Below are positions 1-64,000 of a stretch of DNA of 64,000 bases, piece by piece. Below the pieces are notes generated by a model. The model was given only the letters and a program-made list of their open reading frames with translations, had not been told where the DNA came from and searched no databases. Location: positions 1-64,000 of the forward strand of contig JACDED010000005.1 in the NCBI GenBank assembly GCA_013816615.1. Reading direction: 5' to 3'. The stretch is from Bacteroidota bacterium. Its GTDB lineage: Bacteria; Bacteroidota; Bacteroidia; B-17B0; Aurantibacillaceae. The number at the start of each line of letters is the position of its first letter. Position 1 is the stretch's first letter. A program made the position numbers and the translations under genes.

Positions 1-80
1 CTTTAAGGATTAGTGAACCGAAAGCTAACTATTTTTACCCTGCTCCCCAACTTTTACGGCTGACCCAATTTTTCGCACAG

Positions 81-234
81 CGTTTAGTGAGAATAAATTA
101 TTCATGCGACTAAAGGCGTTATGAATAATAAAAATTACACAAATAAAAACATACAATTTGGATTTATAATTTTGTGAAAATTAGTGCAATTAGTGGCTTA
201 AAAACAAAATAGTGATCGCAATGGAATGCGATAA
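81..234. repeat. Intergenic direct repeat, copy 1 (~154 bp)
   Basis: This copy begins with CGTTTAGTGAGAATAAATTA and ends GGAATGCGATAA; it is nearly identical to the copy at 323-475, offset by 242 bases. It contains an imperfect inverted repeat (ATTATTCATGCGAC ... GCGTTATGAATAAT) and the phrase TTAGTGCAATTAGTGGC, a kind of word common in noncoding Bacteroidota repeats. No coding capacity is evident. Confidence 0.85.
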
Positions 235-322
235 GGAAGATTTAAACAGATCAAAATTATTTAAAAAAATTACTATACTTTTTAGCCACGAATTTCACTA
301 ACAAACACTAATTTTTGTATCT

Positions 323-475
323 CGTTTAGTGAGAATAAATTATTCATACGACTTTGTCGTTATGAATAATAAAAATTACACAAATAAAAACATACATTTT
401 GGATTTATAATTTTGTGAAAATTAGTGCAATTAGTGGCTTAAAAACAAAATAGTGATCGTAAGGGAATGCGATAA
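323..475. repeat. Intergenic direct repeat, copy 2 (~153 bp)
   Basis: Second copy of the repeat at 81-234. It differs by a few substitutions and a short deletion in the hairpin loop (ATTATTCATACGAC TTT GTCGTTATGAATAAT), where the arms still pair. This looks like retained base pairing with loop drift. The spacer (235-322) includes GCCACGAATTTCACTAAC, related to the repeat's own words. No gene was seen anywhere in 1-597. Confidence 0.85.
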
Positions 476-597
476 TCAGCCTTATTTGCGTTTTATTTAA
501 ACTTACAATTCACAAAGCTTTGTTCGTCACACATTGAAGCGGTTGTTTGAATTAAGCCACTGCACTTCTTCGCCGTCTGTCATGTTTTTTAGTTTTA

Positions 598-1059
598 TCA
601 GTTTTTATAAATATAAACATTTTCTATAACTACTTTTTCTTCATTTTTGTTGATGATCTGCACCAGCATTTTATTTTTTGCATAGGAAGAAGCACCGTTT
701 ATTAAGCTGATGAACTCGAATTCTTTTTTTAATTTTTTATCTCCGGGATCTTTTGTTTCTTTTATAACGTAAAGCGATTCGTACTTTAATCCGGGCAGAT
801 AACTTAATCGGACAATGCTATCATTACCGGATCTAAGGATCTTCCCGTTTTCAACATAAATAGCAATAGATCTTTTTAAAGAATCAGGAACCACTAAATA
901 AAACAGGTCGTTTGAAGTTGAAATAAAAGAATCTGTTTTTGATTCTTTCGGAAAAAAATAAATAAGCGTAGAATTTTTTTGGAATTTTATTTTTTGAGGT
1001 GTTTGAGAGCAGATCGATCCGGAAATGAAAAAGATGAATGCATAAAAAATAACCTTCAT
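598..1059 (-). CDS. Hypothetical secreted protein (153 aa)
   Basis: I do not recognise a family. The first ~18 residues (MKVIFYAFIFFISGSICSQ) form a classical signal peptide with probable cleavage before Q, so the product is exported to the periplasm or cell surface. The mature part is basic and mixed alpha/beta with no cysteines or catalytic motifs that I can see. The ATG lies 11 bases after the stop of tatA on the same strand, so it is probably the last gene of the rimK-tatA run. There is no T9SS sorting domain, so a periplasmic location is more likely than surface display. Confidence 0.6.
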   Translation of the reverse strand: MKVIFYAFIFFISGSICSQTPQKIKFQKNSTLIYFFPKESKTDSFISTSNDLFYLVVPDSLKRSIAIYVENGKILRSGNDSIVRLSYLPGLKYESLYVIKETKDPGDKKLKKEFEFISLINGASSYAKNKMLVQIINKNEEKVVIENVYIYKN

Positions 1060-1070
1060 CTCTAAAATTT

Positions 1071-1322
1071 TTATTCTTTTTCTATTTCCTTTTTAACTTC
1101 CTGGATGTGTTCGTTAACCTGGTCTGTAAGGCCGCTGGTACTATTTTGAATATCTTTTTGAATACCGCTGGTAGCATCTTTAAACTCACGAATACCTTTC
1201 CCTAATGTTTTTGCAATACTTGGAATGCCTTTACCACCAAATAAAAGCAGTATCACAAATAAAATAATTACTACTTCACCACCACCTAAATTTAAAAATA
1301 ATATAAACTGATCAGTTCCCAT
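1071..1322 (-). CDS. tatA: Twin-arginine translocase subunit TatA/TatE
   Basis: TatA forms the protein-conducting part of the twin-arginine translocation system, which exports folded proteins across the inner membrane. The 83-aa product has the family architecture: a short N-terminus, one transmembrane helix (about residues 15-30, VVIILFVILLLF), the hinge FGGKGIPSIAKTLGKGIREF that is diagnostic of TatA/E, an amphipathic helix, and a charged Lys/Glu C-terminal tail. No tatC lies in the window. Its ATG follows the stop of a 35-aa ORF by one base, and a perfect AGGAGG lies just upstream inside that ORF, unusual in a phylum that rarely uses Shine-Dalgarno sequences. Confidence 0.92.
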   Translation of the reverse strand: MGTDQFILFLNLGGGEVVIILFVILLLFGGKGIPSIAKTLGKGIREFKDATSGIQKDIQNSTSGLTDQVNEHIQEVKKEIEKE

Positions 1323-1323
1323 C

Positions 1324-1431
1324 TTAATTTTTCCTCCTCATAAATCTAAATACAACAATTGCGCCTGTAATAAAAATGACAGCAACAAAAGCTGCAATTA
1401 AAATATCACCAAGATCTACTCTGCTATTCAT
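1324..1431 (-). CDS. Candidate 35-aa single-pass membrane peptide upstream of tatA
   Basis: A short ORF from ATG at 1429-1431 to TAA at 1324-1326 encodes MNSRVDLGDILIAAFVAVIF followed by ITGAIVVFRFMRRKN. It has a short polar N-terminus, one hydrophobic helix of about 20 residues and a basic C-terminal tail (RRKN), which predicts N-out/C-in insertion. It fills the gap between the M14 deacylase gene and tatA in the same orientation. Its RR codons form AGGAGG, placed correctly to serve tatA, so translation of the two may be coupled. It could instead be only a leader that carries the tatA ribosome binding site; I recognise no family. Confidence 0.5.
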   Translation of the reverse strand: MNSRVDLGDILIAAFVAVIFITGAIVVFRFMRRKN

Positions 1432-1452
1432 GCTGTAAAGTTAATCATTAAA

Positions 1453-2406
1453 TCAATCTTCATCAATGCCCAAATGAATTAAAGCATCGCCCTGGTTTAC
1501 CACAGGCTGATTGTTAATTCCCACAATATAACCGTTTGTAGGGCTGTAAATTTTATCTTCGGCTTCGCCAAAAGGATTACAAATAACGCCTAAAAGATCG
1601 CCTTTACGCACGTGAGCGCCGTTATTTGCATTCATATGAAAAAGGCCGCTGCTATTGGCGCGTACCCAGGTATCGTCTTTAATTTTTACAGAATGATTTT
1701 GTGGCAGGTCAAAATCGATCATGTCATAAGATTGCATTAAACGCAAACAACCGTTAACACCCTCGTTAATTGCCAGGTAATCAAAACGCATACTCTCTCC
1801 GCCTTCATATACTAAAATTGGCTTGCCTTTTTTTGAAGCCTCCTTTCTAAAAGTGCCATCGCGATAAGAACTGTCAATGATCAAAGACGTTGAGAAACGT
1901 TCAGCCAAAGCCACATTATCCGGGAAATCAAATACACAACGCAATTGCGGGTAATTATTTATTTTGGCGCCACCTGTATGAAAGTCAAATCCAAAATCAA
2001 TGATCGGGACAATGTGTTTCATAAGATCGTAAGCAATACGACTTCCTAAGGATCCGCTTTTTGTTCCGGGAAAACAACGGTTAAGATCACGGCCATCGGG
2101 CAGATCGCGGCTACCATATAAAAACGAAACAACATTAATTACAGGAATGGCAACCAATGTTCCGCATTTTAAATTCTCAACTTCATCGCGCGAAATCACT
2201 TTGCGAATAATTTCAATACCATTTGTTTCTTCGCCGTGCATGCCGGCGCATAATAAAATAGAAGGGCCGGGGTTTTTTGAATGAATAACATGAACAGGAA
2301 TTTCGATCTTTGTTTTTGTATGTAATTCATACGAATTCAAGATCACCGTTTTATTTTCTCCAGGTTCAATTTTTTGCCCGTTTATAGTTATTGTTTTTTG
2401 TGCCAT
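1453..2406 (-). CDS. Succinylglutamate desuccinylase/aspartoacylase-family zinc deacylase (M14-like)
   Basis: This is a zinc-dependent hydrolase that cleaves an amide between an acyl or aminoacyl group and an amino acid; the true substrate is unknown. Zinc ligands are visible in HGEETNG near residue 58 and DFHTGG near 142, with NRCFPG supplying the substrate-binding arginine and YEGGES the usual catalytic-glutamate region. The last ~80 residues (AHVRKGDLLGVI ... SPTNGYIVG) form a biotinyl-like beta domain common in this family. The gene starts 5 bases after rimK stops. Members of this family commonly sit next to rimK and a retropepsin-like protease, suggesting trimming or removal of added glutamates, which is inference here. 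Confidence 0.88.
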   Translation of the reverse strand: MAQKTITINGQKIEPGENKTVILNSYELHTKTKIEIPVHVIHSKNPGPSILLCAGMHGEETNGIEIIRKVISRDEVENLKCGTLVAIPVINVVSFLYGSRDLPDGRDLNRCFPGTKSGSLGSRIAYDLMKHIVPIIDFGFDFHTGGAKINNYPQLRCVFDFPDNVALAERFSTSLIIDSSYRDGTFRKEASKKGKPILVYEGGESMRFDYLAINEGVNGCLRLMQSYDMIDFDLPQNHSVKIKDDTWVRANSSGLFHMNANNGAHVRKGDLLGVICNPFGEAEDKIYSPTNGYIVGINNQPVVNQGDALIHLGIDED

Positions 2407-2411
2407 TTAAA

Positions 2412-3308
2412 TTACTCTCCCGGTTTACTAAATTCGTTACGCTCTACGTACTCAATTATTTTTCCGGCAATATCAACACCAGTTGCACCTTCAATGCCTT
2501 CAAGGCCCGGAGATGAATTTACTTCCATTACCAATGGGCCACGTTTTGATTGTAAAAGATCAACGCCTGCAATTCCTAATCCTAATTTTTTTGCAGCTTT
2601 TATTGCTGTTGCTCTTTCGTCATCTGTTAATGTAATAACTTTTGCAGAACCACCGCGGTGTAAATTACTTCTAAACTCGCCTGCTTTTGCCTGGCGTTTC
2701 ATAGCACCAACAATTTGCCCGTCTACAACAAACACACGCAGATCGGCGCCTTTTGCTTCTTTAATAAATTCCTGCACCAACATATTTGCTTTTAATTTCA
2801 TAAAAGCCTCTAATACACTTTTTGCCGCTTTTTGATTCTCGGCTAAAATAACACCAATACCTTGTGTGCCTTCTAAAAGCTTTATTACGCATGGTGCGCC
2901 ACCAACACTTTCAATAACGTTATCAATATCTTTATCTTTTGGCGAAGACGCAAAGCCTGTTTTTGGAATTCCCAGCCCGGCGCGCGCTAATATCTGCAAG
3001 CTGCGCAGCTTATCGCGGGAGCGAACAAGTGCCTGAGATTCTACCGCGGTAAATATTTTCATCATTTCAAACTGGCGCACAACTGCAGAACCGTAAAATG
3101 TTGCAGACGCACCAATACGTGGAATTACAGCGTTTACATCTTTTACTTCTTTACCATTAAAATAAATATGTGGCCTGCCTTGTTCAATTACCAAAACACA
3201 TTTCATGTGGTCTAATAACATTACTTCGTGTCCGCGTTTTTCCGCCGCTTCTATCAGGCGTTTTGTAGAATATAAATTTTTGTTACGTGATAATATCGCG
3301 ATCCTCAT
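2412..3308 (-). CDS. rimK: RimK-type ATP-grasp alpha-L-glutamate ligase
   Basis: RimK adds glutamate residues to the C-terminus of ribosomal protein S6 in E. coli and can make poly-alpha-glutamate. At 298 aa it is full length for the family. The N-terminal part matches RimK (MRIAILSRN, the R-I-G motif in [13 protein letters not shown]) and the ATP-grasp domain spans about residues 95-290, with [13 protein letters not shown] as the glycine-rich phosphate loop, [17 protein letters not shown], and the metal-binding [16 protein letters not shown] near the C-terminus. It lies 2 bases downstream of the retropepsin-like gene and 5 bases upstream of the M14 deacylase, a co-transcribed set. Confidence 0.95.
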
Positions 3309-3310
3309 AT

Positions 3311-3781
3311 CTATAATTTATTTGTTTGAGTTAGTTTAATAAATACTTCTTTTATTTTTTTTCCGCCGGTATGAATTTGATTGGCATCGATAATAAATTT
3401 ACCTTTTACCAAGCGGCGGCCGATTAAAACAGGGTAACGCATATTACCACGGTCGGAAAGTGAAACGGTAGATGCGATCTTTTTTTTGCCGATCTTAACA
3501 ACGGTTTTTATAATGTAACGTTCTTCCATTTCGCCAAAAGAGTTTTTTATTTTCTTTTGAGAAAAATCTTCAAAGCGTTGCATTTTATGACCATCATTTA
3601 CCACTGTAAAATATAATACGGTTTTTTCGTTCTCAATTTTTGTAAATATCTCTTCGCAATGAATAGAAGATGTATAAGCGCCGGTATCTATTTTGGCTTC
3701 GATATTAAAAACACCTAATAAAGGAAAATCAACAAACTCCCGCCTGCCAATCAATCTTAATTTATGTTTTTTTACTTGCAT
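3311..3781 (-). CDS. RimB-like retropepsin-type protease (ATP-dependent zinc protease family, RimK/LysX-associated)
   Basis: The 156-aa protein belongs to the family annotated as ATP-dependent zinc protease or RimK/LysX family, whose fold is that of a retroviral aspartic protease. The signature is visible near residue 31: [14 protein letters not shown], containing the D-T-G-A catalytic loop, followed by the family motif [15 protein letters not shown] near residue 116 and FIIDAN. In Pseudomonas a homologue (RimB) acts with RimK and RimA on S6 glutamylation. Here it is immediately upstream of rimK (2-base gap), and its first 20 bases overlap the end of the FAD oxidoreductase gene, arguing for translational coupling. 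Confidence 0.85.
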
Positions 3782-4829
3782 ACAATGAATAGAAGCGGCC
3801 TACATTCACGTCCGTTGGCAATACTTCTTTTTGCAAGTAGAAATTTACGAACTTTTTTGCGAAATAAGGTGCTAACATCACGCCTTTTGTGCCTAAACCG
3901 TTAAAAATAAAGAGGTTCTTATAGCCGGGGTGTTCCCCAATAATTGGCCGCCTGTCAAGTGAAGATGGGCGCACACCCGCCTGGTGAGCAGTGATCTCAT
4001 AATTACAAGAGATCATTTGGTTCAGTTTTTGCTCCAATTCTTCTAAACCTTTTTTGGTTTTTTCCTCTGTAAGATCGCTCCATTCATAAGTAGCACCAAG
4101 CTTATAATTGCCATTTGGCAACTGCATTAAAAAGCCGTTCTTATTTAAAATATGGTTTTTAATTTTTAGTTCTGGGGCCGAAATTTCAAGCGTTTCTCCC
4201 TTTGCAGGCTTAAGCGGGATCCAATTAAAGAATGGATTATCTTTTACAAGATAACCTTCGCAAAAAATAATATGTTTTGCAACTGTACTTTTATAAGAAA
4301 CGGTTTCGTTACTTAATTTTAGCTGTGAATGATCAAACACTTCATTAATTAAATGTTCTTTAAAAAAAACATCTGTTGCTTTTAAAAATTCAGGCACATT
4401 TAAATTACCACTTTGCTTTACGAGCCCGAACTGACCTGAAACTTTACAGTTTTCGAGTTCAGCAGAATTAGCTTCGTGAATTGTTTCATCTAAAAAATCA
4501 TTTAATTCTGAGTTCGCTTTTTTTAGCCAGAGATTTTTTTCCTGCTCTTCAACAAATGGTTTTATGATAGTACGCTGAGTGATCAGTTTTTTATCTACTC
4601 TGCTTTCTACGTTGCTATAAAATTTATTCAGGTAAGGAATTATTTCATCAGCCAACCAGCTTTTTGTCATGCGTTTAAAAACAATAGGATTCCAAATACC
4701 GGCTGCGGCATTAGAACAATTGCTAAGATGGGGATCGCCAATAATTTTAAAAGAGATCTTGTTTTCATAAAGCGTGTGTGCTATAACGCTTGCTGCAAGG
4801 CCTCTTCCAACGATAATAAAATCGATCAT
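3762..4829 (-). CDS. FAD-dependent amino-acid-oxidase-fold oxidoreductase (DAO family)
   Basis: A flavin enzyme of the D-amino-acid oxidase/glycine oxidase superfamily, substrate unknown. The N-terminus carries the dinucleotide-binding beta-alpha-beta unit (DFIIVGRGLAASVIAHTL) and the C-terminus the second flavin-contact region (GVRPSSLDRRPIIGEHP, then FNGLGTKGVMLAP). The 355-aa length is normal. The ATG overlaps the stop of the upstream outer-membrane-like gene by 4 bases (ATGA), and its own end overlaps the RimB-like gene by 20 bases, so it belongs to the rimK run. An amine or D-amino-acid substrate linked to glutamate chemistry would suit that company but is a guess. Confidence 0.8.
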   Translation of the reverse strand: MIDFIIVGRGLAASVIAHTLYENKISFKIIGDPHLSNCSNAAAGIWNPIVFKRMTKSWLADEIIPYLNKFYSNVESRVDKKLITQRTIIKPFVEEQEKNLWLKKANSELNDFLDETIHEANSAELENCKVSGQFGLVKQSGNLNVPEFLKATDVFFKEHLINEVFDHSQLKLSNETVSYKSTVAKHIIFCEGYLVKDNPFFNWIPLKPAKGETLEISAPELKIKNHILNKNGFLMQLPNGNYKLGATYEWSDLTEEKTKKGLEELEQKLNQMISCNYEITAHQAGVRPSSLDRRPIIGEHPGYKNLFIFNGLGTKGVMLAPYFAKKFVNFYLQKEVLPTDVNVGRFYSLYASKKT

Positions 4830-5455
4830 TTTTTGGGCTCGGGTCTAACGTGAGGGTTATAATTTCTTTTTGCGCCGCGATATGCGCCGGAAAAAAACAA
4901 GAAGAAACGAATGCCTACGAGGCTTTGTTTATGATTTACTTCGCCAAACAATTCGGCACCAATACCAATATCATAAACCAATTTTGTAGCTATTTGTACA
5001 CAACCATAACCGCCAACGCCCTGGTAAAATTCAGGCTTGTATGTGTTACCTGTATCAAGCACACCATACACGCCATAAAAAAGAGTTGGACCGGCAAATG
5101 CAGCGAAATTATATTTTGTAGTTTCTTTGCGGTAACCGTAACCGAATTTAAGTTGCGAGTGATTATTTTCAAGAGCTTTATCACCGCTAATTCCAAAACC
5201 TGCCTGAAAATACTGGCGGCGAATATGAAAATGAAAATCCAGCCCAATACCTTGTTGCATTTCCGCCCTCAGGCTTGAATTAAAGAACGAGGCGCCAATG
5301 GTTAAATAATTATTGTATTTACGATAACGTTTACCATCATGCAGGATCTCTTCTTTTCTGTCATACGGAGGATCTCCAGGGATAAGAATTGGTTCCTGGG
5401 CTAAAAGGCCGAGGCCATAAAAAAGTGCAAATATGAGTGCGGTTTTTCTGATAAT
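4826..5455 (-). CDS. Secreted/outer-membrane-like protein with apparent non-ATG start (209 aa)
   Basis: The ATG at 5258-5260 is internal: the same frame is open upstream for 65 codons and encodes RKTALIFALFYGLGLLAQ, a typical signal peptide, then EPILIPGDPPYDRKEE. Between the in-frame TAA and this peptide there is no ATG, GTG or TTG. ATT at 5453-5455 is the best candidate start and lies one base from a TATCTTTG promoter element at 5457-5464. The mature part alternates aromatic and glycine-rich strands (FGYGYRKETTKYNFAAFAGP), like a small outer-membrane barrel. It overlaps the FAD oxidoreductase gene by 4 bases and may be the first gene of the rimK run. A sequencing error in the start codon is the main alternative. 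Confidence 0.6.
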   Translation of the reverse strand: MIRKTALIFALFYGLGLLAQEPILIPGDPPYDRKEEILHDGKRYRKYNNYLTIGASFFNSSLRAEMQQGIGLDFHFHIRRQYFQAGFGISGDKALENNHSQLKFGYGYRKETTKYNFAAFAGPTLFYGVYGVLDTGNTYKPEFYQGVGGYGCVQIATKLVYDIGIGAELFGEVNHKQSLVGIRFFLFFSGAYRGAKRNYNPHVRPEPKK

Positions 5456-5456
5456 A

Positions 5457-5464
5457 CAAAGATA
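5457..5464 (-). promoter_or_regulatory. Promoter -7 element TATCTTTG
   Basis: On the minus strand TATCTTTG matches the Bacteroidota TAnnTTTG consensus. It sits directly before the signal-peptide-encoding frame of the 4826-5455 gene, implying a leaderless or nearly leaderless transcript. Confidence 0.6.
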
Positions 5465-5514
5465 AACAGAATATTAGTTTAGAGGCTAATTTTATATTGT
5501 GAAACTTTGTAAAT

Positions 5515-5625
5515 GGCAGATAATCTTTATATCTGGCGTCTGCATTACACTTTAGCTACAGATTTTGCTGATTAAAAAGATTTTGAATCTGTGCGACTTT
5601 GTGAAATCTGTGGCAAAACGTATTA
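5515..5625. repeat. Degenerate inverted repeat with CAGATTT...AAATCTG words
   Basis: The stretch contains CTACAGATTTTGCTGATTAA and, 40 bases on, GTGAAATCTGTGGC, forming an imperfect inverted repeat around TTAAAAAGATTTTGAATCTGTG. Repeats built from the word CCACAGATTT are widespread in noncoding Bacteroidota DNA. It separates the MBL hydrolase gene end (5653) from the start of the rimK run. No ORF is present. Confidence 0.5.
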
Positions 5626-5652
5626 AAGCTGCGTAGCTGCAAAATGAAATTT

Positions 5653-6291
5653 CTAATTTAAAAACGGATTATTAAGCTTTTCATAGCCAATAGTGGTGGC
5701 AGGCCCGTGGCCACTATACACTTTTACATCATCCGGCAAAACAAATAATTTTTCGCGGATGGACCGCAAAAGCGTTTCATGATTGCCTTTGGGAAGATCA
5801 GTACGGCCAATACTACGTTGAAAAAGAACATCGCCGCTAATTAACAATTTATTTTCTTTATTATAAAAAGAGATACTGCCCGGTGAATGACCCGGTGTAA
5901 AAAGTGTTTCGAATTCATATTGCCCCAAAACAATTTTATCGCCGGGTTCAATATACTTTTCCGGAAAAGGAGATTCTTCAAATGGAACACCATACATGTT
6001 GGCTGTTTGCGGTAAGCGCTCAATAAAAAAAACTTCTTCTTTGTGTGATTCAGGTAAGAGGCCATACGTATCAAAAATAAATTTATTACCAAGAATATGA
6101 TCTATATGCGCGTGTGTTAAAAGCAAGCGTGTAAGGTTTAATTTTTTTTCTTCGATAAAATTTTTGAGTGTCGTATTTTCTGAAGAAGAAGAATTTCCCG
6201 GATCGACAATAAAAGCGGCTCCTTTATCATCATACAACAAATAGGTGTTTTGCTGAAAAGGATTGAATATAAACGATTTTAAATACAACAT
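5653..6291 (-). CDS. MBL-fold metallo-hydrolase (glyoxalase II-like)
   Basis: A metallo-beta-lactamase-fold hydrolase with the dinuclear metal motif THAHIDH at residues 59-65 (H60, H62, D64, H65), then GHSPGS near 135, the bridging aspartate region LLISGDVLFQRSIGRTDLP, and the final histidine in YSGHGPATTIG near 194. The 212-aa length is that of the short GloB-like hydrolases annotated as hydroxyacylglutathione hydrolase or thioesterase-like. It lacks the longer glutathione-binding C-terminus of true GloB, so the substrate is uncertain. It is likely transcribed from a TAAATTTG element at 6305-6312, apart from the neighbouring amidohydrolase. Confidence 0.85.
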   Translation of the reverse strand: MLYLKSFIFNPFQQNTYLLYDDKGAAFIVDPGNSSSSENTTLKNFIEEKKLNLTRLLLTHAHIDHILGNKFIFDTYGLLPESHKEEVFFIERLPQTANMYGVPFEESPFPEKYIEPGDKIVLGQYEFETLFTPGHSPGSISFYNKENKLLISGDVLFQRSIGRTDLPKGNHETLLRSIREKLFVLPDDVKVYSGHGPATTIGYEKLNNPFLN

Positions 6292-6304
6292 AAGATATGA
6301 TTTA

Positions 6305-6312
6305 CAAATTTA
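6305..6312 (-). promoter_or_regulatory. Promoter -7 element TAAATTTG
   Basis: Minus-strand TAAATTTG fits TAnnTTTG and lies 13 bases upstream of the MBL hydrolase ATG. No convincing -33 TTTG was seen at the usual spacing. Confidence 0.45.
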
Positions 6313-6344
6313 AGATTGACAATTGACAATCTTTAAAACATTAT

Positions 6345-7505
6345 TTAAATTATTTTATTGATAAAATTTAACTGACCATTCTCAATTTCCACAAGGTTTA
6401 ATCCTGCGTTCTTGCCAGGTATTAAACTTCCAAATTCATTCTCTAAATTTATTGCAGATGCGTTATTAAATGTCATCATTTGTAAAATAACTTCAACAGA
6501 AAATGTATTTGAATTTTTCAAGATCACATTTGCTTCGGCAATAAGATCAAGATCATCGTTGCTTGCAAGGCTATCTGTGCCAAGACAAAGTGTATTTACG
6601 TGTTCTTTAAATAAAGTGTAATCGGGTAATTTACTTTCGATATATAAATTTGCATTCGGGCAAAAACAGAAAAAACAATTTTTATTTGCAGCCATTTCAA
6701 TATCTTCTTTTGTAGAAAAAGTATTGTGCACCAGCACTATTTTTTGATCCTGAAAAGCTTTTAAATAATATTCTAAACTTGAAACGCGGGGTGCTTTAAA
6801 CCACGAAATATCTGCTTTTAAAAACTCATATAAACCTTTAAAATCATTTTGTTTTCCTAAAAAGAATTTTGTTTCTTCTTCTGTTTCCTGGTTATGAATA
6901 GATAAGGGTAAATTATTTTCGCGATCATATTTTGCAATACGCTTTATTAACTCTAATGATGTGCTATATGGCGCATGAGGCGCAAGACTTCCATTTAACC
7001 CAAGCGATTGTAATAAGTTTAAGAAAGGCAATCCCAGTTCAAACATCATATTTTCATTTGCAGGATTTAAACCCAGGATCTCAACAAATGTGTGGTATTT
7101 TATTTTTGAATTTTGCTTTGTTTTAAAACTATCGTCAGCATTACTAATATCACCAACAGCAACAATACCTTTCTTCCACATTTCAGCATCTGCTTCAAAT
7201 GCTTTTTCGTGAATGTGTTCCTTCGTAAAACCGCCCGTCATTCGCTGCATGATGACCTGCTTGCCAAAGCCAGGTATACCGGTGTGTTTTGAGATCTTGC
7301 CTTTTAAATGGCTCAACTCTAAATGGCAATGTGCATTCACAAAACCGGGTGTAATAATACCATCAAAAAACTCCAGCTTATCTTGTATTTCAAAAGCTGC
7401 AGGAACGATCTCTTTTAACTTATTTTGGCTGTCAACAACCAATACAGAGCCTTCAGGTAGATACTGCCTTCCATCAAAGATCTTATTTGCCCCTAAAAAT
7501 CGCAT
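6345..7505 (-). CDS. Amidohydrolase-superfamily deaminase (chlorohydrolase/SAH-deaminase type)
   Basis: A TIM-barrel metal-dependent hydrolase of 386 aa. The N-terminal beta sandwich leads into the first metal motif NAHCHLELSHL (H59, H61); further ligands appear in LAPHAPYSTS, SIHNQETEEE, VLVHNTF and the final aspartate in LGTDSLASNDDLDL; CFCPNANLYIE is the family's strand-7 motif. This arrangement fits the deaminase branch that includes S-adenosylhomocysteine/methylthioadenosine and aminodeoxyfutalosine deaminases. The exact substrate cannot be read from sequence. It is divergent from rlmN across a 53-base intergenic region. A futalosine-pathway role is possible because a UbiD-family decarboxylase lies at 54684, but this is inference. 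Confidence 0.8.
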   Translation of the reverse strand: MRFLGANKIFDGRQYLPEGSVLVVDSQNKLKEIVPAAFEIQDKLEFFDGIITPGFVNAHCHLELSHLKGKISKHTGIPGFGKQVIMQRMTGGFTKEHIHEKAFEADAEMWKKGIVAVGDISNADDSFKTKQNSKIKYHTFVEILGLNPANENMMFELGLPFLNLLQSLGLNGSLAPHAPYSTSLELIKRIAKYDRENNLPLSIHNQETEEETKFFLGKQNDFKGLYEFLKADISWFKAPRVSSLEYYLKAFQDQKIVLVHNTFSTKEDIEMAANKNCFFCFCPNANLYIESKLPDYTLFKEHVNTLCLGTDSLASNDDLDLIAEANVILKNSNTFSVEVILQMMTFNNASAINLENEFGSLIPGKNAGLNLVEIENGQLNFINKII

Positions 7506-7538
7506 CGGGTAAAGTTAGTTATTTATAAGTTTCTATGG

Positions 7539-7546
7539 TATCTTTG
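7539..7546 (+). promoter_or_regulatory. Promoter -7 element TATCTTTG for rlmN
   Basis: TATCTTTG matches TAnnTTTG and lies 12 bases before the rlmN ATG, in the divergent gap with the amidohydrolase gene. A clear -33 TTTG is not visible. Confidence 0.55.
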
Positions 7547-7558
7547 TATTCTTAATTA

Positions 7559-8617
7559 ATGGCAAAAAAAGACATAAGGGCTTTATCGGTTGAACAGTTA
7601 ACTGATCTTTTTAAAGAGATCAACGAACCCGCTTTTAGGGCAAAGCAGGTGTATGACTGGTTGTGGGCAAAAAGCGTTACAAATTTCGACAGTATGTCGA
7701 ACCTTTCAAAAAATTTACGAGATTATTTAAATACCAATTTTGCAATTAATAATGTTCAGATAAGTGAATTGCAGATAAGCTCTGACAAAACTATTAAATG
7801 TGCTATGCGCCTGCACGATAATTATGTTGTTGAAAGTGTTTTAATACCTCATCAAACACGTTTTACAGCTTGTATCTCATCTCAGGTGGGTTGCAGCTTA
7901 ACCTGTAAATTTTGCGCAACCGGTAAATTAAAACGCATGCGTAATTTAAATGCAGATGAAATTTACGACCAGGTTGTTTTAGTGAAGAACACTGCGCTGG
8001 AAAAATACAATTCGCCTTTAACCAATATTGTTTACATGGGTATGGGCGAACCGTTATTGAATTATGCTGAAGTATTAAAATCTGTAGATAAAATAACCAG
8101 TCCGCAAGGCCTTGGCATGGCTGCTAAGCGCATTACTGTTTCAACAGCAGGCGTTGCAAAGATGATCACCAAACTGGCAGATGATAATGTAAAATTTCAT
8201 TTGGCTTTATCGTTGCACGCTGCAAGTGATGAAAAACGCAATCACATTATGCCCATTAACGAAACCAATTCGTTAGAGAATTTAGCGGGCTCTTTAAATT
8301 ACTTTATTGATAAAACGGGCACACGCCCAACCTTTGAATATATAGCCTTTAAAGATTATAACGATTCTATTGCCGATGCACAGGATCTTGTAAATTTTTG
8401 CAAAAAGGTAAAAAGCAAAGTAAATATTATTGAATACAACCCAATTGATGATGGTGAGTTTAAACAAACCACAAGAGAGCGTTTAAAGGCTTTTACCGAT
8501 CATTTGGAAAAAAATGGCATTATATGTAACGTTCGTCATAGCCGTGGTAAGGATATTGACGCTGCCTGCGGCCAGTTGGCAAATAAAAACAAGCTGGCCA
8601 TGGAACAATTAAAATAA
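7559..8617 (+). CDS. rlmN: 23S rRNA (adenine2503-C2)-methyltransferase RlmN
   Basis: A radical-SAM enzyme that methylates C2 of A2503 in 23S rRNA and, in some bacteria, A37 of tRNAs. The [4Fe-4S]/SAM motif is at residues 112-119 (CSLTCKFC), the family GMGEPLLNY motif near 160, and the conserved C-terminal cysteine that forms the covalent RNA adduct is in DAACGQL near residue 338. The second catalytic cysteine is the one at 105/112 in TACISSQVGC. The 352-aa length is normal. It is followed after 22 bases by a polyprenyl synthase gene, which it probably shares a transcript with. Confidence 0.96.
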   Translation: MAKKDIRALSVEQLTDLFKEINEPAFRAKQVYDWLWAKSVTNFDSMSNLSKNLRDYLNTNFAINNVQISELQISSDKTIKCAMRLHDNYVVESVLIPHQTRFTACISSQVGCSLTCKFCATGKLKRMRNLNADEIYDQVVLVKNTALEKYNSPLTNIVYMGMGEPLLNYAEVLKSVDKITSPQGLGMAAKRITVSTAGVAKMITKLADDNVKFHLALSLHAASDEKRNHIMPINETNSLENLAGSLNYFIDKTGTRPTFEYIAFKDYNDSIADAQDLVNFCKKVKSKVNIIEYNPIDDGEFKQTTRERLKAFTDHLEKNGIICNVRHSRGKDIDAACGQLANKNKLAMEQLK

Positions 8618-8639
8618 AAAGTTTAAATTTAAGACCATT

Positions 8640-9617
8640 GTGTCTAAAGCAATAAACGAAATAAAACAACCGGTAGCAGAACATATGCTGGCCTTTGAAG
8701 AAAAGTTCAAAGACGCTATGAAAAGTACTGTACCTCTTTTAGATAAGATCACTAATTACATTGTAAAACGAAAAGGGAAACAGATCCGTCCGTTGTTTGT
8801 TTTTTTGAGTGCGCAAAATACCGGCACTATTAATGAAAGCACTTATCGCGCAGCAGCGCTTATTGAATTATTACATACGGCTACTTTGGTACACGATGAT
8901 GTTGTGGATGACAGTAACGAGCGCCGTGGATTTTTTAGTGTAAATGCTTTATTTAAAAATAAGATTGCCGTTTTAATTGGTGATTTTTTATTATCAAAAG
9001 GTTTATTGCTTTCGTTAGATAATAATGATTTTCATTTATTAAAAATTGTAAGTAATGCTGTTCGCGAAATGAGCGAGGGTGAATTATTGCAAATAGAAAA
9101 AGCCCGCAGGCTGGATATTTCGGAAGAAATTTATTTTGAGATCATCACTAAAAAAACAGCAACTTTAATTGCAGCTTGTTGTGCGGCAGGCACGGCTTCG
9201 GTAAGTGATGATAAAAAAATGATCGAGCTGGCAAAAGAGTTTGGTACTTTAACCGGTATTGCCTTTCAAATAAAAGATGATCTTTTTGATTACGGAAACG
9301 ATGATCAGATAGGCAAGCCAACCGGTATTGATGTGAAAGAGAAAAAAATGACCTTGCCTTTAATTTACGCTTTAAATAATTGCAGTTGGTTAGAGAAACG
9401 AAAAATAATAAATATCATTAAAAATCATAACGAAGAAAGCGAACAGGTAAAAATTGTTATTGATTTTGTAATAGAAAAAGGTGGTATTGCTTATGCTAAC
9501 AAAATAATGCATGAGTATAAGAACCAAGCGCTAAGTGTATTGGCAAACTTACCAAAGAACGATGCTCGCGATAGTTTAGAGCGATTACTTATTTATGCTA
9601 TTGAACGAAAAAATTAA
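8640..9617 (+). CDS. Polyprenyl (all-trans) diphosphate synthase
   Basis: A trans-isoprenyl diphosphate synthase that condenses isopentenyl diphosphate units to make the side chain of menaquinone or a related lipid. The first aspartate-rich motif is LVHDDVVDDSNERR near residue 86 and the second is QIKDDLFDYG near 217, both binding Mg-diphosphate; GKQIRPL near 45 is the substrate-binding arginine region. At 325 aa it resembles octaprenyl/heptaprenyl synthases (IspB/HepT type) rather than short-chain farnesyl synthases, but chain length cannot be fixed from sequence. Translation starts at GTG (8640). Its 3' end overlaps a spurious upstream extension of the next gene. Confidence 0.9.
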   Translation: MSKAINEIKQPVAEHMLAFEEKFKDAMKSTVPLLDKITNYIVKRKGKQIRPLFVFLSAQNTGTINESTYRAAALIELLHTATLVHDDVVDDSNERRGFFSVNALFKNKIAVLIGDFLLSKGLLLSLDNNDFHLLKIVSNAVREMSEGELLQIEKARRLDISEEIYFEIITKKTATLIAACCAAGTASVSDDKKMIELAKEFGTLTGIAFQIKDDLFDYGNDDQIGKPTGIDVKEKKMTLPLIYALNNCSWLEKRKIINIIKNHNEESEQVKIVIDFVIEKGGIAYANKIMHEYKNQALSVLANLPKNDARDSLERLLIYAIERKN

Positions 9618-9627
9618 TATTAAACAA

Positions 9628-10128
9628 ATGAAAAAAACAGTACTTATATTTTTATCTATTTTGATCATTGTTTCCTGCAATACTAAAACAGAGGTTGAAA
9701 ATCCGGAAGTTAAAAGCCATGTTGCCGACTCTATTTCAAAAGTGCAGCAAAAAATTGTTGTTGATTCTTTAAAAGCAAAAAATCCATTATTGATCCTGCC
9801 ACCGGATAGTAATTATACCGGGGAGTACGTAGATAAATATGACGGTGGTATTACTAAGTTTAAAGGCACTTTTCGTTTTGGAAAACGTCACGGCCAGTGG
9901 GTGTCTTTTTACCCAACAGGTATACCCTGGAGCGAATTACATTTTGATAAAGGGCTTCGCCATGGCATAAACGTTAGTTATTATGAAAACGGCAAAATAA
10001 GATATACTGGTATTTATAAGAATGATGTGCGCGACAGTGTTTGGTCGTATTACGATTCAATAGGAAATATTGCCGAGAAAGTTTTATTTAAGGATGATAA
10101 GATGGTAAAAAAATTACCTGCAAAGTGA
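9628..10128 (+). CDS. MORN_2-repeat lipoprotein
   Basis: The start is ATG 9628, giving MKKTVLIFLSILIIVSC with a lipobox (IVSC) and lipidation at Cys17; the longer frame from 9595 would bury this signal. The mature protein contains about three MORN_2-type repeats (FKGTFRFGKRHGQWVSFYP, GLRHGINVSYYENGKIRYTG, VRDSVWSYYDSIGN), a fold seen in Bacteroidota cell-envelope proteins and in some toxin/antitoxin contexts. It is probably anchored in the inner or outer membrane facing the periplasm. It follows the polyprenyl synthase by 10 bases and ends 2 bases from the convergent fabH. Function is unknown. Confidence 0.75.
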   Translation: MKKTVLIFLSILIIVSCNTKTEVENPEVKSHVADSISKVQQKIVVDSLKAKNPLLILPPDSNYTGEYVDKYDGGITKFKGTFRFGKRHGQWVSFYPTGIPWSELHFDKGLRHGINVSYYENGKIRYTGIYKNDVRDSVWSYYDSIGNIAEKVLFKDDKMVKKLPAK

Positions 10129-10130
10129 TT

Positions 10131-11135
10131 TTACTTTCCTGATTTACTGCCATCATAGGCCCATTTTAAATACACGGCACCCCAGGTAAAACCACCACCA
10201 AATGCAGCTAAAATAATATTGTCGCCTTTTTTAAGCTGTTTTTCGTAATCCCAAAGTAAAAGCGGTATAGTGCCAGCCGTTGTATTACCATAACGCTCAA
10301 TGTTCATCATTACTTTATCTGAACTAACACCCATACGTTGGGCAGTAGCATCTATAATGCGTTTATTGGCCTGGTGCGCGGCTAACCAGGTAACATCTTT
10401 ATCAGTAAGATTGTTCTTCTCCATTATTTTTGCACTCACCTCAGCCATATTATACACGGCGTGTTTAAAAACAGCCTGACCTTCCTGGTACACAAAATGC
10501 ATTTTATTATCAACCGTTTCGTGGCTTGCAGGTCTTAACGATCCACCGGCTTTCATATGTAAATGCGTGCAGCCGTTGCCGTCTGCATGTAAAATAAAAT
10601 CTTTTATACCAACATCTTCTGTAGTCGGCTCTAATAAAACAGCGCCTGCACCATCTCCAAAGATCACGCAGGTTGTTCTATCAGTATAATCAATAATGCG
10701 GCTCATCATATCTGCACCAACTACTACAACTTTTTTGTAGCGGCCAGATTCAATAAATTGAGTGCCTGTTGTAAGTGCATAAATAAAACCAGAGCAAGCT
10801 GCACCAAGATCAAAGCTCCAGGTGTTTTTTGCGCCAATTTTTGCTGCAATAAGATTTGCTGTAGCCGGAAAAACCATATCAGGTGTAACGGTTGCGCAAA
10901 TTAAAAGATCTATCTCGTTGGGATCAATGCCGCGTTTTTTACATAATAATTTTACGGCTTCGGCTCCCATATCGGAAGTAGCTTTATTAGGGTTATTCTC
11001 TAAATGACGTTGCTTAATACCCGTGCGCGTTGTGATCCATTCATCAGTAGTGTCGATTATTTTTTCAAGGTCGGCATTGGTTACAATGTTATCTGGTAAA
11101 AATCCTGCTACTGCTGTTATGGCGGCTCTGATCAT
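10131..11135 (-). CDS. fabH: Beta-ketoacyl-ACP synthase III (FabH)
   Basis: Initiates fatty acid synthesis by condensing acetyl- or branched acyl-CoA with malonyl-ACP. The catalytic triad is visible: Cys114 in DLGAACSGFIY, His in WLAAHQANKRI near 250 and Asn in YGNTTAGTIPL near 280. At 334 aa it is full length. Its ATG directly abuts the plsX stop (TAAATG), so the two are coupled. The branched-chain fatty acids typical of Bacteroidota arise through this enzyme's primer choice, though primer specificity is not readable here. Confidence 0.96.
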   Translation of the reverse strand: MIRAAITAVAGFLPDNIVTNADLEKIIDTTDEWITTRTGIKQRHLENNPNKATSDMGAEAVKLLCKKRGIDPNEIDLLICATVTPDMVFPATANLIAAKIGAKNTWSFDLGAACSGFIYALTTGTQFIESGRYKKVVVVGADMMSRIIDYTDRTTCVIFGDGAGAVLLEPTTEDVGIKDFILHADGNGCTHLHMKAGGSLRPASHETVDNKMHFVYQEGQAVFKHAVYNMAEVSAKIMEKNNLTDKDVTWLAAHQANKRIIDATAQRMGVSSDKVMMNIERYGNTTAGTIPLLLWDYEKQLKKGDNIILAAFGGGFTWGAVYLKWAYDGSKSGK

Positions 11136-12074
11136 TTATTGAAACGTTTGTTGTATTTTTTCTGTTAACTTAACATCTACAAGGTCTTTTGCTAATATTA
11201 AAGAATTTTTAAAAGCTAAAGGGGTTGAAATGCCATGGCAAATAATTACGTTAGAGTTTATTCCTAAAATTGGTGTTCCACCGTATAATTCATAATTAAA
11301 TTTATCAAAATATTCGTGCGATACTTTTAATTTTTTAGTTACAGTATAAAACGCTTCTGCCATTTTGAGCACTACGTTTCCAACAAAACCTTCACACACA
11401 ACAACGTCCGCAGAATCTTTAAAAAGATCGCCGCCTTCTATATTTCCAACAAAATTAAAATCTTTAGAATCTTTCATTAGCGAGTGTGTAGCCTGTGATA
11501 CTAAATTTCCTTTTTCCGGTTCTTCGCCAATATTTAACAAACCTACTCTTGGATTGTTTATTTTGTAGATCTCTTTTGCAAGAATGGATCCTAAGATACC
11601 AAATTGATAAAGCACATCTGGCTTGCAATCTGCATTAGTGCCAACATCTAATAACAATCCAAAACCGCCGTTTTCTTTTGGCAAAATGGAAGTGATGCAG
11701 GGACGAATAACACCCGGCACAGCCTTAACAGTGAACATAGAGCCCACAAGCATGGCACCAGTATTACCTGCGCTGATAAAAGCATCCAGCTGGGCTTCTT
11801 TTAATAATTTAAAACCTAAATTAATCGTGCTGTTTGGTTTTTGCGAAAAAGCTTTTGTAGGGTGCTCAGCCATTTCAATTACCTCAGTTGTATGAACGTA
11901 ATCAAAACTATCAGCATCTACATTATGCTTTTTAAAATATTCTTTGGCCATATTACTATCGCCAATTAAAACAAGTCGTGCGTGCGAGGGAAGTTCTTTT
12001 AATGCCAGAATAGCACCATCCAAACAATTGTTCGGAGCAAAATCACCACCTAAAATATCAAAGCCAATTTTCAT
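11136..12074 (-). CDS. plsX: Phosphate acyltransferase PlsX
   Basis: Makes acyl-phosphate from acyl-ACP as the first step of PlsX/PlsY phospholipid synthesis; a peripheral membrane enzyme. The N-terminal MKIGFDILGGDFAPN is the PlsX version of the usual D-x-MGGD-xAP motif, with ILGG replacing AMGG. SAGNTGAMLVGS, GLLLDVGTNADCKP, GLLNIGEEPEKG and VVVCEGFVGNVVLK follow as in the family. The 312-aa length is typical. In most Bacteroidota plsX directly follows rpmF; here a histidine kinase gene and a strong terminator lie between them, so plsX must have its own promoter or be read from the kinase gene. Confidence 0.95.
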   Translation of the reverse strand: MKIGFDILGGDFAPNNCLDGAILALKELPSHARLVLIGDSNMAKEYFKKHNVDADSFDYVHTTEVIEMAEHPTKAFSQKPNSTINLGFKLLKEAQLDAFISAGNTGAMLVGSMFTVKAVPGVIRPCITSILPKENGGFGLLLDVGTNADCKPDVLYQFGILGSILAKEIYKINNPRVGLLNIGEEPEKGNLVSQATHSLMKDSKDFNFVGNIEGGDLFKDSADVVVCEGFVGNVVLKMAEAFYTVTKKLKVSHEYFDKFNYELYGGTPILGINSNVIICHGISTPLAFKNSLILAKDLVDVKLTEKIQQTFQ

Positions 12075-12166
12075 ATAATTATATCGTCAAATCGAAATTT
12101 TAACAAATTACAATAATACAATTTTATATGCTTAAAATCACCTGAAAAAGGCGATTTATTAATAAA

Positions 12167-13420
12167 TTAATTGTTGGGAAAATTAATCTCAATTTTAGCG
12201 CCGTTACTATTGGAAAAATGCACTTTTCCATCAATTTGTTCGGTTAAAGAGCGGATCAAAACAATACCTAAAGAACTGGTTTCCAAATCAGTATTAAAAT
12301 CTTTATTAAAGCCTAAACCCGAGTCTTTTACAGTGAGTAAAACCCCATTATTGGCATTTTTAATGCTTACCGAAAACTGTTTACCCTTGGTATCATCATT
12401 GTTAAGCCCGTATTTAATACTGTTTGTTACAATTTCGTTTAAAATAAGCCCCAATGGGATACATGTATTAATTGACAGGTTAATTGCTTCGTATTCTTCT
12501 TTGATCTGCACTTCTTCTAAAAGATTATAAGAGTTAAAAAGCTCGTTTATTAATTCGGAAGAATACTTACCAAAATTAATGGTTTTAAACTCCGGGTTTT
12601 TAAAAAGCATTTTATGTACCAGGGCCATGCTCATTATACGTGCTTTAGTTTCGCTTATAATTTGTTTTGCCTCGGCATTATTTACAGCGTCTTCCTGCAA
12701 ATTTAAAAGGCCCGAAATAATAGCTAAATTATTTTTTACGCGGTGATGCAATTCTGCGAGCAATACTTCTTTTTCTTTTAAAGAAACGTTTACTTCTTCT
12801 TTGGTTTTTTTAATGTCATCTATTTGATTAAGGATCTCTTTGTTTTGATTAAAAATAGTTTTGTTCAATAAAAAAGTTAACAACCCTGTAAGAAAAACTG
12901 AAAGAAAAACATTGTAATGCCATAGTACTTGCAACTGCGATGCGTCAAGGGTTTTTATCTGCCTCCCCGGATTATCCATTACCAAATTTAAAGTGAAGGA
13001 TAAAGCACATACTGAAAAATGAAAAATCGAACATTTATCAATTCGCGAAGGATTATTTAATAAAACGATACTTACTATTGCCGGAAAATAAAAAAGATAT
13101 GTGCCGGTTTCGGATGGATAATATTCGCCAATAAAAAATAAAGAGCAGTTAACATACACTGTAAATAAAGCAAAGGCAATGTTTACGTATTTTTTATAAC
13201 TTAAATAAATAGATATTAATGCTGTTGCCATAAACAGCAGTTCTATTTTTACAGGGAAACCAGCTTTTATATAAAACCAGTTGGTTAAGCCGATCAATAA
13301 AAAGAAGATAACTATAAGGTTTAAGAGATTAACGCTTTTAACACGCCTTCTGTCATGAAAAGATTGATCATCCCGCACTCCAAAATTAAGTATCCGAAAA
13401 AAGAGTGCTTTTAAGTTCAT
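12167..13420 (-). CDS. Membrane sensor histidine kinase, HisKA_2 type
   Basis: The 417-aa protein has about six transmembrane helices (residues 28-190), a short coiled coil (195-222), then a HisKA_2 dimerisation domain whose phosphoacceptor is in ELHHRVKNNLAIISGLLNL (H225/H226), and a C-terminal HATPase domain with N box PLGLILNEIVTNSIKYGL, G1 VKDSGLGFN and G2 SSLGIVLIRSL. Such kinases often pair with a REC or LytTR regulator; none is nearby. The gene sits alone between rpmF and plsX, behind the rpmF terminator, breaking an otherwise conserved gene order. No large extracytoplasmic sensor domain is present, so it may sense a signal within the membrane. Confidence 0.88.
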   Translation of the reverse strand: MNLKALFFRILNFGVRDDQSFHDRRRVKSVNLLNLIVIFFLLIGLTNWFYIKAGFPVKIELLFMATALISIYLSYKKYVNIAFALFTVYVNCSLFFIGEYYPSETGTYLFYFPAIVSIVLLNNPSRIDKCSIFHFSVCALSFTLNLVMDNPGRQIKTLDASQLQVLWHYNVFLSVFLTGLLTFLLNKTIFNQNKEILNQIDDIKKTKEEVNVSLKEKEVLLAELHHRVKNNLAIISGLLNLQEDAVNNAEAKQIISETKARIMSMALVHKMLFKNPEFKTINFGKYSSELINELFNSYNLLEEVQIKEEYEAINLSINTCIPLGLILNEIVTNSIKYGLNNDDTKGKQFSVSIKNANNGVLLTVKDSGLGFNKDFNTDLETSSLGIVLIRSLTEQIDGKVHFSNSNGAKIEINFPNN

Positions 13421-13455
13421 AAAATTTTGAAGGAGTTACTGTATGGTAAAAATAT

Positions 13456-13484
13456 AAAAAGCAGGTAATAGTTACCTGCTTTTT
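13456..13484. terminator. Intrinsic terminator downstream of rpmF
   Basis: A perfect 13-bp stem (AAAAAGCAGGTAA / TTACCTGCTTTTT) with a 3-base loop lies 24 bases past the rpmF stop and is followed on both strands by A/T runs. It would end the DUF177-rpmF transcript before the histidine kinase gene. Confidence 0.85.
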
Positions 13485-13507
13485 AAAAAATATATAAAAT
13501 GTTATGC

Positions 13508-13690
13508 TTATGCTTTTTCCATAACTACTTTACCTTTATAGTAAAGTTTTCCTTCAAACCAGTGTGCACGGTGCATTAAGTGCGCCTCGCCAGTAGTTGA
13601 ATCTTTTGAGATTGTCATTGCAGTAGCTTTGTATGTTGCACGACGTGAGTCTCTGCGTGAACGGGATAGTTTTCGTTTTGGATTTGGCAT
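13508..13690 (-). CDS. rpmF: 50S ribosomal protein L32
   Basis: A 60-aa basic protein of the large ribosomal subunit. The N-terminus [20 protein letters not shown] is the L32 signature. The zinc-ribbon cysteines of many L32 proteins are absent; instead it has [21 protein letters not shown], the cysteine-free form usual in Flavobacteriia/Sphingobacteriia, which supports the taxonomic placement. It begins 11 bases after the DUF177 gene, the standard arrangement, and is followed by a strong terminator. Confidence 0.96.
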
Positions 13691-13701
13691 GATTTCTTAT
13701 T

Positions 13702-14238
13702 TTAATTTTTGTTGATCTTTTTTAATTTATTTAGTTGCTCCCATAAAGGGTTATTTTTATTTTCCTCTTCATCCGAATCGGAAGTTAAACTCTCCAGCTT
13801 ATCCTTTGTTTCGTAATCGCATATGAACTCCTCTTCATCAAGTTCGCATGGTACACGGCGCGCAGGAATTGCCAAAATAATGTATTCGTATAAATAGTGT
13901 GCAATATCAAATTCTTCATCTCCTTCTTCAATAACTAAAATTTCGTCATTGCTTTCTTCCGGATTTCCGAATTTAATTACCAGGTTCTCTTCTCCTTCAA
14001 TAGGAAAATCAAATCCTTTTAAACACCTGTCGCAATCAGTCTTTACAGTACCTTCAAAATTAAAAGTCATTTGCAACAAATGATTTTGTTTTGTTAGTAT
14101 TGCTGTAACGTCTATATCGCCACTTTGCACTTCACTATTTTCAATTCTACTAAAGAACGTGTCGTTTACTTTGAATTCATATTCGTGTAAACCAACGGGT
14201 AACCCTCCAAACTGTATAACATACTCACTCTTACCCAT
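13702..14238 (-). CDS. DUF177/YceD-family protein
   Basis: A YceD/DUF177 protein, the nearly universal upstream partner of rpmF, implicated in 23S rRNA biogenesis in plants and bacteria. The conserved motif TDCDRCLKGFDFPI near residue 75 is present, as is the acidic segment EEGDEEFDIAHYLYEYI. The correct start is ATG 14236-14238 (MGKSEYVIQF, 178 aa): a longer frame beginning with TTG at 14260-14262 starts inside the promoter element TATATTTG. The C-terminal 40 residues are acidic and low complexity. Confidence 0.9.
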   Translation of the reverse strand: MGKSEYVIQFGGLPVGLHEYEFKVNDTFFSRIENSEVQSGDIDVTAILTKQNHLLQMTFNFEGTVKTDCDRCLKGFDFPIEGEENLVIKFGNPEESNDEILVIEEGDEEFDIAHYLYEYIILAIPARRVPCELDEEEFICDYETKDKLESLTSDSDEEENKNNPLWEQLNKLKKINKN

Positions 14239-14259
14239 ACCTCTTTTTAAAAAGGACTG

Positions 14260-14289
14260 CAAATATAGGTCTTTTGTTTGAGATTCAAA
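14260..14289 (-). promoter_or_regulatory. Promoter for DUF177-rpmF
   Basis: Minus-strand TATATTTG at 14260-14267 (-7) and TTTG at 14286-14289 (-33) are separated by 18 bases, a good match to the Bacteroidota housekeeping promoter. It excludes the TTG at 14260 as a start codon. Confidence 0.75.
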
Positions 14290-14381
14290 ACTTTATTAAC
14301 AATTTAGGGTGCAAAAAGTGCTATTTTAGGCAAAAATATCATTTTTCAAGCATAAAAAAACCGGTTTCTTGGCTGATAAGA

Positions 14382-15098
14382 TCAACGTTTCTTAAACAAA
14401 AAATTAGGATTCTGGTCAATTAATTCATACCCCGGATTTTCCATCATTTCTTTTATAAATAATGCAGAACCGAATTTCATTTTTTTGGAAGAATCATCAA
14501 ACAAAACAAAACCTTTATTGATCAAATGCTTATCTATATTAATAAAGTCTTTCTTACATTGTTCATAGCTATGCCCCCCATCAATATATGCAAAACCAAT
14601 AGCCGGTAATTTTACCTTTCTGTCAAACAGGTCAATACATTCGTTTTTATTATTAATGCGATTAAAAAATTCGTCAGAAGTTAAAGCAACGGTATAAGGC
14701 AATTTTTCAGGGTGAAATAATTTCACAGCTTCCTGGTAATTGGCTTTTACATAATTCATAAAATCTTCTCTTTTTAGTGATGTATAGCCATCAAAATGAT
14801 CCTCAATTTTTCCGGTGTGATCATTAAACCCCTCGTAAACCCAGCAATCACAAGCATAAAGATCTGCACTACGCTTATGCTTTTTAATAAGATGAAGAAG
14901 TCCAACTGAAGAATGGCCGCCAAAACATCCAATTTCAAAAACGCAGCTGTTTTCGGGCATATTTTTAATAGCATGATCCATCAAAAATATATTACCATCT
15001 AATAACATATTTCCGCCTAACACCGAAGAACTTAAACGTTTAAAAAAAGGGTCGTTAATTCTTTTATACTTTGGCTTAAATAGTTGAGTTAAATCCAT
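14382..15098 (-). CDS. Class I SAM-dependent methyltransferase (Methyltransf_24-like)
   Basis: A 238-aa Rossmann-fold protein. Motif I is visible as CVFEIGCFGGHSSVGLLHLI near residue 53, an acidic post-I residue in LYACDCWVYEG near 80, and the strand-4 motif FAYIDGGHSYEQCKKDF near 175 followed by GFVLFDDSS, all characteristic of the Methyltransf_24 group found in sugar and polysaccharide modification. The substrate is not known. I place the start at ATG 15096-15098; a TTG two codons upstream is possible. It lies downstream of rpmH on the same strand behind a terminator-like hairpin, so it is probably transcribed only weakly by read-through or from its own promoter. Confidence 0.78.
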   Translation of the reverse strand: MDLTQLFKPKYKRINDPFFKRLSSSVLGGNMLLDGNIFLMDHAIKNMPENSCVFEIGCFGGHSSVGLLHLIKKHKRSADLYACDCWVYEGFNDHTGKIEDHFDGYTSLKREDFMNYVKANYQEAVKLFHPEKLPYTVALTSDEFFNRINNKNECIDLFDRKVKLPAIGFAYIDGGHSYEQCKKDFINIDKHLINKGFVLFDDSSKKMKFGSALFIKEMMENPGYELIDQNPNFLFKKR

Positions 15099-15126
15099 AT
15101 TCAATTATAGGTAAATAAATTTCAAT

Positions 15127-15160
15127 AAAAAAGCCGTTTGGGCGTACCAAACAGCTTTTT
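15127..15160 (-). terminator. Intrinsic terminator downstream of rpmH
   Basis: AAAAAGCCGTTTGG and CCAAACAGCTTTTT form a 14-bp stem with one mismatch around a 6-base loop, with a T-run at the end of the minus-strand transcript. It lies 22 bases past the rpmH stop. Confidence 0.75.
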
Positions 15161-15182
15161 CAAATATTGAAAGAAAAATAGC

Positions 15183-15338
15183 TTATTTATGAGTTTTTTC
15201 GCTGCTAACAGTCAGTTTTTTACGTCCACGTGAACGTCTTGCTGCTATAACACGGCGACCGTTTGCTGATGCCATGCGCTCTCTGAATCCATGTTTGTTT
15301 TTTCTTTTACGTTGCGATGGTTGAAAGGTCCTTTTCAT
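15183..15338 (-). CDS. rpmH: 50S ribosomal protein L34
   Basis: A 51-aa ORF too short for most gene finders, read from ATG 15336-15338 to TAA 15183-15185: [20 protein letters not shown] then [20 protein letters not shown], ending [11 protein letters not shown]. This is the complete L34 signature ([27 protein letters not shown]). The usual neighbours rnpA and dnaA are absent; in Bacteroidota rpmH often stands apart from them. It has a well-formed promoter 43 bases upstream. Confidence 0.97.
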
Positions 15339-15380
15339 GATATTAAATATTTATTGTTATTTACTTTTAAAAATGGAGTG

Positions 15381-15411
15381 CAAATATAGAGGTAATTTTT
15401 GTTCCGACAAA
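15381..15411 (-). promoter_or_regulatory. Promoter for rpmH
   Basis: Minus-strand TATATTTG (15381-15388) and TTTG (15408-15411) with a 19-base spacer match the -7/-33 consensus of the Bacteroidota primary sigma factor closely. Confidence 0.8.
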
Positions 15412-15500
15412 CTTTATTTAAAAATTGGCTGATTTTTACCTCATTTAATTACAATTTAATGACAAGATAAGCCATTTTATACATTAATTTTACAGTTTTT

Positions 15501-17342
15501 ATGGCAAAGCAAGAGCGCAGGGGCGCAGGCCCCAGTAATAGTGAGACAGACGATCTTCCAAAGGCAAAATTGACATTAGCTAATTTTAAGCGCTCCATGC
15601 GCCTTTTTGGCTATTTAGGCAAGCACAAGTGGAAATTTATACTTGGTATGTTCTTTTTAGTTGGCAGCGCTGGTGTGGGCCTTATTTTTCCAATGAAATC
15701 GGGGCAAATGCTTGGTTATTTAGCCGAAAATACAAAACCGGCCCCACAGGTAAGTGGTGAGTTAATGCAGATTGGCCTTGTATTATTAATTATTTTATTG
15801 GTTCAGGCGGCCTTTTCTTTTGGTCGCGTTTATTTATTTGCGCAGGTTACCGAAAACGTTTTAAAAGCCCTTCGGCAAGATACATTTAAGCGTTTGATAC
15901 AAATGCCCATGAGCTTTTTTTCGAAGAACCAGGTGGCAGAATTAAGCAGTAGAATGGCAACAGATATTACCGTTATCTCTGATGCGTTTACAATAAATAT
16001 TGCAGAATTAATTCGTCAAACAATTGTTGGCGTTGGCGGTTTAATCCTTTTGATCTGCACTACCGAATGGGCCATTACAAAATGGTTTCTTTTTATCATT
16101 CCACCACTAACAGTTGCGGCAATTTTATTTTCAAAAAAAATAAGAAAATTTTCAAAAACGTACCAGGAAAAAATTGCAGAATCAAATGTTGTTGTTGGCG
16201 AAGCATTAACCGGTATTACAAACGTAAAAACATTTACCAACGAAGAATATGAAATAAATAAATACGATAAGATCTCAGATACCATTCGCGAGTTTGGTTT
16301 AAAATATGGCATTTTCAGAGGTTTGTTCTTTTCATTTGTAATGGTGTTTGTTTTTGGATCTATCTTTTTTATTTTATGGCAAATGTTGTTTGCTTTAAAA
16401 GTAGATGGAACAATAACGGCCGAAGATTTTGGAACTTTTATGATGTTATCCTTATTTGTTGCAGGCTCTTTAGGGGGTTTGCCCGAACAGATCGCATCCA
16501 TACAACGCGCACTGGGTGCCACCGACAGGGTGTTTGAATTAATTGATGGTGATATTGAGAACATAGAATTTTTGAAAGATAATGTTGTTGCCAAACAAAC
16601 AAAAGGTGAAATTGAATTTAATTCGGTTTTATTTAACTACCCTTCCCGTCCCGATTTTAAAGTATTAAATAATGTTTCTTTTAAAGCAAATGCCGGCGAA
16701 ACTGTTGCCCTCGTAGGGTCCAGCGGTTCAGGTAAAACAACTATTGCTTCTTTAATATTACGTTTTTATGACCCAACAGGTGGAAGCATTGTAATTGACG
16801 GTATTGATTCACGCTCGATGTCGCTTACCGAATTAAGAAAAAAAATTGCCTTAGTACCGCAAGATGTAATTTTATTTGCGGGAACTATTAAAGATAATAT
16901 TGCATACGGAAAACCTAACGCAACAGATGCAGAGATTGAAGAAGCTGCGCGAAAAGCCAACGCATATAATTTTATAGAATCTTTTCCTGATAAATTTGCA
17001 ACGCTTGTAGGTGAAAGAGGTATACAGCTTAGTGGCGGACAAAGACAACGTATTGCTATTGCCCGTGCGGTTTTAAAAGACCCGAGCATTTTAATTTTAG
17101 ATGAAGCAACAAGTAGTTTAGATAGCGAAAGCGAACATTTGGTACAGGAAGCTTTGGATAAATTAATGGTAGGTCGTACCAGCATTGTAATAGCGCATAG
17201 GTTGGCAACAATAAGAAACGCCGATAAAATTGTTGTTCTTCAAAATGGCGCAGTACAGGAAGTTGGTCCGCACCAACAATTAATTCAAAACGAAAATGGT
17301 TTGTATCACAAACTAAGTAAAATGCAATTTGAATTAATTTAA
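15501..17342 (+). CDS. MsbA-like ABC exporter (fused permease and ATPase)
   Basis: A 613-aa half-transporter exporter in the lipid A/multidrug class. Residues 45-340 hold six transmembrane helices. The ATPase domain has Walker A GSSGSGKTT (406-414), Q-loop VPQDVILFAGTIKDNI, signature LSGGQRQR (510-517), Walker B ILILDEATSSLD and switch histidine in IVIAHRLATI. It would dimerise in the inner membrane to flip a lipid or amphiphile outward; substrate is not determinable. A near-consensus TAATTTTA lies 14 bases upstream of the ATG. It stands alone, followed by the repeat region 17351-17617. Confidence 0.92.
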   Translation: MAKQERRGAGPSNSETDDLPKAKLTLANFKRSMRLFGYLGKHKWKFILGMFFLVGSAGVGLIFPMKSGQMLGYLAENTKPAPQVSGELMQIGLVLLIILLVQAAFSFGRVYLFAQVTENVLKALRQDTFKRLIQMPMSFFSKNQVAELSSRMATDITVISDAFTINIAELIRQTIVGVGGLILLICTTEWAITKWFLFIIPPLTVAAILFSKKIRKFSKTYQEKIAESNVVVGEALTGITNVKTFTNEEYEINKYDKISDTIREFGLKYGIFRGLFFSFVMVFVFGSIFFILWQMLFALKVDGTITAEDFGTFMMLSLFVAGSLGGLPEQIASIQRALGATDRVFELIDGDIENIEFLKDNVVAKQTKGEIEFNSVLFNYPSRPDFKVLNNVSFKANAGETVALVGSSGSGKTTIASLILRFYDPTGGSIVIDGIDSRSMSLTELRKKIALVPQDVILFAGTIKDNIAYGKPNATDAEIEEAARKANAYNFIESFPDKFATLVGERGIQLSGGQRQRIAIARAVLKDPSILILDEATSSLDSESEHLVQEALDKLMVGRTSIVIAHRLATIRNADKIVVLQNGAVQEVGPHQQLIQNENGLYHKLSKMQFELI

Positions 17343-17350
17343 AATTAAAC

Positions 17351-17408
17351 TGTCATCCCGAGGAACCAGGGATCTAAAAACGAGATGCTTCCTTTCGTCA
17401 GCATGACA
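17351..17408. repeat. Short inverted-repeat element (TGTCAT...ATGACA)
   Basis: TGTCATCCCGAGGAA and TTCCTTTCGTCAGCATGACA bracket this unit, with pairing of TGTCAT/ATGACA and AGGAA/TTCCT. It is the same style of element as the one at 54620-54677, a class of REP-like hairpins with TGTCA ends seen in Bacteroidota intergenic regions. Confidence 0.6.
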
Positions 17409-17430
17409 TGAAACAAAAAAATCAAAATTA

Positions 17431-17617
17431 TTTTGGGCGCCTTAACGGGCTGCTACAGGCTCCGCTTCGCTACGGCTTTTTGCCTTAACAGGCAAAAGAG
17501 CTAAACCTTTCGCATCCCTGGCGCAAGATCCGGAACCTGCGCCAGGGATTGCAGCGGAAATCCTTTTTAGCTTTTTCAGCTAAAAAGATTGGAGCGTAAA
17601 GCCCGCTCGGGCGCCCA
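17431..17617. repeat. Multi-hairpin repeat element, copy A (GC-rich, ~187 bp)
   Basis: The element has terminal inverted repeats TGGGCGCC (17434-17441) and GGCGCCCA (17610-17617). It encloses at least three hairpins: TTTGCCT/AGGCAAA near 17479-17496, the 12-bp stem ATCCCTGGCGCA/TGCGCCAGGGAT (17514-17525/17538-17549), and CTTTTTAGCT/AGCTAAAAAG (17563-17572/17578-17587). A related copy lies at 58961-59062. There is no ORF, and its GC content is far above the surroundings. The 17343-17644 gap holds only this and the shorter inverted repeat. Confidence 0.8.
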
Positions 17618-17644
17618 CATAATATAAAAAAGTGACTTTTAAAT

Positions 17645-18349
17645 TTAAAAATTAAACGCTTTTACGGTCTTATCTTCTAAAGAAAAATACTGCGTTGTAA
17701 TTTTTCTTTTTTCTGCAATGTACTTTGCATAAGCAGGAGAATAATTTTTACGCTCTGTGATTACAGCATCATAATTATCGTTTAAGCCAATTAAAAGCTC
17801 TGTAGTTTCGCGCACAGCAAAATCACCGCCTGATGAAGAGGATAAATAATCAACCAAATTATTTTTAACACAATAATCGGCAAACAAAGGATTTGATTTT
17901 TGGTTTACCATTATGCGCAGGCCACACACCTCAGCAATAGAGAGATCCAGCACATCGTCGAAAAAATAAGCTATTTCTTCGGGCTTAATATTTTCTTTTT
18001 CGCAAATAAAATTAAGCGCCGTTATTTTATCGGCTGCTTTTGAAAATGAATAATGAAAAGCTTCGCGTTTACAAAAATAAAAAGCTGTATCGTTCTTCTC
18101 ACCACTAATAATAGCAATTAAAGGCAATTTATCGTGCCGCATATAATGAGAATAGCGCAGTAAATTAGTTCCCATGCTATCTACTTCACTAAAATTACTA
18201 CTGCCACCATCTATCTTTTGCCCGTTATTAAAAACACCATCCCAATCAAAAATAAATGCTTTTATTCTGCTTAATTTATTTCGTAGTTCACGTACAGGTG
18301 TAACAAATTTGCCACCAATGTATGCGTATTTATTTTCAATTTCTTCCAT
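17645..18349 (-). CDS. HAD-family phosphatase, KdsC-like
   Basis: A haloacid-dehalogenase phosphatase of 234 aa resembling KdsC (3-deoxy-manno-octulosonate 8-phosphate phosphatase). The nucleophile motif is FIFDWDGVFNNG (D35, D37); motif II is in LIAIISGEKNDT, the lysine motif in FSKAADKITAL, and motif IV in EEIAYFFDDVLDLSI. It has no cap domain, as in the KdsC group. The first ~25 and last ~50 residues extend beyond KdsC, so the substrate may differ. It follows the transaldolase-CBS gene by 35 bases, and its ATG immediately follows the T-run of a terminator-like hairpin, suggesting attenuation. It is a candidate sugar-acid phosphatase. Confidence 0.78.
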   Translation of the reverse strand: MEEIENKYAYIGGKFVTPVRELRNKLSRIKAFIFDWDGVFNNGQKIDGGSSNFSEVDSMGTNLLRYSHYMRHDKLPLIAIISGEKNDTAFYFCKREAFHYSFSKAADKITALNFICEKENIKPEEIAYFFDDVLDLSIAEVCGLRIMVNQKSNPLFADYCVKNNLVDYLSSSSGGDFAVRETTELLIGLNDNYDAVITERKNYSPAYAKYIAEKRKITTQYFSLEDKTVKAFNF

Positions 18350-18351
18350 AA

Positions 18352-18373
18352 AAAAAAGCCCTTTTCAGGGCTT
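18352..18373 (-). terminator. Terminator-like hairpin between the transaldolase-CBS and KdsC-like genes
   Basis: Minus-strand AAGCCCT-GAAA-AGGGCTT (7-bp stem, GNRA-type tetraloop) is followed by a run of T residues that ends at the ATG of the KdsC-like gene (18349). It can act as a full terminator or as an attenuator for the downstream gene. Confidence 0.7.
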
Positions 18374-18384
18374 GTTATTTTAGA

Positions 18385-19395
18385 TTAAGATTTTAAATCC
18401 TGGATATCCAACATACCAACAGGTTTTCCGCCATCGGTAACAACTATTGTATCTACATTTGTTTTCTTAAATAATAGATTAGCTTCATTTAATAAAACGT
18501 TGCCATCAATAGTAATTGGTTCGCGGTATTCAAGATCGCTTAATTTTTTAGATAAGATGTCGCGGCCTTTATCACCTAATAATTTACGAAGGCTTCCATC
18601 GGTAAATACACCTTTAATGCTGCCATCTTTTTTAACTACTGTTATAGCACCAAAATTAAATTCAGTTAATTTAATAATAGCATCAGTAATGTTAGTGTCT
18701 TCTGAAACTATAGGATTAACACCATTGATAGCTTCTTTTACTTTTACCATCATTAAGCGGGTATCCATAATAAACTGATCGGTACCAACGGTTGTAAAAT
18801 TATTTTCAGTTAATTGTTTTAATATTTTTAGTGGTACAGTAATAGTGTGTACGCCAATATTAATGGCATTACGCACATGCTCAACCGTTCTAACAGATGA
18901 GAACATGATCTTTGTATCGTAACCATAAATATCAACCGCGTCAACGCATTGCTCAACTAAAGCCAATGCATCATGACCCTGATCCTGTAAACGGCCAACT
19001 AAAGGGCAAACATAAGTAGCACCTGCCTGCATAGCCATATAAGCTTGCTGAAGCGTATAAACCAAATGTACATTTACTAAATAACCTTTATCACGCAGCA
19101 TTTTACAGGCACGAACACCTTCTAATGATACAGGGATCTTAAATACTGTTTTATTAGGGTCAAGGCCCAGTTTAATCTGGCGCTCAGCTTCAGCCAAAAC
19201 TTCTTCTGCTGTATTTCCTAAGGCCTCGATCTGAAGCACAGGAACTATTTTACTAAGCTTTACAATTGTGCCGTCAATATCGGTAATCCCTTCTTTTTGC
19301 ATAAAAGTTGGGGTGGTGGTTAAACCGTTCAAGAAGCCTAATTTAAAACCTTCTTCAATTTCTTTTAAGTTGGCTGAGTCTAAATATAATTCCAT
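18385..19395 (-). CDS. Transaldolase/fructose-6-phosphate-aldolase-like domain fused to a CBS pair
   Basis: Residues 1-215 are a small-subunit transaldolase (TalC/FSA type): MELYLDSANLKEIEE, Schiff-base lysine K86 in TVFKIPVSLEG, TYVCPLVGRLQDQG and GVHTITVPLKIL. Residues ~225-336 are two CBS motifs with GVFTDGSLRKLL and VVTDGGKPVGMLDIQDL, which match the CBS pair of KdsD arabinose-5-phosphate isomerases (there normally TDGDLRR), here on a transaldolase instead of a sugar-isomerase domain. CBS pairs usually bind nucleotides to regulate an enzyme. The neighbour is a KdsC-like phosphatase. The 336-aa length exceeds ordinary FSA enzymes (about 215-220 aa) by just this tail. A role in a sugar-acid pathway is inference. 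Confidence 0.85.
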   Translation of the reverse strand: MELYLDSANLKEIEEGFKLGFLNGLTTTPTFMQKEGITDIDGTIVKLSKIVPVLQIEALGNTAEEVLAEAERQIKLGLDPNKTVFKIPVSLEGVRACKMLRDKGYLVNVHLVYTLQQAYMAMQAGATYVCPLVGRLQDQGHDALALVEQCVDAVDIYGYDTKIMFSSVRTVEHVRNAINIGVHTITVPLKILKQLTENNFTTVGTDQFIMDTRLMMVKVKEAINGVNPIVSEDTNITDAIIKLTEFNFGAITVVKKDGSIKGVFTDGSLRKLLGDKGRDILSKKLSDLEYREPITIDGNVLLNEANLLFKKTNVDTIVVTDGGKPVGMLDIQDLKS

Positions 19396-19465
19396 TTTAG
19401 TGTATTAAATTAAAGTGTAAAGAAACTAAAAAAAATTGGATTTTTTAGCATTGCTTATAAATAAG

Positions 19466-19491
19466 AAAACCCCGGAAAATTCCGGGGTTTT
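19466..19491 (-). terminator. Intrinsic terminator downstream of the 19513-20280 T9SS gene
   Basis: AAAACCCCGGA and TCCGGGGTTTT form a perfect 11-bp stem around a 4-base loop, with A/T runs on each side, 21 bases past the stop codon. Confidence 0.85.
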
Positions 19492-19512
19492 ACAGTAAAA
19501 TTTAAAAAATAT

Positions 19513-20280
19513 TTATTTTATGATCAACTTTTTTGTAACAGAGTTGTTTGCGGTTTTTATTTGTGCAAAATAAACTCCAGAGCTTAATCCATCTACATTA
19601 AGATCGATCTTGTTCTTTCCTTCTGCCATGTTTACATTCTTTTCTGAAACAACAGCGCCAAGAGCATTATAAATAACCACTTTAGCATTTGTTGCTTTTT
19701 GCGAATTAACTTTTATAACCGTTGCATCTGTAGCAGGATTAGGAAATAATTCGAAAGAAGAAAGCACGTTTGCACTCACTTCATTAACTCCTAAAGGACC
19801 ATTGTATTTAATGCTAAACTCTAACGAGTCGTTATGATTAGCTACGTTATAAAAACAATATTTTACATAACTGTAACCAACAGCTGTTGCTTCTGCAAGA
19901 TCTGTAGTTAAAATATTATATGAACCTATTACCTGCGAAGCGCTTTGACCTGAATTTAAAGTTAAAGCCATTAAAGATGTATCCACCTCAGCACCATAAC
20001 ACTGGCTACCAAAGCAAAAATGCGCATCGGCAGTTGTTGAAGTTGCAGCAACTACGTTTAACATAATATCGCGACGAACAACATGGTATGATTTTGTACT
20101 TGCACTAGTATTTGTAAGATCAAAATCAATACTTGTTATTGTGTTTGGGGTTGTATTAGATTCAATAATAGTATTAGCAGCAACTGTAGCAGATGTTGCC
20201 ATATTTGTAACTAAAATACTGTTTTGAGAAAGGCCTTTTAAACAAAAAAGAGAAATTAAAATAAATAAAGATTTTTTCAT
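19513..20280 (-). CDS. T9SS-secreted protein of unknown function (255 aa)
   Basis: The signal peptide is MKKSLFILISLFCLKGLSQ. The C-terminal ~80 residues are a type A T9SS sorting domain (SSFELFPNPATDATVIKV, GLSSGVYFAQIKTANNSVTK, ending KLIIK), so the product is exported through the type IX system and probably surface-attached via the sorting signal. The middle ~160 residues look like a beta sandwich, with a likely disulfide in CFGSQCYG, and do not match a family I recognise. It lies downstream of the CxxC paralogue ending at 20339, separated by a hairpin, and may be transcribed by read-through; no TAnnTTTG element precedes it. Confidence 0.8.
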   Translation of the reverse strand: MKKSLFILISLFCLKGLSQNSILVTNMATSATVAANTIIESNTTPNTITSIDFDLTNTSASTKSYHVVRRDIMLNVVAATSTTADAHFCFGSQCYGAEVDTSLMALTLNSGQSASQVIGSYNILTTDLAEATAVGYSYVKYCFYNVANHNDSLEFSIKYNGPLGVNEVSANVLSSFELFPNPATDATVIKVNSQKATNAKVVIYNALGAVVSEKNVNMAEGKNKIDLNVDGLSSGVYFAQIKTANNSVTKKLIIK

Positions 20281-20294
20281 TTTTTAAATTTTAA

Positions 20295-20326
20295 AAAGCC
20301 TTGCCAGCCTTAACCGGCAAGGCTTT
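20295..20326 (-). terminator. Intrinsic terminator downstream of the 20339-22291 gene
   Basis: AAAGCCTTGCC and GGCAAGGCTTT form a perfect 11-bp stem with a 10-base loop, between the paralogue at 20339 and the next T9SS gene. Confidence 0.8.
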
Positions 20327-20338
20327 AATTAATACAAA

Positions 20339-22291
20339 TTATTTAGTAACAGTTAATTTTTTAACCATTGAACCATTTTTTGATTCAACCATTACATTAT
20401 ATAAACCGCTAGCAAATTGGGTAGCATCTAATTGAATAGCATTAACACCTACGTTTAAGTCAACTTGTTTGTTTAAAACAATTTGTCCTAAAGCGTTTAA
20501 TACTGTAACGTTTGCTTTTCCTTCAACAACAGCAGTGATGTTTAAATTAGTTTCACCTTTAGTTGGGTTAGGATACACTTCAAAACTTACTTCGTTTGTA
20601 GCGTTAGCTTTAATAGCAGTTGGATTAGCTTGCGTTAAGTTGATATTATCAACATACATATTATTTCCATAATCAGATGTTGCAACAAATTTAACTAACA
20701 GATTTGGATTGCTAGCATAAGCTGACATATTTACCAAAACTGATTTCCATTGTGTGGCAGTTGGAATGAAAGCAGCAGTTGTTAATGGAGCAGTAGCTAA
20801 AACAGTTCCAGCCTGGCTGAATACAGTTGTCCAGTTTGCACCACAATCAATTGAAGCTTTAACTTCTAATTTATCATTTTCGTTATTTGGAGAAGCAGTA
20901 TAATAAGTATAAGCTACATCAAAACCTAATACAGGCGCAGTCATAGCAGTAAGATCTGTTGGTGGCAAATAAAGATCATCAGCATCACCGATTACACCAT
21001 TGTTGTAGAAATCGTATTTAGAAGCTCCTGTGTTAGTACCATAAGCACCAACAGTTCCTAATCTTGACCAAGTTGGGCCATTATCGTTATTTACTCTTGT
21101 CCAGTTTGTTGGAGGAAAAGTTACCCCAGTAAATGCTTCAGTTACAGGTAAAGCAAAATAAGTTGGTGAACAAACAAAAATTGTTTTAGCCGTATTGTTA
21201 GCAAGGTTGTTTTCGCCACCGCTTACAGCAGTAATGTTATAAGTGTAAGTATGAGAACCCGCAGTTGTAGTAAGTAAGTTCATTGGAATAGTAGTAGAAG
21301 CGCCAGCTGCTAAGTTACCAGTCCAAACTACGTTCGCGCCAACAACAGCATCTAATGCCGGAGAAACTGTAAAAGCAGTAATTGCATTTGAACCAATGTT
21401 TTTAACAGTTACCGTTGGAATTAATGTAGTTGAACAAACTACCGCATTAATGTTAGCTGTAATTGCTTTAGCATCGTTAGTTAAAGCAGCAGGTTGAGCC
21501 ATTGCAGCTTGTGCTACTTTTTTGTTACCATCATCCTGGATAAAACCTACAAAAGCAACTTCAGATTTATCTCTGATGTATGAAGGTAATACACAGTTAA
21601 TTGTAAAAGTTTGGTTTTGTCCAACGATCCAAGAAGAAGCCATTGGCGTACCCGCTTGAATAGAAGGGAAAGATTTAACTGCTACATCCTGGAAATACGT
21701 TTCACCGTTAGTTCCTGGTTGTGTTGCGAATTGAATATTTCTTTCAGTCATAACTAAACGGTAAATTAAAGAGCCTGTTGCTGTAAAAGCAGCAGTAGCT
21801 GTAATGTTTACTGTTAATGTAACTGATGAAAAAGTTGGATCCCATGCACGTGCCATTGTAATATTAAAAGCAGATGTGTATGAAGATGCAGTAGTAATAA
21901 CTCCATTTGTTAAGTTAGCCGGATGATCAGAGATCGCACCGAAAACAGTTGCATTTTGACCGTCAATTCTGCTTGAAGGTGCAGAGCTGATAGCATAACC
22001 GTAACCACCATTTGCAACTGATTTATAACGCCAGTCGATTTCTGTTTGGTTAGTTTTATATAAAGACCATGTTGGAGTTGGAGCCGAAGGAATTGGCACC
22101 TGCCATTTAAGAGGAATTATTTTAGTAACGTTTGTTGGCGATAATAAAAGTAAGTTCAAACCAGGGTTAGTAGATGCACACGGAGGACACGTTTCTCCTG
22201 TGAACTCTTCGTATAATGACATACGTGGAGATTGAGCTACAGCTACAACTCCTGCAATCATTAATCCAAATGTTAGTAGATTTTTTTTCAT
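20339..22291 (-). CDS. T9SS-secreted thioredoxin-like CxxC protein, paralogue 1
   Basis: 650 aa. Signal peptide MKKNLLTFGLMIAGVVAVAQ is followed by EEFTGETCPPCASTNPGLN, a CPPC motif (C35, C38) at the start of an Omp28/thioredoxin-like domain (about residues 24-275). Residues ~280-375 look like an Ig-like domain (SNAITAFTVSPALDG-type strands) and ~390-560 a choice-of-anchor J/cleaved-adhesin jelly roll (FPPTNWTRVNNDNGPTW, DDLYLPPTDLT). The C-terminus is a type A T9SS sorting domain ending KKLTVTK. It is one of three tandem paralogues. A TATATTTG element lies at 22326-22333. A secreted disulfide or redox role is plausible from CPPC but unproven. Confidence 0.82.
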   Translation of the reverse strand: MKKNLLTFGLMIAGVVAVAQSPRMSLYEEFTGETCPPCASTNPGLNLLLLSPTNVTKIIPLKWQVPIPSAPTPTWSLYKTNQTEIDWRYKSVANGGYGYAISSAPSSRIDGQNATVFGAISDHPANLTNGVITTASSYTSAFNITMARAWDPTFSSVTLTVNITATAAFTATGSLIYRLVMTERNIQFATQPGTNGETYFQDVAVKSFPSIQAGTPMASSWIVGQNQTFTINCVLPSYIRDKSEVAFVGFIQDDGNKKVAQAAMAQPAALTNDAKAITANINAVVCSTTLIPTVTVKNIGSNAITAFTVSPALDAVVGANVVWTGNLAAGASTTIPMNLLTTTAGSHTYTYNITAVSGGENNLANNTAKTIFVCSPTYFALPVTEAFTGVTFPPTNWTRVNNDNGPTWSRLGTVGAYGTNTGASKYDFYNNGVIGDADDLYLPPTDLTAMTAPVLGFDVAYTYYTASPNNENDKLEVKASIDCGANWTTVFSQAGTVLATAPLTTAAFIPTATQWKSVLVNMSAYASNPNLLVKFVATSDYGNNMYVDNINLTQANPTAIKANATNEVSFEVYPNPTKGETNLNITAVVEGKANVTVLNALGQIVLNKQVDLNVGVNAIQLDATQFASGLYNVMVESKNGSMVKKLTVTK

Positions 22292-22325
22292 GATTTTTAA
22301 ATTGATTTAGTTATTAATAGTCTAA

Positions 22326-22356
22326 CAAATATAATCATCCACGTTTAATATATCAA
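22326..22356 (-). promoter_or_regulatory. Promoter for CxxC paralogue 1
   Basis: Minus-strand TATATTTG (22326-22333) with TTG (22354-22356) after a 20-base spacer; the ATG is 35 bases downstream. Confidence 0.65.
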
Positions 22357-22480
22357 GCAGAATTGTGTTAAAAACAAAAGTTTCATTATGGGCTTCAACT
22401 CGCCCGCTAATTCATGCATTTAGCCACTTTTAAACATTCAAAAAACTCATTTTTGAGGTTCATCTAAATAATCTAAAAAC

Positions 22481-22516
22481 AAAAAAGGCTGCTTTTTAAA
22501 GAAAGCAGCCTTTTTT
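22481..22516 (-). terminator. Intrinsic terminator downstream of CxxC paralogue 2
   Basis: A perfect 15-bp stem AAAAAAGGCTGCTTT / AAAGCAGCCTTTTTT with a 6-base loop, 18 bases past the stop of the gene ending at 22535. The interval 22334-22480 otherwise shows nothing recognisable. Confidence 0.88.
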
Positions 22517-22534
22517 AGAAAAAATTAAAATTCC

Positions 22535-24523
22535 TTACTTTGAAATGATCAGTTTTTTAGTCTGTTTTTTGTTTTCAGATTGTAAAGTTATAATGTAAAC
22601 ACCTGCTGCTAAATTTTTGCAATCAAAATTTACATTATTTGATCCAATATTTAATTTATGATCGTTACTATAAACTAATTGCCCTATCGAATTCATAACA
22701 CTTATTTTTACTTCTGCATTTACAGCCGCTTTTACAAAAACAGTTGCTTCATCAGTTGCAGGATTTGGATAAATTTCAAACTCTAAATTAACAGCTTCTG
22801 TGTTTTTTACTGATAAAGGACTGGTTTGTTGTAAATTAATATTATCTAAAAACAAACGATTACCTACATTACTCTTACCCCAAAATTTTACTAATACCTG
22901 TGGTGCATTTGCATAAGCTGCTAAAGGTATAGCCGTGGTTGACCATTGTGCGGCTGTTGGAACAAAGAATGTAGCACCGTTAACTGGCGCTGTAGCCATT
23001 GTACTTCCACCGTTTGAATAAATAGTAGTCCAGGTGTTTCCACAGTCTGTTGAGATCTTAGCTTTTAACGAATCTTTTGAAGATGCTGAGATCTGGCAAT
23101 ACGAAATATCAAATCTTAATTCAGGATTTGTAATTCCCGTAAGATCAGTTGGTGGTAAATAAATTTCATCAATATCTCCATTTGTAATTGAATTTACCTG
23201 GAATAACATTGATTCACCACTTAAACCATACCCCCCCGCTAATGTACTTCTTGTAAATGTATTAACGCCATTGTCAAGATTAAATAACGCCCAGTTTGTT
23301 GGAGGGAAAGTAGTACTTACAAAACCTTGATTTACCGGACCCGCGAAATAAGTTGTAGGTGTAATAAAGAATAACTTTTTAGTGTTATTGCTTGATACAA
23401 CATCGCCACCACTAACGCCAGAAATATTATAAGAATAGGTATGCGCTCCGGCAGAAGTGTTGATCAAATTCATAATAACACCTGTAGTTGCTGTTGGCGC
23501 TAAGCTTCCTGTCCAAAAAATATCTGCACCCGGAACACCATCTAACACCGGTGTTATAGTCATTGCTGTAATAGCATTTACACCATTATTTTTAATACTG
23601 ATGTTTGGAACTAAAGTAGAAGTACATCCTACAGAAGGAATTGAAATAGATAATGCTTTAGCATCGTTTGAAATTTGAGGCTGCAATGTTCTTGCTGCTT
23701 GGTAGATTTTTTTTGTTCCGTCTTCCTGCACAAAACCTACAAAAGCCATTTGGCCTTTATCATAAATATATGAAGGTATAGCACAGTTAACTACAAAAGT
23801 TTGTGTTTGTCCTGCTATCCATGTGCCCGGTAATAATGTACCCATGCTGGTTAAAGCTGTACCTGTACCAACTGTAGTTGGATAGGATTTTCTAACCGGA
23901 TCAGCAAAATCTTTTTCGCCATTAGTTCCTGAGGGCGAATCAAAATTGATCAAACGTTCAACTAAACATAAACGGTAAACTAAATTACCCGAAGCGGTAA
24001 ACGCTGTTGAAGATTGTACCGTAACAGTAACCGCGCAGTTGTTGAATAAAGGATCCCAGGCAGTAGTCATGTTAATTGAAAAATTTGTTGTTTGAGATTG
24101 CGCGCTGCTAATAACTGCATTGCTGATATAAAAAGGATGATCTTGTGGTGCACCAAAATCCCATTGATGTCTTCCATCTAAACGGCCCGCAGGCGCAGAG
24201 TTAATACCATTGGTAATTGAACTAGTGGGTGTGTTTTGACTTGGATAATTATATCCTGTAGATTTATAACGCCAGTCTATTTCTGCCTGATTTGTTTTGT
24301 ATAATGACCAGGTGTTTGACGGGGCTGAAGGAATTGGCACCTGCCATTTAATAGCAATAACTTTAGCACTGTTATTTGCCAAAGTTACATTTAACGCAGG
24401 ATTGGTTGATGCACATGGCGCGCAATTCTCTCCTGTAAATTCTTCAAATAACGACATACGCACTTGTGCATTTGTGCATAAAGCTGTTATTAGTAATGCT
24501 AAAATTAAGTAAGTTTTTTTCAT
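22535..24523 (-). CDS. T9SS-secreted thioredoxin-like CxxC protein, paralogue 2
   Basis: 662 aa, same architecture as its neighbours: signal peptide MKKTYLILALLITALCTNAQ, then EEFTGENCAPCASTNPALN, where the motif is CAPC (C34, C37) instead of CPPC; an Omp28-like domain; an Ig-like segment; a choice-of-anchor J domain (FPPTNWALFNLDNGVNTF, DEIYLPPTDLTG); and a type A sorting domain ending KKLIISK. A ~12-residue insertion (NYPSQNTPTSSITNG) precedes the conserved SAPAGRLDG. No TAnnTTTG element is clear upstream, unlike paralogues 1 and 3, so expression may differ. It is bounded by its own terminator at 22481. Confidence 0.82.
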   Translation of the reverse strand: MKKTYLILALLITALCTNAQVRMSLFEEFTGENCAPCASTNPALNVTLANNSAKVIAIKWQVPIPSAPSNTWSLYKTNQAEIDWRYKSTGYNYPSQNTPTSSITNGINSAPAGRLDGRHQWDFGAPQDHPFYISNAVISSAQSQTTNFSINMTTAWDPLFNNCAVTVTVQSSTAFTASGNLVYRLCLVERLINFDSPSGTNGEKDFADPVRKSYPTTVGTGTALTSMGTLLPGTWIAGQTQTFVVNCAIPSYIYDKGQMAFVGFVQEDGTKKIYQAARTLQPQISNDAKALSISIPSVGCTSTLVPNISIKNNGVNAITAMTITPVLDGVPGADIFWTGSLAPTATTGVIMNLINTSAGAHTYSYNISGVSGGDVVSSNNTKKLFFITPTTYFAGPVNQGFVSTTFPPTNWALFNLDNGVNTFTRSTLAGGYGLSGESMLFQVNSITNGDIDEIYLPPTDLTGITNPELRFDISYCQISASSKDSLKAKISTDCGNTWTTIYSNGGSTMATAPVNGATFFVPTAAQWSTTAIPLAAYANAPQVLVKFWGKSNVGNRLFLDNINLQQTSPLSVKNTEAVNLEFEIYPNPATDEATVFVKAAVNAEVKISVMNSIGQLVYSNDHKLNIGSNNVNFDCKNLAAGVYIITLQSENKKQTKKLIISK

Positions 24524-24613
24524 CGATTATTATTTAAAGGTTATTTCTTTTAGAGCCTAGACATCTAAGTTAAATATCAATTATTGAAAAATCAATATTA
24601 ATATGTTAAAATA

Positions 24614-24643
24614 AAAAGGCTGCCCCAAAACGGGCAGCCTTTT
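24614..24643 (-). terminator. Intrinsic terminator downstream of CxxC paralogue 3
   Basis: AAAAGGCTGCCC and GGGCAGCCTTTT form a perfect 12-bp stem with a 6-base loop, 18 bases past the stop codon at 24662. Confidence 0.88.
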
Positions 24644-24661
24644 AAATGTATTAAAGAAAAA

Positions 24662-26578
24662 TTATTTAGAAATAATTAATTTTTTTGTGCTTGAATTTTT
24701 ACCTGATTCAACAATTAAAAAATAAACACCGTTTGCAAATTCTTTAGTATCTAATTTAATATTTGTAGATCCTGCATTAACCGTTGCTTGTTTTATGTAA
24801 ACAACTTGCCCAATAGCATTCATTACTTTAATTGTTGAAGTTCCTGAGTTAGCAGAAGTAATTTTTAAAGTAGTTTCATTTGCTGCAGGATTTGGGAAAA
24901 CAGAAAGGTTTGCGTCTTCGCGATTTATGATAGCAATACCTGATGGGTTAGGCTGCGAAAGATTAATATTATCTAAGTAAAGATTATTTCCGTTATCGTT
25001 GGTAACTTTAAATTTGATCAACACATTTGGCATAGCAAATCCAGTTAATGCTATAGTTTCGCTAATCCAATCAGATGATTGTAGTGCATTAAACACCGAA
25101 GTAGTTGCGCCTGTTGTAGCTAATACCGATCCTGCTTTGCTATAAACATTTGTCCATGTTGCCCCGCAATTACTCGAAACAAGAATATCTAATTTATCAT
25201 TCTCACTATTACGTTGTGCTTTTGCAATATCAAATTTCAATACAGGCACACCCGATCCGTCTAAATTTGTTGGCGGCAAGTATAACTCATCCTCATCGCC
25301 AATTACAGTGTTTGTATAAAAATCAAATTTAACAGCTCCAAAATCATTTGAATTGGCAAAAGCACCGGTATTTACTACTCTGCTAAAAGTTGGGCCGTTG
25401 TTTGAGTTTACCCTTGTCCAGTTTACCGGAGGAAAAGTAGCAAATGCAAAATCTTCATTTATTGTTCCTATTTGAGAATTCGTAGCCACTAAATAATTTA
25501 CTTTATTAGAAACAACAAATAAATTATAGGGATTCGCCATTACTAATGTATAAGAAAACGTGTGAACTCCTGAAGCAGTTGGAGTACTGGTTGCATCTAA
25601 AACCAAAGTATTGGTTGCACCAGCAGCTAAATTACCTGTCCATTGTGTAGGAGTTCCGGCAATACCATCATTATATGGTGTTACTGTAAAAGCAGTGATA
25701 GGATTTGCGCCATTATTTTTAATAATGATTTGTGGTGTAATGGTTGAAGCACATGTTACATCAACTTTAGCATCTAAAGCTGTTAAAGCATCTGTAGGTA
25801 TAGCAACTTTATCTGCCATTGCTGCTTGTAAAACATTTTTATTTGCTTCGTTTTGAATAAAACAAACAAGTGCTACTTCACTTTTTTTTCTTGTATATGC
25901 AGGCATTGGGCAATTAAGTGTAAAAGTTTGTGTTTGGCCTGTAGTCCAGTTATTACCAATACTCATACCACCTAAAGTTGGGAAAGATTTAATAGCTGCA
26001 TTTTCAAAATTCTTTTCACCATTGGTACCCGGCTGTACGCTAAACTGTATAAGCCTTTCAACCATTACTGTTTTTAAATTTAAAGCGCCTGTAGTTGCAA
26101 AATTAGCACTTGCCTGGATAGTAACAGTTAAGTTTACCGAGCTACAGGTTGCATCCCATGCACGTACCATTGTAATTGCAAATGGTGAAGTAATTGCCTG
26201 CGAAGTATTAATTAAAGATGGTGTACAATAAACAGCGTGATCTGATGTTCCACCAAAAACCGTAAGGCTTTGTCCGTCCATTCTGCCTTGTGGTGCAGAG
26301 TTAACAGAATAATAACTCAAACGTGCATTTGCTTCGGCAGCATTTGTTTGGTATAAAGACCATGTAGTTGTTGGCGCACTTGGAATTGGCACCTGCCATT
26401 TAATCGCAACAACTTTTGAAGCATTAGCAGTTAAAGTAGCATTTAGGCCTGGGTTTGTACTGGCGCATGGCGGACAGGTTTCCCCGGTAAATTCTTCAAA
26501 CAAAGATAAACGCGGCGTTTGTGCAAAAACAGTCATGCCAGCAATCATCAATGTTGTTATAAGTAAACTTTTTTTCAT
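24662..26578 (-). CDS. T9SS-secreted thioredoxin-like CxxC protein, paralogue 3
   Basis: 638 aa: signal peptide MKKSLLITTLMIAGMTVFAQ, EEFTGETCPPCASTNPGLN with CPPC (C35, C38), Omp28-like domain, Ig-like domain (NPITAFTVTPYNDG), choice-of-anchor J domain (FPPVNWTRVNSNNGPTF, DELYLPPTNLDG), and a type A sorting domain ending KKLIISK. It is the shortest of the trio. A TATATTTG element lies at 26607-26614. The three copies are divergent, indicating old duplications, yet the CxxC segment and the KWQVPIPSAP stretch are nearly invariant, pointing to a functional site. Confidence 0.82.
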   Translation of the reverse strand: MKKSLLITTLMIAGMTVFAQTPRLSLFEEFTGETCPPCASTNPGLNATLTANASKVVAIKWQVPIPSAPTTTWSLYQTNAAEANARLSYYSVNSAPQGRMDGQSLTVFGGTSDHAVYCTPSLINTSQAITSPFAITMVRAWDATCSSVNLTVTIQASANFATTGALNLKTVMVERLIQFSVQPGTNGEKNFENAAIKSFPTLGGMSIGNNWTTGQTQTFTLNCPMPAYTRKKSEVALVCFIQNEANKNVLQAAMADKVAIPTDALTALDAKVDVTCASTITPQIIIKNNGANPITAFTVTPYNDGIAGTPTQWTGNLAAGATNTLVLDATSTPTASGVHTFSYTLVMANPYNLFVVSNKVNYLVATNSQIGTINEDFAFATFPPVNWTRVNSNNGPTFSRVVNTGAFANSNDFGAVKFDFYTNTVIGDEDELYLPPTNLDGSGVPVLKFDIAKAQRNSENDKLDILVSSNCGATWTNVYSKAGSVLATTGATTSVFNALQSSDWISETIALTGFAMPNVLIKFKVTNDNGNNLYLDNINLSQPNPSGIAIINREDANLSVFPNPAANETTLKITSANSGTSTIKVMNAIGQVVYIKQATVNAGSTNIKLDTKEFANGVYFLIVESGKNSSTKKLIISK

Positions 26579-26606
26579 GTAATTTCTTTTTAGATTTTAG
26601 CTCTAA

Positions 26607-26614
26607 CAAATATA
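26607..26614 (-). promoter_or_regulatory. Promoter -7 element TATATTTG for CxxC paralogue 3
   Basis: Minus-strand TATATTTG, 28 bases upstream of the ATG at 26578; no -33 TTTG at normal spacing. Confidence 0.55.
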
Positions 26615-26691
26615 GTAAACTCTTCTCATAACGGAATTGCACAAACCGTTAATTTTTTGGTACAAATCAACTCAAACCCACAATTTATAAG

Positions 26692-26699
26692 TAATTTTG
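26692..26699 (+). promoter_or_regulatory. Promoter -7 element TAATTTTG for mfd
   Basis: TAATTTTG fits TAnnTTTG and lies 8 bases before ATG 26708, showing that a longer frame from TTG 26657 is not used. Confidence 0.6.
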
Positions 26700-26707
26700 C
26701 AACCGAA

Positions 26708-29700
26708 ATGATCCTGAATAAAAGGCTGGAGGGGATTTTTAATTCAAAAATACAGGCATTAAACCTTAACCAAAACCATTGGATACAGGGTTTGAACGGA
26801 TCCGCTTTGTCCTTTTTTATCCAATCGCTTTACAATTCTCAAAAAAGAAATTGCATTGTTGTAGCTTCCGATAAAGAAAAGGCCGCCTATTTATTAAACG
26901 ATCTGGAGACATTATTGCCAAACGATAAGGTCTTGTTTTTTCCTGAATCGTATCGCCAACCTTATCAATTAGAGAAAACAACCAATGCCAATATCCAGGA
27001 AAGGGCTGAGGTATTAAATCTTTTATCTAAAGATAGTTTTACGGGTATTGTAATTACTTATCCGCAGGCTTTGGCAGAAAAAGTAACTCTAAAACAAAAG
27101 CTTCATCAAAACACTTTACAAATTAAAAAAGGAGAAAAATTATCTATCGATTTTATTTCTGAATTTTTATTGTCGTACGATTTTGAAAATGTTGATTTTG
27201 TTTATGAACCCGGCCAGTTTAGTATTCGTGGTGGTATTATCGATATTTTTTCTTTTGCCAATGAGTTTCCTTACCGTGTTGAATTGTTTGGAAACGAAGT
27301 TGAAGCTATAAAAACATTTGAGCCAAGCGACCAATTATCAACTGCAAAATTTGATTTTGTTACTATTATTCCAAATATAAATTCTACCATTTTTACAGAA
27401 GAAAAAGTAGTGCTGTTAAATTATTTTCACAACACAAATTCTTTTTTATTTATGGAAGATACGTCTTATGCCTTAGACGTTTTAGACAAAAAATTTGAAA
27501 CGGCAACAAAAGCATTCGATCAGTATAGTGGTGAAATAAAACAAATAGCTCCTGAAAAACTTTACGCAATATCTGATGAATTAAAAGAACACTTTAAAAA
27601 TTTTACCTGTTTTGAATTTGGCCTGCGCGGCATTCTTTCATCCTCAACTATCCAGTTCAATCAAAAACCACAGCCTTCTTTTAATAAGAATTTTGATCTG
27701 CTTATTGCCAATTTAAAAGAAAATAAAGCAAAAGGTTACGAGAATTTTTTCTTAACGGATAATGTAAAACAAGCCGATCGTTTAATAAGTATTTTTAACG
27801 ATCTGCTTGCAAAAGAACACCGCACCTATGATACAGTAATTGATTATTTGCAATTAGATATTCACGAAGGTTTTATTGATGATGATCTTAAATTAGCTGT
27901 TTATACCGATCACCAGATCTTTGAACGTTATCACCGTTTTAAATTAAAAGAATTAAAACACAAAAGTGCCGAAGCTTTCACCATAAAAGAATTGCTCACT
28001 TTAAATCCCGGCGATTATGTTACACATATCGATCATGGTGTTGGCCGCTTTGCAGGTTTACAAAAATTAAACATCAACGGTAAAGAGCAGGAAAGTGTAA
28101 AATTATTATTTCGCGATAATGATGCCCTGTATGTTAGCATTCACAGCTTACACCGCATTAGTAAATTTAGCGGTAAAGAAGGTCATGTGCCCCGCATTGA
28201 TAAATTAGGAAGTACGAACTGGGCCACTCTAAAATTAAAAACAAAACGCAATGTAAAAGAACTAGCGTATGATCTTATAAAATTATACGCTGAAAGAAAA
28301 GCAAAACCCGGTCATGCTTTTCCAAAAGATAATTATTTGCAACATGAATTAGAAGCATCTTTTATTTATGAAGATACACCCGATCAGATAAAAGTTACCA
28401 AAGATGTAAAACGTGACCTGGAAAAACCACACCCAATGGATAGATTGGTTTGTGGAGATGTTGGCTTTGGTAAAACAGAAATTGCCATTCGCGCAGCTTT
28501 TAAAGCTGTGTGTGATAGTAAACAAGTAGCAATCTTAGTACCAACAACTATTTTAGCCTACCAGCATTTTAAAACATTTAAAGATCGTTTACAGGATCTG
28601 CCATGTAATGTGGATTACATTAACCGTTTTCGCTCTGCAAAACAAGTTAAAGAAACCTTGCAACGCCTGGCAGAAGGAAAAGTAGATATTATTATCGGCA
28701 CACATAAATTGGTTGGAAAAGATGTGAAATTCAAAGATCTTGGTTTATTAATTATTGATGAAGAACAAAAATTTGGCGTAGGTGTAAAAGATAAATTAAA
28801 AACCTTTAAAAGCAATGTAGATACACTTACATTAACCGCAACGCCAATTCCACGTACTTTACAATTTAGTTTAATGGGTGCGCGCGATCTTTCTGTTATC
28901 TCTACTCCCCCACCCAACCGCTATCCTGTTCAAACAGAATTACACACCTTTGATGAAGAGTTGATTCGTGATGCTGTAGCGCATGAATTAAACCGCGGCG
29001 GACAAGTCTTTTTTGTGCACAATAAAGTGCAGAATATCACTGATATTGCCGGCATTATTCAACGCCTTGTACCTGATGCAAGAATTGCAATTGGACATGG
29101 GCAGATGGATGGCGACAAGCTGGAAGACGTTATGCTTGGTTTTATGGAAGGTGATTATGATGTTTTGGTTGCCACAACAATTATTGAAAGTGGCCTGGAT
29201 ATCAGTAATGCAAATACAATCATCATTAACGATGCGCAAAATTTTGGCCTGAGCGACTTACATCAAATGCGTGGCCGTGTTGGGCGAAGCAACAAAAAAG
29301 CTTTTTGCTATTTATTAGCGCCTTCGCACATTATGCTTACCAGCGAAGCCCGCAAACGCTTAAAAGCTATTGTGGATTTTAGTGATCTTGGCAGTGGCTT
29401 TCAAATTGCTATGCGCGATCTGGATATTAGAGGTGCCGGAAATTTATTGGGCGGCGAACAAAGCGGTTTTATAAATGATATGGGTTTTGATACCTATATG
29501 AAAATATTAAACGAAGCTATTGAAGAGTTAAAAGAAGAAAAATGGTATAAAGAAGTTATTGGCGAAGAAGAAACGGACAAGTCTGTTTTCTCACGCCAGT
29601 TTGTAAAAGAAACGGTTGTAGAGACCGATCTGCCATTATTAATTCCCGATACCTATGTTACAAGCTTAACGGAGCGCTTATTGTTGTATAGAGAATTGGA

Positions 29701-30094
29701 TAACATTACCAAAGAGGAAGACCTTACTTTATTTGAGAATAATTTAAAAGACAGGTTTGGCCCTGTGCCTGCGGAAGCAATTGAGTTGGTAAATGTAGTG
29801 CGCATGCGTTGGAAAGCCATGAAGCTTGGATTTGAAAAACTAACTTTAAAGAACAAAAAACTATTGGCTTATTTTTTAAATAAACAAGAGAGCGATTATT
29901 TTTCAAGCCCGATGTTCCAGGCAGCTTTGCTATTTGCGCAAAAATATCCCAACCTTTGTACCTTAAAAGAACAAAATAAAAAATTATATTTAACTGTTGA
30001 AGATGTTGATTCGGTAAAACGATCAGCAGAAGTATTAACCCAGATAGAAGATCTTATTGAGTTTCCGCAGGTGGTACCCGGGGAAACAGATTAA
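26708..30094 (+). CDS. mfd: Transcription-repair coupling factor Mfd
   Basis: A 1128-aa SF2 DNA translocase that removes RNA polymerase stalled at lesions and recruits UvrA. Domains in order: UvrB-like N-terminus (ALSFFIQSLYN, FFPESYRQPY, RGGIIDIFSFANEFPYRVELF), RNA-polymerase-interacting domain (GDYVTHIDHGVGRFAGL), helicase domain with Walker A GDVGFGKTEIAIRAAF, DEEQ box (LLIIDEEQKFGVGVKD) and motif III (TLTATPIPRTLQFSLMGARD), second RecA lobe (GRVGRSNKKAFCYLL) and the C-terminal TRCF domain. Start at ATG 26708 because a promoter element covers the upstream TTG. Its TAA shares TTAA with the stop of the convergent glycine-rich gene. Confidence 0.96.
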   Translation: MILNKRLEGIFNSKIQALNLNQNHWIQGLNGSALSFFIQSLYNSQKRNCIVVASDKEKAAYLLNDLETLLPNDKVLFFPESYRQPYQLEKTTNANIQERAEVLNLLSKDSFTGIVITYPQALAEKVTLKQKLHQNTLQIKKGEKLSIDFISEFLLSYDFENVDFVYEPGQFSIRGGIIDIFSFANEFPYRVELFGNEVEAIKTFEPSDQLSTAKFDFVTIIPNINSTIFTEEKVVLLNYFHNTNSFLFMEDTSYALDVLDKKFETATKAFDQYSGEIKQIAPEKLYAISDELKEHFKNFTCFEFGLRGILSSSTIQFNQKPQPSFNKNFDLLIANLKENKAKGYENFFLTDNVKQADRLISIFNDLLAKEHRTYDTVIDYLQLDIHEGFIDDDLKLAVYTDHQIFERYHRFKLKELKHKSAEAFTIKELLTLNPGDYVTHIDHGVGRFAGLQKLNINGKEQESVKLLFRDNDALYVSIHSLHRISKFSGKEGHVPRIDKLGSTNWATLKLKTKRNVKELAYDLIKLYAERKAKPGHAFPKDNYLQHELEASFIYEDTPDQIKVTKDVKRDLEKPHPMDRLVCGDVGFGKTEIAIRAAFKAVCDSKQVAILVPTTILAYQHFKTFKDRLQDLPCNVDYINRFRSAKQVKETLQRLAEGKVDIIIGTHKLVGKDVKFKDLGLLIIDEEQKFGVGVKDKLKTFKSNVDTLTLTATPIPRTLQFSLMGARDLSVISTPPPNRYPVQTELHTFDEELIRDAVAHELNRGGQVFFVHNKVQNITDIAGIIQRLVPDARIAIGHGQMDGDKLEDVMLGFMEGDYDVLVATTIIESGLDISNANTIIINDAQNFGLSDLHQMRGRVGRSNKKAFCYLLAPSHIMLTSEARKRLKAIVDFSDLGSGFQIAMRDLDIRGAGNLLGGEQSGFINDMGFDTYMKILNEAIEELKEEKWYKEVIGEEETDKSVFSRQFVKETVVETDLPLLIPDTYVTSLTERLLLYRELDNITKEEDLTLFENNLKDRFGPVPAEAIELVNVVRMRWKAMKLGFEKLTLKNKKLLAYFLNKQESDYFSSPMFQAALLFAQKYPNLCTLKEQNKKLYLTVEDVDSVKRSAEVLTQIEDLIEFPQVVPGETD

Positions 30095-32085
30095 TGATAA
30101 TTAACCAGAATTTTTTTAGAAACGGTTTGCGTGCCAAAATCAGCAACCACTATATACACGCCTTCTGCATAGTTAAAAGTGTTTATATGGTAACTAGGGC
30201 TTTGGTCTAATTTTATCTCTTCGATAAACTGACCCAACACATTGTATATCCGAACTTTATTTGGTTGCCTGTTAAAGTGCACGTCCATTCCATAATTCAT
30301 GGCTACGGTAAAATCATAATAAGAATTGGCAAGGCATTTACCGATAATGATAGATGAGTAACTCACAGTATTATCAAAGCCAATCCGTTTTAGTCTGTAA
30401 TAAACCAACGGCCAACTATTAAAAGAATTATCTTTTATAGAATAATTATTGTACCCAGGCAAATTTATAGCGGTTATTGACGTAAGGTCTATCCACGAAA
30501 TAGCATCCTGTGATTTTTGTACGCCAAAACTGCTCATATTCTTTTCATCAACCGTTTGCCAGGCAATTTCAGTGTAATTTAAAAAACAAGTAGTTTTAAA
30601 TTCTATTAATTTGACTGGTAAAGGAATAATCACATTGGTTTGTACCGTACCATTTGCTGTAGGGGTTACGGCACAATAAAGCAGGTTACTTACACATATG
30701 AGCGTGTTTGTGGAAGGTGGTACTCCGCCGCATACGGCGGAAGAACTGCATATTACCGAACCTGCGGTTCCGCTAAGAACGTTTGTAGTTAAATTGGTAG
30801 GTGTGGCCGTTAACCCGTTAATCCATATAAGTCCGCCGCCGCCGCCACCGCCTGGACCACGGCAATTTACAATGTTGGTTGTGGCATTACCGCCGTTACC
30901 ACCCGAAGCTGAAATGGTTATAGCGTTATTAAAATTATTTGTTTGAATTAGAATTGAACCCCCCGCCCCGCCGCCGCCGGCGCCTTCATTACCTGTAGTA
31001 TTAGCGGCGCTGCTTCCATTTGCCCGTATTGCATCTGTAAAACCACTATTATTAATAACAGTATTAGTTACAACAATAACTATTCCGCCACCGTTTCCGC
31101 CGCCACTTCCACCTGCAGCATTCTGCTGACCACCACCACCACCACCGCCCATAAAAATCTTATTATTCGAACTTCCAGAAGTAAGAGCTCTGCCGCCCAT
31201 GCCCCCTACCATTACATCAGACGTGGATGTTGTGACGGCTGAACAGGTGTTTGTTTGAATAGTTCCGGGAGCAGGCGTATTGCAACTGGCACCTGTATTA
31301 TTTCTTCTATATCCACAATCGCTGATCTGGCGACCGCCGTTGCCGCCAGCAGAAACATTGCCGCCACCACCGCCGCCGCCGTTGTGCTCTCCTGCCCCAC
31401 CACCGCCATTTACAAGCGGGCCACGGCCATAATCATTACCGCTGTCTTCACCAATACCCTCGCCTTTTTGCGCATAAATTCCCTGATAACAAACCGTAGT
31501 AATATTGGTACTTCTAAAATCGCTCCAGTTACACCAGGCAGAACCATCGGAAATACCACTTACGGCCCCTCCCTTAAACCCAAAGCCTGTGGCGTCTATC
31601 CTAAAGCCTGCATTTATAGTTAAAGATCCTAAAATTTCAAGTACTACCACGCCGCCAACAGTGCCGTTCCAAGCCGCGGGTGTAACGTTACCCGTAACTG
31701 TGGCGTTACTCGTAACTGTTCTTACGCTTACAATTTGTACACGGTTAGCGCCGCCTGTAGTAAACACAACTGATGTGGCAGACGTAGTAACAATGGTGCT
31801 TGCAGTAGGTTTTGACAAAATAGTAAGAAAGGCGAAATTACCTGCATTATTAATTGCAGAGGGTGTGCCGTAATTGCTGGTGTTTGTAATATCAATGGTT
31901 GCACCTTTCATTTGGATGAGAAGGATCTTGCCTCCCACGCTAAAAGATGCGCTGCTACCAACTGTAAGCGTAGTGCCGGAAATGGAGGTAACATCGGAAT
32001 ACACATTTACCGCCCCCGTAAGCTGGGCGAAGGATAACTTAACAAAAAATAAACATAAAACGATTATATAATTTATAATCTTCAT
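30091..32085 (-). CDS. Glycine-rich T9SS-secreted surface protein
   Basis: 664 aa. Signal peptide MKIINYIIVLCLFFVKLSFAQ; residues ~25-220 are a beta-rich domain with GGKILLIQMKGA; residues ~220-470 are a glycine-rich region with runs such as GGGGAGEHNGGGGGGGN and GGGGGGGQQNAAGGSGGGN interspersed with predicted beta strands; residues ~500-660 include FKTTCFLNYTEIAWQTVDEK and a type A T9SS sorting domain (NVLGQFIEEIKLD, FNYAEGVYIVVADFGTQ). The repeated GGN codons make a local GC-rich island. Surface exposure is likely; function is unknown, with an adhesin or surface-layer role suggested only by composition. Confidence 0.8.
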   Translation of the reverse strand: MKIINYIIVLCLFFVKLSFAQLTGAVNVYSDVTSISGTTLTVGSSASFSVGGKILLIQMKGATIDITNTSNYGTPSAINNAGNFAFLTILSKPTASTIVTTSATSVVFTTGGANRVQIVSVRTVTSNATVTGNVTPAAWNGTVGGVVVLEILGSLTINAGFRIDATGFGFKGGAVSGISDGSAWCNWSDFRSTNITTVCYQGIYAQKGEGIGEDSGNDYGRGPLVNGGGGAGEHNGGGGGGGNVSAGGNGGRQISDCGYRRNNTGASCNTPAPGTIQTNTCSAVTTSTSDVMVGGMGGRALTSGSSNNKIFMGGGGGGGQQNAAGGSGGGNGGGIVIVVTNTVINNSGFTDAIRANGSSAANTTGNEGAGGGGAGGSILIQTNNFNNAITISASGGNGGNATTNIVNCRGPGGGGGGGLIWINGLTATPTNLTTNVLSGTAGSVICSSSAVCGGVPPSTNTLICVSNLLYCAVTPTANGTVQTNVIIPLPVKLIEFKTTCFLNYTEIAWQTVDEKNMSSFGVQKSQDAISWIDLTSITAINLPGYNNYSIKDNSFNSWPLVYYRLKRIGFDNTVSYSSIIIGKCLANSYYDFTVAMNYGMDVHFNRQPNKVRIYNVLGQFIEEIKLDQSPSYHINTFNYAEGVYIVVADFGTQTVSKKILVNYH

Positions 32086-32157
32086 TTATAAACAAACACC
32101 ATATACGAATATAATCAAATTCTCGTTAATTTGTTCATAGTTATGGGGTTTATGTCG

Positions 32158-32165
32158 TAATTTTG
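32158..32165 (+). promoter_or_regulatory. Promoter -7 element TAATTTTG for the kinase-importer operon
   Basis: TAATTTTG lies 19 bases before the candidate ATA start at 32185 and precedes the first in-frame codons of the kinase. Confidence 0.55.
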
Positions 32166-32184
32166 TCTTAACTCAGCTAAAAAC

Positions 32185-33153
32185 ATAAAATCGCGCTCTA
32201 TATTCATTCTGTTAGTTTTATTCGGATACATTCTGTTGCAGTTTTTATGGTGGGAGGTCTTATTGGTGCGTCAAACCGACCAGATCATTGAGCTGAAACA
32301 AAAAATAGCAGAACTTACTGCTATGAGCGAACCAAAATTAGTTCAGGAAATAGAATTTCTTCATCATAAAAAGAAAATTCAGGTAACCATGATCGTTGGC
32401 GAAGGCACCGTTTTTTTATTATTGCTTTTAATAGGTATTTATAAAATAAAACAAGCACAGGATAAAGAAACGGCTTTAAATAATCAGCAAAAGAATTTTT
32501 TCTTAAGCATTACACACGAATTAAAAACACCAATTGCTGCCACAAAATTACAATTGCAAACATTACAAAAACAAAAGCTGACTGAAGAAATGCAACAAAG
32601 CTTAATTACAAACGCCTTAATAGAAACAGAACGCTTAAACGCATTAATTGACAATGTACTTTTAGCAAGTCGTTTAGATGCAGGTGAATTTGCTTTTAAA
32701 ACCGCTAAACAAAATTTAAGTGAATTAATAACAGGTATTTTAAACCGTTATTACAAAAAAGAAATTATTGCCGGAGAAATTAAATTAAAAATAGACGAAA
32801 ATATTTTTGGAGAGGTAGATGAAAATGCTTTTCCATCCATAATAACTAATTTAGTTGATAATGCTTTAAAATATTCTCCAAACCAAAAAGATATTTTTAT
32901 TGAATTACTAAGCGAAAAAGACGCATGCGTATTAGCAATTAAAGATAAGGGCTGTGGTATTTCAAACGATCATAAGGAAAAAATATTCAATAAATTTTTC
33001 AGGGCTGGTAATGAAGAAACAAGAAATACAAAAGGAACCGGCCTTGGCTTGTACATTGTAAGTTATATTGCAAATAAACATAATGCCGAATTAACCGTAA
33101 AAGACAATTCACCAAAAGGAAGCATTTTTGAGATCCGTTTTAATGAAGCATAA
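32185..33153 (+). CDS. Two-TM sensor histidine kinase, apparent non-ATG start
   Basis: A standard start at TTG 32236 would cut into a hydrophobic helix; the frame is open upstream to TAA 32158-32160 and encodes KSRSIFILLVLFGYILLQFL, a first transmembrane helix. No ATG, GTG or TTG precedes that helix; ATA 32185-32187 (AAC ATA AAA) is the best candidate, giving 322 aa. Then come a ~40-residue coiled coil, a second TM (GTVFLLLLLIGIYKI), HisKA with FFLSITHELKTP (His111) and HATPase (ITNLVDNALKYSP, KDKGCGIS, GTGLGLYIVSYI). The periplasmic loop is short. No response regulator is adjacent. It overlaps the importer substrate-binding gene by 11 bases. Confidence 0.75.
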   Translation: MKSRSIFILLVLFGYILLQFLWWEVLLVRQTDQIIELKQKIAELTAMSEPKLVQEIEFLHHKKKIQVTMIVGEGTVFLLLLLIGIYKIKQAQDKETALNNQQKNFFLSITHELKTPIAATKLQLQTLQKQKLTEEMQQSLITNALIETERLNALIDNVLLASRLDAGEFAFKTAKQNLSELITGILNRYYKKEIIAGEIKLKIDENIFGEVDENAFPSIITNLVDNALKYSPNQKDIFIELLSEKDACVLAIKDKGCGISNDHKEKIFNKFFRAGNEETRNTKGTGLGLYIVSYIANKHNAELTVKDNSPKGSIFEIRFNEA

Positions 33154-34300
33154 TTTGTTGAAATACTTTTCTTTTGCAATTATTATAATTTGCATTTCGT
33201 GTTTAGGTCCAACCGAAAAAACATTAAACCCTTTTTCAGATCTTAAAAAAGACACAAGCATTAAATACGCCAAACGCTTTTGCATTTCTCGTAATAAAGA
33301 TCTTACACTTATTTATCTTTTCGGTAATAAAGAAAATTTTGATACTACGGCTACTTATTTAATTTGTAACGACACTACATTAATTAAAACTTTGCCTCAA
33401 AATATTACATTTATAAAAAGTCCTTGTAAAAAAATTGCCGCACTAAGCAGTATCTATGCAACCATGTTTTATGAAATGGGTCTTTTAAATAATATTGTTG
33501 CTATTGATAATGTGGATTATATGAACAATAAAGCTATTATTGACAGATGTGCTTCTAAACAGATACAGCAATTATCAAAAGGGATTGAGCCTGACCTTGA
33601 ACAAACTATTGCATTAAATCCCGATATTATTTTCACCTTCGGCATGGGTGATCCTAAAAAAGATATCAATCCAAAATTATCACAAACCAAAATTCCGGTA
33701 GTAATAAGCCTTGATCATAAAGAAGAAACGCCGTTAGCGCGGGCTGAATGGATAAAATTCTTTGCCGCTTTTGTGAACAAAGAAAATTTAGCTGATTCAA
33801 TTTTTAAAATTGTAGAAAAAAATTATATACGCTTAAAAGCTATTGCAGAAAAAGCAGAAACAACACCTACTGTTTTTAATGATATGAAATACAGCGACGT
33901 TTGGTATATGCCCGGCGGAAAAAGTTATATGGCACAGTTATTAAATGATGCGCATACAGATTATTTATGGAAAGAAGATGATAAATTTGGAAGTATTCCA
34001 TTAAGCTTTGAGCAGGTTTATGTAAAAGCAAAAGATGCACAATTCTGGATAAATGTTTCTACACTAAAAACAAAAAAAGATCTTTTAAGCTTTGATACAC
34101 GTTATAATGAATTTGCCGCTTTTAAAAATGATAAGGTTTTTAATAATACAAAATATACCAATAGCCATGGTTATAGTACTTATTGGGAGACAGGTATGAT
34201 CTATCCGGATAAAATATTGAGTGATCTTCTTTTGATATTTCACCCTGAATTAAAAGAACAAATTAAAAACGAGTTGTATTATTACGAGCAATTAAAATAA
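33143..34300 (+). CDS. Cobalamin/iron-chelate ABC transporter substrate-binding lipoprotein (BtuF/FecB-like)
   Basis: A periplasmic binding protein of the helical-backbone class. Starting at ATG 33143 gives the signal MKHNLLKYFSFAIIIICISC with a lipobox (CISC) and lipidation at Cys20; an upstream GTG-type start at 33128 would disturb this. The two-lobe core shows IKSPCKKIAALSSIYATMFYEMGLLNNIVAIDNVDY (lobe 1; shown as two halves in the family) and PDIIFTFGMGDPKKDI, with ALARAEWIKFFAAF joining lobes. The ligand cannot be told apart between vitamin B12 and Fe-siderophores from sequence. It is followed by a permease and ATPase of the same system. Confidence 0.8.
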   Translation: MKHNLLKYFSFAIIIICISCLGPTEKTLNPFSDLKKDTSIKYAKRFCISRNKDLTLIYLFGNKENFDTTATYLICNDTTLIKTLPQNITFIKSPCKKIAALSSIYATMFYEMGLLNNIVAIDNVDYMNNKAIIDRCASKQIQQLSKGIEPDLEQTIALNPDIIFTFGMGDPKKDINPKLSQTKIPVVISLDHKEETPLARAEWIKFFAAFVNKENLADSIFKIVEKNYIRLKAIAEKAETTPTVFNDMKYSDVWYMPGGKSYMAQLLNDAHTDYLWKEDDKFGSIPLSFEQVYVKAKDAQFWINVSTLKTKKDLLSFDTRYNEFAAFKNDKVFNNTKYTNSHGYSTYWETGMIYPDKILSDLLLIFHPELKEQIKNELYYYEQLK

Positions 34301-34303
34301 ATT

Positions 34304-35290
34304 TTGGAAAGAAACACGAACATAAAATTTTTAGTTTTAATTTGCCTGCTCGTCGTTTCCTGCATTTTAAGCCTATTGTATGGTGGCAGCGAGCATATAG
34401 ATCTTGGCGAACTCTCTTCAAATAATTTTATTTTCTGGCACATTCGTTTTCCAAAAACACTTACAGCAATAATTGCAGGTTGCACACTTGCTGTTGCAGG
34501 TTTAATTTTACAGATCATTTTCAGAAATCCATTAGCTGGCCCCTATGTATTAGGCATAAGCTCCGGCGCTTCGTTAATGGTTGCCATGAGTATTTTGGCA
34601 GGCGGCTCTTTACATTTAATGTCAGAGTTTTTTATTGGCAAAACATTTATTGTACTTTCTGCTATTAGCGGTAGTTTTTTAATAACCTTATTGATATTAG
34701 GTATTTCTAAAAAAGTAAACAGCAATGTTGTTTTGCTTTTAATTGGCTTGATGCTCTCTCAAATTTGCGGTGCCATTCAAACAGCTTTAGAATATTTTTC
34801 GGACGCTAACAGCTTAAAAAGTTTTGTTACCTGGGGCATGGGCTCTCTTGCCAACACTACAAATATTGATCTTGCAATTTATTTACCAATTGCACTAATT
34901 TGTTTATTAGCAGTATTGTTTTTTGTTAAACCATTAAACGCTTTATTGCTTGGCGAAAATTATTCGCAAAATATTGGCGTTAATTTTAAAACAAGCCGCT
35001 TTTATTTAATATTGATCTCATCTGTTTTAACCGGCTTAACTACTGCTTTTTGTGGTCCTATTGCGTTTATTGGCACTGCTGTTCCAATTCTTTCACGCAT
35101 GGTCTTTAAAAATTCAAAACAACACTTGCATGTAATTTCATGTTTATTATTAGGAAGTATTATTCTTTTATTATCTGATGCTTTTGCAAATTCGCTCATT
35201 AAAAATATTTCTTTACCAATAAATATGATCACCACATTTATTGGCGCGCCTTTGGTTATCTATCTGATGTTTAAAAACAAAAGCTGGTAA
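34304..35290 (+). CDS. FecCD/BtuC-family ABC importer permease
   Basis: A 328-aa inner-membrane permease with about ten hydrophobic helices. Family motifs are visible: FWHIRFPKTLTAIIAGCTLAVAG near residue 45, FRNPLAGPYVLGISSGAS near 75, TWGMGSLA near 180 and GPIAFIGTAVPILSRM near 255, the last contacting the ATPase. The start is TTG 34304 (3 bases after the previous stop); an in-frame ATA at 34322 is a second possibility because hydrophobic residues begin there. The TAATG overlap at its end couples it with the ATPase gene. Confidence 0.88.
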   Translation: MERNTNIKFLVLICLLVVSCILSLLYGGSEHIDLGELSSNNFIFWHIRFPKTLTAIIAGCTLAVAGLILQIIFRNPLAGPYVLGISSGASLMVAMSILAGGSLHLMSEFFIGKTFIVLSAISGSFLITLLILGISKKVNSNVVLLLIGLMLSQICGAIQTALEYFSDANSLKSFVTWGMGSLANTTNIDLAIYLPIALICLLAVLFFVKPLNALLLGENYSQNIGVNFKTSRFYLILISSVLTGLTTAFCGPIAFIGTAVPILSRMVFKNSKQHLHVISCLLLGSIILLLSDAFANSLIKNISLPINMITTFIGAPLVIYLMFKNKSW

Positions 35291-36033
35291 TGGAAAAACG
35301 GGAATGTATAATTTTAAAGAACGCTACACTGGGATACAAAAAAAACCAGGAAGATGTTATTATACTTAAAAATATAGATCTTAGTTTTTATGCCGGTGAT
35401 TTTATAGGCATTGTGGGTTTAAATGGAATTGGAAAATCTACTCTCCTTAAAAGTTTATGTGGTTTGTTACCGGTTTTAAATGGAGAAATACTGATCGATG
35501 AACGCAATGTAAACAGCCTTTTCTTAAAAGATCTCGCAAAAAAAATTGCAATAGTATTAACCGAAAAAATTGGCGGATTTAATTTAACGGCTTATGATGT
35601 TGTGGCAGCCGGGCAAATGCCATATACAAATTCATTTAATCGTTTAGAAAAAGAAAATCTTACTATTATAGAATCTGCCATTAAAATCTGCGGTATAGAA
35701 ACGCACCAGTATAAATTATTGAACGAATTAAGCGATGGCTTATTTCAAAAAACAATTATTGCTAAAGCTTTGGCGCAGCAAACACCAATTATGTTGCTGG
35801 ACGAGCCAAGTGCCTTTTTGGATTATGCTTCAAAACATGATCTTTTTTTATTACTAAAAAAATTAAGTGCCGAAGAAAACAAATGCATCCTTGTAAGCTC
35901 ACACGATCTTGATCTGCTTTTAAAATACTGCTCTAAGCTCCTTGTTATCTCCGACAATTCTATTGAATTAATTGATAATGCAAGCGCAAAAGCAAATAAA
36001 GCCTTTCTTGAAATTGGTGGCGGCTTTATATAA
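35290..36033 (+). CDS. FecE/BtuD-family ABC importer ATPase
   Basis: A 247-aa ATPase. Walker A GLNGIGKST near residue 43, Q-loop region AIVLTEKIGGFNLTAYDVV, signature LSDGLFQKTIIAKALAQQ near 150, Walker B PIMLLDEPSAFLDYASK and switch histidine VSSHDLDLLL. The signature deviates from LSGGQ; LSDG-E-QK variants are common in Bacteroidota importers, here with L in place of E. The ATG overlaps the permease stop (TAATG). Together with 33143 and 34304 it forms a complete importer lacking only a TonB receptor in this window. Confidence 0.88.
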   Translation: MEKRECIILKNATLGYKKNQEDVIILKNIDLSFYAGDFIGIVGLNGIGKSTLLKSLCGLLPVLNGEILIDERNVNSLFLKDLAKKIAIVLTEKIGGFNLTAYDVVAAGQMPYTNSFNRLEKENLTIIESAIKICGIETHQYKLLNELSDGLFQKTIIAKALAQQTPIMLLDEPSAFLDYASKHDLFLLLKKLSAEENKCILVSSHDLDLLLKYCSKLLVISDNSIELIDNASAKANKAFLEIGGGFI

Positions 36034-36107
36034 GAGATAACCAGAACTATAAACCACATAGGCCAGAACTTTTTTGTTATTTCTGGTGCCGCAGCAAAGC
36101 GGAGGTA

Positions 36108-36140
36108 TATCGAGAAATGTTTCTAATATACTTCTCGATA
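36108..36140. repeat. Hairpin in intergenic region after the importer operon
   Basis: TATCGAGAA (36108-36116) and TTCTCGATA (36132-36140) form a perfect 9-bp stem with a 15-base loop. The words resemble the GAGTCGAGAA hairpin at 54620-54677. The interval 36034-36274 contains nothing else recognisable; the hairpin could work as a transcription end. Confidence 0.55.
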
Positions 36141-36274
36141 CACAAATTGAAAAGAACAGCATTTTTTTACTCGAAGTGACTTTGATACGTCTCTGTCTGG
36201 TTTAAAAATTAACTGACAAATTCATTACTTACAAACATTTTTTTAAAAATAGTGTTGTATATATTATTAAAGTA

Positions 36275-36282
36275 TATTTTTG
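36275..36282 (+). promoter_or_regulatory. Promoter -7 element TATTTTTG for the SET gene
   Basis: TATTTTTG fits TAnnTTTG, 8 bases before ATG 36291, with TTG at 36255-36257 (17-base spacer). It shows that the longer frame from 36252 is not the start. Confidence 0.6.
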
Positions 36283-36290
36283 TCACCGCT

Positions 36291-36710
36291 ATGGCCCTAA
36301 CAGTTAAAAAATCAAAATTACCAAAAGCCGGAAAAGGCTTGTTTACGGATAAACCAATTAAAAAAGATGCAAAGATCATCGAATATAAAGGCGAGATCAT
36401 TGATTGGAAAGAATACGAAAAAAGAGTTCTTGAAAATAAAGACGGTTATTTGTTTTTCATAAACAAAAAACGTTGCATCGATGCATGGTCAACGCCACAG
36501 CATAAAGCCCGTTACGCAAACGATGCGGCCGGCTTAAGCCGTATTCCGGGAATAAAAAACAATGCCGATTACGAAATTTTTGGAGATAAGTGCTTTATTG
36601 TTGCTTCACGTGATATTAAGGCCGGAGAAGAGATCTATGTAAATTACACTAAAGAATACTGGGATTGTGTGCGCTATAACATCAAGCACGGCCTTAACGA
36701 AAAAAAATAA
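36291..36710 (+). CDS. SET-domain protein (lysine methyltransferase fold)
   Basis: A 139-aa protein made almost wholly of one SET domain. It shows the N-terminal SET motif GKGLFTDKPIKKDAKIIEYKG, substrate-side ARYANDAAGLSRIPG (the N-H-S/N-C-like segment, here NDA) and the C-terminal GEEIYVNYTKEYWD with the conserved tyrosine. Bacterial SET proteins of this size occur in Bacteroidota and Chlamydiae and can methylate DNA-binding or other lysine-rich proteins; the target here is unknown. Missing post-SET cysteines is normal for the short bacterial kind. It is followed at once by the pth promoter and gene. Confidence 0.85.
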   Translation: MALTVKKSKLPKAGKGLFTDKPIKKDAKIIEYKGEIIDWKEYEKRVLENKDGYLFFINKKRCIDAWSTPQHKARYANDAAGLSRIPGIKNNADYEIFGDKCFIVASRDIKAGEEIYVNYTKEYWDCVRYNIKHGLNEKK

Positions 36711-36718
36711 TATATTTG
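36711..36718 (+). promoter_or_regulatory. Promoter -7 element TATATTTG for pth
   Basis: TATATTTG begins one base after the SET gene stop codon, 20 bases before the pth ATG at 36739. Confidence 0.6.
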
Positions 36719-36738
36719 ACTGTTGAATAAACGGTTTA

Positions 36739-37305
36739 ATGAGCAAATTTTTAATAGTTGGTTTAGGTAATATTGGTGATGAATACGCCGAAACACGTCA
36801 CAACATTGGCTTTAAAATTGTTGATACTTTAGCCAAAGAAGCAGAAGTAAAATTTACATCTGGCAGATATGCCGATGTTGCCGAACTAAAACACAAGGGC
36901 AAAACCCTTATTTTAATTAAGCCAACTACTTACATGAATTTAAGTGGAAAAGCCGTTAACTATTGGTTACAATCAGAAAAAATTGAAACTGATAACATGA
37001 TGGTGTTGGTAGATGAACTTGCTTTACCTTTCGGAAAAATACGTATTGGCCCAAAAGGTAGCGATGGCGGACATAACGGACTTAAAAACATTCAGGAGAT
37101 CTTAAACACGCCAAATTATCCGCGCATGCGTTTTGGCATTAGCAATGAGTTTAATAAAGGATCCCAGGTAAATTATGTTTTAGGAAAATGGAACGAAGAA
37201 GAATTAAAAACACTGAGCGATAGAATAAAAGTTGCAACTGATGCCATTAAAGCTTTTTCTTTTATTGGGCTTCAGCGTTGCATGAATGAATATAATAATA
37301 AATAA
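36739..37305 (+). CDS. pth: Peptidyl-tRNA hydrolase
   Basis: Releases peptides from peptidyl-tRNA, recycling tRNA after drop-off. At 188 aa it is full length. The motifs are FLIVGLGNIGDEYAETRHNIGF (catalytic His in TRHN, His21), KPTTYMNLSGKAV with the tRNA-binding Asn, VLVDELALPFGKIRIGPKGSDGGHNGLKNI and PRMRFGISNE. One detail: the loop is DELALP where many homologues have DDLDLP; the aspartate (D93 equivalent) remains. It probably has its own promoter and may be co-expressed with holB 88 bases on. Confidence 0.95.
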   Translation: MSKFLIVGLGNIGDEYAETRHNIGFKIVDTLAKEAEVKFTSGRYADVAELKHKGKTLILIKPTTYMNLSGKAVNYWLQSEKIETDNMMVLVDELALPFGKIRIGPKGSDGGHNGLKNIQEILNTPNYPRMRFGISNEFNKGSQVNYVLGKWNEEELKTLSDRIKVATDAIKAFSFIGLQRCMNEYNNK

Positions 37306-37393
37306 AACCATGGCAAATGGAAGATGTAAAATGGAAAACGGACCGAATTACATTTTCCCTCTTATCTTTTACATTTTCCATTAAATTTACACT
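37306..37393. repeat. Imperfect inverted repeat between pth and holB
   Basis: ATGGAAGATGTAAAATGGAA on the left and its inexact complement TTTTACATTTTCCAT on the right form an imperfect inverted repeat. Repeats made of ATGGAAAATG words are common Bacteroidota intergenic filler. No ORF. Confidence 0.4.
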
Positions 37394-38515
37394 ATGTTAT
37401 ACAATCAGATAGTTGGTCAGCAAGAACCCAAACTTCGTTTACTTAAAATGGTAAATGAAGAACGCGTTCCACACGCCTTACTGTTTGCAGGTAAAGAAGG
37501 AAGTGGAAATTTACCGGCAGCCATCGCTTTTGCACAACATTTATATTGTAAAAATAAAATAGAAACAGGTGCTTGTGGCACCTGTGCATCCTGCAATAAA
37601 GTTTCAAAATTAATTCATCCCGATCTGCATTTGGTTTTCCCCATTGCAAAAAGCAAAGATGTAAAAAGTAGTAACGACCTTGTAAAAGAATTCAGGGAAA
37701 CTTTTTTAGCCAATCCCTACATTAATTTAAATGATTGGTTTAATGAGTTAAGTGCGGAAAATAAACAGCCTATTATTCCTGTTGAAGAAGCCAACGATAT
37801 TTTAAAAAAATTAAGTTATACCAGTTACGAAGGTTCTTATAAAATAATGATCATTTGGCAGCCTGAAAAAATGAATGCAGAAGCTGCCAATAAGCTTTTA
37901 AAAATACTGGAAGAGCCGCCTGATAAAACAATTTTTGTTTTAGTGAGTAACCACACCGAACAATTATTGGCCACTATTATTTCACGTGTACAACAAATAC
38001 CATTTTATAATTGCAGCGAGCAGGAAATTGCCGATGCTTTAGTTTATAATTTTAAAGTAAATACCGATGTTGCAAAACAAACTGCCATACTTGCCAACGG
38101 TAACTACGCCGAAGCTTTAAGCTTATTAACGCACAACGAAGAAAGTGTTTCTTTTCTTGCCCACTTTCAAAGCTTTATGCGTTTGGCTTTAAAGTTTGAT
38201 GCCGGCAAGGCTATTACCTGGATAGATGAAAATGCTTCAACAGGAAGAGAGAAACAAAAACAATTTTTACAATATGGTTTAGAGGTTTTTCGTGACAGCT
38301 TAATGTATAATTTTGGAGACAAAAATTTAGTAAGACTAAGTGGGCAGGAAAAACAATTTCTTGAAAAATTTGCACCCTTTGTAAATCAAAAAAATTACGA
38401 GCGTTTAGTTGAAGAGTTTAATAACAACTATTATTACATTGAGCGTAATGCTAATCCAAAGATCCTTTTCATGGATCTTATTTTAAAAACCAACGAGCTT
38501 ATTAATTTAAAATAA
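37394..38515 (+). CDS. holB: DNA polymerase III delta' subunit (HolB-like)
   Basis: The clamp-loader subunit that helps load the sliding clamp. It has the delta' form: the P-loop is degenerate (FAGKEGSGNLPAA, with no K-T/S pair), so it does not hydrolyse ATP; a zinc-binding motif CGTCASC lies near residue 60, preceded by a further cysteine in LYCKN. The sensor-1 region (IMIIWQPEKMNAEAANKLLKILEEPP) contains the family's arginine-finger neighbourhood with VSNHTEQLLATIISRVQQIPF, where SRVQ is the delta' SRC motif. 373 aa is typical. It ends at a terminator shared with the convergent PKD gene. Confidence 0.88.
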   Translation: MLYNQIVGQQEPKLRLLKMVNEERVPHALLFAGKEGSGNLPAAIAFAQHLYCKNKIETGACGTCASCNKVSKLIHPDLHLVFPIAKSKDVKSSNDLVKEFRETFLANPYINLNDWFNELSAENKQPIIPVEEANDILKKLSYTSYEGSYKIMIIWQPEKMNAEAANKLLKILEEPPDKTIFVLVSNHTEQLLATIISRVQQIPFYNCSEQEIADALVYNFKVNTDVAKQTAILANGNYAEALSLLTHNEESVSFLAHFQSFMRLALKFDAGKAITWIDENASTGREKQKQFLQYGLEVFRDSLMYNFGDKNLVRLSGQEKQFLEKFAPFVNQKNYERLVEEFNNNYYYIERNANPKILFMDLILKTNELINLK

Positions 38516-38519
38516 AAAA

Positions 38520-38547
38520 GAGCCGCCAAAATGCAAAATGGCGACTC
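38520..38547. terminator. Bidirectional terminator between holB and the PKD gene
   Basis: GAGCCGCCA (38520-38528) and TGGCGACTC (38539-38547) pair with one mismatch around a 10-base loop, flanked by an A-run and a T-rich tract. It sits between two converging genes. Confidence 0.7.
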
Positions 38548-38576
38548 TCTTTGTGGAACTTATAGGTATTATTCGA

Positions 38577-40496
38577 CTATTTATTTATTATTACTTTTTT
38601 AGTGAATTCTTTATTGTTTGAATTTAATTTTATAAAGTAAACGCCGTTTGAAATGTTATTGAGATCAATTGTCTTATTGATAGTATCGATTTCTGTTTCG
38701 TAGATCATTTCACCAATTAAACTATACACTTTGATCTTTACAATTCCGTTTGTTGCAGCATCCAATTTTATCTCAAATCGTCCATTGTTTGGATTTGGAT
38801 AAACAGACCAATCTAAAATTTCGCCGGCATTATCAATTATACCAAGAGGGGTTGATGCTGGAGGTATAACATTTATATATATCATTTGCGCATTTTCAGA
38901 ACCCGAAGTTTTATAAACAAATTGGTTTAAACAACTTGTAGAATTTGCACCGCACGAAACGGTAACAGATAAGCAAATTGAATAGTTGCCCGATGCTGAA
39001 TATGTGTGTGAAGTATAAAGTGTATTAGTAGTGCTGTTATCGCCCCAATTCCACGTTGCTGCAACAACATTCCAAGGTGATACAGGCGTTGCATTCCAAA
39101 CTAAAGTAGTTGTAGTTGGTGCCATTGTAAAATTTGAATTTGCAATACACGGAATACCTGTTACGTTTATAGATTGAATAACCGAGTCTATACATGAACT
39201 ACCAGAAGCAGACATGTATACATTGTATGCGCCAGAACTGGCATAAGTATGTGAAGGTGATTGGCTGACACTTGTAAAACCATCACCAAAATCCCAAAAA
39301 TAATTAGTGTTGGTGCTTGTGCCTGTAGAAGCGTTTGCAAAATTAACATTACCACCTGAACTAACCGTATGTGTATAATTAGCGATCAAACCACAAGGCA
39401 CTGTGCTAACGTTAATTATTTTTGTGATGGATGAAAAACAAGTTAAAGAGTTATTGTAAACTGTTAAAGTTGCCGAATACGCTCCATTCATTGTGTAAGT
39501 ATGTGATGTTGGATTTCCGTTAGCTGTTGTTGCGTCTCCGAATTGCCAATAAAAAATACTGGCCGCTATAGTACCTGTTGATGTACTGGTGAAAGTAACT
39601 TGTCCGTTTGCGCCTTGTGCAAAGTTATAATTAGCGTTTAAAGTACAGGGCGAAAAAGAATTTACAACTATAGGAATAATTAGAGATGAATCTGCACACA
39701 TGATGCTATAGTTATTGTTGGCATATAAGTACACAAAATAAGTGCCGTTTGCCGAATACGTATGAGATGTTGATGGCCCACTGCCACTAGGGCTGGAGTC
39801 TCCAAAACTCCACAAATAAGTGGTGCTCGGGACTGTGCCGGTTGATGTGCTGTTAAAACTTACAAGGCCGTTTGCGCCCTGTGTAAAAGAAAAACTTGTA
39901 TTAAGATTACAGGTGGCATTAGAAACGCTTATTACTTGTGTGGCCGTGCTAATACATGTTGTTAAACTACTCATTGCTTTTAATATAACTGTGTATGTTC
40001 CGTTTCCATAAACATGATTGGTAACGTCTCCGTAATTTGTATTATTATCCCCTAGGGTCCAGGTATAAGTGGTTCCCGAATCGGTTCCAGTAGAAACACT
40101 GTTAAAACTAACAAGGCCGTTTGCTCCTAGTGTGTAGTTAAAGCCTGCTGCTAATGTACAGGGATATGTGCTTACCATAACCGGTATGATTACAGAATCT
40201 ACACAATTTGCAGTAAAATTATTATTGGCAATGAGCACAACATTATAATATCCGTTTGTTGCATAAGTATGAGAGCTTATTGGCCCTGTACCGTAAGTTG
40301 CATCACCGTAGTTCCAGGTATAAGTGGTGCCGGCAACCGTATTGGTTGATGTGCTGCTAAAATTAACCTGGCCACTGACACCTTGCGTATATGAAAAAGC
40401 TGCGTTAAGCCCACAAATCTGGGCACTGCTCTTTGCGGCAATTAGTATAAAACAAAAGCCAAGCAATAAAGGAAGATATGTTGTAATTTTTTTCAT
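38577..40496 (-). CDS. PKD-repeat T9SS-secreted surface protein
   Basis: 639 aa starting at ATG 40494-40496 (MKKITTYLPLLLGFCFILIA signal; an ATG two codons earlier is also in frame). The body has about six ~85-residue PKD-like units, five with clear motifs such as TTYTWNYGDATYG, TTYLWSFGDSSPSG and NYFWDFGDGFTS, each starting with a Pro-Cys pair (CTLAAGFNY, CNLNTSFSF, CTLNANYNF) and carrying a second cysteine, suggesting one disulfide per unit. The end is a type A T9SS sorting domain (DWSVYPNPNNGRFEIKL ... ISNGVYFIKLNSNN). It is the last gene of the sigma-factor operon, 46 bases after the PKD lipoprotein. Probably a surface-exposed repeat protein. Confidence 0.87.
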   Translation of the reverse strand: MKKITTYLPLLLGFCFILIAAKSSAQICGLNAAFSYTQGVSGQVNFSSTSTNTVAGTTYTWNYGDATYGTGPISSHTYATNGYYNVVLIANNNFTANCVDSVIIPVMVSTYPCTLAAGFNYTLGANGLVSFNSVSTGTDSGTTYTWTLGDNNTNYGDVTNHVYGNGTYTVILKAMSSLTTCISTATQVISVSNATCNLNTSFSFTQGANGLVSFNSTSTGTVPSTTYLWSFGDSSPSGSGPSTSHTYSANGTYFVYLYANNNYSIMCADSSLIIPIVVNSFSPCTLNANYNFAQGANGQVTFTSTSTGTIAASIFYWQFGDATTANGNPTSHTYTMNGAYSATLTVYNNSLTCFSSITKIINVSTVPCGLIANYTHTVSSGGNVNFANASTGTSTNTNYFWDFGDGFTSVSQSPSHTYASSGAYNVYMSASGSSCIDSVIQSINVTGIPCIANSNFTMAPTTTTLVWNATPVSPWNVVAATWNWGDNSTTNTLYTSHTYSASGNYSICLSVTVSCGANSTSCLNQFVYKTSGSENAQMIYINVIPPASTPLGIIDNAGEILDWSVYPNPNNGRFEIKLDAATNGIVKIKVYSLIGEMIYETEIDTINKTIDLNNISNGVYFIKLNSNNKEFTKKVIINK

Positions 40497-40542
40497 GTGC
40501 ATTTATGTTTTTTTCTTTCAAAGATTTGATGTCCTTTTTAAA

Positions 40543-41664
40543 TCATTTATATGCCACGCAAATTATTGCATCGGCATTATTAATTAAAATAGCAGTAGCG
40601 CCATTATATATAGTACAGGTAAATTTTACGTGAAGTTTTTTTGTTAATTGATTATTATCATTGTTCTTAAAATTCTCTACTGATAAAATATTAAAGTAAC
40701 TGTTAGCAGGTTGTTGCGCGTTTTTTGAGGTGTAGAATGTACCGTTACCATCTATCCAATTGACAACAACATTTGAAAGACCTAAAGCATTTGGCGTTTG
40801 CGAAACAGCATTTACAGAATAGTTCGCAGCGCATGAGGAAATATCGTTTTGTGTAACTGTATTGTATTTAGCATACGCGGTGTCATTATTGCCATCAATT
40901 ACTCTTAAAGTTACCGGGTATGCGCCTGTGTATTGATAAGCATGCGTGGGATTTGCTAACGTTGAAGTTGGTGTGCCGTCACCAAAATTCCATAAATACT
41001 GATAGGGGCCGATGCCTTGCGAATTTATAGAAGAAAAATTGATCGAAGTTCCCATGGTTGAATCTGCGTCAATCCTGGTTCTGAATTTGTAATTAACAGT
41101 GCCAATGTTTTGAACGTTATAAATACTACTTTCACACGAATTTAAACCGGTTACTGTTAAGCTGATATTATATTTTCCGCTTTTTTTATAAATATGATTT
41201 GGATTAATTGATGTTGATGTTACGCCATCACCAAAATTCCAAAGGTAAGAGGCCGCGGGTTTATTGTAACTGGATTGAAATTGTGCAAAATAAAATGAAG
41301 CTGCGTTACTAGCTAGGTAATTATAATTTCCGGGAATTAAAGACGAATCAATTTGTGTGATTGAATTTGTAGCCGAAACTTTAAAATCATTGATTTGGAT
41401 CTGTAAACTATTAGGGCAGTTTGTGCAATTGGTTTGTTTTAAACCTGCTATAAATCCATAAACATTATTCGAATCTTGCTGAAAAGAAGAATACATATAA
41501 TAATTATTAACTCCAGCTTCAATTGATGTTGGTACTCCGTTCATAGACATTGTACAATTAAAAACCGGACTACCTTCAGTGGTAGATGGAGGGTATTCTT
41601 TTTTTCCGCATGAGATGCAAGCGATAAGCAGCAATACAATTATACAGTTATAGAAATTCTTCAT
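40543..41664 (-). CDS. PKD-domain lipoprotein
   Basis: 373 aa. The start MKNFYNCIIVLLLIACISC is a lipoprotein signal with Cys19 in ACISC. Residues ~35-130 look like a beta domain of unknown family, followed by two PKD domains (YLWNFGDGVTSTSINPNHIY near 140 and YLWNFGDGTPTSTLANPTHAY near 225) and a C-terminal ~100-residue domain. It lies 3 bases after the trans-envelope gene and so is in the same transcript as the ECF sigma factor. There is no T9SS sorting domain, so it is anchored by lipid, perhaps in the outer membrane, next to the secreted PKD protein downstream. Confidence 0.82.
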   Translation of the reverse strand: MKNFYNCIIVLLLIACISCGKKEYPPSTTEGSPVFNCTMSMNGVPTSIEAGVNNYYMYSSFQQDSNNVYGFIAGLKQTNCTNCPNSLQIQINDFKVSATNSITQIDSSLIPGNYNYLASNAASFYFAQFQSSYNKPAASYLWNFGDGVTSTSINPNHIYKKSGKYNISLTVTGLNSCESSIYNVQNIGTVNYKFRTRIDADSTMGTSINFSSINSQGIGPYQYLWNFGDGTPTSTLANPTHAYQYTGAYPVTLRVIDGNNDTAYAKYNTVTQNDISSCAANYSVNAVSQTPNALGLSNVVVNWIDGNGTFYTSKNAQQPANSYFNILSVENFKNNDNNQLTKKLHVKFTCTIYNGATAILINNADAIICVAYK

Positions 41665-41667
41665 TTG

Positions 41668-43092
41668 TTACTTTTTAAATAAATTATATATTAATGTTAG
41701 CTTTAAACCCATATTTCTTTCAAAAACATTTGAGTTAAAAAATTTATTGTCTTTTACATCTGTTAAACCATAAATGAATTCAGTATTTAACCAAAGATCT
41801 TTACCAAGTTTTCTTCTGTAAAATAGTGAAGCCTGGGAATCTAATGTTTTAAAGCCTTGCGTATATCCTGATGTTTTTAAAACAGTTGCATTACCTTTTT
41901 TATCAGCAGTTTGCGCGTATAATTCTACATTACTATTCACATTAAATAAGTAAGCTGCATTATAACCAATACCAATAATATTTTTTTCTTTAAACGTATA
42001 ACCAAATTTAATTGGCGCTAAAAGATAATGCATGGTTGTTGGTGTAAATACCATTACATCCGTTTCTTCACCAAAATTGTAGCGTGTTGTTGTAACAACA
42101 TGATTGCTGTATGAAAGATTGCGAACCATTGTATAATGAATACCCATTGAAAAAATAAACGGTGTATTTAATGTGTTTGAATAATTTAAACCAACAATTG
42201 GATTAACGCCATTCGCATCACGCTTGCCCGGGTTATTCCAGCCAAATAAATAACTGGTTCCTGCTTCAAAAGAAACAAAATGCGCGGGCTCTTTCAATTT
42301 TAATGTTGAATCTCTTTTAACTGGTTCGGCTACAGCAACCACACTTTTTACAGGATCAACACTAATTGTGTTTGTTTCAGGAACATATGTTACAACTTCT
42401 TCCGCTTTGGCTTCATTAACGGTAGTTTTAGTTTCTGCAACTGTATTACTTTCAACAACTGTTGGAAGAACAATTGTATTTACTTGTGTTTGTTTCTCGG
42501 GTTCGTTATTTTGTTTTACCGGTACGGTATTTTCTTTTTCTTGGTTAGGCGTAAAAACAACTGCATTTTTTATAATCGTAGTTTTTTGCTTTTTAGATCG
42601 GATATTTATTGTTGATGTGTTTTTTGTTTCTTCCGCTTGATTTTTTACACTGTTTTGAGAAATTGATTTTTCTGTATTAGTTGTTTCTATTTTCTCGTTT
42701 AATACAGCAAGTTCCGTTTTTTCGTTTACAGGTTTTGTTTCTGTATTTGTTTTTTCTTCTGTTACATAAATATTCTCGTTTTGTTTTTGATAAGCGGTTA
42801 TTTCGTTATTAGAGGCTTGTTTTGTTTCAGGTAATTGCGTGTTTGTATTTGTAGCTGCAGTTTCTTTTACGGCAGTAGTATGATCTGAAAATTTATAAAT
42901 TACAAAACTGCCAATCGTTACAAATAATAAAATACCACTTACCAAAAAATATGGAAAAGGGCGTTTTTTCTTTTCTTCGCGCGTAGCATCTAGCATGCCG
43001 CTGGCTTTTAGCCAATTAACTTCATCAAACTGAAATTCTTTTGCATTCAGTTTTTCTTTTAACGCGTCTTTAAATTCCTTTTCACTACTCAT
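41668..43092 (-). CDS. Trans-envelope protein: cytoplasmic N-terminus, one TM, long linker, outer-membrane-barrel-like C-terminus (putative anti-sigma, Dma-like)
   Basis: 474 aa with no signal peptide. Residues 1-45 are a charged cytosolic segment (KEFKDALKEKLNAKEFQFDE, then NWLKASGMLD), 47-67 a transmembrane helix (FPYFLVSGILLFVTIGSF), ~70-265 a low-complexity Thr/Glu/Lys/Asn/Val linker long enough to cross the periplasm, and ~270-474 an outer-membrane-barrel pattern (FVSFEAGTSYLFGWN, YNAAYLFNVNSNVEL, ending in an aromatic strand MGLKLTLIYNLF). It starts 2 bases after an ECF sigma gene. The layout matches the dual membrane-spanning anti-sigma factors (Dma) described in Bacteroides thetaiotaomicron. 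Sigma binding by the first 45 residues is inferred. It has no known catalytic motif. Confidence 0.75.
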   Translation of the reverse strand: MSSEKEFKDALKEKLNAKEFQFDEVNWLKASGMLDATREEKKKRPFPYFLVSGILLFVTIGSFVIYKFSDHTTAVKETAATNTNTQLPETKQASNNEITAYQKQNENIYVTEEKTNTETKPVNEKTELAVLNEKIETTNTEKSISQNSVKNQAEETKNTSTINIRSKKQKTTIIKNAVVFTPNQEKENTVPVKQNNEPEKQTQVNTIVLPTVVESNTVAETKTTVNEAKAEEVVTYVPETNTISVDPVKSVVAVAEPVKRDSTLKLKEPAHFVSFEAGTSYLFGWNNPGKRDANGVNPIVGLNYSNTLNTPFIFSMGIHYTMVRNLSYSNHVVTTTRYNFGEETDVMVFTPTTMHYLLAPIKFGYTFKEKNIIGIGYNAAYLFNVNSNVELYAQTADKKGNATVLKTSGYTQGFKTLDSQASLFYRRKLGKDLWLNTEFIYGLTDVKDNKFFNSNVFERNMGLKLTLIYNLFKK

Positions 43093-43094
43093 GA

Positions 43095-43685
43095 TTATAA
43101 AATATTTAATTCTTGTAGGTCATTTTTTTTTATAAGTTCTTTTAATTTTTCTTTGGCGGAGTTTAAATGCCATTTTGATGTGCCTTCGCTAATATCCAAC
43201 ATATTACCTATTTCCTTGTGCTTGTATCCGTCAACAAAATAAAGATTAAATACCTGCCGCGTAGCGGCAGGTAATTGGGCAATAAATGAATATATTTGCT
43301 CTGTATCAATTTTTGAGATCACAGCATTTACATCAGCATATTTATCCGTTTCGTAATAATCTTCCACATACAATACGTTATCGTAATGTATTTTTTCTTT
43401 TTTAAATTCGTTTATCAGCGTGTTGATCATTACTCTTCTTATCCAGGCTTTAAAAGGAACTTCTATTTTATATTTATCAAGATTAGTGATAATCCTTAAA
43501 AAACCAATATTTAAAACTTCTTTTGCCCTGTCTTCATTTTTTGTATAACGGATACATATACTCATCAAATAACTGTACGTAAGTTTATACAATTCGTATT
43601 CAGCCCTACGGTCACGATCAATGCACTCATTAATCAGTTTTTGCTGAATATCCATGTAATTACTTATAAGTTCTCTATTAACCAT
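43095..43685 (-). CDS. ECF-type RNA polymerase sigma factor
   Basis: About 196 aa. Sigma region 2 is CIDRDRRAEYELYKLTYSYL then ICIRYTKNEDRAKEVLNIGF, and region 4 is LPAATRQVFNLYFVDGYKHK then EIGNMLDISEGTSKWHLNSA, the DNA-binding helix-turn-helix with SEGT. The -10-contact core FKAWIRRVMINTLINEF is clear. I use ATG 43685; ATG 43655 (MDIQQKLINEC) is equally plausible, and homologues usually begin at that point. The sigma factor is 2 bases from the trans-envelope gene and should be co-regulated and held inactive by it. It likely controls this operon and other surface genes, which is inference. Confidence 0.88.
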   Translation of the reverse strand: MVNRELISNYMDIQQKLINECIDRDRRAEYELYKLTYSYLMSICIRYTKNEDRAKEVLNIGFLRIITNLDKYKIEVPFKAWIRRVMINTLINEFKKEKIHYDNVLYVEDYYETDKYADVNAVISKIDTEQIYSFIAQLPAATRQVFNLYFVDGYKHKEIGNMLDISEGTSKWHLNSAKEKLKELIKKNDLQELNIL

Positions 43686-43765
43686 TACAAAATAAAGGTA
43701 CAAAAGGTTGGGTGAACACCCGCTTTTAATAATATATAACTACTTGATTTTTAAGTAGACACAAA

Positions 43766-43793
43766 AAAAGGCGAGGTTTTAGCCTCGCCTTTT
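43766..43793 (-). terminator. Intrinsic terminator of the adhesin-PorP-OmpA operon
   Basis: AAAAGGCGAGG and CCTCGCCTTTT form a perfect 11-bp stem with a 6-base loop (43777-43782), 13 bases past the OmpA-family stop codon. Confidence 0.88.
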
Positions 43794-43806
43794 ATTAGGG
43801 TAAACC

Positions 43807-46014
43807 CTAAGGTTTTATTTTTACGATCTTAAATTCCGTTCTACGGTTTTGAGCGTGTTGCTCTTCACTACAAGGCACAACAACGGTACCTTCGCATTTA
43901 CAATCGTTAATTAGTTTGGATTCGCCATAACCTTTTCCATAAATACGGGCACCGCTAACACCTTTTGACATTACGTAACCTGCAGATGCTTTAGCACGTT
44001 TGTCAGATAAAGCTAAATTACCGGCTGCTCCTCCTCTACAATCAGAATGTGAGCTTAACTCAATAGTAATACTTGGGTTTTGCGTTAATAACTGAACGAT
44101 CTTATCTAACTCAATTTTTGCATCAGGTCTTACAGTTGCTTTTCCAAGATCAAAATAAATTGGTTGCAAGTCAACAACCTTTCCAATATCCGCGCCCAGT
44201 TTTATTTTATACATTTTAGTATTTAAATAATCATGTAATAAAACATAGCCTTCTTTTTTAATGGTAATGTCAACCGGTACTATCTTGGTTAAGTAACCAT
44301 CTTTTTCTAATTTAATAATATATGAAAGATCATCGCCTACTTTTTTATCTTTATAAATATGACGGAAATCACCTTCTTTATCCGTTGTAAAAGTTAAAAA
44401 ATCATTTTTATTAAATCCATCAGTGATCGTAATTTTTACACCTTCAATTGGCGAAAGATCATCAGCATCAGCAATTAAGCCTAATAAACCAATAATTTTT
44501 TTCTCAACTAATACTTCTTTTTTGTCGTTTGCTAATAAGGTTAATTCTGCTTCTTTTATTACGCCAACACTTTCTTTATACCCTTGCTTATTTGCTTTGA
44601 TCTTATAATCCTTACCAGGAATAACATTCAGCTTGATCTCCCCTTTACTGTCGGATTTTGCTTCGTAAACAGGCTTACCTGTTTCATCAATTAAAACTAC
44701 AGTTGCATCGGCAATAATTTCTTTAGATAAATTATCCTTTACAATTAAATTAATAGCGCTGCTAATAATCGGGCGCTTTGCAACAAAACTATAAATATCG
44801 TCCTTGGTAGTTCCCCTGTTAGAAGTTAAATATCCGGTTGTTGTTGTTTTTGCGTAAAAACCAAAATCATCAAATTGTGAATTTACAGGGTAGCCTAAAT
44901 TTTGTGCTTCAAAATATGAATCTTCTGCAGGCACAGTATAAAAAACATCTAAGCCGCCGATTCCAATCTTTCCATCACTGGAATAAAATAAAATTTCATC
45001 TTCAAATAATTGAGGAAACATTTCTCTTCCTTCTGAATTTACAGATTGTCCAAGATTTTCAGGTTTTGTCCAACTGTTATTTTCAAATCTTGTCACCCAA
45101 ACATCGGTTAAGCCTAAAGTGCCGGGCATATCCGAAACAAAATATAATGTTTTTCCATCGCTACTAATTGCCGGGTGTCCGCATGAATAATCATCGCTAT
45201 TATAAGAAAACTCCATCCAATCGCCCCAATTTTCACCTTCTTTTTTTCTGCTGAAAATTTTAAGGTTCACGCGGCCATCTTTACTTTTTTGATATTTATT
45301 TTTAATAAAATTGTTACGTGTAATAAATTGTACCATTCCGTCTTTTGTAAAACAGATTGGTCCTTCGTGCACTTTAGTTTTTAATCCTTCCTTTACCGCG
45401 TGCTCATTTTTTACATCTGTACCTTCAATATATCCTTTGTAAACATCTAAATAATATGAATCGTCCCAACCGTATTTACGGCCGGTAACTGATGTATTTC
45501 TTCTTGAAGACAGAAAGTACATTTCATTATTTACAACGTAAGGACAAAAATCATTATCATCTGAATTGATAGATAATTTTTTTAATGAATAGTTACTCGA
45601 ATCTTTTTTTAATTCTTCAACTACCAGTTTTTTTCTATTGATATTATCACGTATCAGTTTGTATTGATTATCGTTTATCTTAGAAAACACTTCAGAAGCT
45701 TTAGGATAATTTGAATTGTATTTTAAAACCTGGTAGTAGTTATAAAGATCCTGATCGGTCATACCGGTATTAGTATACGCTTTATCATAATACACTTGTG
45801 CTTTACGATAATCGCCCATGTTTAAATTACTTTCGCCTGCGCGAACATAATATTTAATTTTTGGGTGTTTGCTGCGCGAAAGCTCTTCATACATTTCTGA
45901 TGCAGAAACGAATTCAAGATCTGCAAAACGCTTATCGGCAATTTTTTCTTTAACCGATTGCGCCTTTGTTACCAATGTTGCAAAAATTAAAAGAGATGCA
46001 ATTATATTTTTCAT
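43807..46014 (-). CDS. PorE-like OmpA-family protein with TPR, PD40 and carboxypeptidase-regulatory-like domains
   Basis: 735 aa, signal MKNIIASLLIFATLVTKAQS. Residues ~20-130 are TPR-like (DYRKAQVYYDKAYTNTG, YPKASEVFSKI), ~150-420 a PD40/WD40 beta propeller (YFLSSRRNTS, LYFVSDMPGTLGLTDVW, YSSDGKIGIGGLDVFYT), ~430-590 CarboxypepD_reg-like beta domains, and ~605-735 the OmpA peptidoglycan-binding domain (YFDLGKATVRPDAKIELDKI, ELSSHSDCRGGAAGN, NRRTEFKIVK). This is the domain order of the T9SS component PorE and related OmpA proteins. It would attach the PorP/adhesin apparatus to the cell wall, which is inference. It lies 33 bases after the PorP/SprF gene. Confidence 0.87.
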   Translation of the reverse strand: MKNIIASLLIFATLVTKAQSVKEKIADKRFADLEFVSASEMYEELSRSKHPKIKYYVRAGESNLNMGDYRKAQVYYDKAYTNTGMTDQDLYNYYQVLKYNSNYPKASEVFSKINDNQYKLIRDNINRKKLVVEELKKDSSNYSLKKLSINSDDNDFCPYVVNNEMYFLSSRRNTSVTGRKYGWDDSYYLDVYKGYIEGTDVKNEHAVKEGLKTKVHEGPICFTKDGMVQFITRNNFIKNKYQKSKDGRVNLKIFSRKKEGENWGDWMEFSYNSDDYSCGHPAISSDGKTLYFVSDMPGTLGLTDVWVTRFENNSWTKPENLGQSVNSEGREMFPQLFEDEILFYSSDGKIGIGGLDVFYTVPAEDSYFEAQNLGYPVNSQFDDFGFYAKTTTTGYLTSNRGTTKDDIYSFVAKRPIISSAINLIVKDNLSKEIIADATVVLIDETGKPVYEAKSDSKGEIKLNVIPGKDYKIKANKQGYKESVGVIKEAELTLLANDKKEVLVEKKIIGLLGLIADADDLSPIEGVKITITDGFNKNDFLTFTTDKEGDFRHIYKDKKVGDDLSYIIKLEKDGYLTKIVPVDITIKKEGYVLLHDYLNTKMYKIKLGADIGKVVDLQPIYFDLGKATVRPDAKIELDKIVQLLTQNPSITIELSSHSDCRGGAAGNLALSDKRAKASAGYVMSKGVSGARIYGKGYGESKLINDCKCEGTVVVPCSEEQHAQNRRTEFKIVKIKP

Positions 46015-46047
46015 TTTATTAAGTTCTTTATTTATGCTTTTTATTCT

Positions 46048-46977
46048 TTAGAAATAACGTGGTGATTTAAGTGCTTTTTGATTTGAAAGAAAATCAAAGC
46101 CAATGATTACTTCGTGCGTGCTTGGACTATATTTTCCCATATTATTAATTGAATAATCGTAAGCGTATCCAACACGTAATTGTTTTGTAAAGTTGTAAGC
46201 AATGTTTGCGCCTGCAGCAGAACCATGACGGTACATTACGCCGAACCACATCTTCTCATTAAACAAAGCAGATAAGTTAGCGTCGATAGATACTGGTGCA
46301 TTTGGCGTGTACTTAAGTGCGCAGCCGGGTTTAAGATCCCAAAGGCTGTTTAATTTAAATACATAACCCGAAATAAAATAATAATGTAATACTTGTTTTG
46401 AAGCAGAGAAGTTTGCATCGTTACTTAATTTATTAGGGATAATTTTTGGAGCCGTTAAGCCTACAAAAAAACGTTTACCATAATAATAAACACCTGCACC
46501 TGTATTAAATGCATTGGTATTAAAGTTTGGATTATTTACAACTAATGGATCTGTTTCATCATTAACAGCTAAGCCATGCAAATTATTTCTGATAAGATCG
46601 GCTCCGGCACGAATACCAAAACACAAACGATCGTTACCCTTATTTAATTTAATGCGATAGGCAAAATCGGCAAACACTGCCGTTTTATTTGTTGGCCCAA
46701 TAATATCATTTACAACATTTATACCCACACCAATTGATTCGTTCATTAATGGTGTGTGCATAATAAAACTATTTGTTTTAGGTGCACCTTTCCATCCTGT
46801 CCATTGGCTACGCGCATCGAGCACAACGCTTAACGCATCGCGACTACCGGCATACGCAGGATTTAAGATAGAAGAATTGAACATATAAAAAGAGTTTTGA
46901 ACCTCTTGCTGCGCAGATAATGAAAGGCTTAAACACGCTGTTGCGATTAATACTGCTATTTTAGATTTATTGATCAT
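46048..46977 (-). CDS. PorP/SprF-family T9SS outer-membrane protein
   Basis: 309 aa, signal MINKSKIAVLIATACLSLSLSAQ. Family hallmarks: SFYMFNSSILNPAYAGSRDALSVVLDARSQWTGWKGAPKT, KTNSFIMHTPLMNESIGVG and YAYDYSINNMGKYSPSTHEVIIGF; these are shown in pieces and place it firmly in the PorP/SprF barrel family. In gliding Flavobacteria, SprF is needed for SprB secretion and attachment. Here it is directly after a giant CHU_C-type adhesin gene (18-base gap), the expected partner arrangement for secretion and anchoring of type B cargo. Confidence 0.93.
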   Translation of the reverse strand: MINKSKIAVLIATACLSLSLSAQQEVQNSFYMFNSSILNPAYAGSRDALSVVLDARSQWTGWKGAPKTNSFIMHTPLMNESIGVGINVVNDIIGPTNKTAVFADFAYRIKLNKGNDRLCFGIRAGADLIRNNLHGLAVNDETDPLVVNNPNFNTNAFNTGAGVYYYGKRFFVGLTAPKIIPNKLSNDANFSASKQVLHYYFISGYVFKLNSLWDLKPGCALKYTPNAPVSIDANLSALFNEKMWFGVMYRHGSAAGANIAYNFTKQLRVGYAYDYSINNMGKYSPSTHEVIIGFDFLSNQKALKSPRYF

Positions 46978-46995
46978 TTTATTCTCCTCTAACTA

Positions 46996-49900
46996 TTAAT
47001 ATTGTAATTGTATATAGCCCCTTATAATATCACTGGCTTCACCCGTACCCAGATCTAAGATATAGAAGTAAGTACTTGTTGGTAATTTGCTTGAACCTGT
47101 TTTACCCGCTGTGTTTGGTGAGCCATCCCAATCATTTTTATAAGGCTTGGCATTATAAACAGGATTACCCCAACGGTTAAATATCTGTAAGCTGTTGTTT
47201 GGATAAGAATCTAATCCCGATATCTCGAACACATCGTTTTTTCCATCACCGTTTGGTGTGAATATTTCAGGGATGATACCAATTGTGTTTTTAACGATGA
47301 TCACAATATCTGCAGTTGATGTACATGCACCATTCATCGATACTAATGTAACTGTGTAAGTTCCTGCAGGGAATGTATTGCTTGGATCTGTTTGTGTGGA
47401 TGTGCCGTTACCAAAATTCCAGGTGTATGAAATTGCTCCTGTACTTTGATTGGTAAAATTAATAGTTAATGGTGCAACACCAGTTATAGTATTTTGAGTA
47501 AATGCAGCAAGTACTGATGTACTGTTGACGCTTACTGTTTGTGTTGCACTGCAACCTGTAATATTATCGGTAACCATTACCGTATAAACACCTGCTGATG
47601 CTACTTCAGGGCTGGCAGTGTTAGAACCGTTAGTAATAGCCGGGCCATTCCAAATATAGCTTACGTTGCTGTTTGTAGTGGTTGCGTTTAAGGTTGTGGT
47701 ACCTGCTCCTCCACATGGTAAGTTACCCGATGCGCTTGCATTTAAAGTTGGGATGATAGTGTTATTGGCAACGGCTACTGTTTGCGAAGCTGAACACCCT
47801 GAGTTACCATCAGTAACTGTTACAGTATATGTGCCCGCATTGGATGTAGTAATGCCCGGTGTGGTTGCGCCTGTGTTCCAGCTATAAGTTACTGCTCCTG
47901 ATGAATTAGCTGTTAATGTTACTGTGCCTGAGTTGGGTTGACAACTGATACCAATGCTTGAAGTGCTAGCAACGTTTAGTGTTGGTGGCACATTAGTGCC
48001 TACTACTGGTACTGTAATAGAAGTGCTGCTACAACCTGTTAATGTATTTGTAACTGTTAAGCTGTAGGAGCCGTTTTGATTTACCTGTACATTTGCATTG
48101 TTTGAGCTGCCTACAATACCCGGGCCTGACCAGGTATAGGTTAAGTTAGCTGCCGGTGTAAATGTAGGGGCAATGGTTACGATCGTATTTGTACACGATA
48201 TCGTTTGTGCGGTGCCTGTTCCTGCTACAACGCTTGGCGCAATAGTAGCATTGGCAACAGAAACGGTTGAAGTAGATAAACAACCGTTAGTGGCTTCAAC
48301 AATTACAGTATAAAGACCTGCTGCTGTAAAAGTAGCAGTAGCGCTGTTTGTTGGTCCCGAAATACCTGATGCAGGACTCCAGCTATAACTTTGTATTGTA
48401 ATTGTAGATGTTAAACCTACCGTTACATTTGGCGAGCTGGTTAAACAGGTAATACTCGGTGTTGAATTACTAACCGAAAAAGTTGGTGCGTTTGTGTTTG
48501 GTAATACTGTTACTGTTGCTGCGGCAGACGAGCAACCGTTAGTGCCTGTTGCAATTAAAGAGAAGGTTCCAATACTAGAACTTGTTACTTGCGCTGTCGC
48601 ACTTGTAGCACCGCTTAAAATAGAGCCTCCTGCCGGAGCGATCCACGAATAAGTTGCTGCACCTGTTGCTGATCCGTTAACAAAAGCGGTTTGTGCAGGG
48701 CATGCTAAAGTAATGTTGTTAGGTGTAATATTTACTGCTGTTGGTGCAAGAGTATTGGCTACAACATTTATCGTTTGTGTTCCTGTACAACCATTGGCTG
48801 TATTAGTTACTGTAACTACATAATTTGTATTGGCTGTTGGGTTTACTACAACAGAAGATGTTGTTGCAGTTGTACTCCAGCTATATGTAAATGAAGATGA
48901 TGTTGGTGTAGGCGCCGTTGAAATAGTTGCAGTAGTGTTATTACAATTTACTGTGTTTGTTGCAACTGCATTTGGTGTAATAGCTGTGTTGTTAGCTGCA
49001 AGATTGAAAGACGCTGTTGAATTACAATTGTTACTGGTGTTTGTTACTGTTAGGTTGTAAACACCTGCTAAGCTACCGGTGATCGCTGATGTGTTAGATG
49101 CACCTACAATGCCGGGGCCTGTCCATGCATATGTTACGCCTGTTGATGGGTTAGAGGTAACTGTAGCGGATTGTGTAGTGTTGATACACGTTAGTGTGCC
49201 GTTGGCAGATGATACTGCTAAGGTTGGTTGATTCACTGAAGGGCTAACTGTAAATACTAATGAAGAGGTACAGCCTGTTACAGGATGTGTTGAGTTTAAA
49301 GTATAGGTTGTTGCGCCGTTAACTGCAACGGTAGAGTTATTTACCCCACTTGAAAAGCCTCCGCTGGATGCCCATGTATAGGTACTTCCTGCCGGTGTAG
49401 CTGTTCCTGATAAAATAACGATACTGCTTGTACCGCAACCCGATGATGCTGTCTGACTTCCTATGGCCGATAATGCCGGTGTTGCTAAGTTAGATGTAAT
49501 GTTAACCGTAGCAGCTGTGGTAGATGTACATCCGTTACTTGTGCTGGTAACCGCTAACGAGTATACGCCAGCTGCAGTTACGTTGACGTTAGCATTATTC
49601 GCTGATCCTGATATTGCTGTGCCCGTCCATGTATATGATACCGTCGATGCCGGGCCTCCATTTATAGTTACTGTTGGTGTGGTACACGTAATTACTGGTG
49701 TTGAATTTATGACTGCTATTGGCTTTACTGTTTGTGTGGTTACTGCTACTACATTTGTATTGGTGCAGCCGTTAACTGCATTGGTAACATTTAAGGTATA
49801 GGTTCCCCCGCCACTGCCTGACGCGCTTGCTGTGTTACCTCCACTACTGATCGATGAGCCCGATGGCGCTACCCATGTATAGGTTACTCCCGAAGTAGAC

Positions 49901-51876
49901 GAACTTAAGTTAACCGCATTACTTGCACAGGTAACAGTTCCTGTAGATGTAGTATTTGGTACACCTTGCACAGTATTTACATTGGCTGCAATAGTTCCGA
50001 GTTGAAAACAACCATTTGTTGTATTATAAACACTTACTGAATAAGTTCCGGAGTTAGATCCTGTAGCAGCAGCGGAGTTTGCACCCGCTGTAATTGCTGC
50101 ACCACTTGGCGCTGTCCATGTATAATTCTGACCGGCTTGATTAGTTGTTGTAAGATTAATTATTTTGTTGATACACGTTACACTTCCTGTTGTAGCAGGA
50201 AAAATAGCAATAGAAGTATTTGGCGCAGCAATAGCAATTGTAGTTCCACTTGAACAACCATTTATGGTTGAAGTCACGCCCAAACTATAAGTGCCTCCGG
50301 CATTAATTAAAGGAGATGCTGTTGAGCCTCCCGAAACAACTCCGGGCCCTGACCATGTATAAGTAACACCGCTTCCGGGTGTACAACTTAAGTTCATTGA
50401 AAGGATAGCGCAATTTAAAACTGTTGGACTTGAAACAGATGGTGTTGGTGATACAGTATTTACAGGCACGCTAACGGTTGTCACATTGGTTGAAGTACAA
50501 CCTGCACCCGAAGTAACCGTTAAAGAAAAAGGGCCTGGACCGTTTACAACAGGGTTAGCTGTTGTTCCTCCGCTTACAATTCCCGTTCCGCTCCATACAT
50601 AAGTACCACCACCTGAACCTCCAAGAGATTGGGTTGGATTAGCGCAGGTTATAGATGCGGGTGTTGTTCCTGCGTTAGCAGTGGGTAAAGCATTTAATGT
50701 TAATTGACGCGTATAACTTTGCACAGCGCACCCGTTTGGTTGAGTAATAGTAACAGTGTAGATCGTATTTCCTACTACTGTTGGGGTTGCTGTAATACTT
50801 AATGATGTTGCAGAACCACCAATTGCTCCTGCCGTACTGGCAGTCCATGAATAGGTTGAACCGGCGACGGAATTACTTGTGGTTAAAACAGTTGTCTGAT
50901 TCTGACATATTGAGGCGGAGCCCGCATTTAATGTAGCTACCTGCACACCTGTCATTGGTGTAACCGTGTAATCACAATAGTTTCCAGCATATCCGTCTAT
51001 CATAATATAATAATCGGTGCCAGGTGTAAGAGCAGTTGATGCGCCCAGCGTAAATGAAGTAGCTGATGTGCTCTGGCTGATACAACTTGATATGGGAGAA
51101 AAAGTATTGCAGTTGGTACTTGCTAATAATAACATTTGTATCCCACTACTTGTTGAGGCACAGTTGCCTACATTAACTGAAAAGGTTGGAGAAGGACTAT
51201 TGGCTGTAAATACCAACCAACTATTGTTTTCTATACTTCCACAAAATGTATTATTTGTAGTAAATGTATTTGGGAAGTTATTTACTTCAGCATTGGTTGC
51301 CGCAATATTTTCGTGATCTGCAGTAAACCAGCCCCCTGTGTTTCCACAATATGGATCTGTATCGCATATCCTTGTTGTACTTGCACAATCATCACCCGCA
51401 GGTAAATTACCTGCACAGCCTACCGGCGGACAACCTACAATTGCAGAATAACCATCGCCAACAGCGTTATCAAAATTTGTTGTAAATCGAATAGTTATAA
51501 TTCCTGTTGTAGAAGTAACAGCCGATCCTAATGTAGTATATGTATTTGTGAATGTTGCTAATAAAGGGCCGCCGGTACCAGTACCCTGATAAACCCTTAC
51601 AAAATCCCCTGTATTCAAATCCAAATAAGTAAAATTTATCCTGATAGGCATACCCGGTGTACCACTTTGAAATGTATTAAAGTGATTATCTCCCTGGCAA
51701 TAATAAATAACTGTACAAAATGGTGAATCATAACAACAAAGATCATTTTGTATAAAACCTTTACAGGTTGTAAAAACACTTCCACCCGGAGGTGTGAGAA
51801 TGTATGATTGTGATTTTAAATTGTTTACTGTAAACAGTAAAATAAAAAAAGAGATAAAATATAATTTCAGTTTCAT
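46996..51876 (-). CDS. Giant SprB-like surface adhesin with CUB, jelly-roll, Ig-like repeats, PKD and gliding-motility C-terminal domain
   Basis: 1626 aa. Signal MKLKLYFISFFILLFTVNNLKSQ; residues ~30-155 a CUB-like domain (GDFVRVYQGTGTGG, DGYSAIVGCPP); ~156-315 a cysteine-rich jelly-roll domain; then about fourteen ~75-residue Ig-like repeats, each with a TYTWSGPGIVG-type strand, a paired cysteine and a GxYxLTVTN strand; a final PKD (SYTWNFGNGTSTQTD); and the ~95-residue gliding-motility-associated CHU_C domain (PEIFTPNGDGKNDVFEISG, LQIFNRWGNPVYNA). That terminal domain is the type B T9SS signal that works with SprF-type proteins. Direct repeats at the DNA level make assembly collapse possible. 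It follows a small secreted gene by 20 bases. Confidence 0.92.
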   Translation of the reverse strand: MKLKLYFISFFILLFTVNNLKSQSYILTPPGGSVFTTCKGFIQNDLCCYDSPFCTVIYYCQGDNHFNTFQSGTPGMPIRINFTYLDLNTGDFVRVYQGTGTGGPLLATFTNTYTTLGSAVTSTTGIITIRFTTNFDNAVGDGYSAIVGCPPVGCAGNLPAGDDCASTTRICDTDPYCGNTGGWFTADHENIAATNAEVNNFPNTFTTNNTFCGSIENNSWLVFTANSPSPTFSVNVGNCASTSSGIQMLLLASTNCNTFSPISSCISQSTSATSFTLGASTALTPGTDYYIMIDGYAGNYCDYTVTPMTGVQVATLNAGSASICQNQTTVLTTSNSVAGSTYSWTASTAGAIGGSATSLSITATPTVVGNTIYTVTITQPNGCAVQSYTRQLTLNALPTANAGTTPASITCANPTQSLGGSGGGTYVWSGTGIVSGGTTANPVVNGPGPFSLTVTSGAGCTSTNVTTVSVPVNTVSPTPSVSSPTVLNCAILSMNLSCTPGSGVTYTWSGPGVVSGGSTASPLINAGGTYSLGVTSTINGCSSGTTIAIAAPNTSIAIFPATTGSVTCINKIINLTTTNQAGQNYTWTAPSGAAITAGANSAAATGSNSGTYSVSVYNTTNGCFQLGTIAANVNTVQGVPNTTSTGTVTCASNAVNLSSSTSGVTYTWVAPSGSSISSGGNTASASGSGGGTYTLNVTNAVNGCTNTNVVAVTTQTVKPIAVINSTPVITCTTPTVTINGGPASTVSYTWTGTAISGSANNANVNVTAAGVYSLAVTSTSNGCTSTTAATVNITSNLATPALSAIGSQTASSGCGTSSIVILSGTATPAGSTYTWASSGGFSSGVNNSTVAVNGATTYTLNSTHPVTGCTSSLVFTVSPSVNQPTLAVSSANGTLTCINTTQSATVTSNPSTGVTYAWTGPGIVGASNTSAITGSLAGVYNLTVTNTSNNCNSTASFNLAANNTAITPNAVATNTVNCNNTTATISTAPTPTSSSFTYSWSTTATTSSVVVNPTANTNYVVTVTNTANGCTGTQTINVVANTLAPTAVNITPNNITLACPAQTAFVNGSATGAATYSWIAPAGGSILSGATSATAQVTSSSIGTFSLIATGTNGCSSAAATVTVLPNTNAPTFSVSNSTPSITCLTSSPNVTVGLTSTITIQSYSWSPASGISGPTNSATATFTAAGLYTVIVEATNGCLSTSTVSVANATIAPSVVAGTGTAQTISCTNTIVTIAPTFTPAANLTYTWSGPGIVGSSNNANVQVNQNGSYSLTVTNTLTGCSSTSITVPVVGTNVPPTLNVASTSSIGISCQPNSGTVTLTANSSGAVTYSWNTGATTPGITTSNAGTYTVTVTDGNSGCSASQTVAVANNTIIPTLNASASGNLPCGGAGTTTLNATTTNSNVSYIWNGPAITNGSNTASPEVASAGVYTVMVTDNITGCSATQTVSVNSTSVLAAFTQNTITGVAPLTINFTNQSTGAISYTWNFGNGTSTQTDPSNTFPAGTYTVTLVSMNGACTSTADIVIIVKNTIGIIPEIFTPNGDGKNDVFEISGLDSYPNNSLQIFNRWGNPVYNAKPYKNDWDGSPNTAGKTGSSKLPTSTYFYILDLGTGEASDIIRGYIQLQY

Positions 51877-51896
51877 AACTATATACTTTTAATTTT

Positions 51897-52361
51897 TTAG
51901 TTTGTTCTTACTTGCTTCCCCGAATTCCGTTCTGGAGTAACAATAGGTTTATTTGGAAGGTCATTTACACTAATTACAGCGTTATCGTATTTTACCTGCG
52001 AAAAACCCAGGTATTTTAATAATGAATGAATATCCAATAAATTAAAAGCTTTTGATGAAGAATAATAAAGTGAGCCGATCTTGTATTCCAAAGAATAACC
52101 ACTCTTGAAATTATTAAATAAAGTAAACTCCTTTGATTTTTTATAGTAATTTTCAAAATCCGTTTCATTTACATCCAGTATTCTAAAATAAAATGAACTC
52201 CCTTTTTCTGAATTATGAATTCTTCCACTATAAACTTCCGCTACAGGATTTTGAGCAAATGCAAATACACTTAAAAAGAAAAAAAATGTTAAAATAAAAA
52301 CACTTTTTTTGCCAATTAAACCCGTTCCCAGGTTAAAAAACTTACTAAGATCATGAACCAT
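51897..52361 (-). CDS. Small secreted protein upstream of the adhesin
   Basis: 154 aa, no family recognised. Predicted signal KKSVFILTFFFFLSVFAFAQ is preceded by 16 extra residues (MVHDLSKFFNLGTGLI), unusually long for a signal N-region; ATT at codon 16 could be a later start, though ATG 52361 is the safe choice. The mature ~118 residues have beta strands (GSSFYFRILDVNETDF) and a basic tail. It lies 20 bases upstream of the giant adhesin, in its operon, so it may assist adhesin folding or surface assembly, which is inference from position. Confidence 0.6.
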   Translation of the reverse strand: MVHDLSKFFNLGTGLIGKKSVFILTFFFFLSVFAFAQNPVAEVYSGRIHNSEKGSSFYFRILDVNETDFENYYKKSKEFTLFNNFKSGYSLEYKIGSLYYSSSKAFNLLDIHSLLKYLGFSQVKYDNAVISVNDLPNKPIVTPERNSGKQVRTN

Positions 52362-52486
52362 TGTTAATTTTTTTTAAATTATGATTTACGAAAATAGTAA
52401 ATAAAATGGCATAGCAATGCCTAAAAGGTGTTTAGTAGGCCACTAATTCAATTTAGAGGGTAAATTTTAACAAATCGACGAAAATT

Positions 52487-53749
52487 CTAAATGCTTTTTA
52501 GAATGAATTTTCTCAAGATGTTTAAAGCGAAATTTGCAGACATTAGGATATTTACCTGCCTGATATCACCAAATATAAATTTAAAAGCCAGGGTTTTTTC
52601 TTTTGAGGCTACTGCTATCCAAACAGTACCTACCGGTTTTTCGGCCGTTCCGCCTGTGGGGCCCGCTATACCTGAGATCGAAAGTGCAAAATCGCTATCA
52701 AATTTTTCACGTATGTTTTGTGCTAATTGCTCTACACATTCTTTGCTTACTGCGCCAACAGTTGTAAAAACGCTTTCGTCAACTTGTAAAAGCTCATGCT
52801 TAGCTTTATTGGTATAGGGCACAATGGCACCTTTAAAAATATCCGAAGCACCTGCGATGCCTGTAAATAAAGAAGAAACATAACCTCCGGTACAACTTTC
52901 GGCAAGCGCTAATGTTTGTTTATTCTCTCGCAATAGTTGACTTACAATGCTTGCTAATGAGGGTGTTTCTTCGCCGTAATTTTCATACCCAAAAATATAA
53001 GTATCAATTATAGCTTTTAATTTTTCGATCTCTTCATCAATGTTTTTTTTAAGCAGATCTTTATTTTCGCCAGAGGTAGAAAGCCTTAAACGAACCATAC
53101 CCGGCTGCGGCAAATAAGCCAGCTTAATATTTTTTGTAACTAAATTATCTTCCCAGCTTTCTATAAGTTCTGATAAAGCGCTCTCGCCTATTCCATTCGT
53201 TAAAACTGTTTTATGATAAATGTGCGGCAAATTATTTTCGCTTTTTATTTTTGGAAGAATGATGTCGCGCATCATTATTTTCATTTCGTAGGGCACACCA
53301 GGCATACTTATAAAAATGGTTTTATTTTTTTTCATCCACATGCCGGGTGCGGTGCCATTTTTATTATGAATTACAGTACCGCCTTTTGGTATCAAAGCTT
53401 GATTGCGGTTTATCTCAGTTACTTCTTTACCGCGTTTTATAAAAAAAGATGAAACATGTTTTAAAACATCTTCATCCATTATTAACTCTGCTCCAAAATA
53501 TTTTGAAAATGTTTTTTTTGTAATATCGTCTTTTGTAGGACCAAGTCCGCCTGTTATAAATACAAAATCGGCCCGCGTTAAGGCATCATCAAAAGCTTTT
53601 ACAATAGCCTCTTCATCATCAGCAACACTGGCCATGTGCACGATCCTAATGCCCATTAAATTTAACTCCTGCGCTATCCAAACGCTGTTGGTATTAGTAA
53701 TTTGTCCAATTAAAATTTCGTCGCCAATAGTTAGGATCTCTGCTTTCAT
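52487..53749 (-). CDS. cinA: CinA-family protein (competence/damage-inducible; NMN deamidase)
   Basis: 420 aa. The N-terminal MoCF-like domain begins MKAEILTIGDEILIGQITNTNS and includes FVFITGGLGPTKDDITKKTF and MPGVPYEMK; the C-terminal CinA domain (~260-420) has TLALAESCTGGYVSSLFTGI, GAIVPYTNKAKHELL and FALSISGIAGPTGGTAEKP. The C-terminal domain hydrolyses nicotinamide mononucleotide to nicotinate mononucleotide; the N-terminal domain acts on ADP-ribose. It is monocistronic as far as seen, 125 bases upstream of the adhesin operon's first gene and divergent from the DUF4197 gene. Confidence 0.93.
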   Translation of the reverse strand: MKAEILTIGDEILIGQITNTNSVWIAQELNLMGIRIVHMASVADDEEAIVKAFDDALTRADFVFITGGLGPTKDDITKKTFSKYFGAELIMDEDVLKHVSSFFIKRGKEVTEINRNQALIPKGGTVIHNKNGTAPGMWMKKNKTIFISMPGVPYEMKIMMRDIILPKIKSENNLPHIYHKTVLTNGIGESALSELIESWEDNLVTKNIKLAYLPQPGMVRLRLSTSGENKDLLKKNIDEEIEKLKAIIDTYIFGYENYGEETPSLASIVSQLLRENKQTLALAESCTGGYVSSLFTGIAGASDIFKGAIVPYTNKAKHELLQVDESVFTTVGAVSKECVEQLAQNIREKFDSDFALSISGIAGPTGGTAEKPVGTVWIAVASKEKTLAFKFIFGDIRQVNILMSANFALNILRKFILKSI

Positions 53750-53814
53750 AAATTAAAGAAAAATTATTTCACATTTTTTAAAACCATCAATTCCTTCAAT
53801 AGTTTATATTTGTT

Positions 53815-53822
53815 ATAAATTT
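53815..53822 (+). promoter_or_regulatory. Promoter -7 element TATATTTG for the DUF4197 gene
   Basis: TATATTTG fits TAnnTTTG and lies 29 bases before the ATG at 53852, in the divergent interval with cinA. Confidence 0.6.
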
Positions 53823-53851
53823 ATTAAACTTAATCCAAATACAAACATTAT

Positions 53852-54604
53852 ATGAAAAAAGTAATTTTAATTGGCTGTGTGTTTTTTTCACTTTCAGTTT
53901 CATCTCAAACAATGATGGAAAAATTAAAGCACAAAAAAGATAGTATTGAAAAAGCAGCAAAAAATAAAATACATACAGCTACAGCAACAACACCTACTTT
54001 AACTAATGAAGAAGTAATTAAAGGATTGAAAGAAGCATTAACGGTTGGGACAAATAACTCTTCGGGGGTTGCCAGCAAGTTGGATGGTTTTTATAAGAAT
54101 CCTAAAATATTTATTCCGTGGCCTGAAGAAGCAAAAGACATGAAAGTAAAGCTAACCAAAATGGGCATGCAAAAGAAAATTGCAGAGTTTGAAACCAGTC
54201 TTAACCGTGCTGCAGAAGAAGCCGCATTAAAAGCAGCCCCTGTATTTATAGATGCTATTACCAACATGAGCTTACAGGATGGTTTTGCAATTTTAAAAGG
54301 TGTTGATACCGCTGCAACTAACTATTTACGCAAAACAACTTACAATCCTTTAAAGGAAAAATTTATGCCTGTTGTTAAAGAGGCTGTTGCAAAAGTAAAA
54401 GTAACCAGCTACTGGCAACCTTTGGCTACGGCCTATAACAAACTGCCGGGCGTTAAAAAACAAAATCCAAATTTAGATGAATATGTAACCAACAAGGCTA
54501 TTAATGGTTTAATGTTATTGATCGCAGACGAAGAAATTAAAATTCGTAAAGACCCAATGGCGCGCGTTACAGATCTTTTGAAAAAAGTTTTTGGAAATCC
54601 GTAG
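53852..54604 (+). CDS. DUF4197 periplasmic protein
   Basis: 250 aa with signal MKKVILIGCVFFSLSVSSQ. The DUF4197 family is recognisable from LTNEEVIKGLKEALTVGTNNS, the segment IPWPEEAKDMKVKLTKMGM, then ALKAAPVFIDAITNMSLQDGFAIL and the C-terminal EYVTNKAINGLMLLIADEEIKIRKDP. The function is unknown; the protein is soluble, helical and periplasmic. It is transcribed alone, ending at the hairpin repeat 54620-54677 which may serve as its terminator. Confidence 0.85.
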   Translation: MKKVILIGCVFFSLSVSSQTMMEKLKHKKDSIEKAAKNKIHTATATTPTLTNEEVIKGLKEALTVGTNNSSGVASKLDGFYKNPKIFIPWPEEAKDMKVKLTKMGMQKKIAEFETSLNRAAEEAALKAAPVFIDAITNMSLQDGFAILKGVDTAATNYLRKTTYNPLKEKFMPVVKEAVAKVKVTSYWQPLATAYNKLPGVKKQNPNLDEYVTNKAINGLMLLIADEEIKIRKDPMARVTDLLKKVFGNP

Positions 54605-54619
54605 ATCAAAAAAATAGAT

Positions 54620-54677
54620 TGTCATTTCGAGCGGAGTCGAGAAGCATAATGAAGTCTCGACTCCGCTCGACCTGACA
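54620..54677. repeat. REP-like hairpin element (TGTCA...TGACA)
   Basis: TGTCA and TGACA ends enclose a perfect 16-bp stem, TCGAGCGGAGTCGAGA (54627-54642) and TCTCGACTCCGCTCGA (54655-54670), around a 12-base loop. It lies between converging genes and can act as a bidirectional transcription end. The TGTCA/GAGTCGAGA words recur in Bacteroidota intergenic hairpins, and a related hairpin is at 36108-36140. Confidence 0.85.
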
Positions 54678-54683
54678 CATTGA

Positions 54684-56525
54684 TCAGGCCCACTTTTCTA
54701 AACTTCCACCTTTTTTAAAAAAACGTTCAATTGCTTTTTCAGTCTCCGGTAAAATTTTTAATTCAGGTGCGTGATGCGGTTTTTTACGCGCATCAATAAT
54801 CATTGGCCCTTTACAGCCCCAATGCTTATTCTCAATAAATTCATCAACACCATAGATATCATGGCTCGGGTTGCTTCTTGTATATGTTACCCAAACGTAA
54901 TCGTTTAAATTTTTTGGATTCGCCACAAATTTAAAATCATCATAAATAACAATTTGCACAATGCCGTTAAAATCATTTTTACTTTGAGAAATAAATACTG
55001 CTAATTGCTGAATTTCTTTTTTCGCATTTTCGTAAGTAGAAAATTTATTTAATGATAACCCGATCACACCTTCCATTAAAATTATAGCATCAAAAATAAA
55101 ATCAGCAGAAAAAATTATTTTTGGCAACTCCTTACTCAATTCTCTTTTTTTATCGCCGTAAGCGGCAATAATTAATTTACTGCCCTCGTTTATTCCATCT
55201 CCACTGTAATCCAGTGTGTCAATAGTTGTTTTGGTTTGAAAGTGAAGATCTCTTGTAAGATCTATTCTTTCAAAAACATGTTTAAAAAAATCACGCACAT
55301 CATGGCAATTAATATCCTTAGTATCATCACCACTTATAAATAAATATTTTGCCAGGCTTAATTGTCCCGTTCCTAAAATACGATTAGCCTGCGTTAATAA
55401 TTCCTGCGGACGTTTATTTTTTAAATACGGTGTGTAACGCTCACTGCCAATTGCCAATAATAAAGGATGAACACCTGCTGCATCAACTGCATGCACTTCT
55501 TTCACTCCGGGAATCTCGTTTGGGATCGCGCTTCCACTAATTTCATGGATCAATGCACCAAAAGCTGTATCTTCTTGTGGCGGCCTTCCAACAACCGTAA
55601 AGGGCCAAATAGCATTTTCTTTTGCGTACACTTTATGCACTTTCATTAATGGAAAATCGTGTGCCAAACTATAATAACCCAAATGATCGCCAAAGGGGCC
55701 TTCAGGTTTATTTTCGTTCGGAAAAACTTCTCCGGTAATTACAAAATCTGCATCCAGCGAAATACAAAATCCATCCACGTATGCGTATTTAAATCTTTTT
55801 CCGCCCAACACACCCGCAAACGTTAGTTCGCTGAGGCCTTCGGGTAAAGGCATTACAGCCGCTAAAGAATGTGATGGTGGTCCGCCAACAAAAATGCTAA
55901 CCTTAAGCGGCACATTTTTTTTATTCGTCTTATTTTGATGAATACCAATACCGCGATGTAGTTGGTAATGTAATCCTATCTCTTTATTTAATTCGTAATT
56001 ATTTCCATTTAATTGAATGCGGTACATACCAACATTAGAATTCATTACGCCTGGCTTATCAATATCTTCAGAATAAACCTGTGGCAACGTAACAAAAGCG
56101 CCACCATCCATTGGCCAGTGCTTTATTAAAGGCAGGTCAGAAATTTTTATTTCTTTAAATCCTGCTGAAGAAAAAGATCCTTTTTTTGGTAATGCTTTAA
56201 TTGCGGCTATACCTATTGATGCGAATTTAAACGGGCTTTTTAATGCAACAATGGGATTATTACGAAGCTCTACCATCTTCTGCACTTTTTCAAACGTATC
56301 TCTGAACATAAATTTACTACGTTCTAAAGTGCCAAATAAATTACTTACGGCTTTATATTTTGTGCCTTTTACATTTTCAAACAAAACAGCAGGGCCGTTT
56401 TTTTCAAATAATTTTAAATGAATGGCGGCCATCTCCAAATTTGGATCAACTTCTTCCTTCACGCGCACAAGCATTCCGTTCTTTTCGAGATCGTTAATAC
56501 ATTCGTTTAAATTTTTATAACTCAT
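54684..56525 (-). CDS. UbiD-family (prenylated-FMN) decarboxylase
   Basis: 613 aa, the long menaquinone/aromatic-acid type of UbiD decarboxylase. Family features: EEVDPNLEMAAIHLKLFEKNGPAVLFENVKG near the N-terminus, the core GPFGDHLGYYSLAHDFPL and AIWPFTVVGRPPQEDTAFG, then EIPGVKEVHAVDAAGVHPLL with the catalytic Glu. It removes a carboxylate using prenylated FMN made by a UbiX-type enzyme, not seen here. In Bacteroidota such enzymes are annotated as menaquinone-biosynthesis decarboxylases; whether the host uses the futalosine route cannot be settled here. It follows the DUF4421-like gene by 31 bases. Confidence 0.9.
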   Translation of the reverse strand: MSYKNLNECINDLEKNGMLVRVKEEVDPNLEMAAIHLKLFEKNGPAVLFENVKGTKYKAVSNLFGTLERSKFMFRDTFEKVQKMVELRNNPIVALKSPFKFASIGIAAIKALPKKGSFSSAGFKEIKISDLPLIKHWPMDGGAFVTLPQVYSEDIDKPGVMNSNVGMYRIQLNGNNYELNKEIGLHYQLHRGIGIHQNKTNKKNVPLKVSIFVGGPPSHSLAAVMPLPEGLSELTFAGVLGGKRFKYAYVDGFCISLDADFVITGEVFPNENKPEGPFGDHLGYYSLAHDFPLMKVHKVYAKENAIWPFTVVGRPPQEDTAFGALIHEISGSAIPNEIPGVKEVHAVDAAGVHPLLLAIGSERYTPYLKNKRPQELLTQANRILGTGQLSLAKYLFISGDDTKDINCHDVRDFFKHVFERIDLTRDLHFQTKTTIDTLDYSGDGINEGSKLIIAAYGDKKRELSKELPKIIFSADFIFDAIILMEGVIGLSLNKFSTYENAKKEIQQLAVFISQSKNDFNGIVQIVIYDDFKFVANPKNLNDYVWVTYTRSNPSHDIYGVDEFIENKHWGCKGPMIIDARKKPHHAPELKILPETEKAIERFFKKGGSLEKWA

Positions 56526-56556
56526 AATTAGTAAACCAATTTAATGGTATAAGGTT

Positions 56557-57648
56557 CTAGATAGCGAGATAAAATCTTGTCTGTTGGAATTTTTTATAAA
56601 ACTCCGGTGTTTTTGAATTGAACCTGATACCAAATGTAAAGTTACCTGTTATTGATTTATTTAACAGGCCAACAAATTTGCTATTGTAAACAGAAAAATC
56701 AGTTATACTTGAACCGATAATATAAAAATGTTTAAAATTCATACCTAAAGATAACCTGCCATCACCCGACCAGGCAACATAAGAAATAGGCGAAGTTGTA
56801 TTTTCATAACTATATGTTCGCCATTGTTGCTCAGGGCCAATAATAAATAATCCACTCACAAAAAGTGTTTTAAAAAGAACAATAGTTGCTGCCGCTCCTA
56901 CGTTTGCAGATATTCCAATTACTTTTAATCCTTTCATGCTTCCGTAATCTCCATAATAAGATCTTGATGGTATTGGAAAGAAAGAACTATCACTTCGCAA
57001 ATTATTATAGCTAACATTACCACCTAATACCCATGTGCCCGCCGACCTTATTTGGCGATACCCGCAAGCATAGCCAGACCTGAAAGCGAATTTTTTGTGA
57101 TTCGTAAAATATAAAAATTTACTTCTGAATAATGTATTCTCAAGCGCCGGCTCCTGATAGTAAACACCAGTTCTTTTAAATGAAGTATCATACTTGGCTG
57201 TATTTTTATCATAAAAACCTTTAAAATACCTGAAAGAATTTTCGAGATACCAAATGTTGCCGCCAATATTAAAATTGGTTGTAAATGTTTTTGTATTTCC
57301 TTTACCTTCGCTTTGGGTTGGTGGCGATGTTCTTAAACCAACAGCAAGACTAAATTTATCGTAATTAACCTCTATTCCACTTATTAAGCGTGACTCTGCA
57401 AAATAATTTGTCTTTGATAACCCAAGCGAATCTTTTTCTTTAAATTGTTGAAATTCGTTATTAAAATTTCGATAAGATTGAAAGTAACCAACGATCAATC
57501 TTGAGTCATACCTAAGATATTTTGTGGTATCCCAATCCGCACGTTTACGCGCCTTTCTCAAATTTGCAGTGTCAGGCTTAAAAAGGCCCTGGGCAAACGT
57601 TGAAAATGTAAGTAATAAACAAATACAAATTAACGGTAAGGTTTTCAT
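56557..57648 (-). CDS. DUF4421-like outer-membrane protein
   Basis: 363 aa, signal MKTLPLICICLLLTFSTFAQ. The sequence resembles DUF4421 family proteins: an early TKYLRYDSRLIVGYFQSYRN, alternating aromatic/glycine beta strands (NYDKFSLAVGLRTSPP, FNIGGNIWYLENSFRYFKG) and a terminal strand with FYKKFQQTRFYLAI, consistent with an outer-membrane barrel. The assignment is from pattern only. It is divergent from mscS, with 38 bases between start codons, and likely co-transcribed with ubiD. Function unknown. Confidence 0.6.
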   Translation of the reverse strand: MKTLPLICICLLLTFSTFAQGLFKPDTANLRKARKRADWDTTKYLRYDSRLIVGYFQSYRNFNNEFQQFKEKDSLGLSKTNYFAESRLISGIEVNYDKFSLAVGLRTSPPTQSEGKGNTKTFTTNFNIGGNIWYLENSFRYFKGFYDKNTAKYDTSFKRTGVYYQEPALENTLFRSKFLYFTNHKKFAFRSGYACGYRQIRSAGTWVLGGNVSYNNLRSDSSFFPIPSRSYYGDYGSMKGLKVIGISANVGAAATIVLFKTLFVSGLFIIGPEQQWRTYSYENTTSPISYVAWSGDGRLSLGMNFKHFYIIGSSITDFSVYNSKFVGLLNKSITGNFTFGIRFNSKTPEFYKKFQQTRFYLAI

Positions 57649-57656
57649 TTTTTATT

Positions 57657-57664
57657 TAGCTTTG
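57657..57664 (+). promoter_or_regulatory. Promoter -7 element TAGCTTTG for mscS
   Basis: TAGCTTTG fits TAnnTTTG, 22 bases before the ATG at 57687 in the divergent interval. Confidence 0.5.
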
Positions 57665-57686
57665 TGAAGGTATAAAATTTTATAAT

Positions 57687-58586
57687 ATGTTATATTTTTT
57701 AGAGGCAGTAGACGAAATAAATAAAATAATTCCAACAGCCGAAGGTGTAAAAGAAACCATTGTTGTTCAACAAAGCAGGCTCAGCTCTTTTATAGATACA
57801 GTATTGGGCCTTATAGCTGACTATACACCTAAAGTGATCTCATCGATCGTTGTGCTTTTACTTGGGATATGGATCATTAGCAGAGTTGCTAAGATTGCCG
57901 AAAAAACAATGGCAAAACGCAACCTGGATATAAGCCTTAGAACATTTTTAAAAAGCTTATTGAGCATTGGCTTAAAAATTATTTTAATTGTAACCGTTGC
58001 CGGCATGATCGGTATTGGTACTGCCAGTTTTGTAACTATTTTGGGTGCGGCGGGTTTAGCTGTAGGCTTAGCGCTTCAAGGTTCGCTTTCTAATTTTGCC
58101 GGTGGCGTTTTGATACTGATCTTTAAGCCCTTTAAAGTAGGCGATACAATTGAAGGGGGTGGACAAATTGGAGAAGTAAAAGAGATCCAGATCTTTAATA
58201 CCATTCTTTTAACAGCCGATCATAAAACTGTGATCTTACCAAACGGCCCTTTATCAAATGGCACCATTGTAAATATTTCGCGTTACGGAAGTTTAAGGCT
58301 TGAAATAAATTTAGCGGTTAGCTCTGAAAACAATTTAGACAATGTGAAACAAGTAATAAAAACTGTTTTAGATCAGAATCAAAAAGTTTTGGTTTCGCCT
58401 GAACCAGGAATTTTTATTGGAAAGGTAACGGATGGTGCTGTAAATATTACCGTAAGACCTTATTGCAATCCTGAAGATAATGCACAACTCACCAGCGAAT
58501 TATATAATGATGTAAAAGCGGCGTTTGATAAGAACAAGGTCAAAGCACCAATACAACAACGTTTAATTCACAATGTAGCTAATTAA
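57687..58586 (+). CDS. Small-conductance mechanosensitive channel, MscS family
   Basis: 299 aa. Three transmembrane helices: ~50-70 (VISSIVVLLLGIWIIS), ~90-110 (LKIILIVTVAGMIG) and the pore helix TM3 (GAAGLAVGLALQGSLSNFAGGVLILIF, residues ~118-150) with the glycine/alanine packing typical of MscS. The beta domain follows (GDTIEGGGQIGEVKEIQIFNTILLT, LPNGPLSNGTIVNISR), and the C-terminal domain ends IQQRLIHN. It releases osmolytes on hypo-osmotic shock. A short N-terminal segment (about 35 residues) precedes the first helix. It is followed by a MazG-like gene 6 bases on. Confidence 0.93.
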   Translation: MLYFLEAVDEINKIIPTAEGVKETIVVQQSRLSSFIDTVLGLIADYTPKVISSIVVLLLGIWIISRVAKIAEKTMAKRNLDISLRTFLKSLLSIGLKIILIVTVAGMIGIGTASFVTILGAAGLAVGLALQGSLSNFAGGVLILIFKPFKVGDTIEGGGQIGEVKEIQIFNTILLTADHKTVILPNGPLSNGTIVNISRYGSLRLEINLAVSSENNLDNVKQVIKTVLDQNQKVLVSPEPGIFIGKVTDGAVNITVRPYCNPEDNAQLTSELYNDVKAAFDKNKVKAPIQQRLIHNVAN

Positions 58587-58592
58587 TAGTGT

Positions 58593-58919
58593 ATGGAAAT
58601 TTCGGAAGCACAAAAACAGGTTGATGATTGGATAAAAAAATACGGCGTTCGTTATTATAATGAATTAACCAATATGGCTATTTTAACCGAAGAGGTTGGA
58701 GAAGTAGCGCGAATAATGGCGCGCCGTTATGGCGAACAAAGTGAAAAAGAAAGCGACAAGCAAAAAAACCTCGATGATGAAATTGCAGATGTGTTATTTG
58801 TTTTAATTTGCATTGCCAATCAAACGGGAATTAATTTAGATGAAGCACTCAAAAAAAATCTTACTAAAAAAACCGAACGTGATTCTGAAAGGCATTTAAA
58901 TAACGAGAAGCTGAAATAA
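58593..58919 (+). CDS. MazG-like nucleotide pyrophosphohydrolase
   Basis: 108 aa; an all-alpha NTP-PPase. The metal-binding motif ILTEEVGEVARIMARRY (EExxE) near residue 30 and LDDEIADVLFVLICIAN (ExxD) near 64 coordinate Mg and hydrolyse nucleoside triphosphates to monophosphates, likely clearing noncanonical nucleotides. Small size places it with the standalone MazG-type proteins in Bacteroidota. It starts 6 bases after mscS stops, so co-transcription is expected, with no evident link in function. Confidence 0.9.
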   Translation: MEISEAQKQVDDWIKKYGVRYYNELTNMAILTEEVGEVARIMARRYGEQSEKESDKQKNLDDEIADVLFVLICIANQTGINLDEALKKNLTKKTERDSERHLNNEKLK

Positions 58920-58960
58920 TTCAGAACAAAAAAATCAAATCAAAAATTGATCGAGTTTTA

Positions 58961-59062
58961 TTTGGGCGTTGCCTCCGGCCCGGGCCGCTATGGACTCCGC
59001 TTCGCTTCGGTTTTTTGCCTTAGCAGGCAAAAGAACTAAACCCTTCGCATCCCTAACGCAAT
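58961..59062. repeat. Multi-hairpin repeat element, copy B (partial)
   Basis: Shares with copy A (17431-17617) TTTGGGCG, CTCCGCTTCGCT, the TTTTGCCT/AGGCAAAA stem, GAACTAAACC and TTCGCATCCCT, in the same order. The 3' half of copy A (CCTGGCGCA stem and the AGCTAAAAAG hairpin) is missing, so this copy is shortened. It occupies the interval between the MazG-like gene and the convergent outer-membrane gene. Confidence 0.75.
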
Positions 59063-59104
59063 TCTCCGAAATTTTTTCACACGATTGCATGAGCGATTTA
59101 AAGA

Positions 59105-60049
59105 TCAATAAAACAAATTTGCATTCGAAAAAATATTCCAGTAAAATTCAGGCTTTTTAATTTTCTGTTCTTCATTAAATAAATACTGCTCGCCTTTATC
59201 ATCTATCATTGGTATATGACAGTTATGTGTTTTATTTAATTTTTTAGGAATGAAACGCATATTATGGATAAAACGATTTTGGACCGCATTTCTAACCTGC
59301 TCTGCATCTACACCAATATTAACCTGTACATTTTGCATCAACCCAATATTGTATTTGAATTGCGCACTCAACAAACCATGAGAGATCTTTGAATACAAAC
59401 CACTTGTTGTATCCATATAACATTTAGTGTAAATTTCTTTGTGATCAATATCTACTATCTTCCCCATTCGCCCTGTCCATAAGGTACAGTTAACACCTGC
59501 CTGGAAAAGATCTTTATATTGGTATTGAATTAAAAATGCACCCGTTCTAAACCTATCGAGAATTGGTTTAGCAAGAATATCATTTTCAATAATAAAACTG
59601 ATACCATTAAATTGAAAAGCAGCAATACCTGTAACCTGTGTTGTTTTAATTTTGTTTATGTAATAGTTATACGAATAAGCAACAGAGTTTTTGTAACCGG
59701 TTTGGTTTGAAACGGAATTAATAAATGGATTATAAAAATTTTGTTTTCCGCTGTAACCAAAAGTTAGTCCCTGGGCCAAAACCATTTCTTCATAAATAAA
59801 TTTTGGGCCAAGGTTTTTAAAACTAAAATACATTCTAACTTCTGAGTTGGTTTGAATGAATTTATTTACATAAAATAAATTAAAGTTTAAACCAAAGCGC
59901 TGAAAGTGTGTACCAAAAGCGAAGTTAGCGCCAATATTAAATCCTATGTTCTTATTTTGATAAACCGCTTCTTGTGCTTTAACTGGTTTAAAGAAAATAA
60001 GGCAGGAAATTAAAAGTATTGATTTGATTATATTATTTCCAATATTCAC
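59105..60049 (-). CDS. Hypothetical outer-membrane-barrel protein
   Basis: 314 aa, signal IIKSILLISCLIFFKPVKAQ. Beta-strand pattern (NIGFNIGANFAFGTHFQRFG, FNLFYVNKFIQTNSEVRMYF, AQFKYNIGLMQNVQVNIGVD) suggests a small barrel, with no recognised family. The gene starts at GTG 60049, inside the last 17 bases of aroK, so translation is coupled. It ends WNIFSNANLFY, with an aromatic final residue as expected for barrel proteins inserted by BamA. The link with shikimate kinase is positional only. Confidence 0.6.
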   Translation of the reverse strand: MNIGNNIIKSILLISCLIFFKPVKAQEAVYQNKNIGFNIGANFAFGTHFQRFGLNFNLFYVNKFIQTNSEVRMYFSFKNLGPKFIYEEMVLAQGLTFGYSGKQNFYNPFINSVSNQTGYKNSVAYSYNYYINKIKTTQVTGIAAFQFNGISFIIENDILAKPILDRFRTGAFLIQYQYKDLFQAGVNCTLWTGRMGKIVDIDHKEIYTKCYMDTTSGLYSKISHGLLSAQFKYNIGLMQNVQVNIGVDAEQVRNAVQNRFIHNMRFIPKKLNKTHNCHIPMIDDKGEQYLFNEEQKIKKPEFYWNIFSNANLFY

Positions 60050-60563
60050 TTATTGCGTGTTCTAATCGGTGTGGTGTTAAATTAATTCCTGATATTTTTA
60101 TATCAGCTTGCTCATAAAATTTTGTACGTTCAGCTAACTTTTCGTTTATAAATTTAACAAGCTCTTCACCCGTTTTGTTCTTTAAAAGCGGCCGTTTTAT
60201 TTTTGAATTTTCCAAACGTTGCGCTAAGGTTATAGCAGGCGTATCAATAAAAATAAGACAGCCGGACTGTTTTATTTTTTCAAGATTATCACCAAAACAA
60301 ATTGTTCCTCCACCTAAAGCGATAACGGTTTTTTTTTCTTTGTCAAGCAATTCCCGTAAACATGACTGTTCTATTTTACGAAAAGCAGCTTCGCCAAAAT
60401 TTTCAAATATGGATGAGATGGATATTTTTTCCTTTTTTTCGATGTATTGGTCAAGATCAATAAAAGGACGGTGTAATGCCCTGGCAAGCTTTGCGCCATA
60501 CGTAGTTTTACCGCTTCCCATAAAGCCGGTTAAAAAAACATTATCTGCAAAATTTATCTGCAT
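60033..60563 (-). CDS. aroK: Shikimate kinase
   Basis: Phosphorylates shikimate at the 3-hydroxyl in chorismate synthesis. 176 aa with P-loop FMGSGKT (13-20), DLDQYIEKKE (shikimate-contact aspartate) near 36, FRKIEQSCL, VIALGGGTICF near 79 and the lid-arginine region IKRPLLK. This is a standard single-domain AroK. It overlaps an outer-membrane-like gene by 17 bases and lies 40 bases past the SiaB-like gene, possibly in one transcript with hemB. Confidence 0.94.
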   Translation of the reverse strand: MQINFADNVFLTGFMGSGKTTYGAKLARALHRPFIDLDQYIEKKEKISISSIFENFGEAAFRKIEQSCLRELLDKEKKTVIALGGGTICFGDNLEKIKQSGCLIFIDTPAITLAQRLENSKIKRPLLKNKTGEELVKFINEKLAERTKFYEQADIKISGINLTPHRLEHAISEYWK

Positions 60564-60603
60564 ATTTTTAATGACAAAAAAATTGTAATCGGTTTTAAGG
60601 GTC

Positions 60604-61131
60604 TTAAGATGTTGTATTGATCTTAAAATTTATGCTGAATAAAAAATTCTCGCCGTACTCTTTAAAATGAAAATTAAAATTGTTTGTTTTTAAAACAAGA
60701 TCAACCATGCCTAAACCTTCGTTACTTATTTCTTCAGAGCGGCCTGTAGTAAGGATATGTGATTTGATATTCATTAACTCAGCTTTTGTTTTACTGTTCA
60801 AAAAAGTAAGCTTCTCAATAATTGCTTGCTTTTGAATTGCGTTAACAACATTTATTGTATCAATGAGGTAACATTTTTCGCCCATTGAAATAAGTAAAAG
60901 CGATTTGTAATGCAAAAGCGCATCGTCAGGAAAAAAATTATGTTTAATTACATTTTCAACACACTCGTTAATTGCATTATAAACTCTTTGAACAACCACT
61001 TCGTTTTCTTTATTACCTTCTAATTTACTTTTAGTAATATTTAAAACTTGCGCTAAAACCTTACTATCAATAAAGCCATAATAGCTAAAAAGCACATTGT
61101 TGGTATATAATATTTTACTGAGTGATCTCAT
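60604..61131 (-). CDS. SiaB-like / DUF6272 family HATPase-like protein
   Basis: 175 aa. The segment VYNAINECVENVIKHN (residues ~50-65) matches the N box of GHKL ATPases, and GLGMVDLVLK near 140 stands in for the G2 region, as in SiaB-type kinases that phosphorylate an anti-anti-sigma partner (SiaC) in Pseudomonas. Partner genes siaA and siaC are absent here, so the role is open; in Bacteroidota such proteins are often next to a SiaC-like or DUF gene elsewhere. It starts 12 bases after hemB. Confidence is moderate because only the ATPase motifs are clear. Confidence 0.65.
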   Translation of the reverse strand: MRSLSKILYTNNVLFSYYGFIDSKVLAQVLNITKSKLEGNKENEVVVQRVYNAINECVENVIKHNFFPDDALLHYKSLLLISMGEKCYLIDTINVVNAIQKQAIIEKLTFLNSKTKAELMNIKSHILTTGRSEEISNEGLGMVDLVLKTNNFNFHFKEYGENFLFSINFKINTTS

Positions 61132-61143
61132 ATAATCTCTTTT

Positions 61144-62121
61144 TTATTTTTTTGATAAGGCAAATTCTTTTGCGAAGTAAGTTAATATCACCGATGCGCC
61201 CGCACGCTTCATGCTTAATAAAATTTCATCTCTTACCTTATCACCATCAATCCATTTTTTTTCCGCTGCCGCTTTTATCATTGCATACTCTCCACTCACA
61301 TTGTAAGCAGCAATTGGTAGGGTAAAATTATCGTTCAATAATTTAATAACATCCAAATAGCTTAAAGCAGGTTTTACCATTAAAAAGTCTGCACCCTCAT
61401 TCAGATCAAGGTCCGCTTCCAATAATGCTTCCTTGCTATTTGCAGGGTCCATTTGATATGTTTTTTTATCACCAAATTTTGGCGCGCTATCTAAAGCGTC
61501 TCTAAACGGGCCATAAAAAGCACTGGCGTATTTTGCGGTATAACTCATTATTGATACCTCTGTAAAACCTGCATCATCTAATGCTTCGCGAATAAAACCA
61601 ACTCTGCCATCCATCATATCGCTTGGCCCAATAATATCCGCACCTGCTTCCGCTTGCACCAATGCCATTTTTGCCAGGATATCTAATGTTTCGTCGTTTA
61701 ATATCTTACCATTCTTTACATAACCATCATGTCCGTCACTGCTATAAGGATCCATAGCAACATCAGTCATGATGATAGCTTCAGGAAAACGTTTTTTTAT
61801 TTCGCGAATTGTTGAAGGATATAATCCTTTTTTATTTAATGACTCGGTTGCCTTTTTATCTTTTAATTTATCATTAAGACTTGGAAAAATATCAAACGAC
61901 ATAATTCCCAATTTCATACAGCTTTCAATTTCTTTTAAAAGAAGATCCTGGCTAAATCTGAAAATACCCGGCATAGAAGCAACTTCGGTCTTTTTATTTT
62001 TCCCATCAATTAAAAATAAAGGAAATATCAGATCGTTTACGGTAACAGAATTTTCCTGTACCATGTTTCTTATAACTGAATTTTTACGATTTCGGCGAGG
62101 ACGTTGTGGTAAATTTATCAT
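61144..62121 (-). CDS. hemB: Porphobilinogen synthase (delta-aminolevulinate dehydratase)
   Basis: Condenses two aminolevulinates to porphobilinogen in heme synthesis. 325 aa with RPRRNRKNSVIRNMVQENSV at the start, MTDVAMDPYSSDGHDGYV near 122 (zinc or magnesium-binding region, with no cysteine cluster, so the Mg type), VSIMSYTAKYASAFYGPFRDA, with the first Schiff-base lysine (MSYTAKYAS), and FLMVKPALSYLDVI with the second. It is followed by the SiaB-like gene 12 bases away and may be co-regulated with it. Confidence 0.95.
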   Translation of the reverse strand: MINLPQRPRRNRKNSVIRNMVQENSVTVNDLIFPLFLIDGKNKKTEVASMPGIFRFSQDLLLKEIESCMKLGIMSFDIFPSLNDKLKDKKATESLNKKGLYPSTIREIKKRFPEAIIMTDVAMDPYSSDGHDGYVKNGKILNDETLDILAKMALVQAEAGADIIGPSDMMDGRVGFIREALDDAGFTEVSIMSYTAKYASAFYGPFRDALDSAPKFGDKKTYQMDPANSKEALLEADLDLNEGADFLMVKPALSYLDVIKLLNDNFTLPIAAYNVSGEYAMIKAAAEKKWIDGDKVRDEILLSMKRAGASVILTYFAKEFALSKK

Positions 62122-62190
62122 AAAATAATTTAGATAAAATTACGTCATTTTCTTTAAATAATAGAGGAATTTATTTTAGCCTAAAAGCTA

Positions 62191-63180
62191 TTAGTTCTTA
62201 GCGAGCAATGCTCTCTCGTTCATTTCGAGCATTGCAGCCAATACAAGCTGCGAATAGTTTTGAGAAGCGTTTTTAAACCTTGCCGTTTGTGCCTGCCAAA
62301 GTTTATAGATAAGATCCATGTTGCCTTGTGTTGGCTTAAAAGTAAATAAAGCGCTTTGCACATTGTAAGAACCCGCATGATATACATGCATTACTAATAA
62401 TCTAAACCAAAGGTCTTGTTCGCTATAACCTGTTATATTAAGTGAATCCAACATTTTACGCGCCTTAGGTATACAAACTGTTTTTATTAAGCTGCTTGAT
62501 GCATATGCGCTTCTTTCAAAATCAGCGCGCTCATCCATTTGCTTGTTTACTTTTAATCCAAAAAGTCTTGCTACATCTTTCATCAATTGAAAAGAGCCGT
62601 AAGCACCTGCATTTGATTTTTGTAACTTGTTTGGACTTTCAATTAATAAAATTGCTTGTGCAAACCATGGATCTACGCCATTCTCCACAAAACAATTAAT
62701 TCCTTTATGAAAATTTTGAGAAGTTTTATCGAAATCGTAAAAGAATTTTTTTCCGGTTGTAATTAAAACACGATTTGTAGAATCAAGATTAAATGACATT
62801 CTTACGCTATCGCGGTATTGCTTTTTTAATGAATCGGATCTCAAATTCCATTCTTTTATACTTATTTTTTGAATTACTGTTCTTGAATTGGCAAAATTTA
62901 CAATAGCACTGTCTTCGTGCAATTTCATAATATTTCTCCAAAATTTAACCTGGGCAACTGTATCTAATTTTAAATTATATATAGATCTGTCTAAAACATA
63001 ATTCTCATTTAGTTGGGTTTTTGGATTTAAAAAACCTACAACATTATGGCATAAAGTTTTTGGTTCTTCTATCGTTTTTTCAACTAACGTATCGTTTTTT
63101 TCGCCAATAGGTTCAGGGTACGCGCTAACATTATTGCTGCACGAAAACAAAAAAATAGATATCAATACCAAAAACCTCAA
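62191..63180 (-). CDS. Lytic transglycosylase-type lipoprotein (SLT domain)
   Basis: 329 aa. MRFLVLISIFLFSC is a lipoprotein signal with Cys14; the only start codon available is TTG 63180. The C-terminal SLT-like domain (~165-310) contains AQAILLIESPNKLQKSNAGA with the catalytic glutamate (IES), YGSFQLMKDVARLFGLKVN and AGSYNVQSALFTFKP. Such enzymes cleave the peptidoglycan glycan chain and act in the periplasm or outer membrane. The 140-residue N-terminal region has no recognised domain. It is 69 bases from hemB, same strand. Confidence 0.82.
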   Translation of the reverse strand: MRFLVLISIFLFSCSNNVSAYPEPIGEKNDTLVEKTIEEPKTLCHNVVGFLNPKTQLNENYVLDRSIYNLKLDTVAQVKFWRNIMKLHEDSAIVNFANSRTVIQKISIKEWNLRSDSLKKQYRDSVRMSFNLDSTNRVLITTGKKFFYDFDKTSQNFHKGINCFVENGVDPWFAQAILLIESPNKLQKSNAGAYGSFQLMKDVARLFGLKVNKQMDERADFERSAYASSSLIKTVCIPKARKMLDSLNITGYSEQDLWFRLLVMHVYHAGSYNVQSALFTFKPTQGNMDLIYKLWQAQTARFKNASQNYSQLVLAAMLEMNERALLAKN

Positions 63181-63339
63181 CTTTATAAGTCTAAATTTAA
63201 GAATTTATACTTATAATTCAAACTGAATTTAGGTTAAAAAATTAAAAGGTAGTTGTTAGTATATTATTAATGCAAGAAATAGATCAAAAAGACTTCCCTT
63301 AATTGCCAAAAGCATGGGAAATACCTTGATTAGAGAATC
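63181..63339. other. Noncoding interval
   Basis: Between the lytic transglycosylase and the membrane protein. AT-rich; no TAnnTTTG element, hairpin or ORF that I would support. Confidence 0.5.
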
Positions 63340-64000
63340 TTATGCCTTTTTGCCAAAAGCAATAAGCTCTTTTCCAATGCCTGTAAATGATACAACGTTT
63401 AACGGGAATTCTAAAAATACATGTAAAAAGCTTAAAAAGAAAAGTACCTGTAAGCCCAAATTGTAATCGTAAATGTATAATGAAATTGAAATTAACCAGG
63501 CACCAATTGTTGCAGCAAGAACTTTTTTTGGAACCATGTGCCATTTGATAACTGATGTTTTTGAGAACCAGTTAAGATAATGATACGTATAAGCAAATGC
63601 AATAAAACGCATAATCACAAAACCGGCATTTGTTGTAAAAATTTGCTTGATACTTGTAAGCTGATCAATATTAAAAAAATTAATGAGGCGGTAATTTAAC
63701 TCACCAAACTGTGTGTAGCTTTTTTGAGAATAATCACTTACAGTATAAAATAAATTCCCCGGCTGCACTACAATAATTATTATTGAACAGGCTATTAAAG
63801 CAATTATGGAAATAAGGCCGGCCCATGATCTTTCTTTTAAAACGCCATACAACATAAACGCCCAGGTAAAAATAAATACATGAATAATAGTTGGTAAAAA
63901 AACCGCTACCCAGGTAAAGAACATGGGTGAATTATTCAAAAACCCTATAAAGACCAGGGCCAATGCAATAATTACAAAACGATATAACCAGTCCTTTATA
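63340..64000 (-). CDS. Integral membrane protein, 5' end beyond the window
   Basis: The frame is open to the right edge: upstream of the TTG at 63963 it reads IKDWLYRFVIIA, continuing a transmembrane segment, so the true start lies past 64000. At least 219 residues are present, with about six hydrophobic helices (FTWVAVFLPTIIHVFIFTWA, LISIIALIACSIIIIVV, TNAGFVIMRFIAFAYTYHYL, AATIGAWLISISLYIYDY, LQVLFFLSFLHVFLEFPLNV). I do not recognise a family. The tail IGKELIAFGKKA is basic and cytosolic. Confidence 0.6.
   Translation of the reverse strand, partial: IKDWLYRFVIIALALVFIGFLNNSPMFFTWVAVFLPTIIHVFIFTWAFMLYGVLKERSWAGLISIIALIACSIIIIVVQPGNLFYTVSDYSQKSYTQFGELNYRLINFFNIDQLTSIKQIFTTNAGFVIMRFIAFAYTYHYLNWFSKTSVIKWHMVPKKVLAATIGAWLISISLYIYDYNLGLQVLFFLSFLHVFLEFPLNVVSFTGIGKELIAFGKKA

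Follow-up and report, generated by a model that had tools for sequence, protein, structure and literature searches.

A probable Dma-type trans-envelope anti-sigma factor with a PKD lipoprotein partner and a predicted regulon of T9SS surface proteins in uncultured Bacteroidia

We describe a block of four genes that probably constitutes an autoregulated switch, in which a Dma-type trans-envelope anti-sigma factor with a lipoprotein partner controls T9SS-secreted surface proteins through a dedicated ECF sigma factor (Table 1). The block lies in a 64,000-nucleotide stretch of DNA, referred to here as the window, from a MAG of 4.68 Mb in 246 contigs whose relatives are uncultured Bacteroidia. All results reported here are computational. 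Loci used for comparison were gathered by homology and are hence related, so the locus counts given below should not be read as independent events.

The four minus-strand genes that an earlier note on this DNA had proposed were confirmed from their open reading frames and Pfam domains: all are genuine and encode, in order, a sigma factor, a 474-aa Dma-like protein, a PKD lipoprotein and a T9SS PKD protein. The spacings proposed at the same time were borne out for the sigma-Dma (2 nt) and Dma-lipoprotein (3 nt) gaps, while the third, 46 nt between the lipoprotein and the T9SS gene, proved to be measured to the last gene's second ATG, the first ATG lying at 40 nt. An intrinsic terminator hairpin marks the block as a transcription unit apart from the upstream OmpA/PorE-like gene; also upstream, past the terminator, are a PorP/SprF gene and a CHU_C T9SS type B giant. 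Five related MAG loci show the same block in synteny, and the window's own genome carries a paralogous cassette of sigma, Dma and lipoprotein genes elsewhere, so the block is not a chance arrangement.

Table 1. Features of the gene block and its upstream flank, with positions in the window
Feature	Position	Strand	Basis
T9SS type A cargo, 641 aa, six PKD domains, C-terminal sorting domain at residues 567-639	38577..40502	-	PKD_4 x6 and Por_Secre_tail
PKD lipoprotein, 373 aa, lipid Cys19, two PKD domains within a family-specific N/C domain	40543..41664	-	PKD_4 x2 (Pfam)
Dma-like trans-envelope anti-sigma factor (predicted), 474 aa	41668..43092	-	Layout, adjacency, family of 46
Eight-stranded outer-membrane barrel (predicted fold), about residues 268-474	41671..42288	-	Foldseek/VIA; OMP_b-brl_2 in relatives
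Variable low-complexity periplasmic linker, residues 70-268	42289..42885	-	AF2 model without structure; lowest conservation
Single inner-membrane TM helix, residues 46-69	42886..42957	-	Helix in AF2 model; all relatives have a TM window
Cytosolic head, residues 1-45, predicted sigma-binding, W27 invariant	42958..43092	-	Conservation; profile match of residues 1-71 to NigD-linked Dma
ECF sigma factor, 186 aa (corrected start)	43095..43655	-	Sigma70_r2 and r4_2 (Pfam); conserved start MDIQ.. in relatives
ECF-type promoter CCCAACC-N16-TGTA before the sigma gene	43686..43712	-	Only strong matrix match in the window, 33.6 bits; next best 9.1
Strong intrinsic terminator hairpin separating the sigma gene from the OmpA/PorE-like gene	43763..43795	-	-17.4 kcal/mol, z -5.8, then T-run

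The first gene was correctly recognized earlier as encoding an ECF sigma factor (Sigma70_r2/r4; among NCBIfam models, sigma70-ECF matched above and Sig70_bacteroi1 below cut-off), but its start at 43685 had to be abandoned: that position falls within the -10 region of the promoter, and the true start is therefore 43655, which is conserved in relatives. The promoter itself recurs with strict geometry. Within 230 nt around the sigma start, CAAC-N18-GTA occurs in 37/45 loci and each other spacing from 10 to 25 in 0-4 loci; a candidate second spacing class at N19 was discarded, as its peak arises from the second GT of CGTGT. The consensus before the sigma gene, CCCAACY-N16-YGTA, is found at one fixed spacing and in a looser form in 74 of 84 loci, including 33 of the 42 outside the genus. 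We ruled out a generic ECF promoter, since the same motif precedes only 2 of the 27 other sigma genes of the window's genome. A promoter of fixed spacing before the sigma gene is what one would expect of an ECF sigma factor that regulates itself, as this one is predicted to do, and from autoregulation and co-occurrence we infer that the sigma factor reads CCCAACY-N16-YGTA.

A tree of the sigma factors of the genus resolves two groups. Members of the window's clade (n = 19) have T before GTA in the -10 element, and T9SS PKD cargo is linked in 18/19 loci; the nineteenth locus (L091) is interrupted by a contig end, with a PKD open reading frame visible. The sister clade (n = 22), by contrast, has C before GTA and linked T9SS cargo in 0/22. 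Sigma residues 92-101, around region 2.4, split T-type from C-type loci (N/D at 92, K/R at 95 and H/E at 100), and a link between these residues and the -10 base is offered as a testable prediction, confounded by ancestry in that the same residues are also clade markers. One sigma factor of each type, T and C, is encoded in the window's genome (C200 and C173). A single origin of the cargo linkage, considered from the genus tree, was dropped, as other families also have linked PKD cargo.

The head, single TM helix, low-complexity linker and barrel anatomy put forward for the 474-aa protein in the earlier note holds in the AF2 model, in fold comparison and in Pfam matches among relatives. The model was built from a six-row alignment and is weak as a whole (mean pLDDT 41.5), with pLDDT 70-80 in the barrel strand blocks; it contains two helices, the TM helix (46-69), an unstructured stretch (70-268) and eight strands from residue 271. 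Structure prediction had been suggested as a check for a barrel in residues 270-474, and an eight-stranded, OmpA/NspA-like barrel was found. Compared with small outer-membrane barrels by Foldseek and VIA-align, residues 268-474 scored Z 12.8 for NspA, 12.6 for OmpA, 12.4 for OprF and 12.2 for OmpW, the best match (OmpA/NspA type) aligning 155 residues at an rmsd of 3.3. Similarly, OMP_b-brl models match 16/46 relatives at E <= 0.01 and OMP_b-brl_2 is present in 14, two counts that may overlap. The linker, of about 200 residues, is rich in T, E, V, K and N. Mean top-residue frequency over the 46 relatives is 0.51 in the head, 0.48 in the barrel and 0.21 in the linker, and W27 in the head and P360 in the barrel are invariant.

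No Pfam anti-sigma family matched the head. Its profile together with the TM helix (residues 1-71) aligns with NigD-linked Dma proteins of Bacteroides-like genomes (L247 and L248; E 6.7e-6, probability 84.7), which we take to be Dma1 from their NigD neighbour. Across the 46 loci gathered with the anti-sigma profile, the sigma gene adjoins the Dma gene in all 44 where a contig end permits the comparison, and the same holds in 39/39 loci from other families of the class. By analogy with Dma1 and Dma2, the 474-aa protein would act as an anti-sigma factor.

The PKD lipoprotein had earlier been regarded as one more item of surface cargo. Comparison of loci places it instead as an invariant partner of the anti-sigma factor: a lipoprotein gene of the same family follows the Dma gene in 46/46 closely related loci, and in eight genomes all 18 copies of the lipoprotein C-terminal domain lie within 1.3 kb of a Dma gene (18/18). 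It is thus a dedicated partner of this Dma subfamily, and the obligate linkage suggests that lipoprotein and barrel may be in contact. In other families of the class the lipoprotein is present in 30/39 Dma loci; some homologues outside the genus do without it (9/39, of which three adjoin a contig end), so it is dispensable for the Dma class as a whole. For surface lipoproteins of other Bacteroidetes, acidic export signals after the lipid cysteine are known. Here the six residues that follow this cysteine include at least two K/R in 41 of 50 scored copies and at least two acidic residues in 3/50, and this basic stretch, lacking the acidic signal in most copies, suggests that the lipoprotein faces the periplasm. 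A structure model of the lipoprotein was discarded as too poor (pLDDT 48.5).

The last gene of the block encodes a protein with a T9SS type A sorting domain (PF18962, E 2.2e-15; TIGR04183 above cut-off) and an N-terminal signal-like stretch, the latter seen by eye. T9SS cargo follows the trio in 20/46 loci, and PKD or CTD cargo is linked in 18 of the 39 loci from other families of the class. The sigma-type promoter recurs before the linked T9SS PKD gene in 24/39 loci, with scores such as 27.2 bits (L083), 21.5 bits (L084, before a second cargo gene) and 21.5 bits (L015). The window's own cargo was rejected as a separately promoted gene, as the matrix search gave no site before it, and it is presumably transcribed by read-through from the sigma promoter. 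Its counterparts in relatives have both the sigma promoter and a cargo site.

Control of T9SS surface proteins by the sigma factor, as proposed from the window alone, agrees with the predicted regulon that we read from pattern searches of genomes, in which both linked and unlinked PKD-T9SS genes are found. CCCAACY-N16-YGTA occurs 17 times in the window's genome, against 3 occurrences of the reversed pattern. In this genome, one site (24.0 bits) lies before an unlinked 464-aa PKD-T9SS gene (C209; L125) and another (22.9 bits) before a PKD gene that is truncated where its contig ends (C21). Unlinked PKD-T9SS genes with the motif are L125 and L116 in the window's genome, L143 and L147 (G007), L152 (G006) and L146 (G019). 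The T-type pattern has 18 matches in the related genomes G006, G007 and G019, 8 intragenic and 10 intergenic, and every one of the 10 intergenic sites precedes either a sigma gene (3) or a PKD gene (7). The window's genome also has intergenic sites before non-PKD genes.

Two pairs from Bacteroides thetaiotaomicron, Dma1/Das1 and Dma2/Das2, offer a close comparison: the Dma protein joins an anti-sigma domain, a TM helix, a disordered tether and a C-terminal barrel, and its gene lies beside that of an ECF sigma factor (PMC13088901). The same layout and the adjoining ECF sigma gene are found here. In contrast, the third gene is a PKD lipoprotein here and NigD or DUF4943 there, the regulon is predicted to consist of T9SS PKD proteins, where theirs comprises nigD1 or PULs, and most of the barrel has no recognisable sequence similarity to that of the NigD-linked Dma. 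M0N98_03760 of Phocaeicola vulgatus and the EcfO pair of B. fragilis likewise comprise a sigma gene followed by a gene for a large, predicted periplasm-spanning anti-sigma factor that ends in an outer-membrane barrel; their regulon concerns O-antigen length and toxin protection, and a PKD lipoprotein is not described there (PMC9308784). An ECF sigma factor also controls T9SS genes in the PorXY-SigP system of Porphyromonas gingivalis, as proposed here, but it does so within a two-component system, without a barrel anti-sigma factor, and what it controls is the T9SS machinery, not PKD cargo (PMC7712824). Similarly, SM6 ECF-type promoters of Flavobacterium psychrophilum have the CGT box in the -10 element in common with ours, whereas their regulon includes T9SS components and one ECF/anti-sigma pair, again machinery and not PKD cargo (PMC9723704). 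The suggestion that such coupling might be undescribed therefore needs dividing: coupling of a sigma factor to T9SS is known (PMC7712824, PMC9723704), while none of the literature searched pairs a Dma-type regulator with T9SS cargo, and a search for T9SS, PKD and anti-sigma jointly found nothing. What appears to be new is the combination of a dedicated PKD lipoprotein, a defined promoter and a T9SS PKD regulon under a Dma-type regulator.

Among other explanations, we give serious weight, though somewhat short of even, to the possibility that the trans-envelope anti-sigma factor answers general outer-membrane or LPS stress, as has been suggested for the barrel protein of P. vulgatus, the PKD-T9SS genes forming a surface-remodelling stress regulon with no role in sensing. 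The envelope toxin BcpT elicits a response from the P. vulgatus pair (PMC9308784), both Dma1 and Dma2 affect vesiculation (PMC13088901), and OmpA-like barrels, when they have no TonB features, suggest a role in sensing the envelope; yet the regulon as predicted is narrow, with enrichment for one kind of protein, and its promoter sites showed no LPS or envelope-repair genes. We find it rather unlikely that the system measures T9SS output, with exported T9SS PKD proteins resetting the switch by binding to the barrel or to the PKD lipoprotein. This would fit the PKD domains common to lipoprotein and cargo, the contrast in cargo linkage between the two sigma clades (18/19 against 0/22) and the influence of PorA, a T9SS CTD protein, on PorXY-SigP signalling in P. 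gingivalis (PMC7712824). However, PKD_4 domains number about 115 per genome, PKD genes being common yet a small share of all genes, so that shared PKD domains are weak evidence; moreover, the acidic export signal is missing from most lipoprotein copies, which may be turned towards the periplasm, and some loci have no linked cargo. Equally doubtful is the fuller form of this idea, in which a three-part sensor of barrel anti-sigma factor and PKD lipoprotein would read surface PKD proteins delivered by T9SS and set their transcription through the dedicated ECF promoter, closing a secretion-feedback loop without a two-component system. That the 474-aa protein is an ordinary outer-membrane barrel on a long N-terminal tether, with the sigma factor controlled otherwise, would accord with a head that matches no Pfam anti-sigma family and an anti-sigma role that is predicted, but is very improbable given the sigma gene beside it at each testable locus, whatever the family, the short, translationally coupled gaps, the conserved head with its invariant Trp and the profile match to NigD-linked Dma.

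The reading that we favor, an autoregulated Dma-type switch with a lipoprotein partner, could operate as follows. The cytosolic head of the 474-aa protein would keep the ECF sigma factor bound at the inner membrane. From there the same polypeptide would span the periplasm through its disordered linker, and its terminal OmpA-like barrel would lie in the outer membrane, perhaps together with the PKD lipoprotein as co-sensor or gate. A change in the state of barrel and lipoprotein, the putative sensing step, would release the sigma factor; candidate signals are the surface, LPS, envelope assembly and the state of T9SS. Once freed, the sigma factor would act at CCCAACY-N16-YGTA promoters, raising expression of its own operon and inducing a group of PKD surface proteins secreted by T9SS, including the one encoded next door.

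Through such a switch, the state of the cell surface could directly determine which surface proteins are made. Dma regulators have been described only in the past few years, chiefly from gut Bacteroides, for which neither signals nor direct promoters are known. The widespread environmental branch described here adds what those cases lack: its promoter is defined in sequence, one partner protein is constant, and secreted surface proteins form a small predicted regulon. With these, it becomes testable what a Dma barrel senses, whether the lipoprotein gates it and how expression of T9SS cargo may be matched to the state of the cell surface.

The OmpA/PorE-like, PorP/SprF and CHU_C giant genes lying next to the block keep their synteny with it in relatives of the window's group, although a terminator divides them from it.

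Coordinates of neighbouring genes and CCCAAC-type promoter sites (G000, the window's own genome; C, contig)
Feature	Position	Strand	Remark
OmpA/PorE-like, PorP/SprF, CHU_C giant genes	window 43807-51876	-	upstream of block
Sister-clade site	G000:C173:4587-4613		downstream of lipoprotein gene
L116 site	G000:C21:9478-9504		22.9 bits; close to contig end

Three additional pairs of sigma factor and TM-linker-barrel-like protein were found in G000 (loci L020 on C8, L021 on C142 and L023 on C204); both the PKD lipoprotein and the CCCAAC promoter are absent at all three, and a 504-aa lipoprotein comes after the L021 pair. At L042 (C218), a PorP-like gene is divergent from a sigma gene. The gene after this sigma gene encodes a one-TM protein of 482 aa, and the C-terminal portion of that protein, judged by eye, resembles a formylglycine-enzyme/SUMF1-type domain and not a barrel.

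In the sister clade, a CCCAAC-type promoter also occurs downstream of the lipoprotein gene (L090, L092, L095, L096 and the C173 locus), and the genes behind these sites encode unrelated proteins, small and either secreted or membrane-bound. Behind the L116 site, a 49-aa ORF joins the start of a PKD cargo protein to its end; the repeats were probably either collapsed in assembly or lost. Finally, of two genes for RpoD-like sigma factors, the one at L019 (G000:C152), with a 288-aa product, has CCCAACG-N16-CGTAATA in front of it, a motif match hinting that the regulon might include a primary-sigma paralogue.
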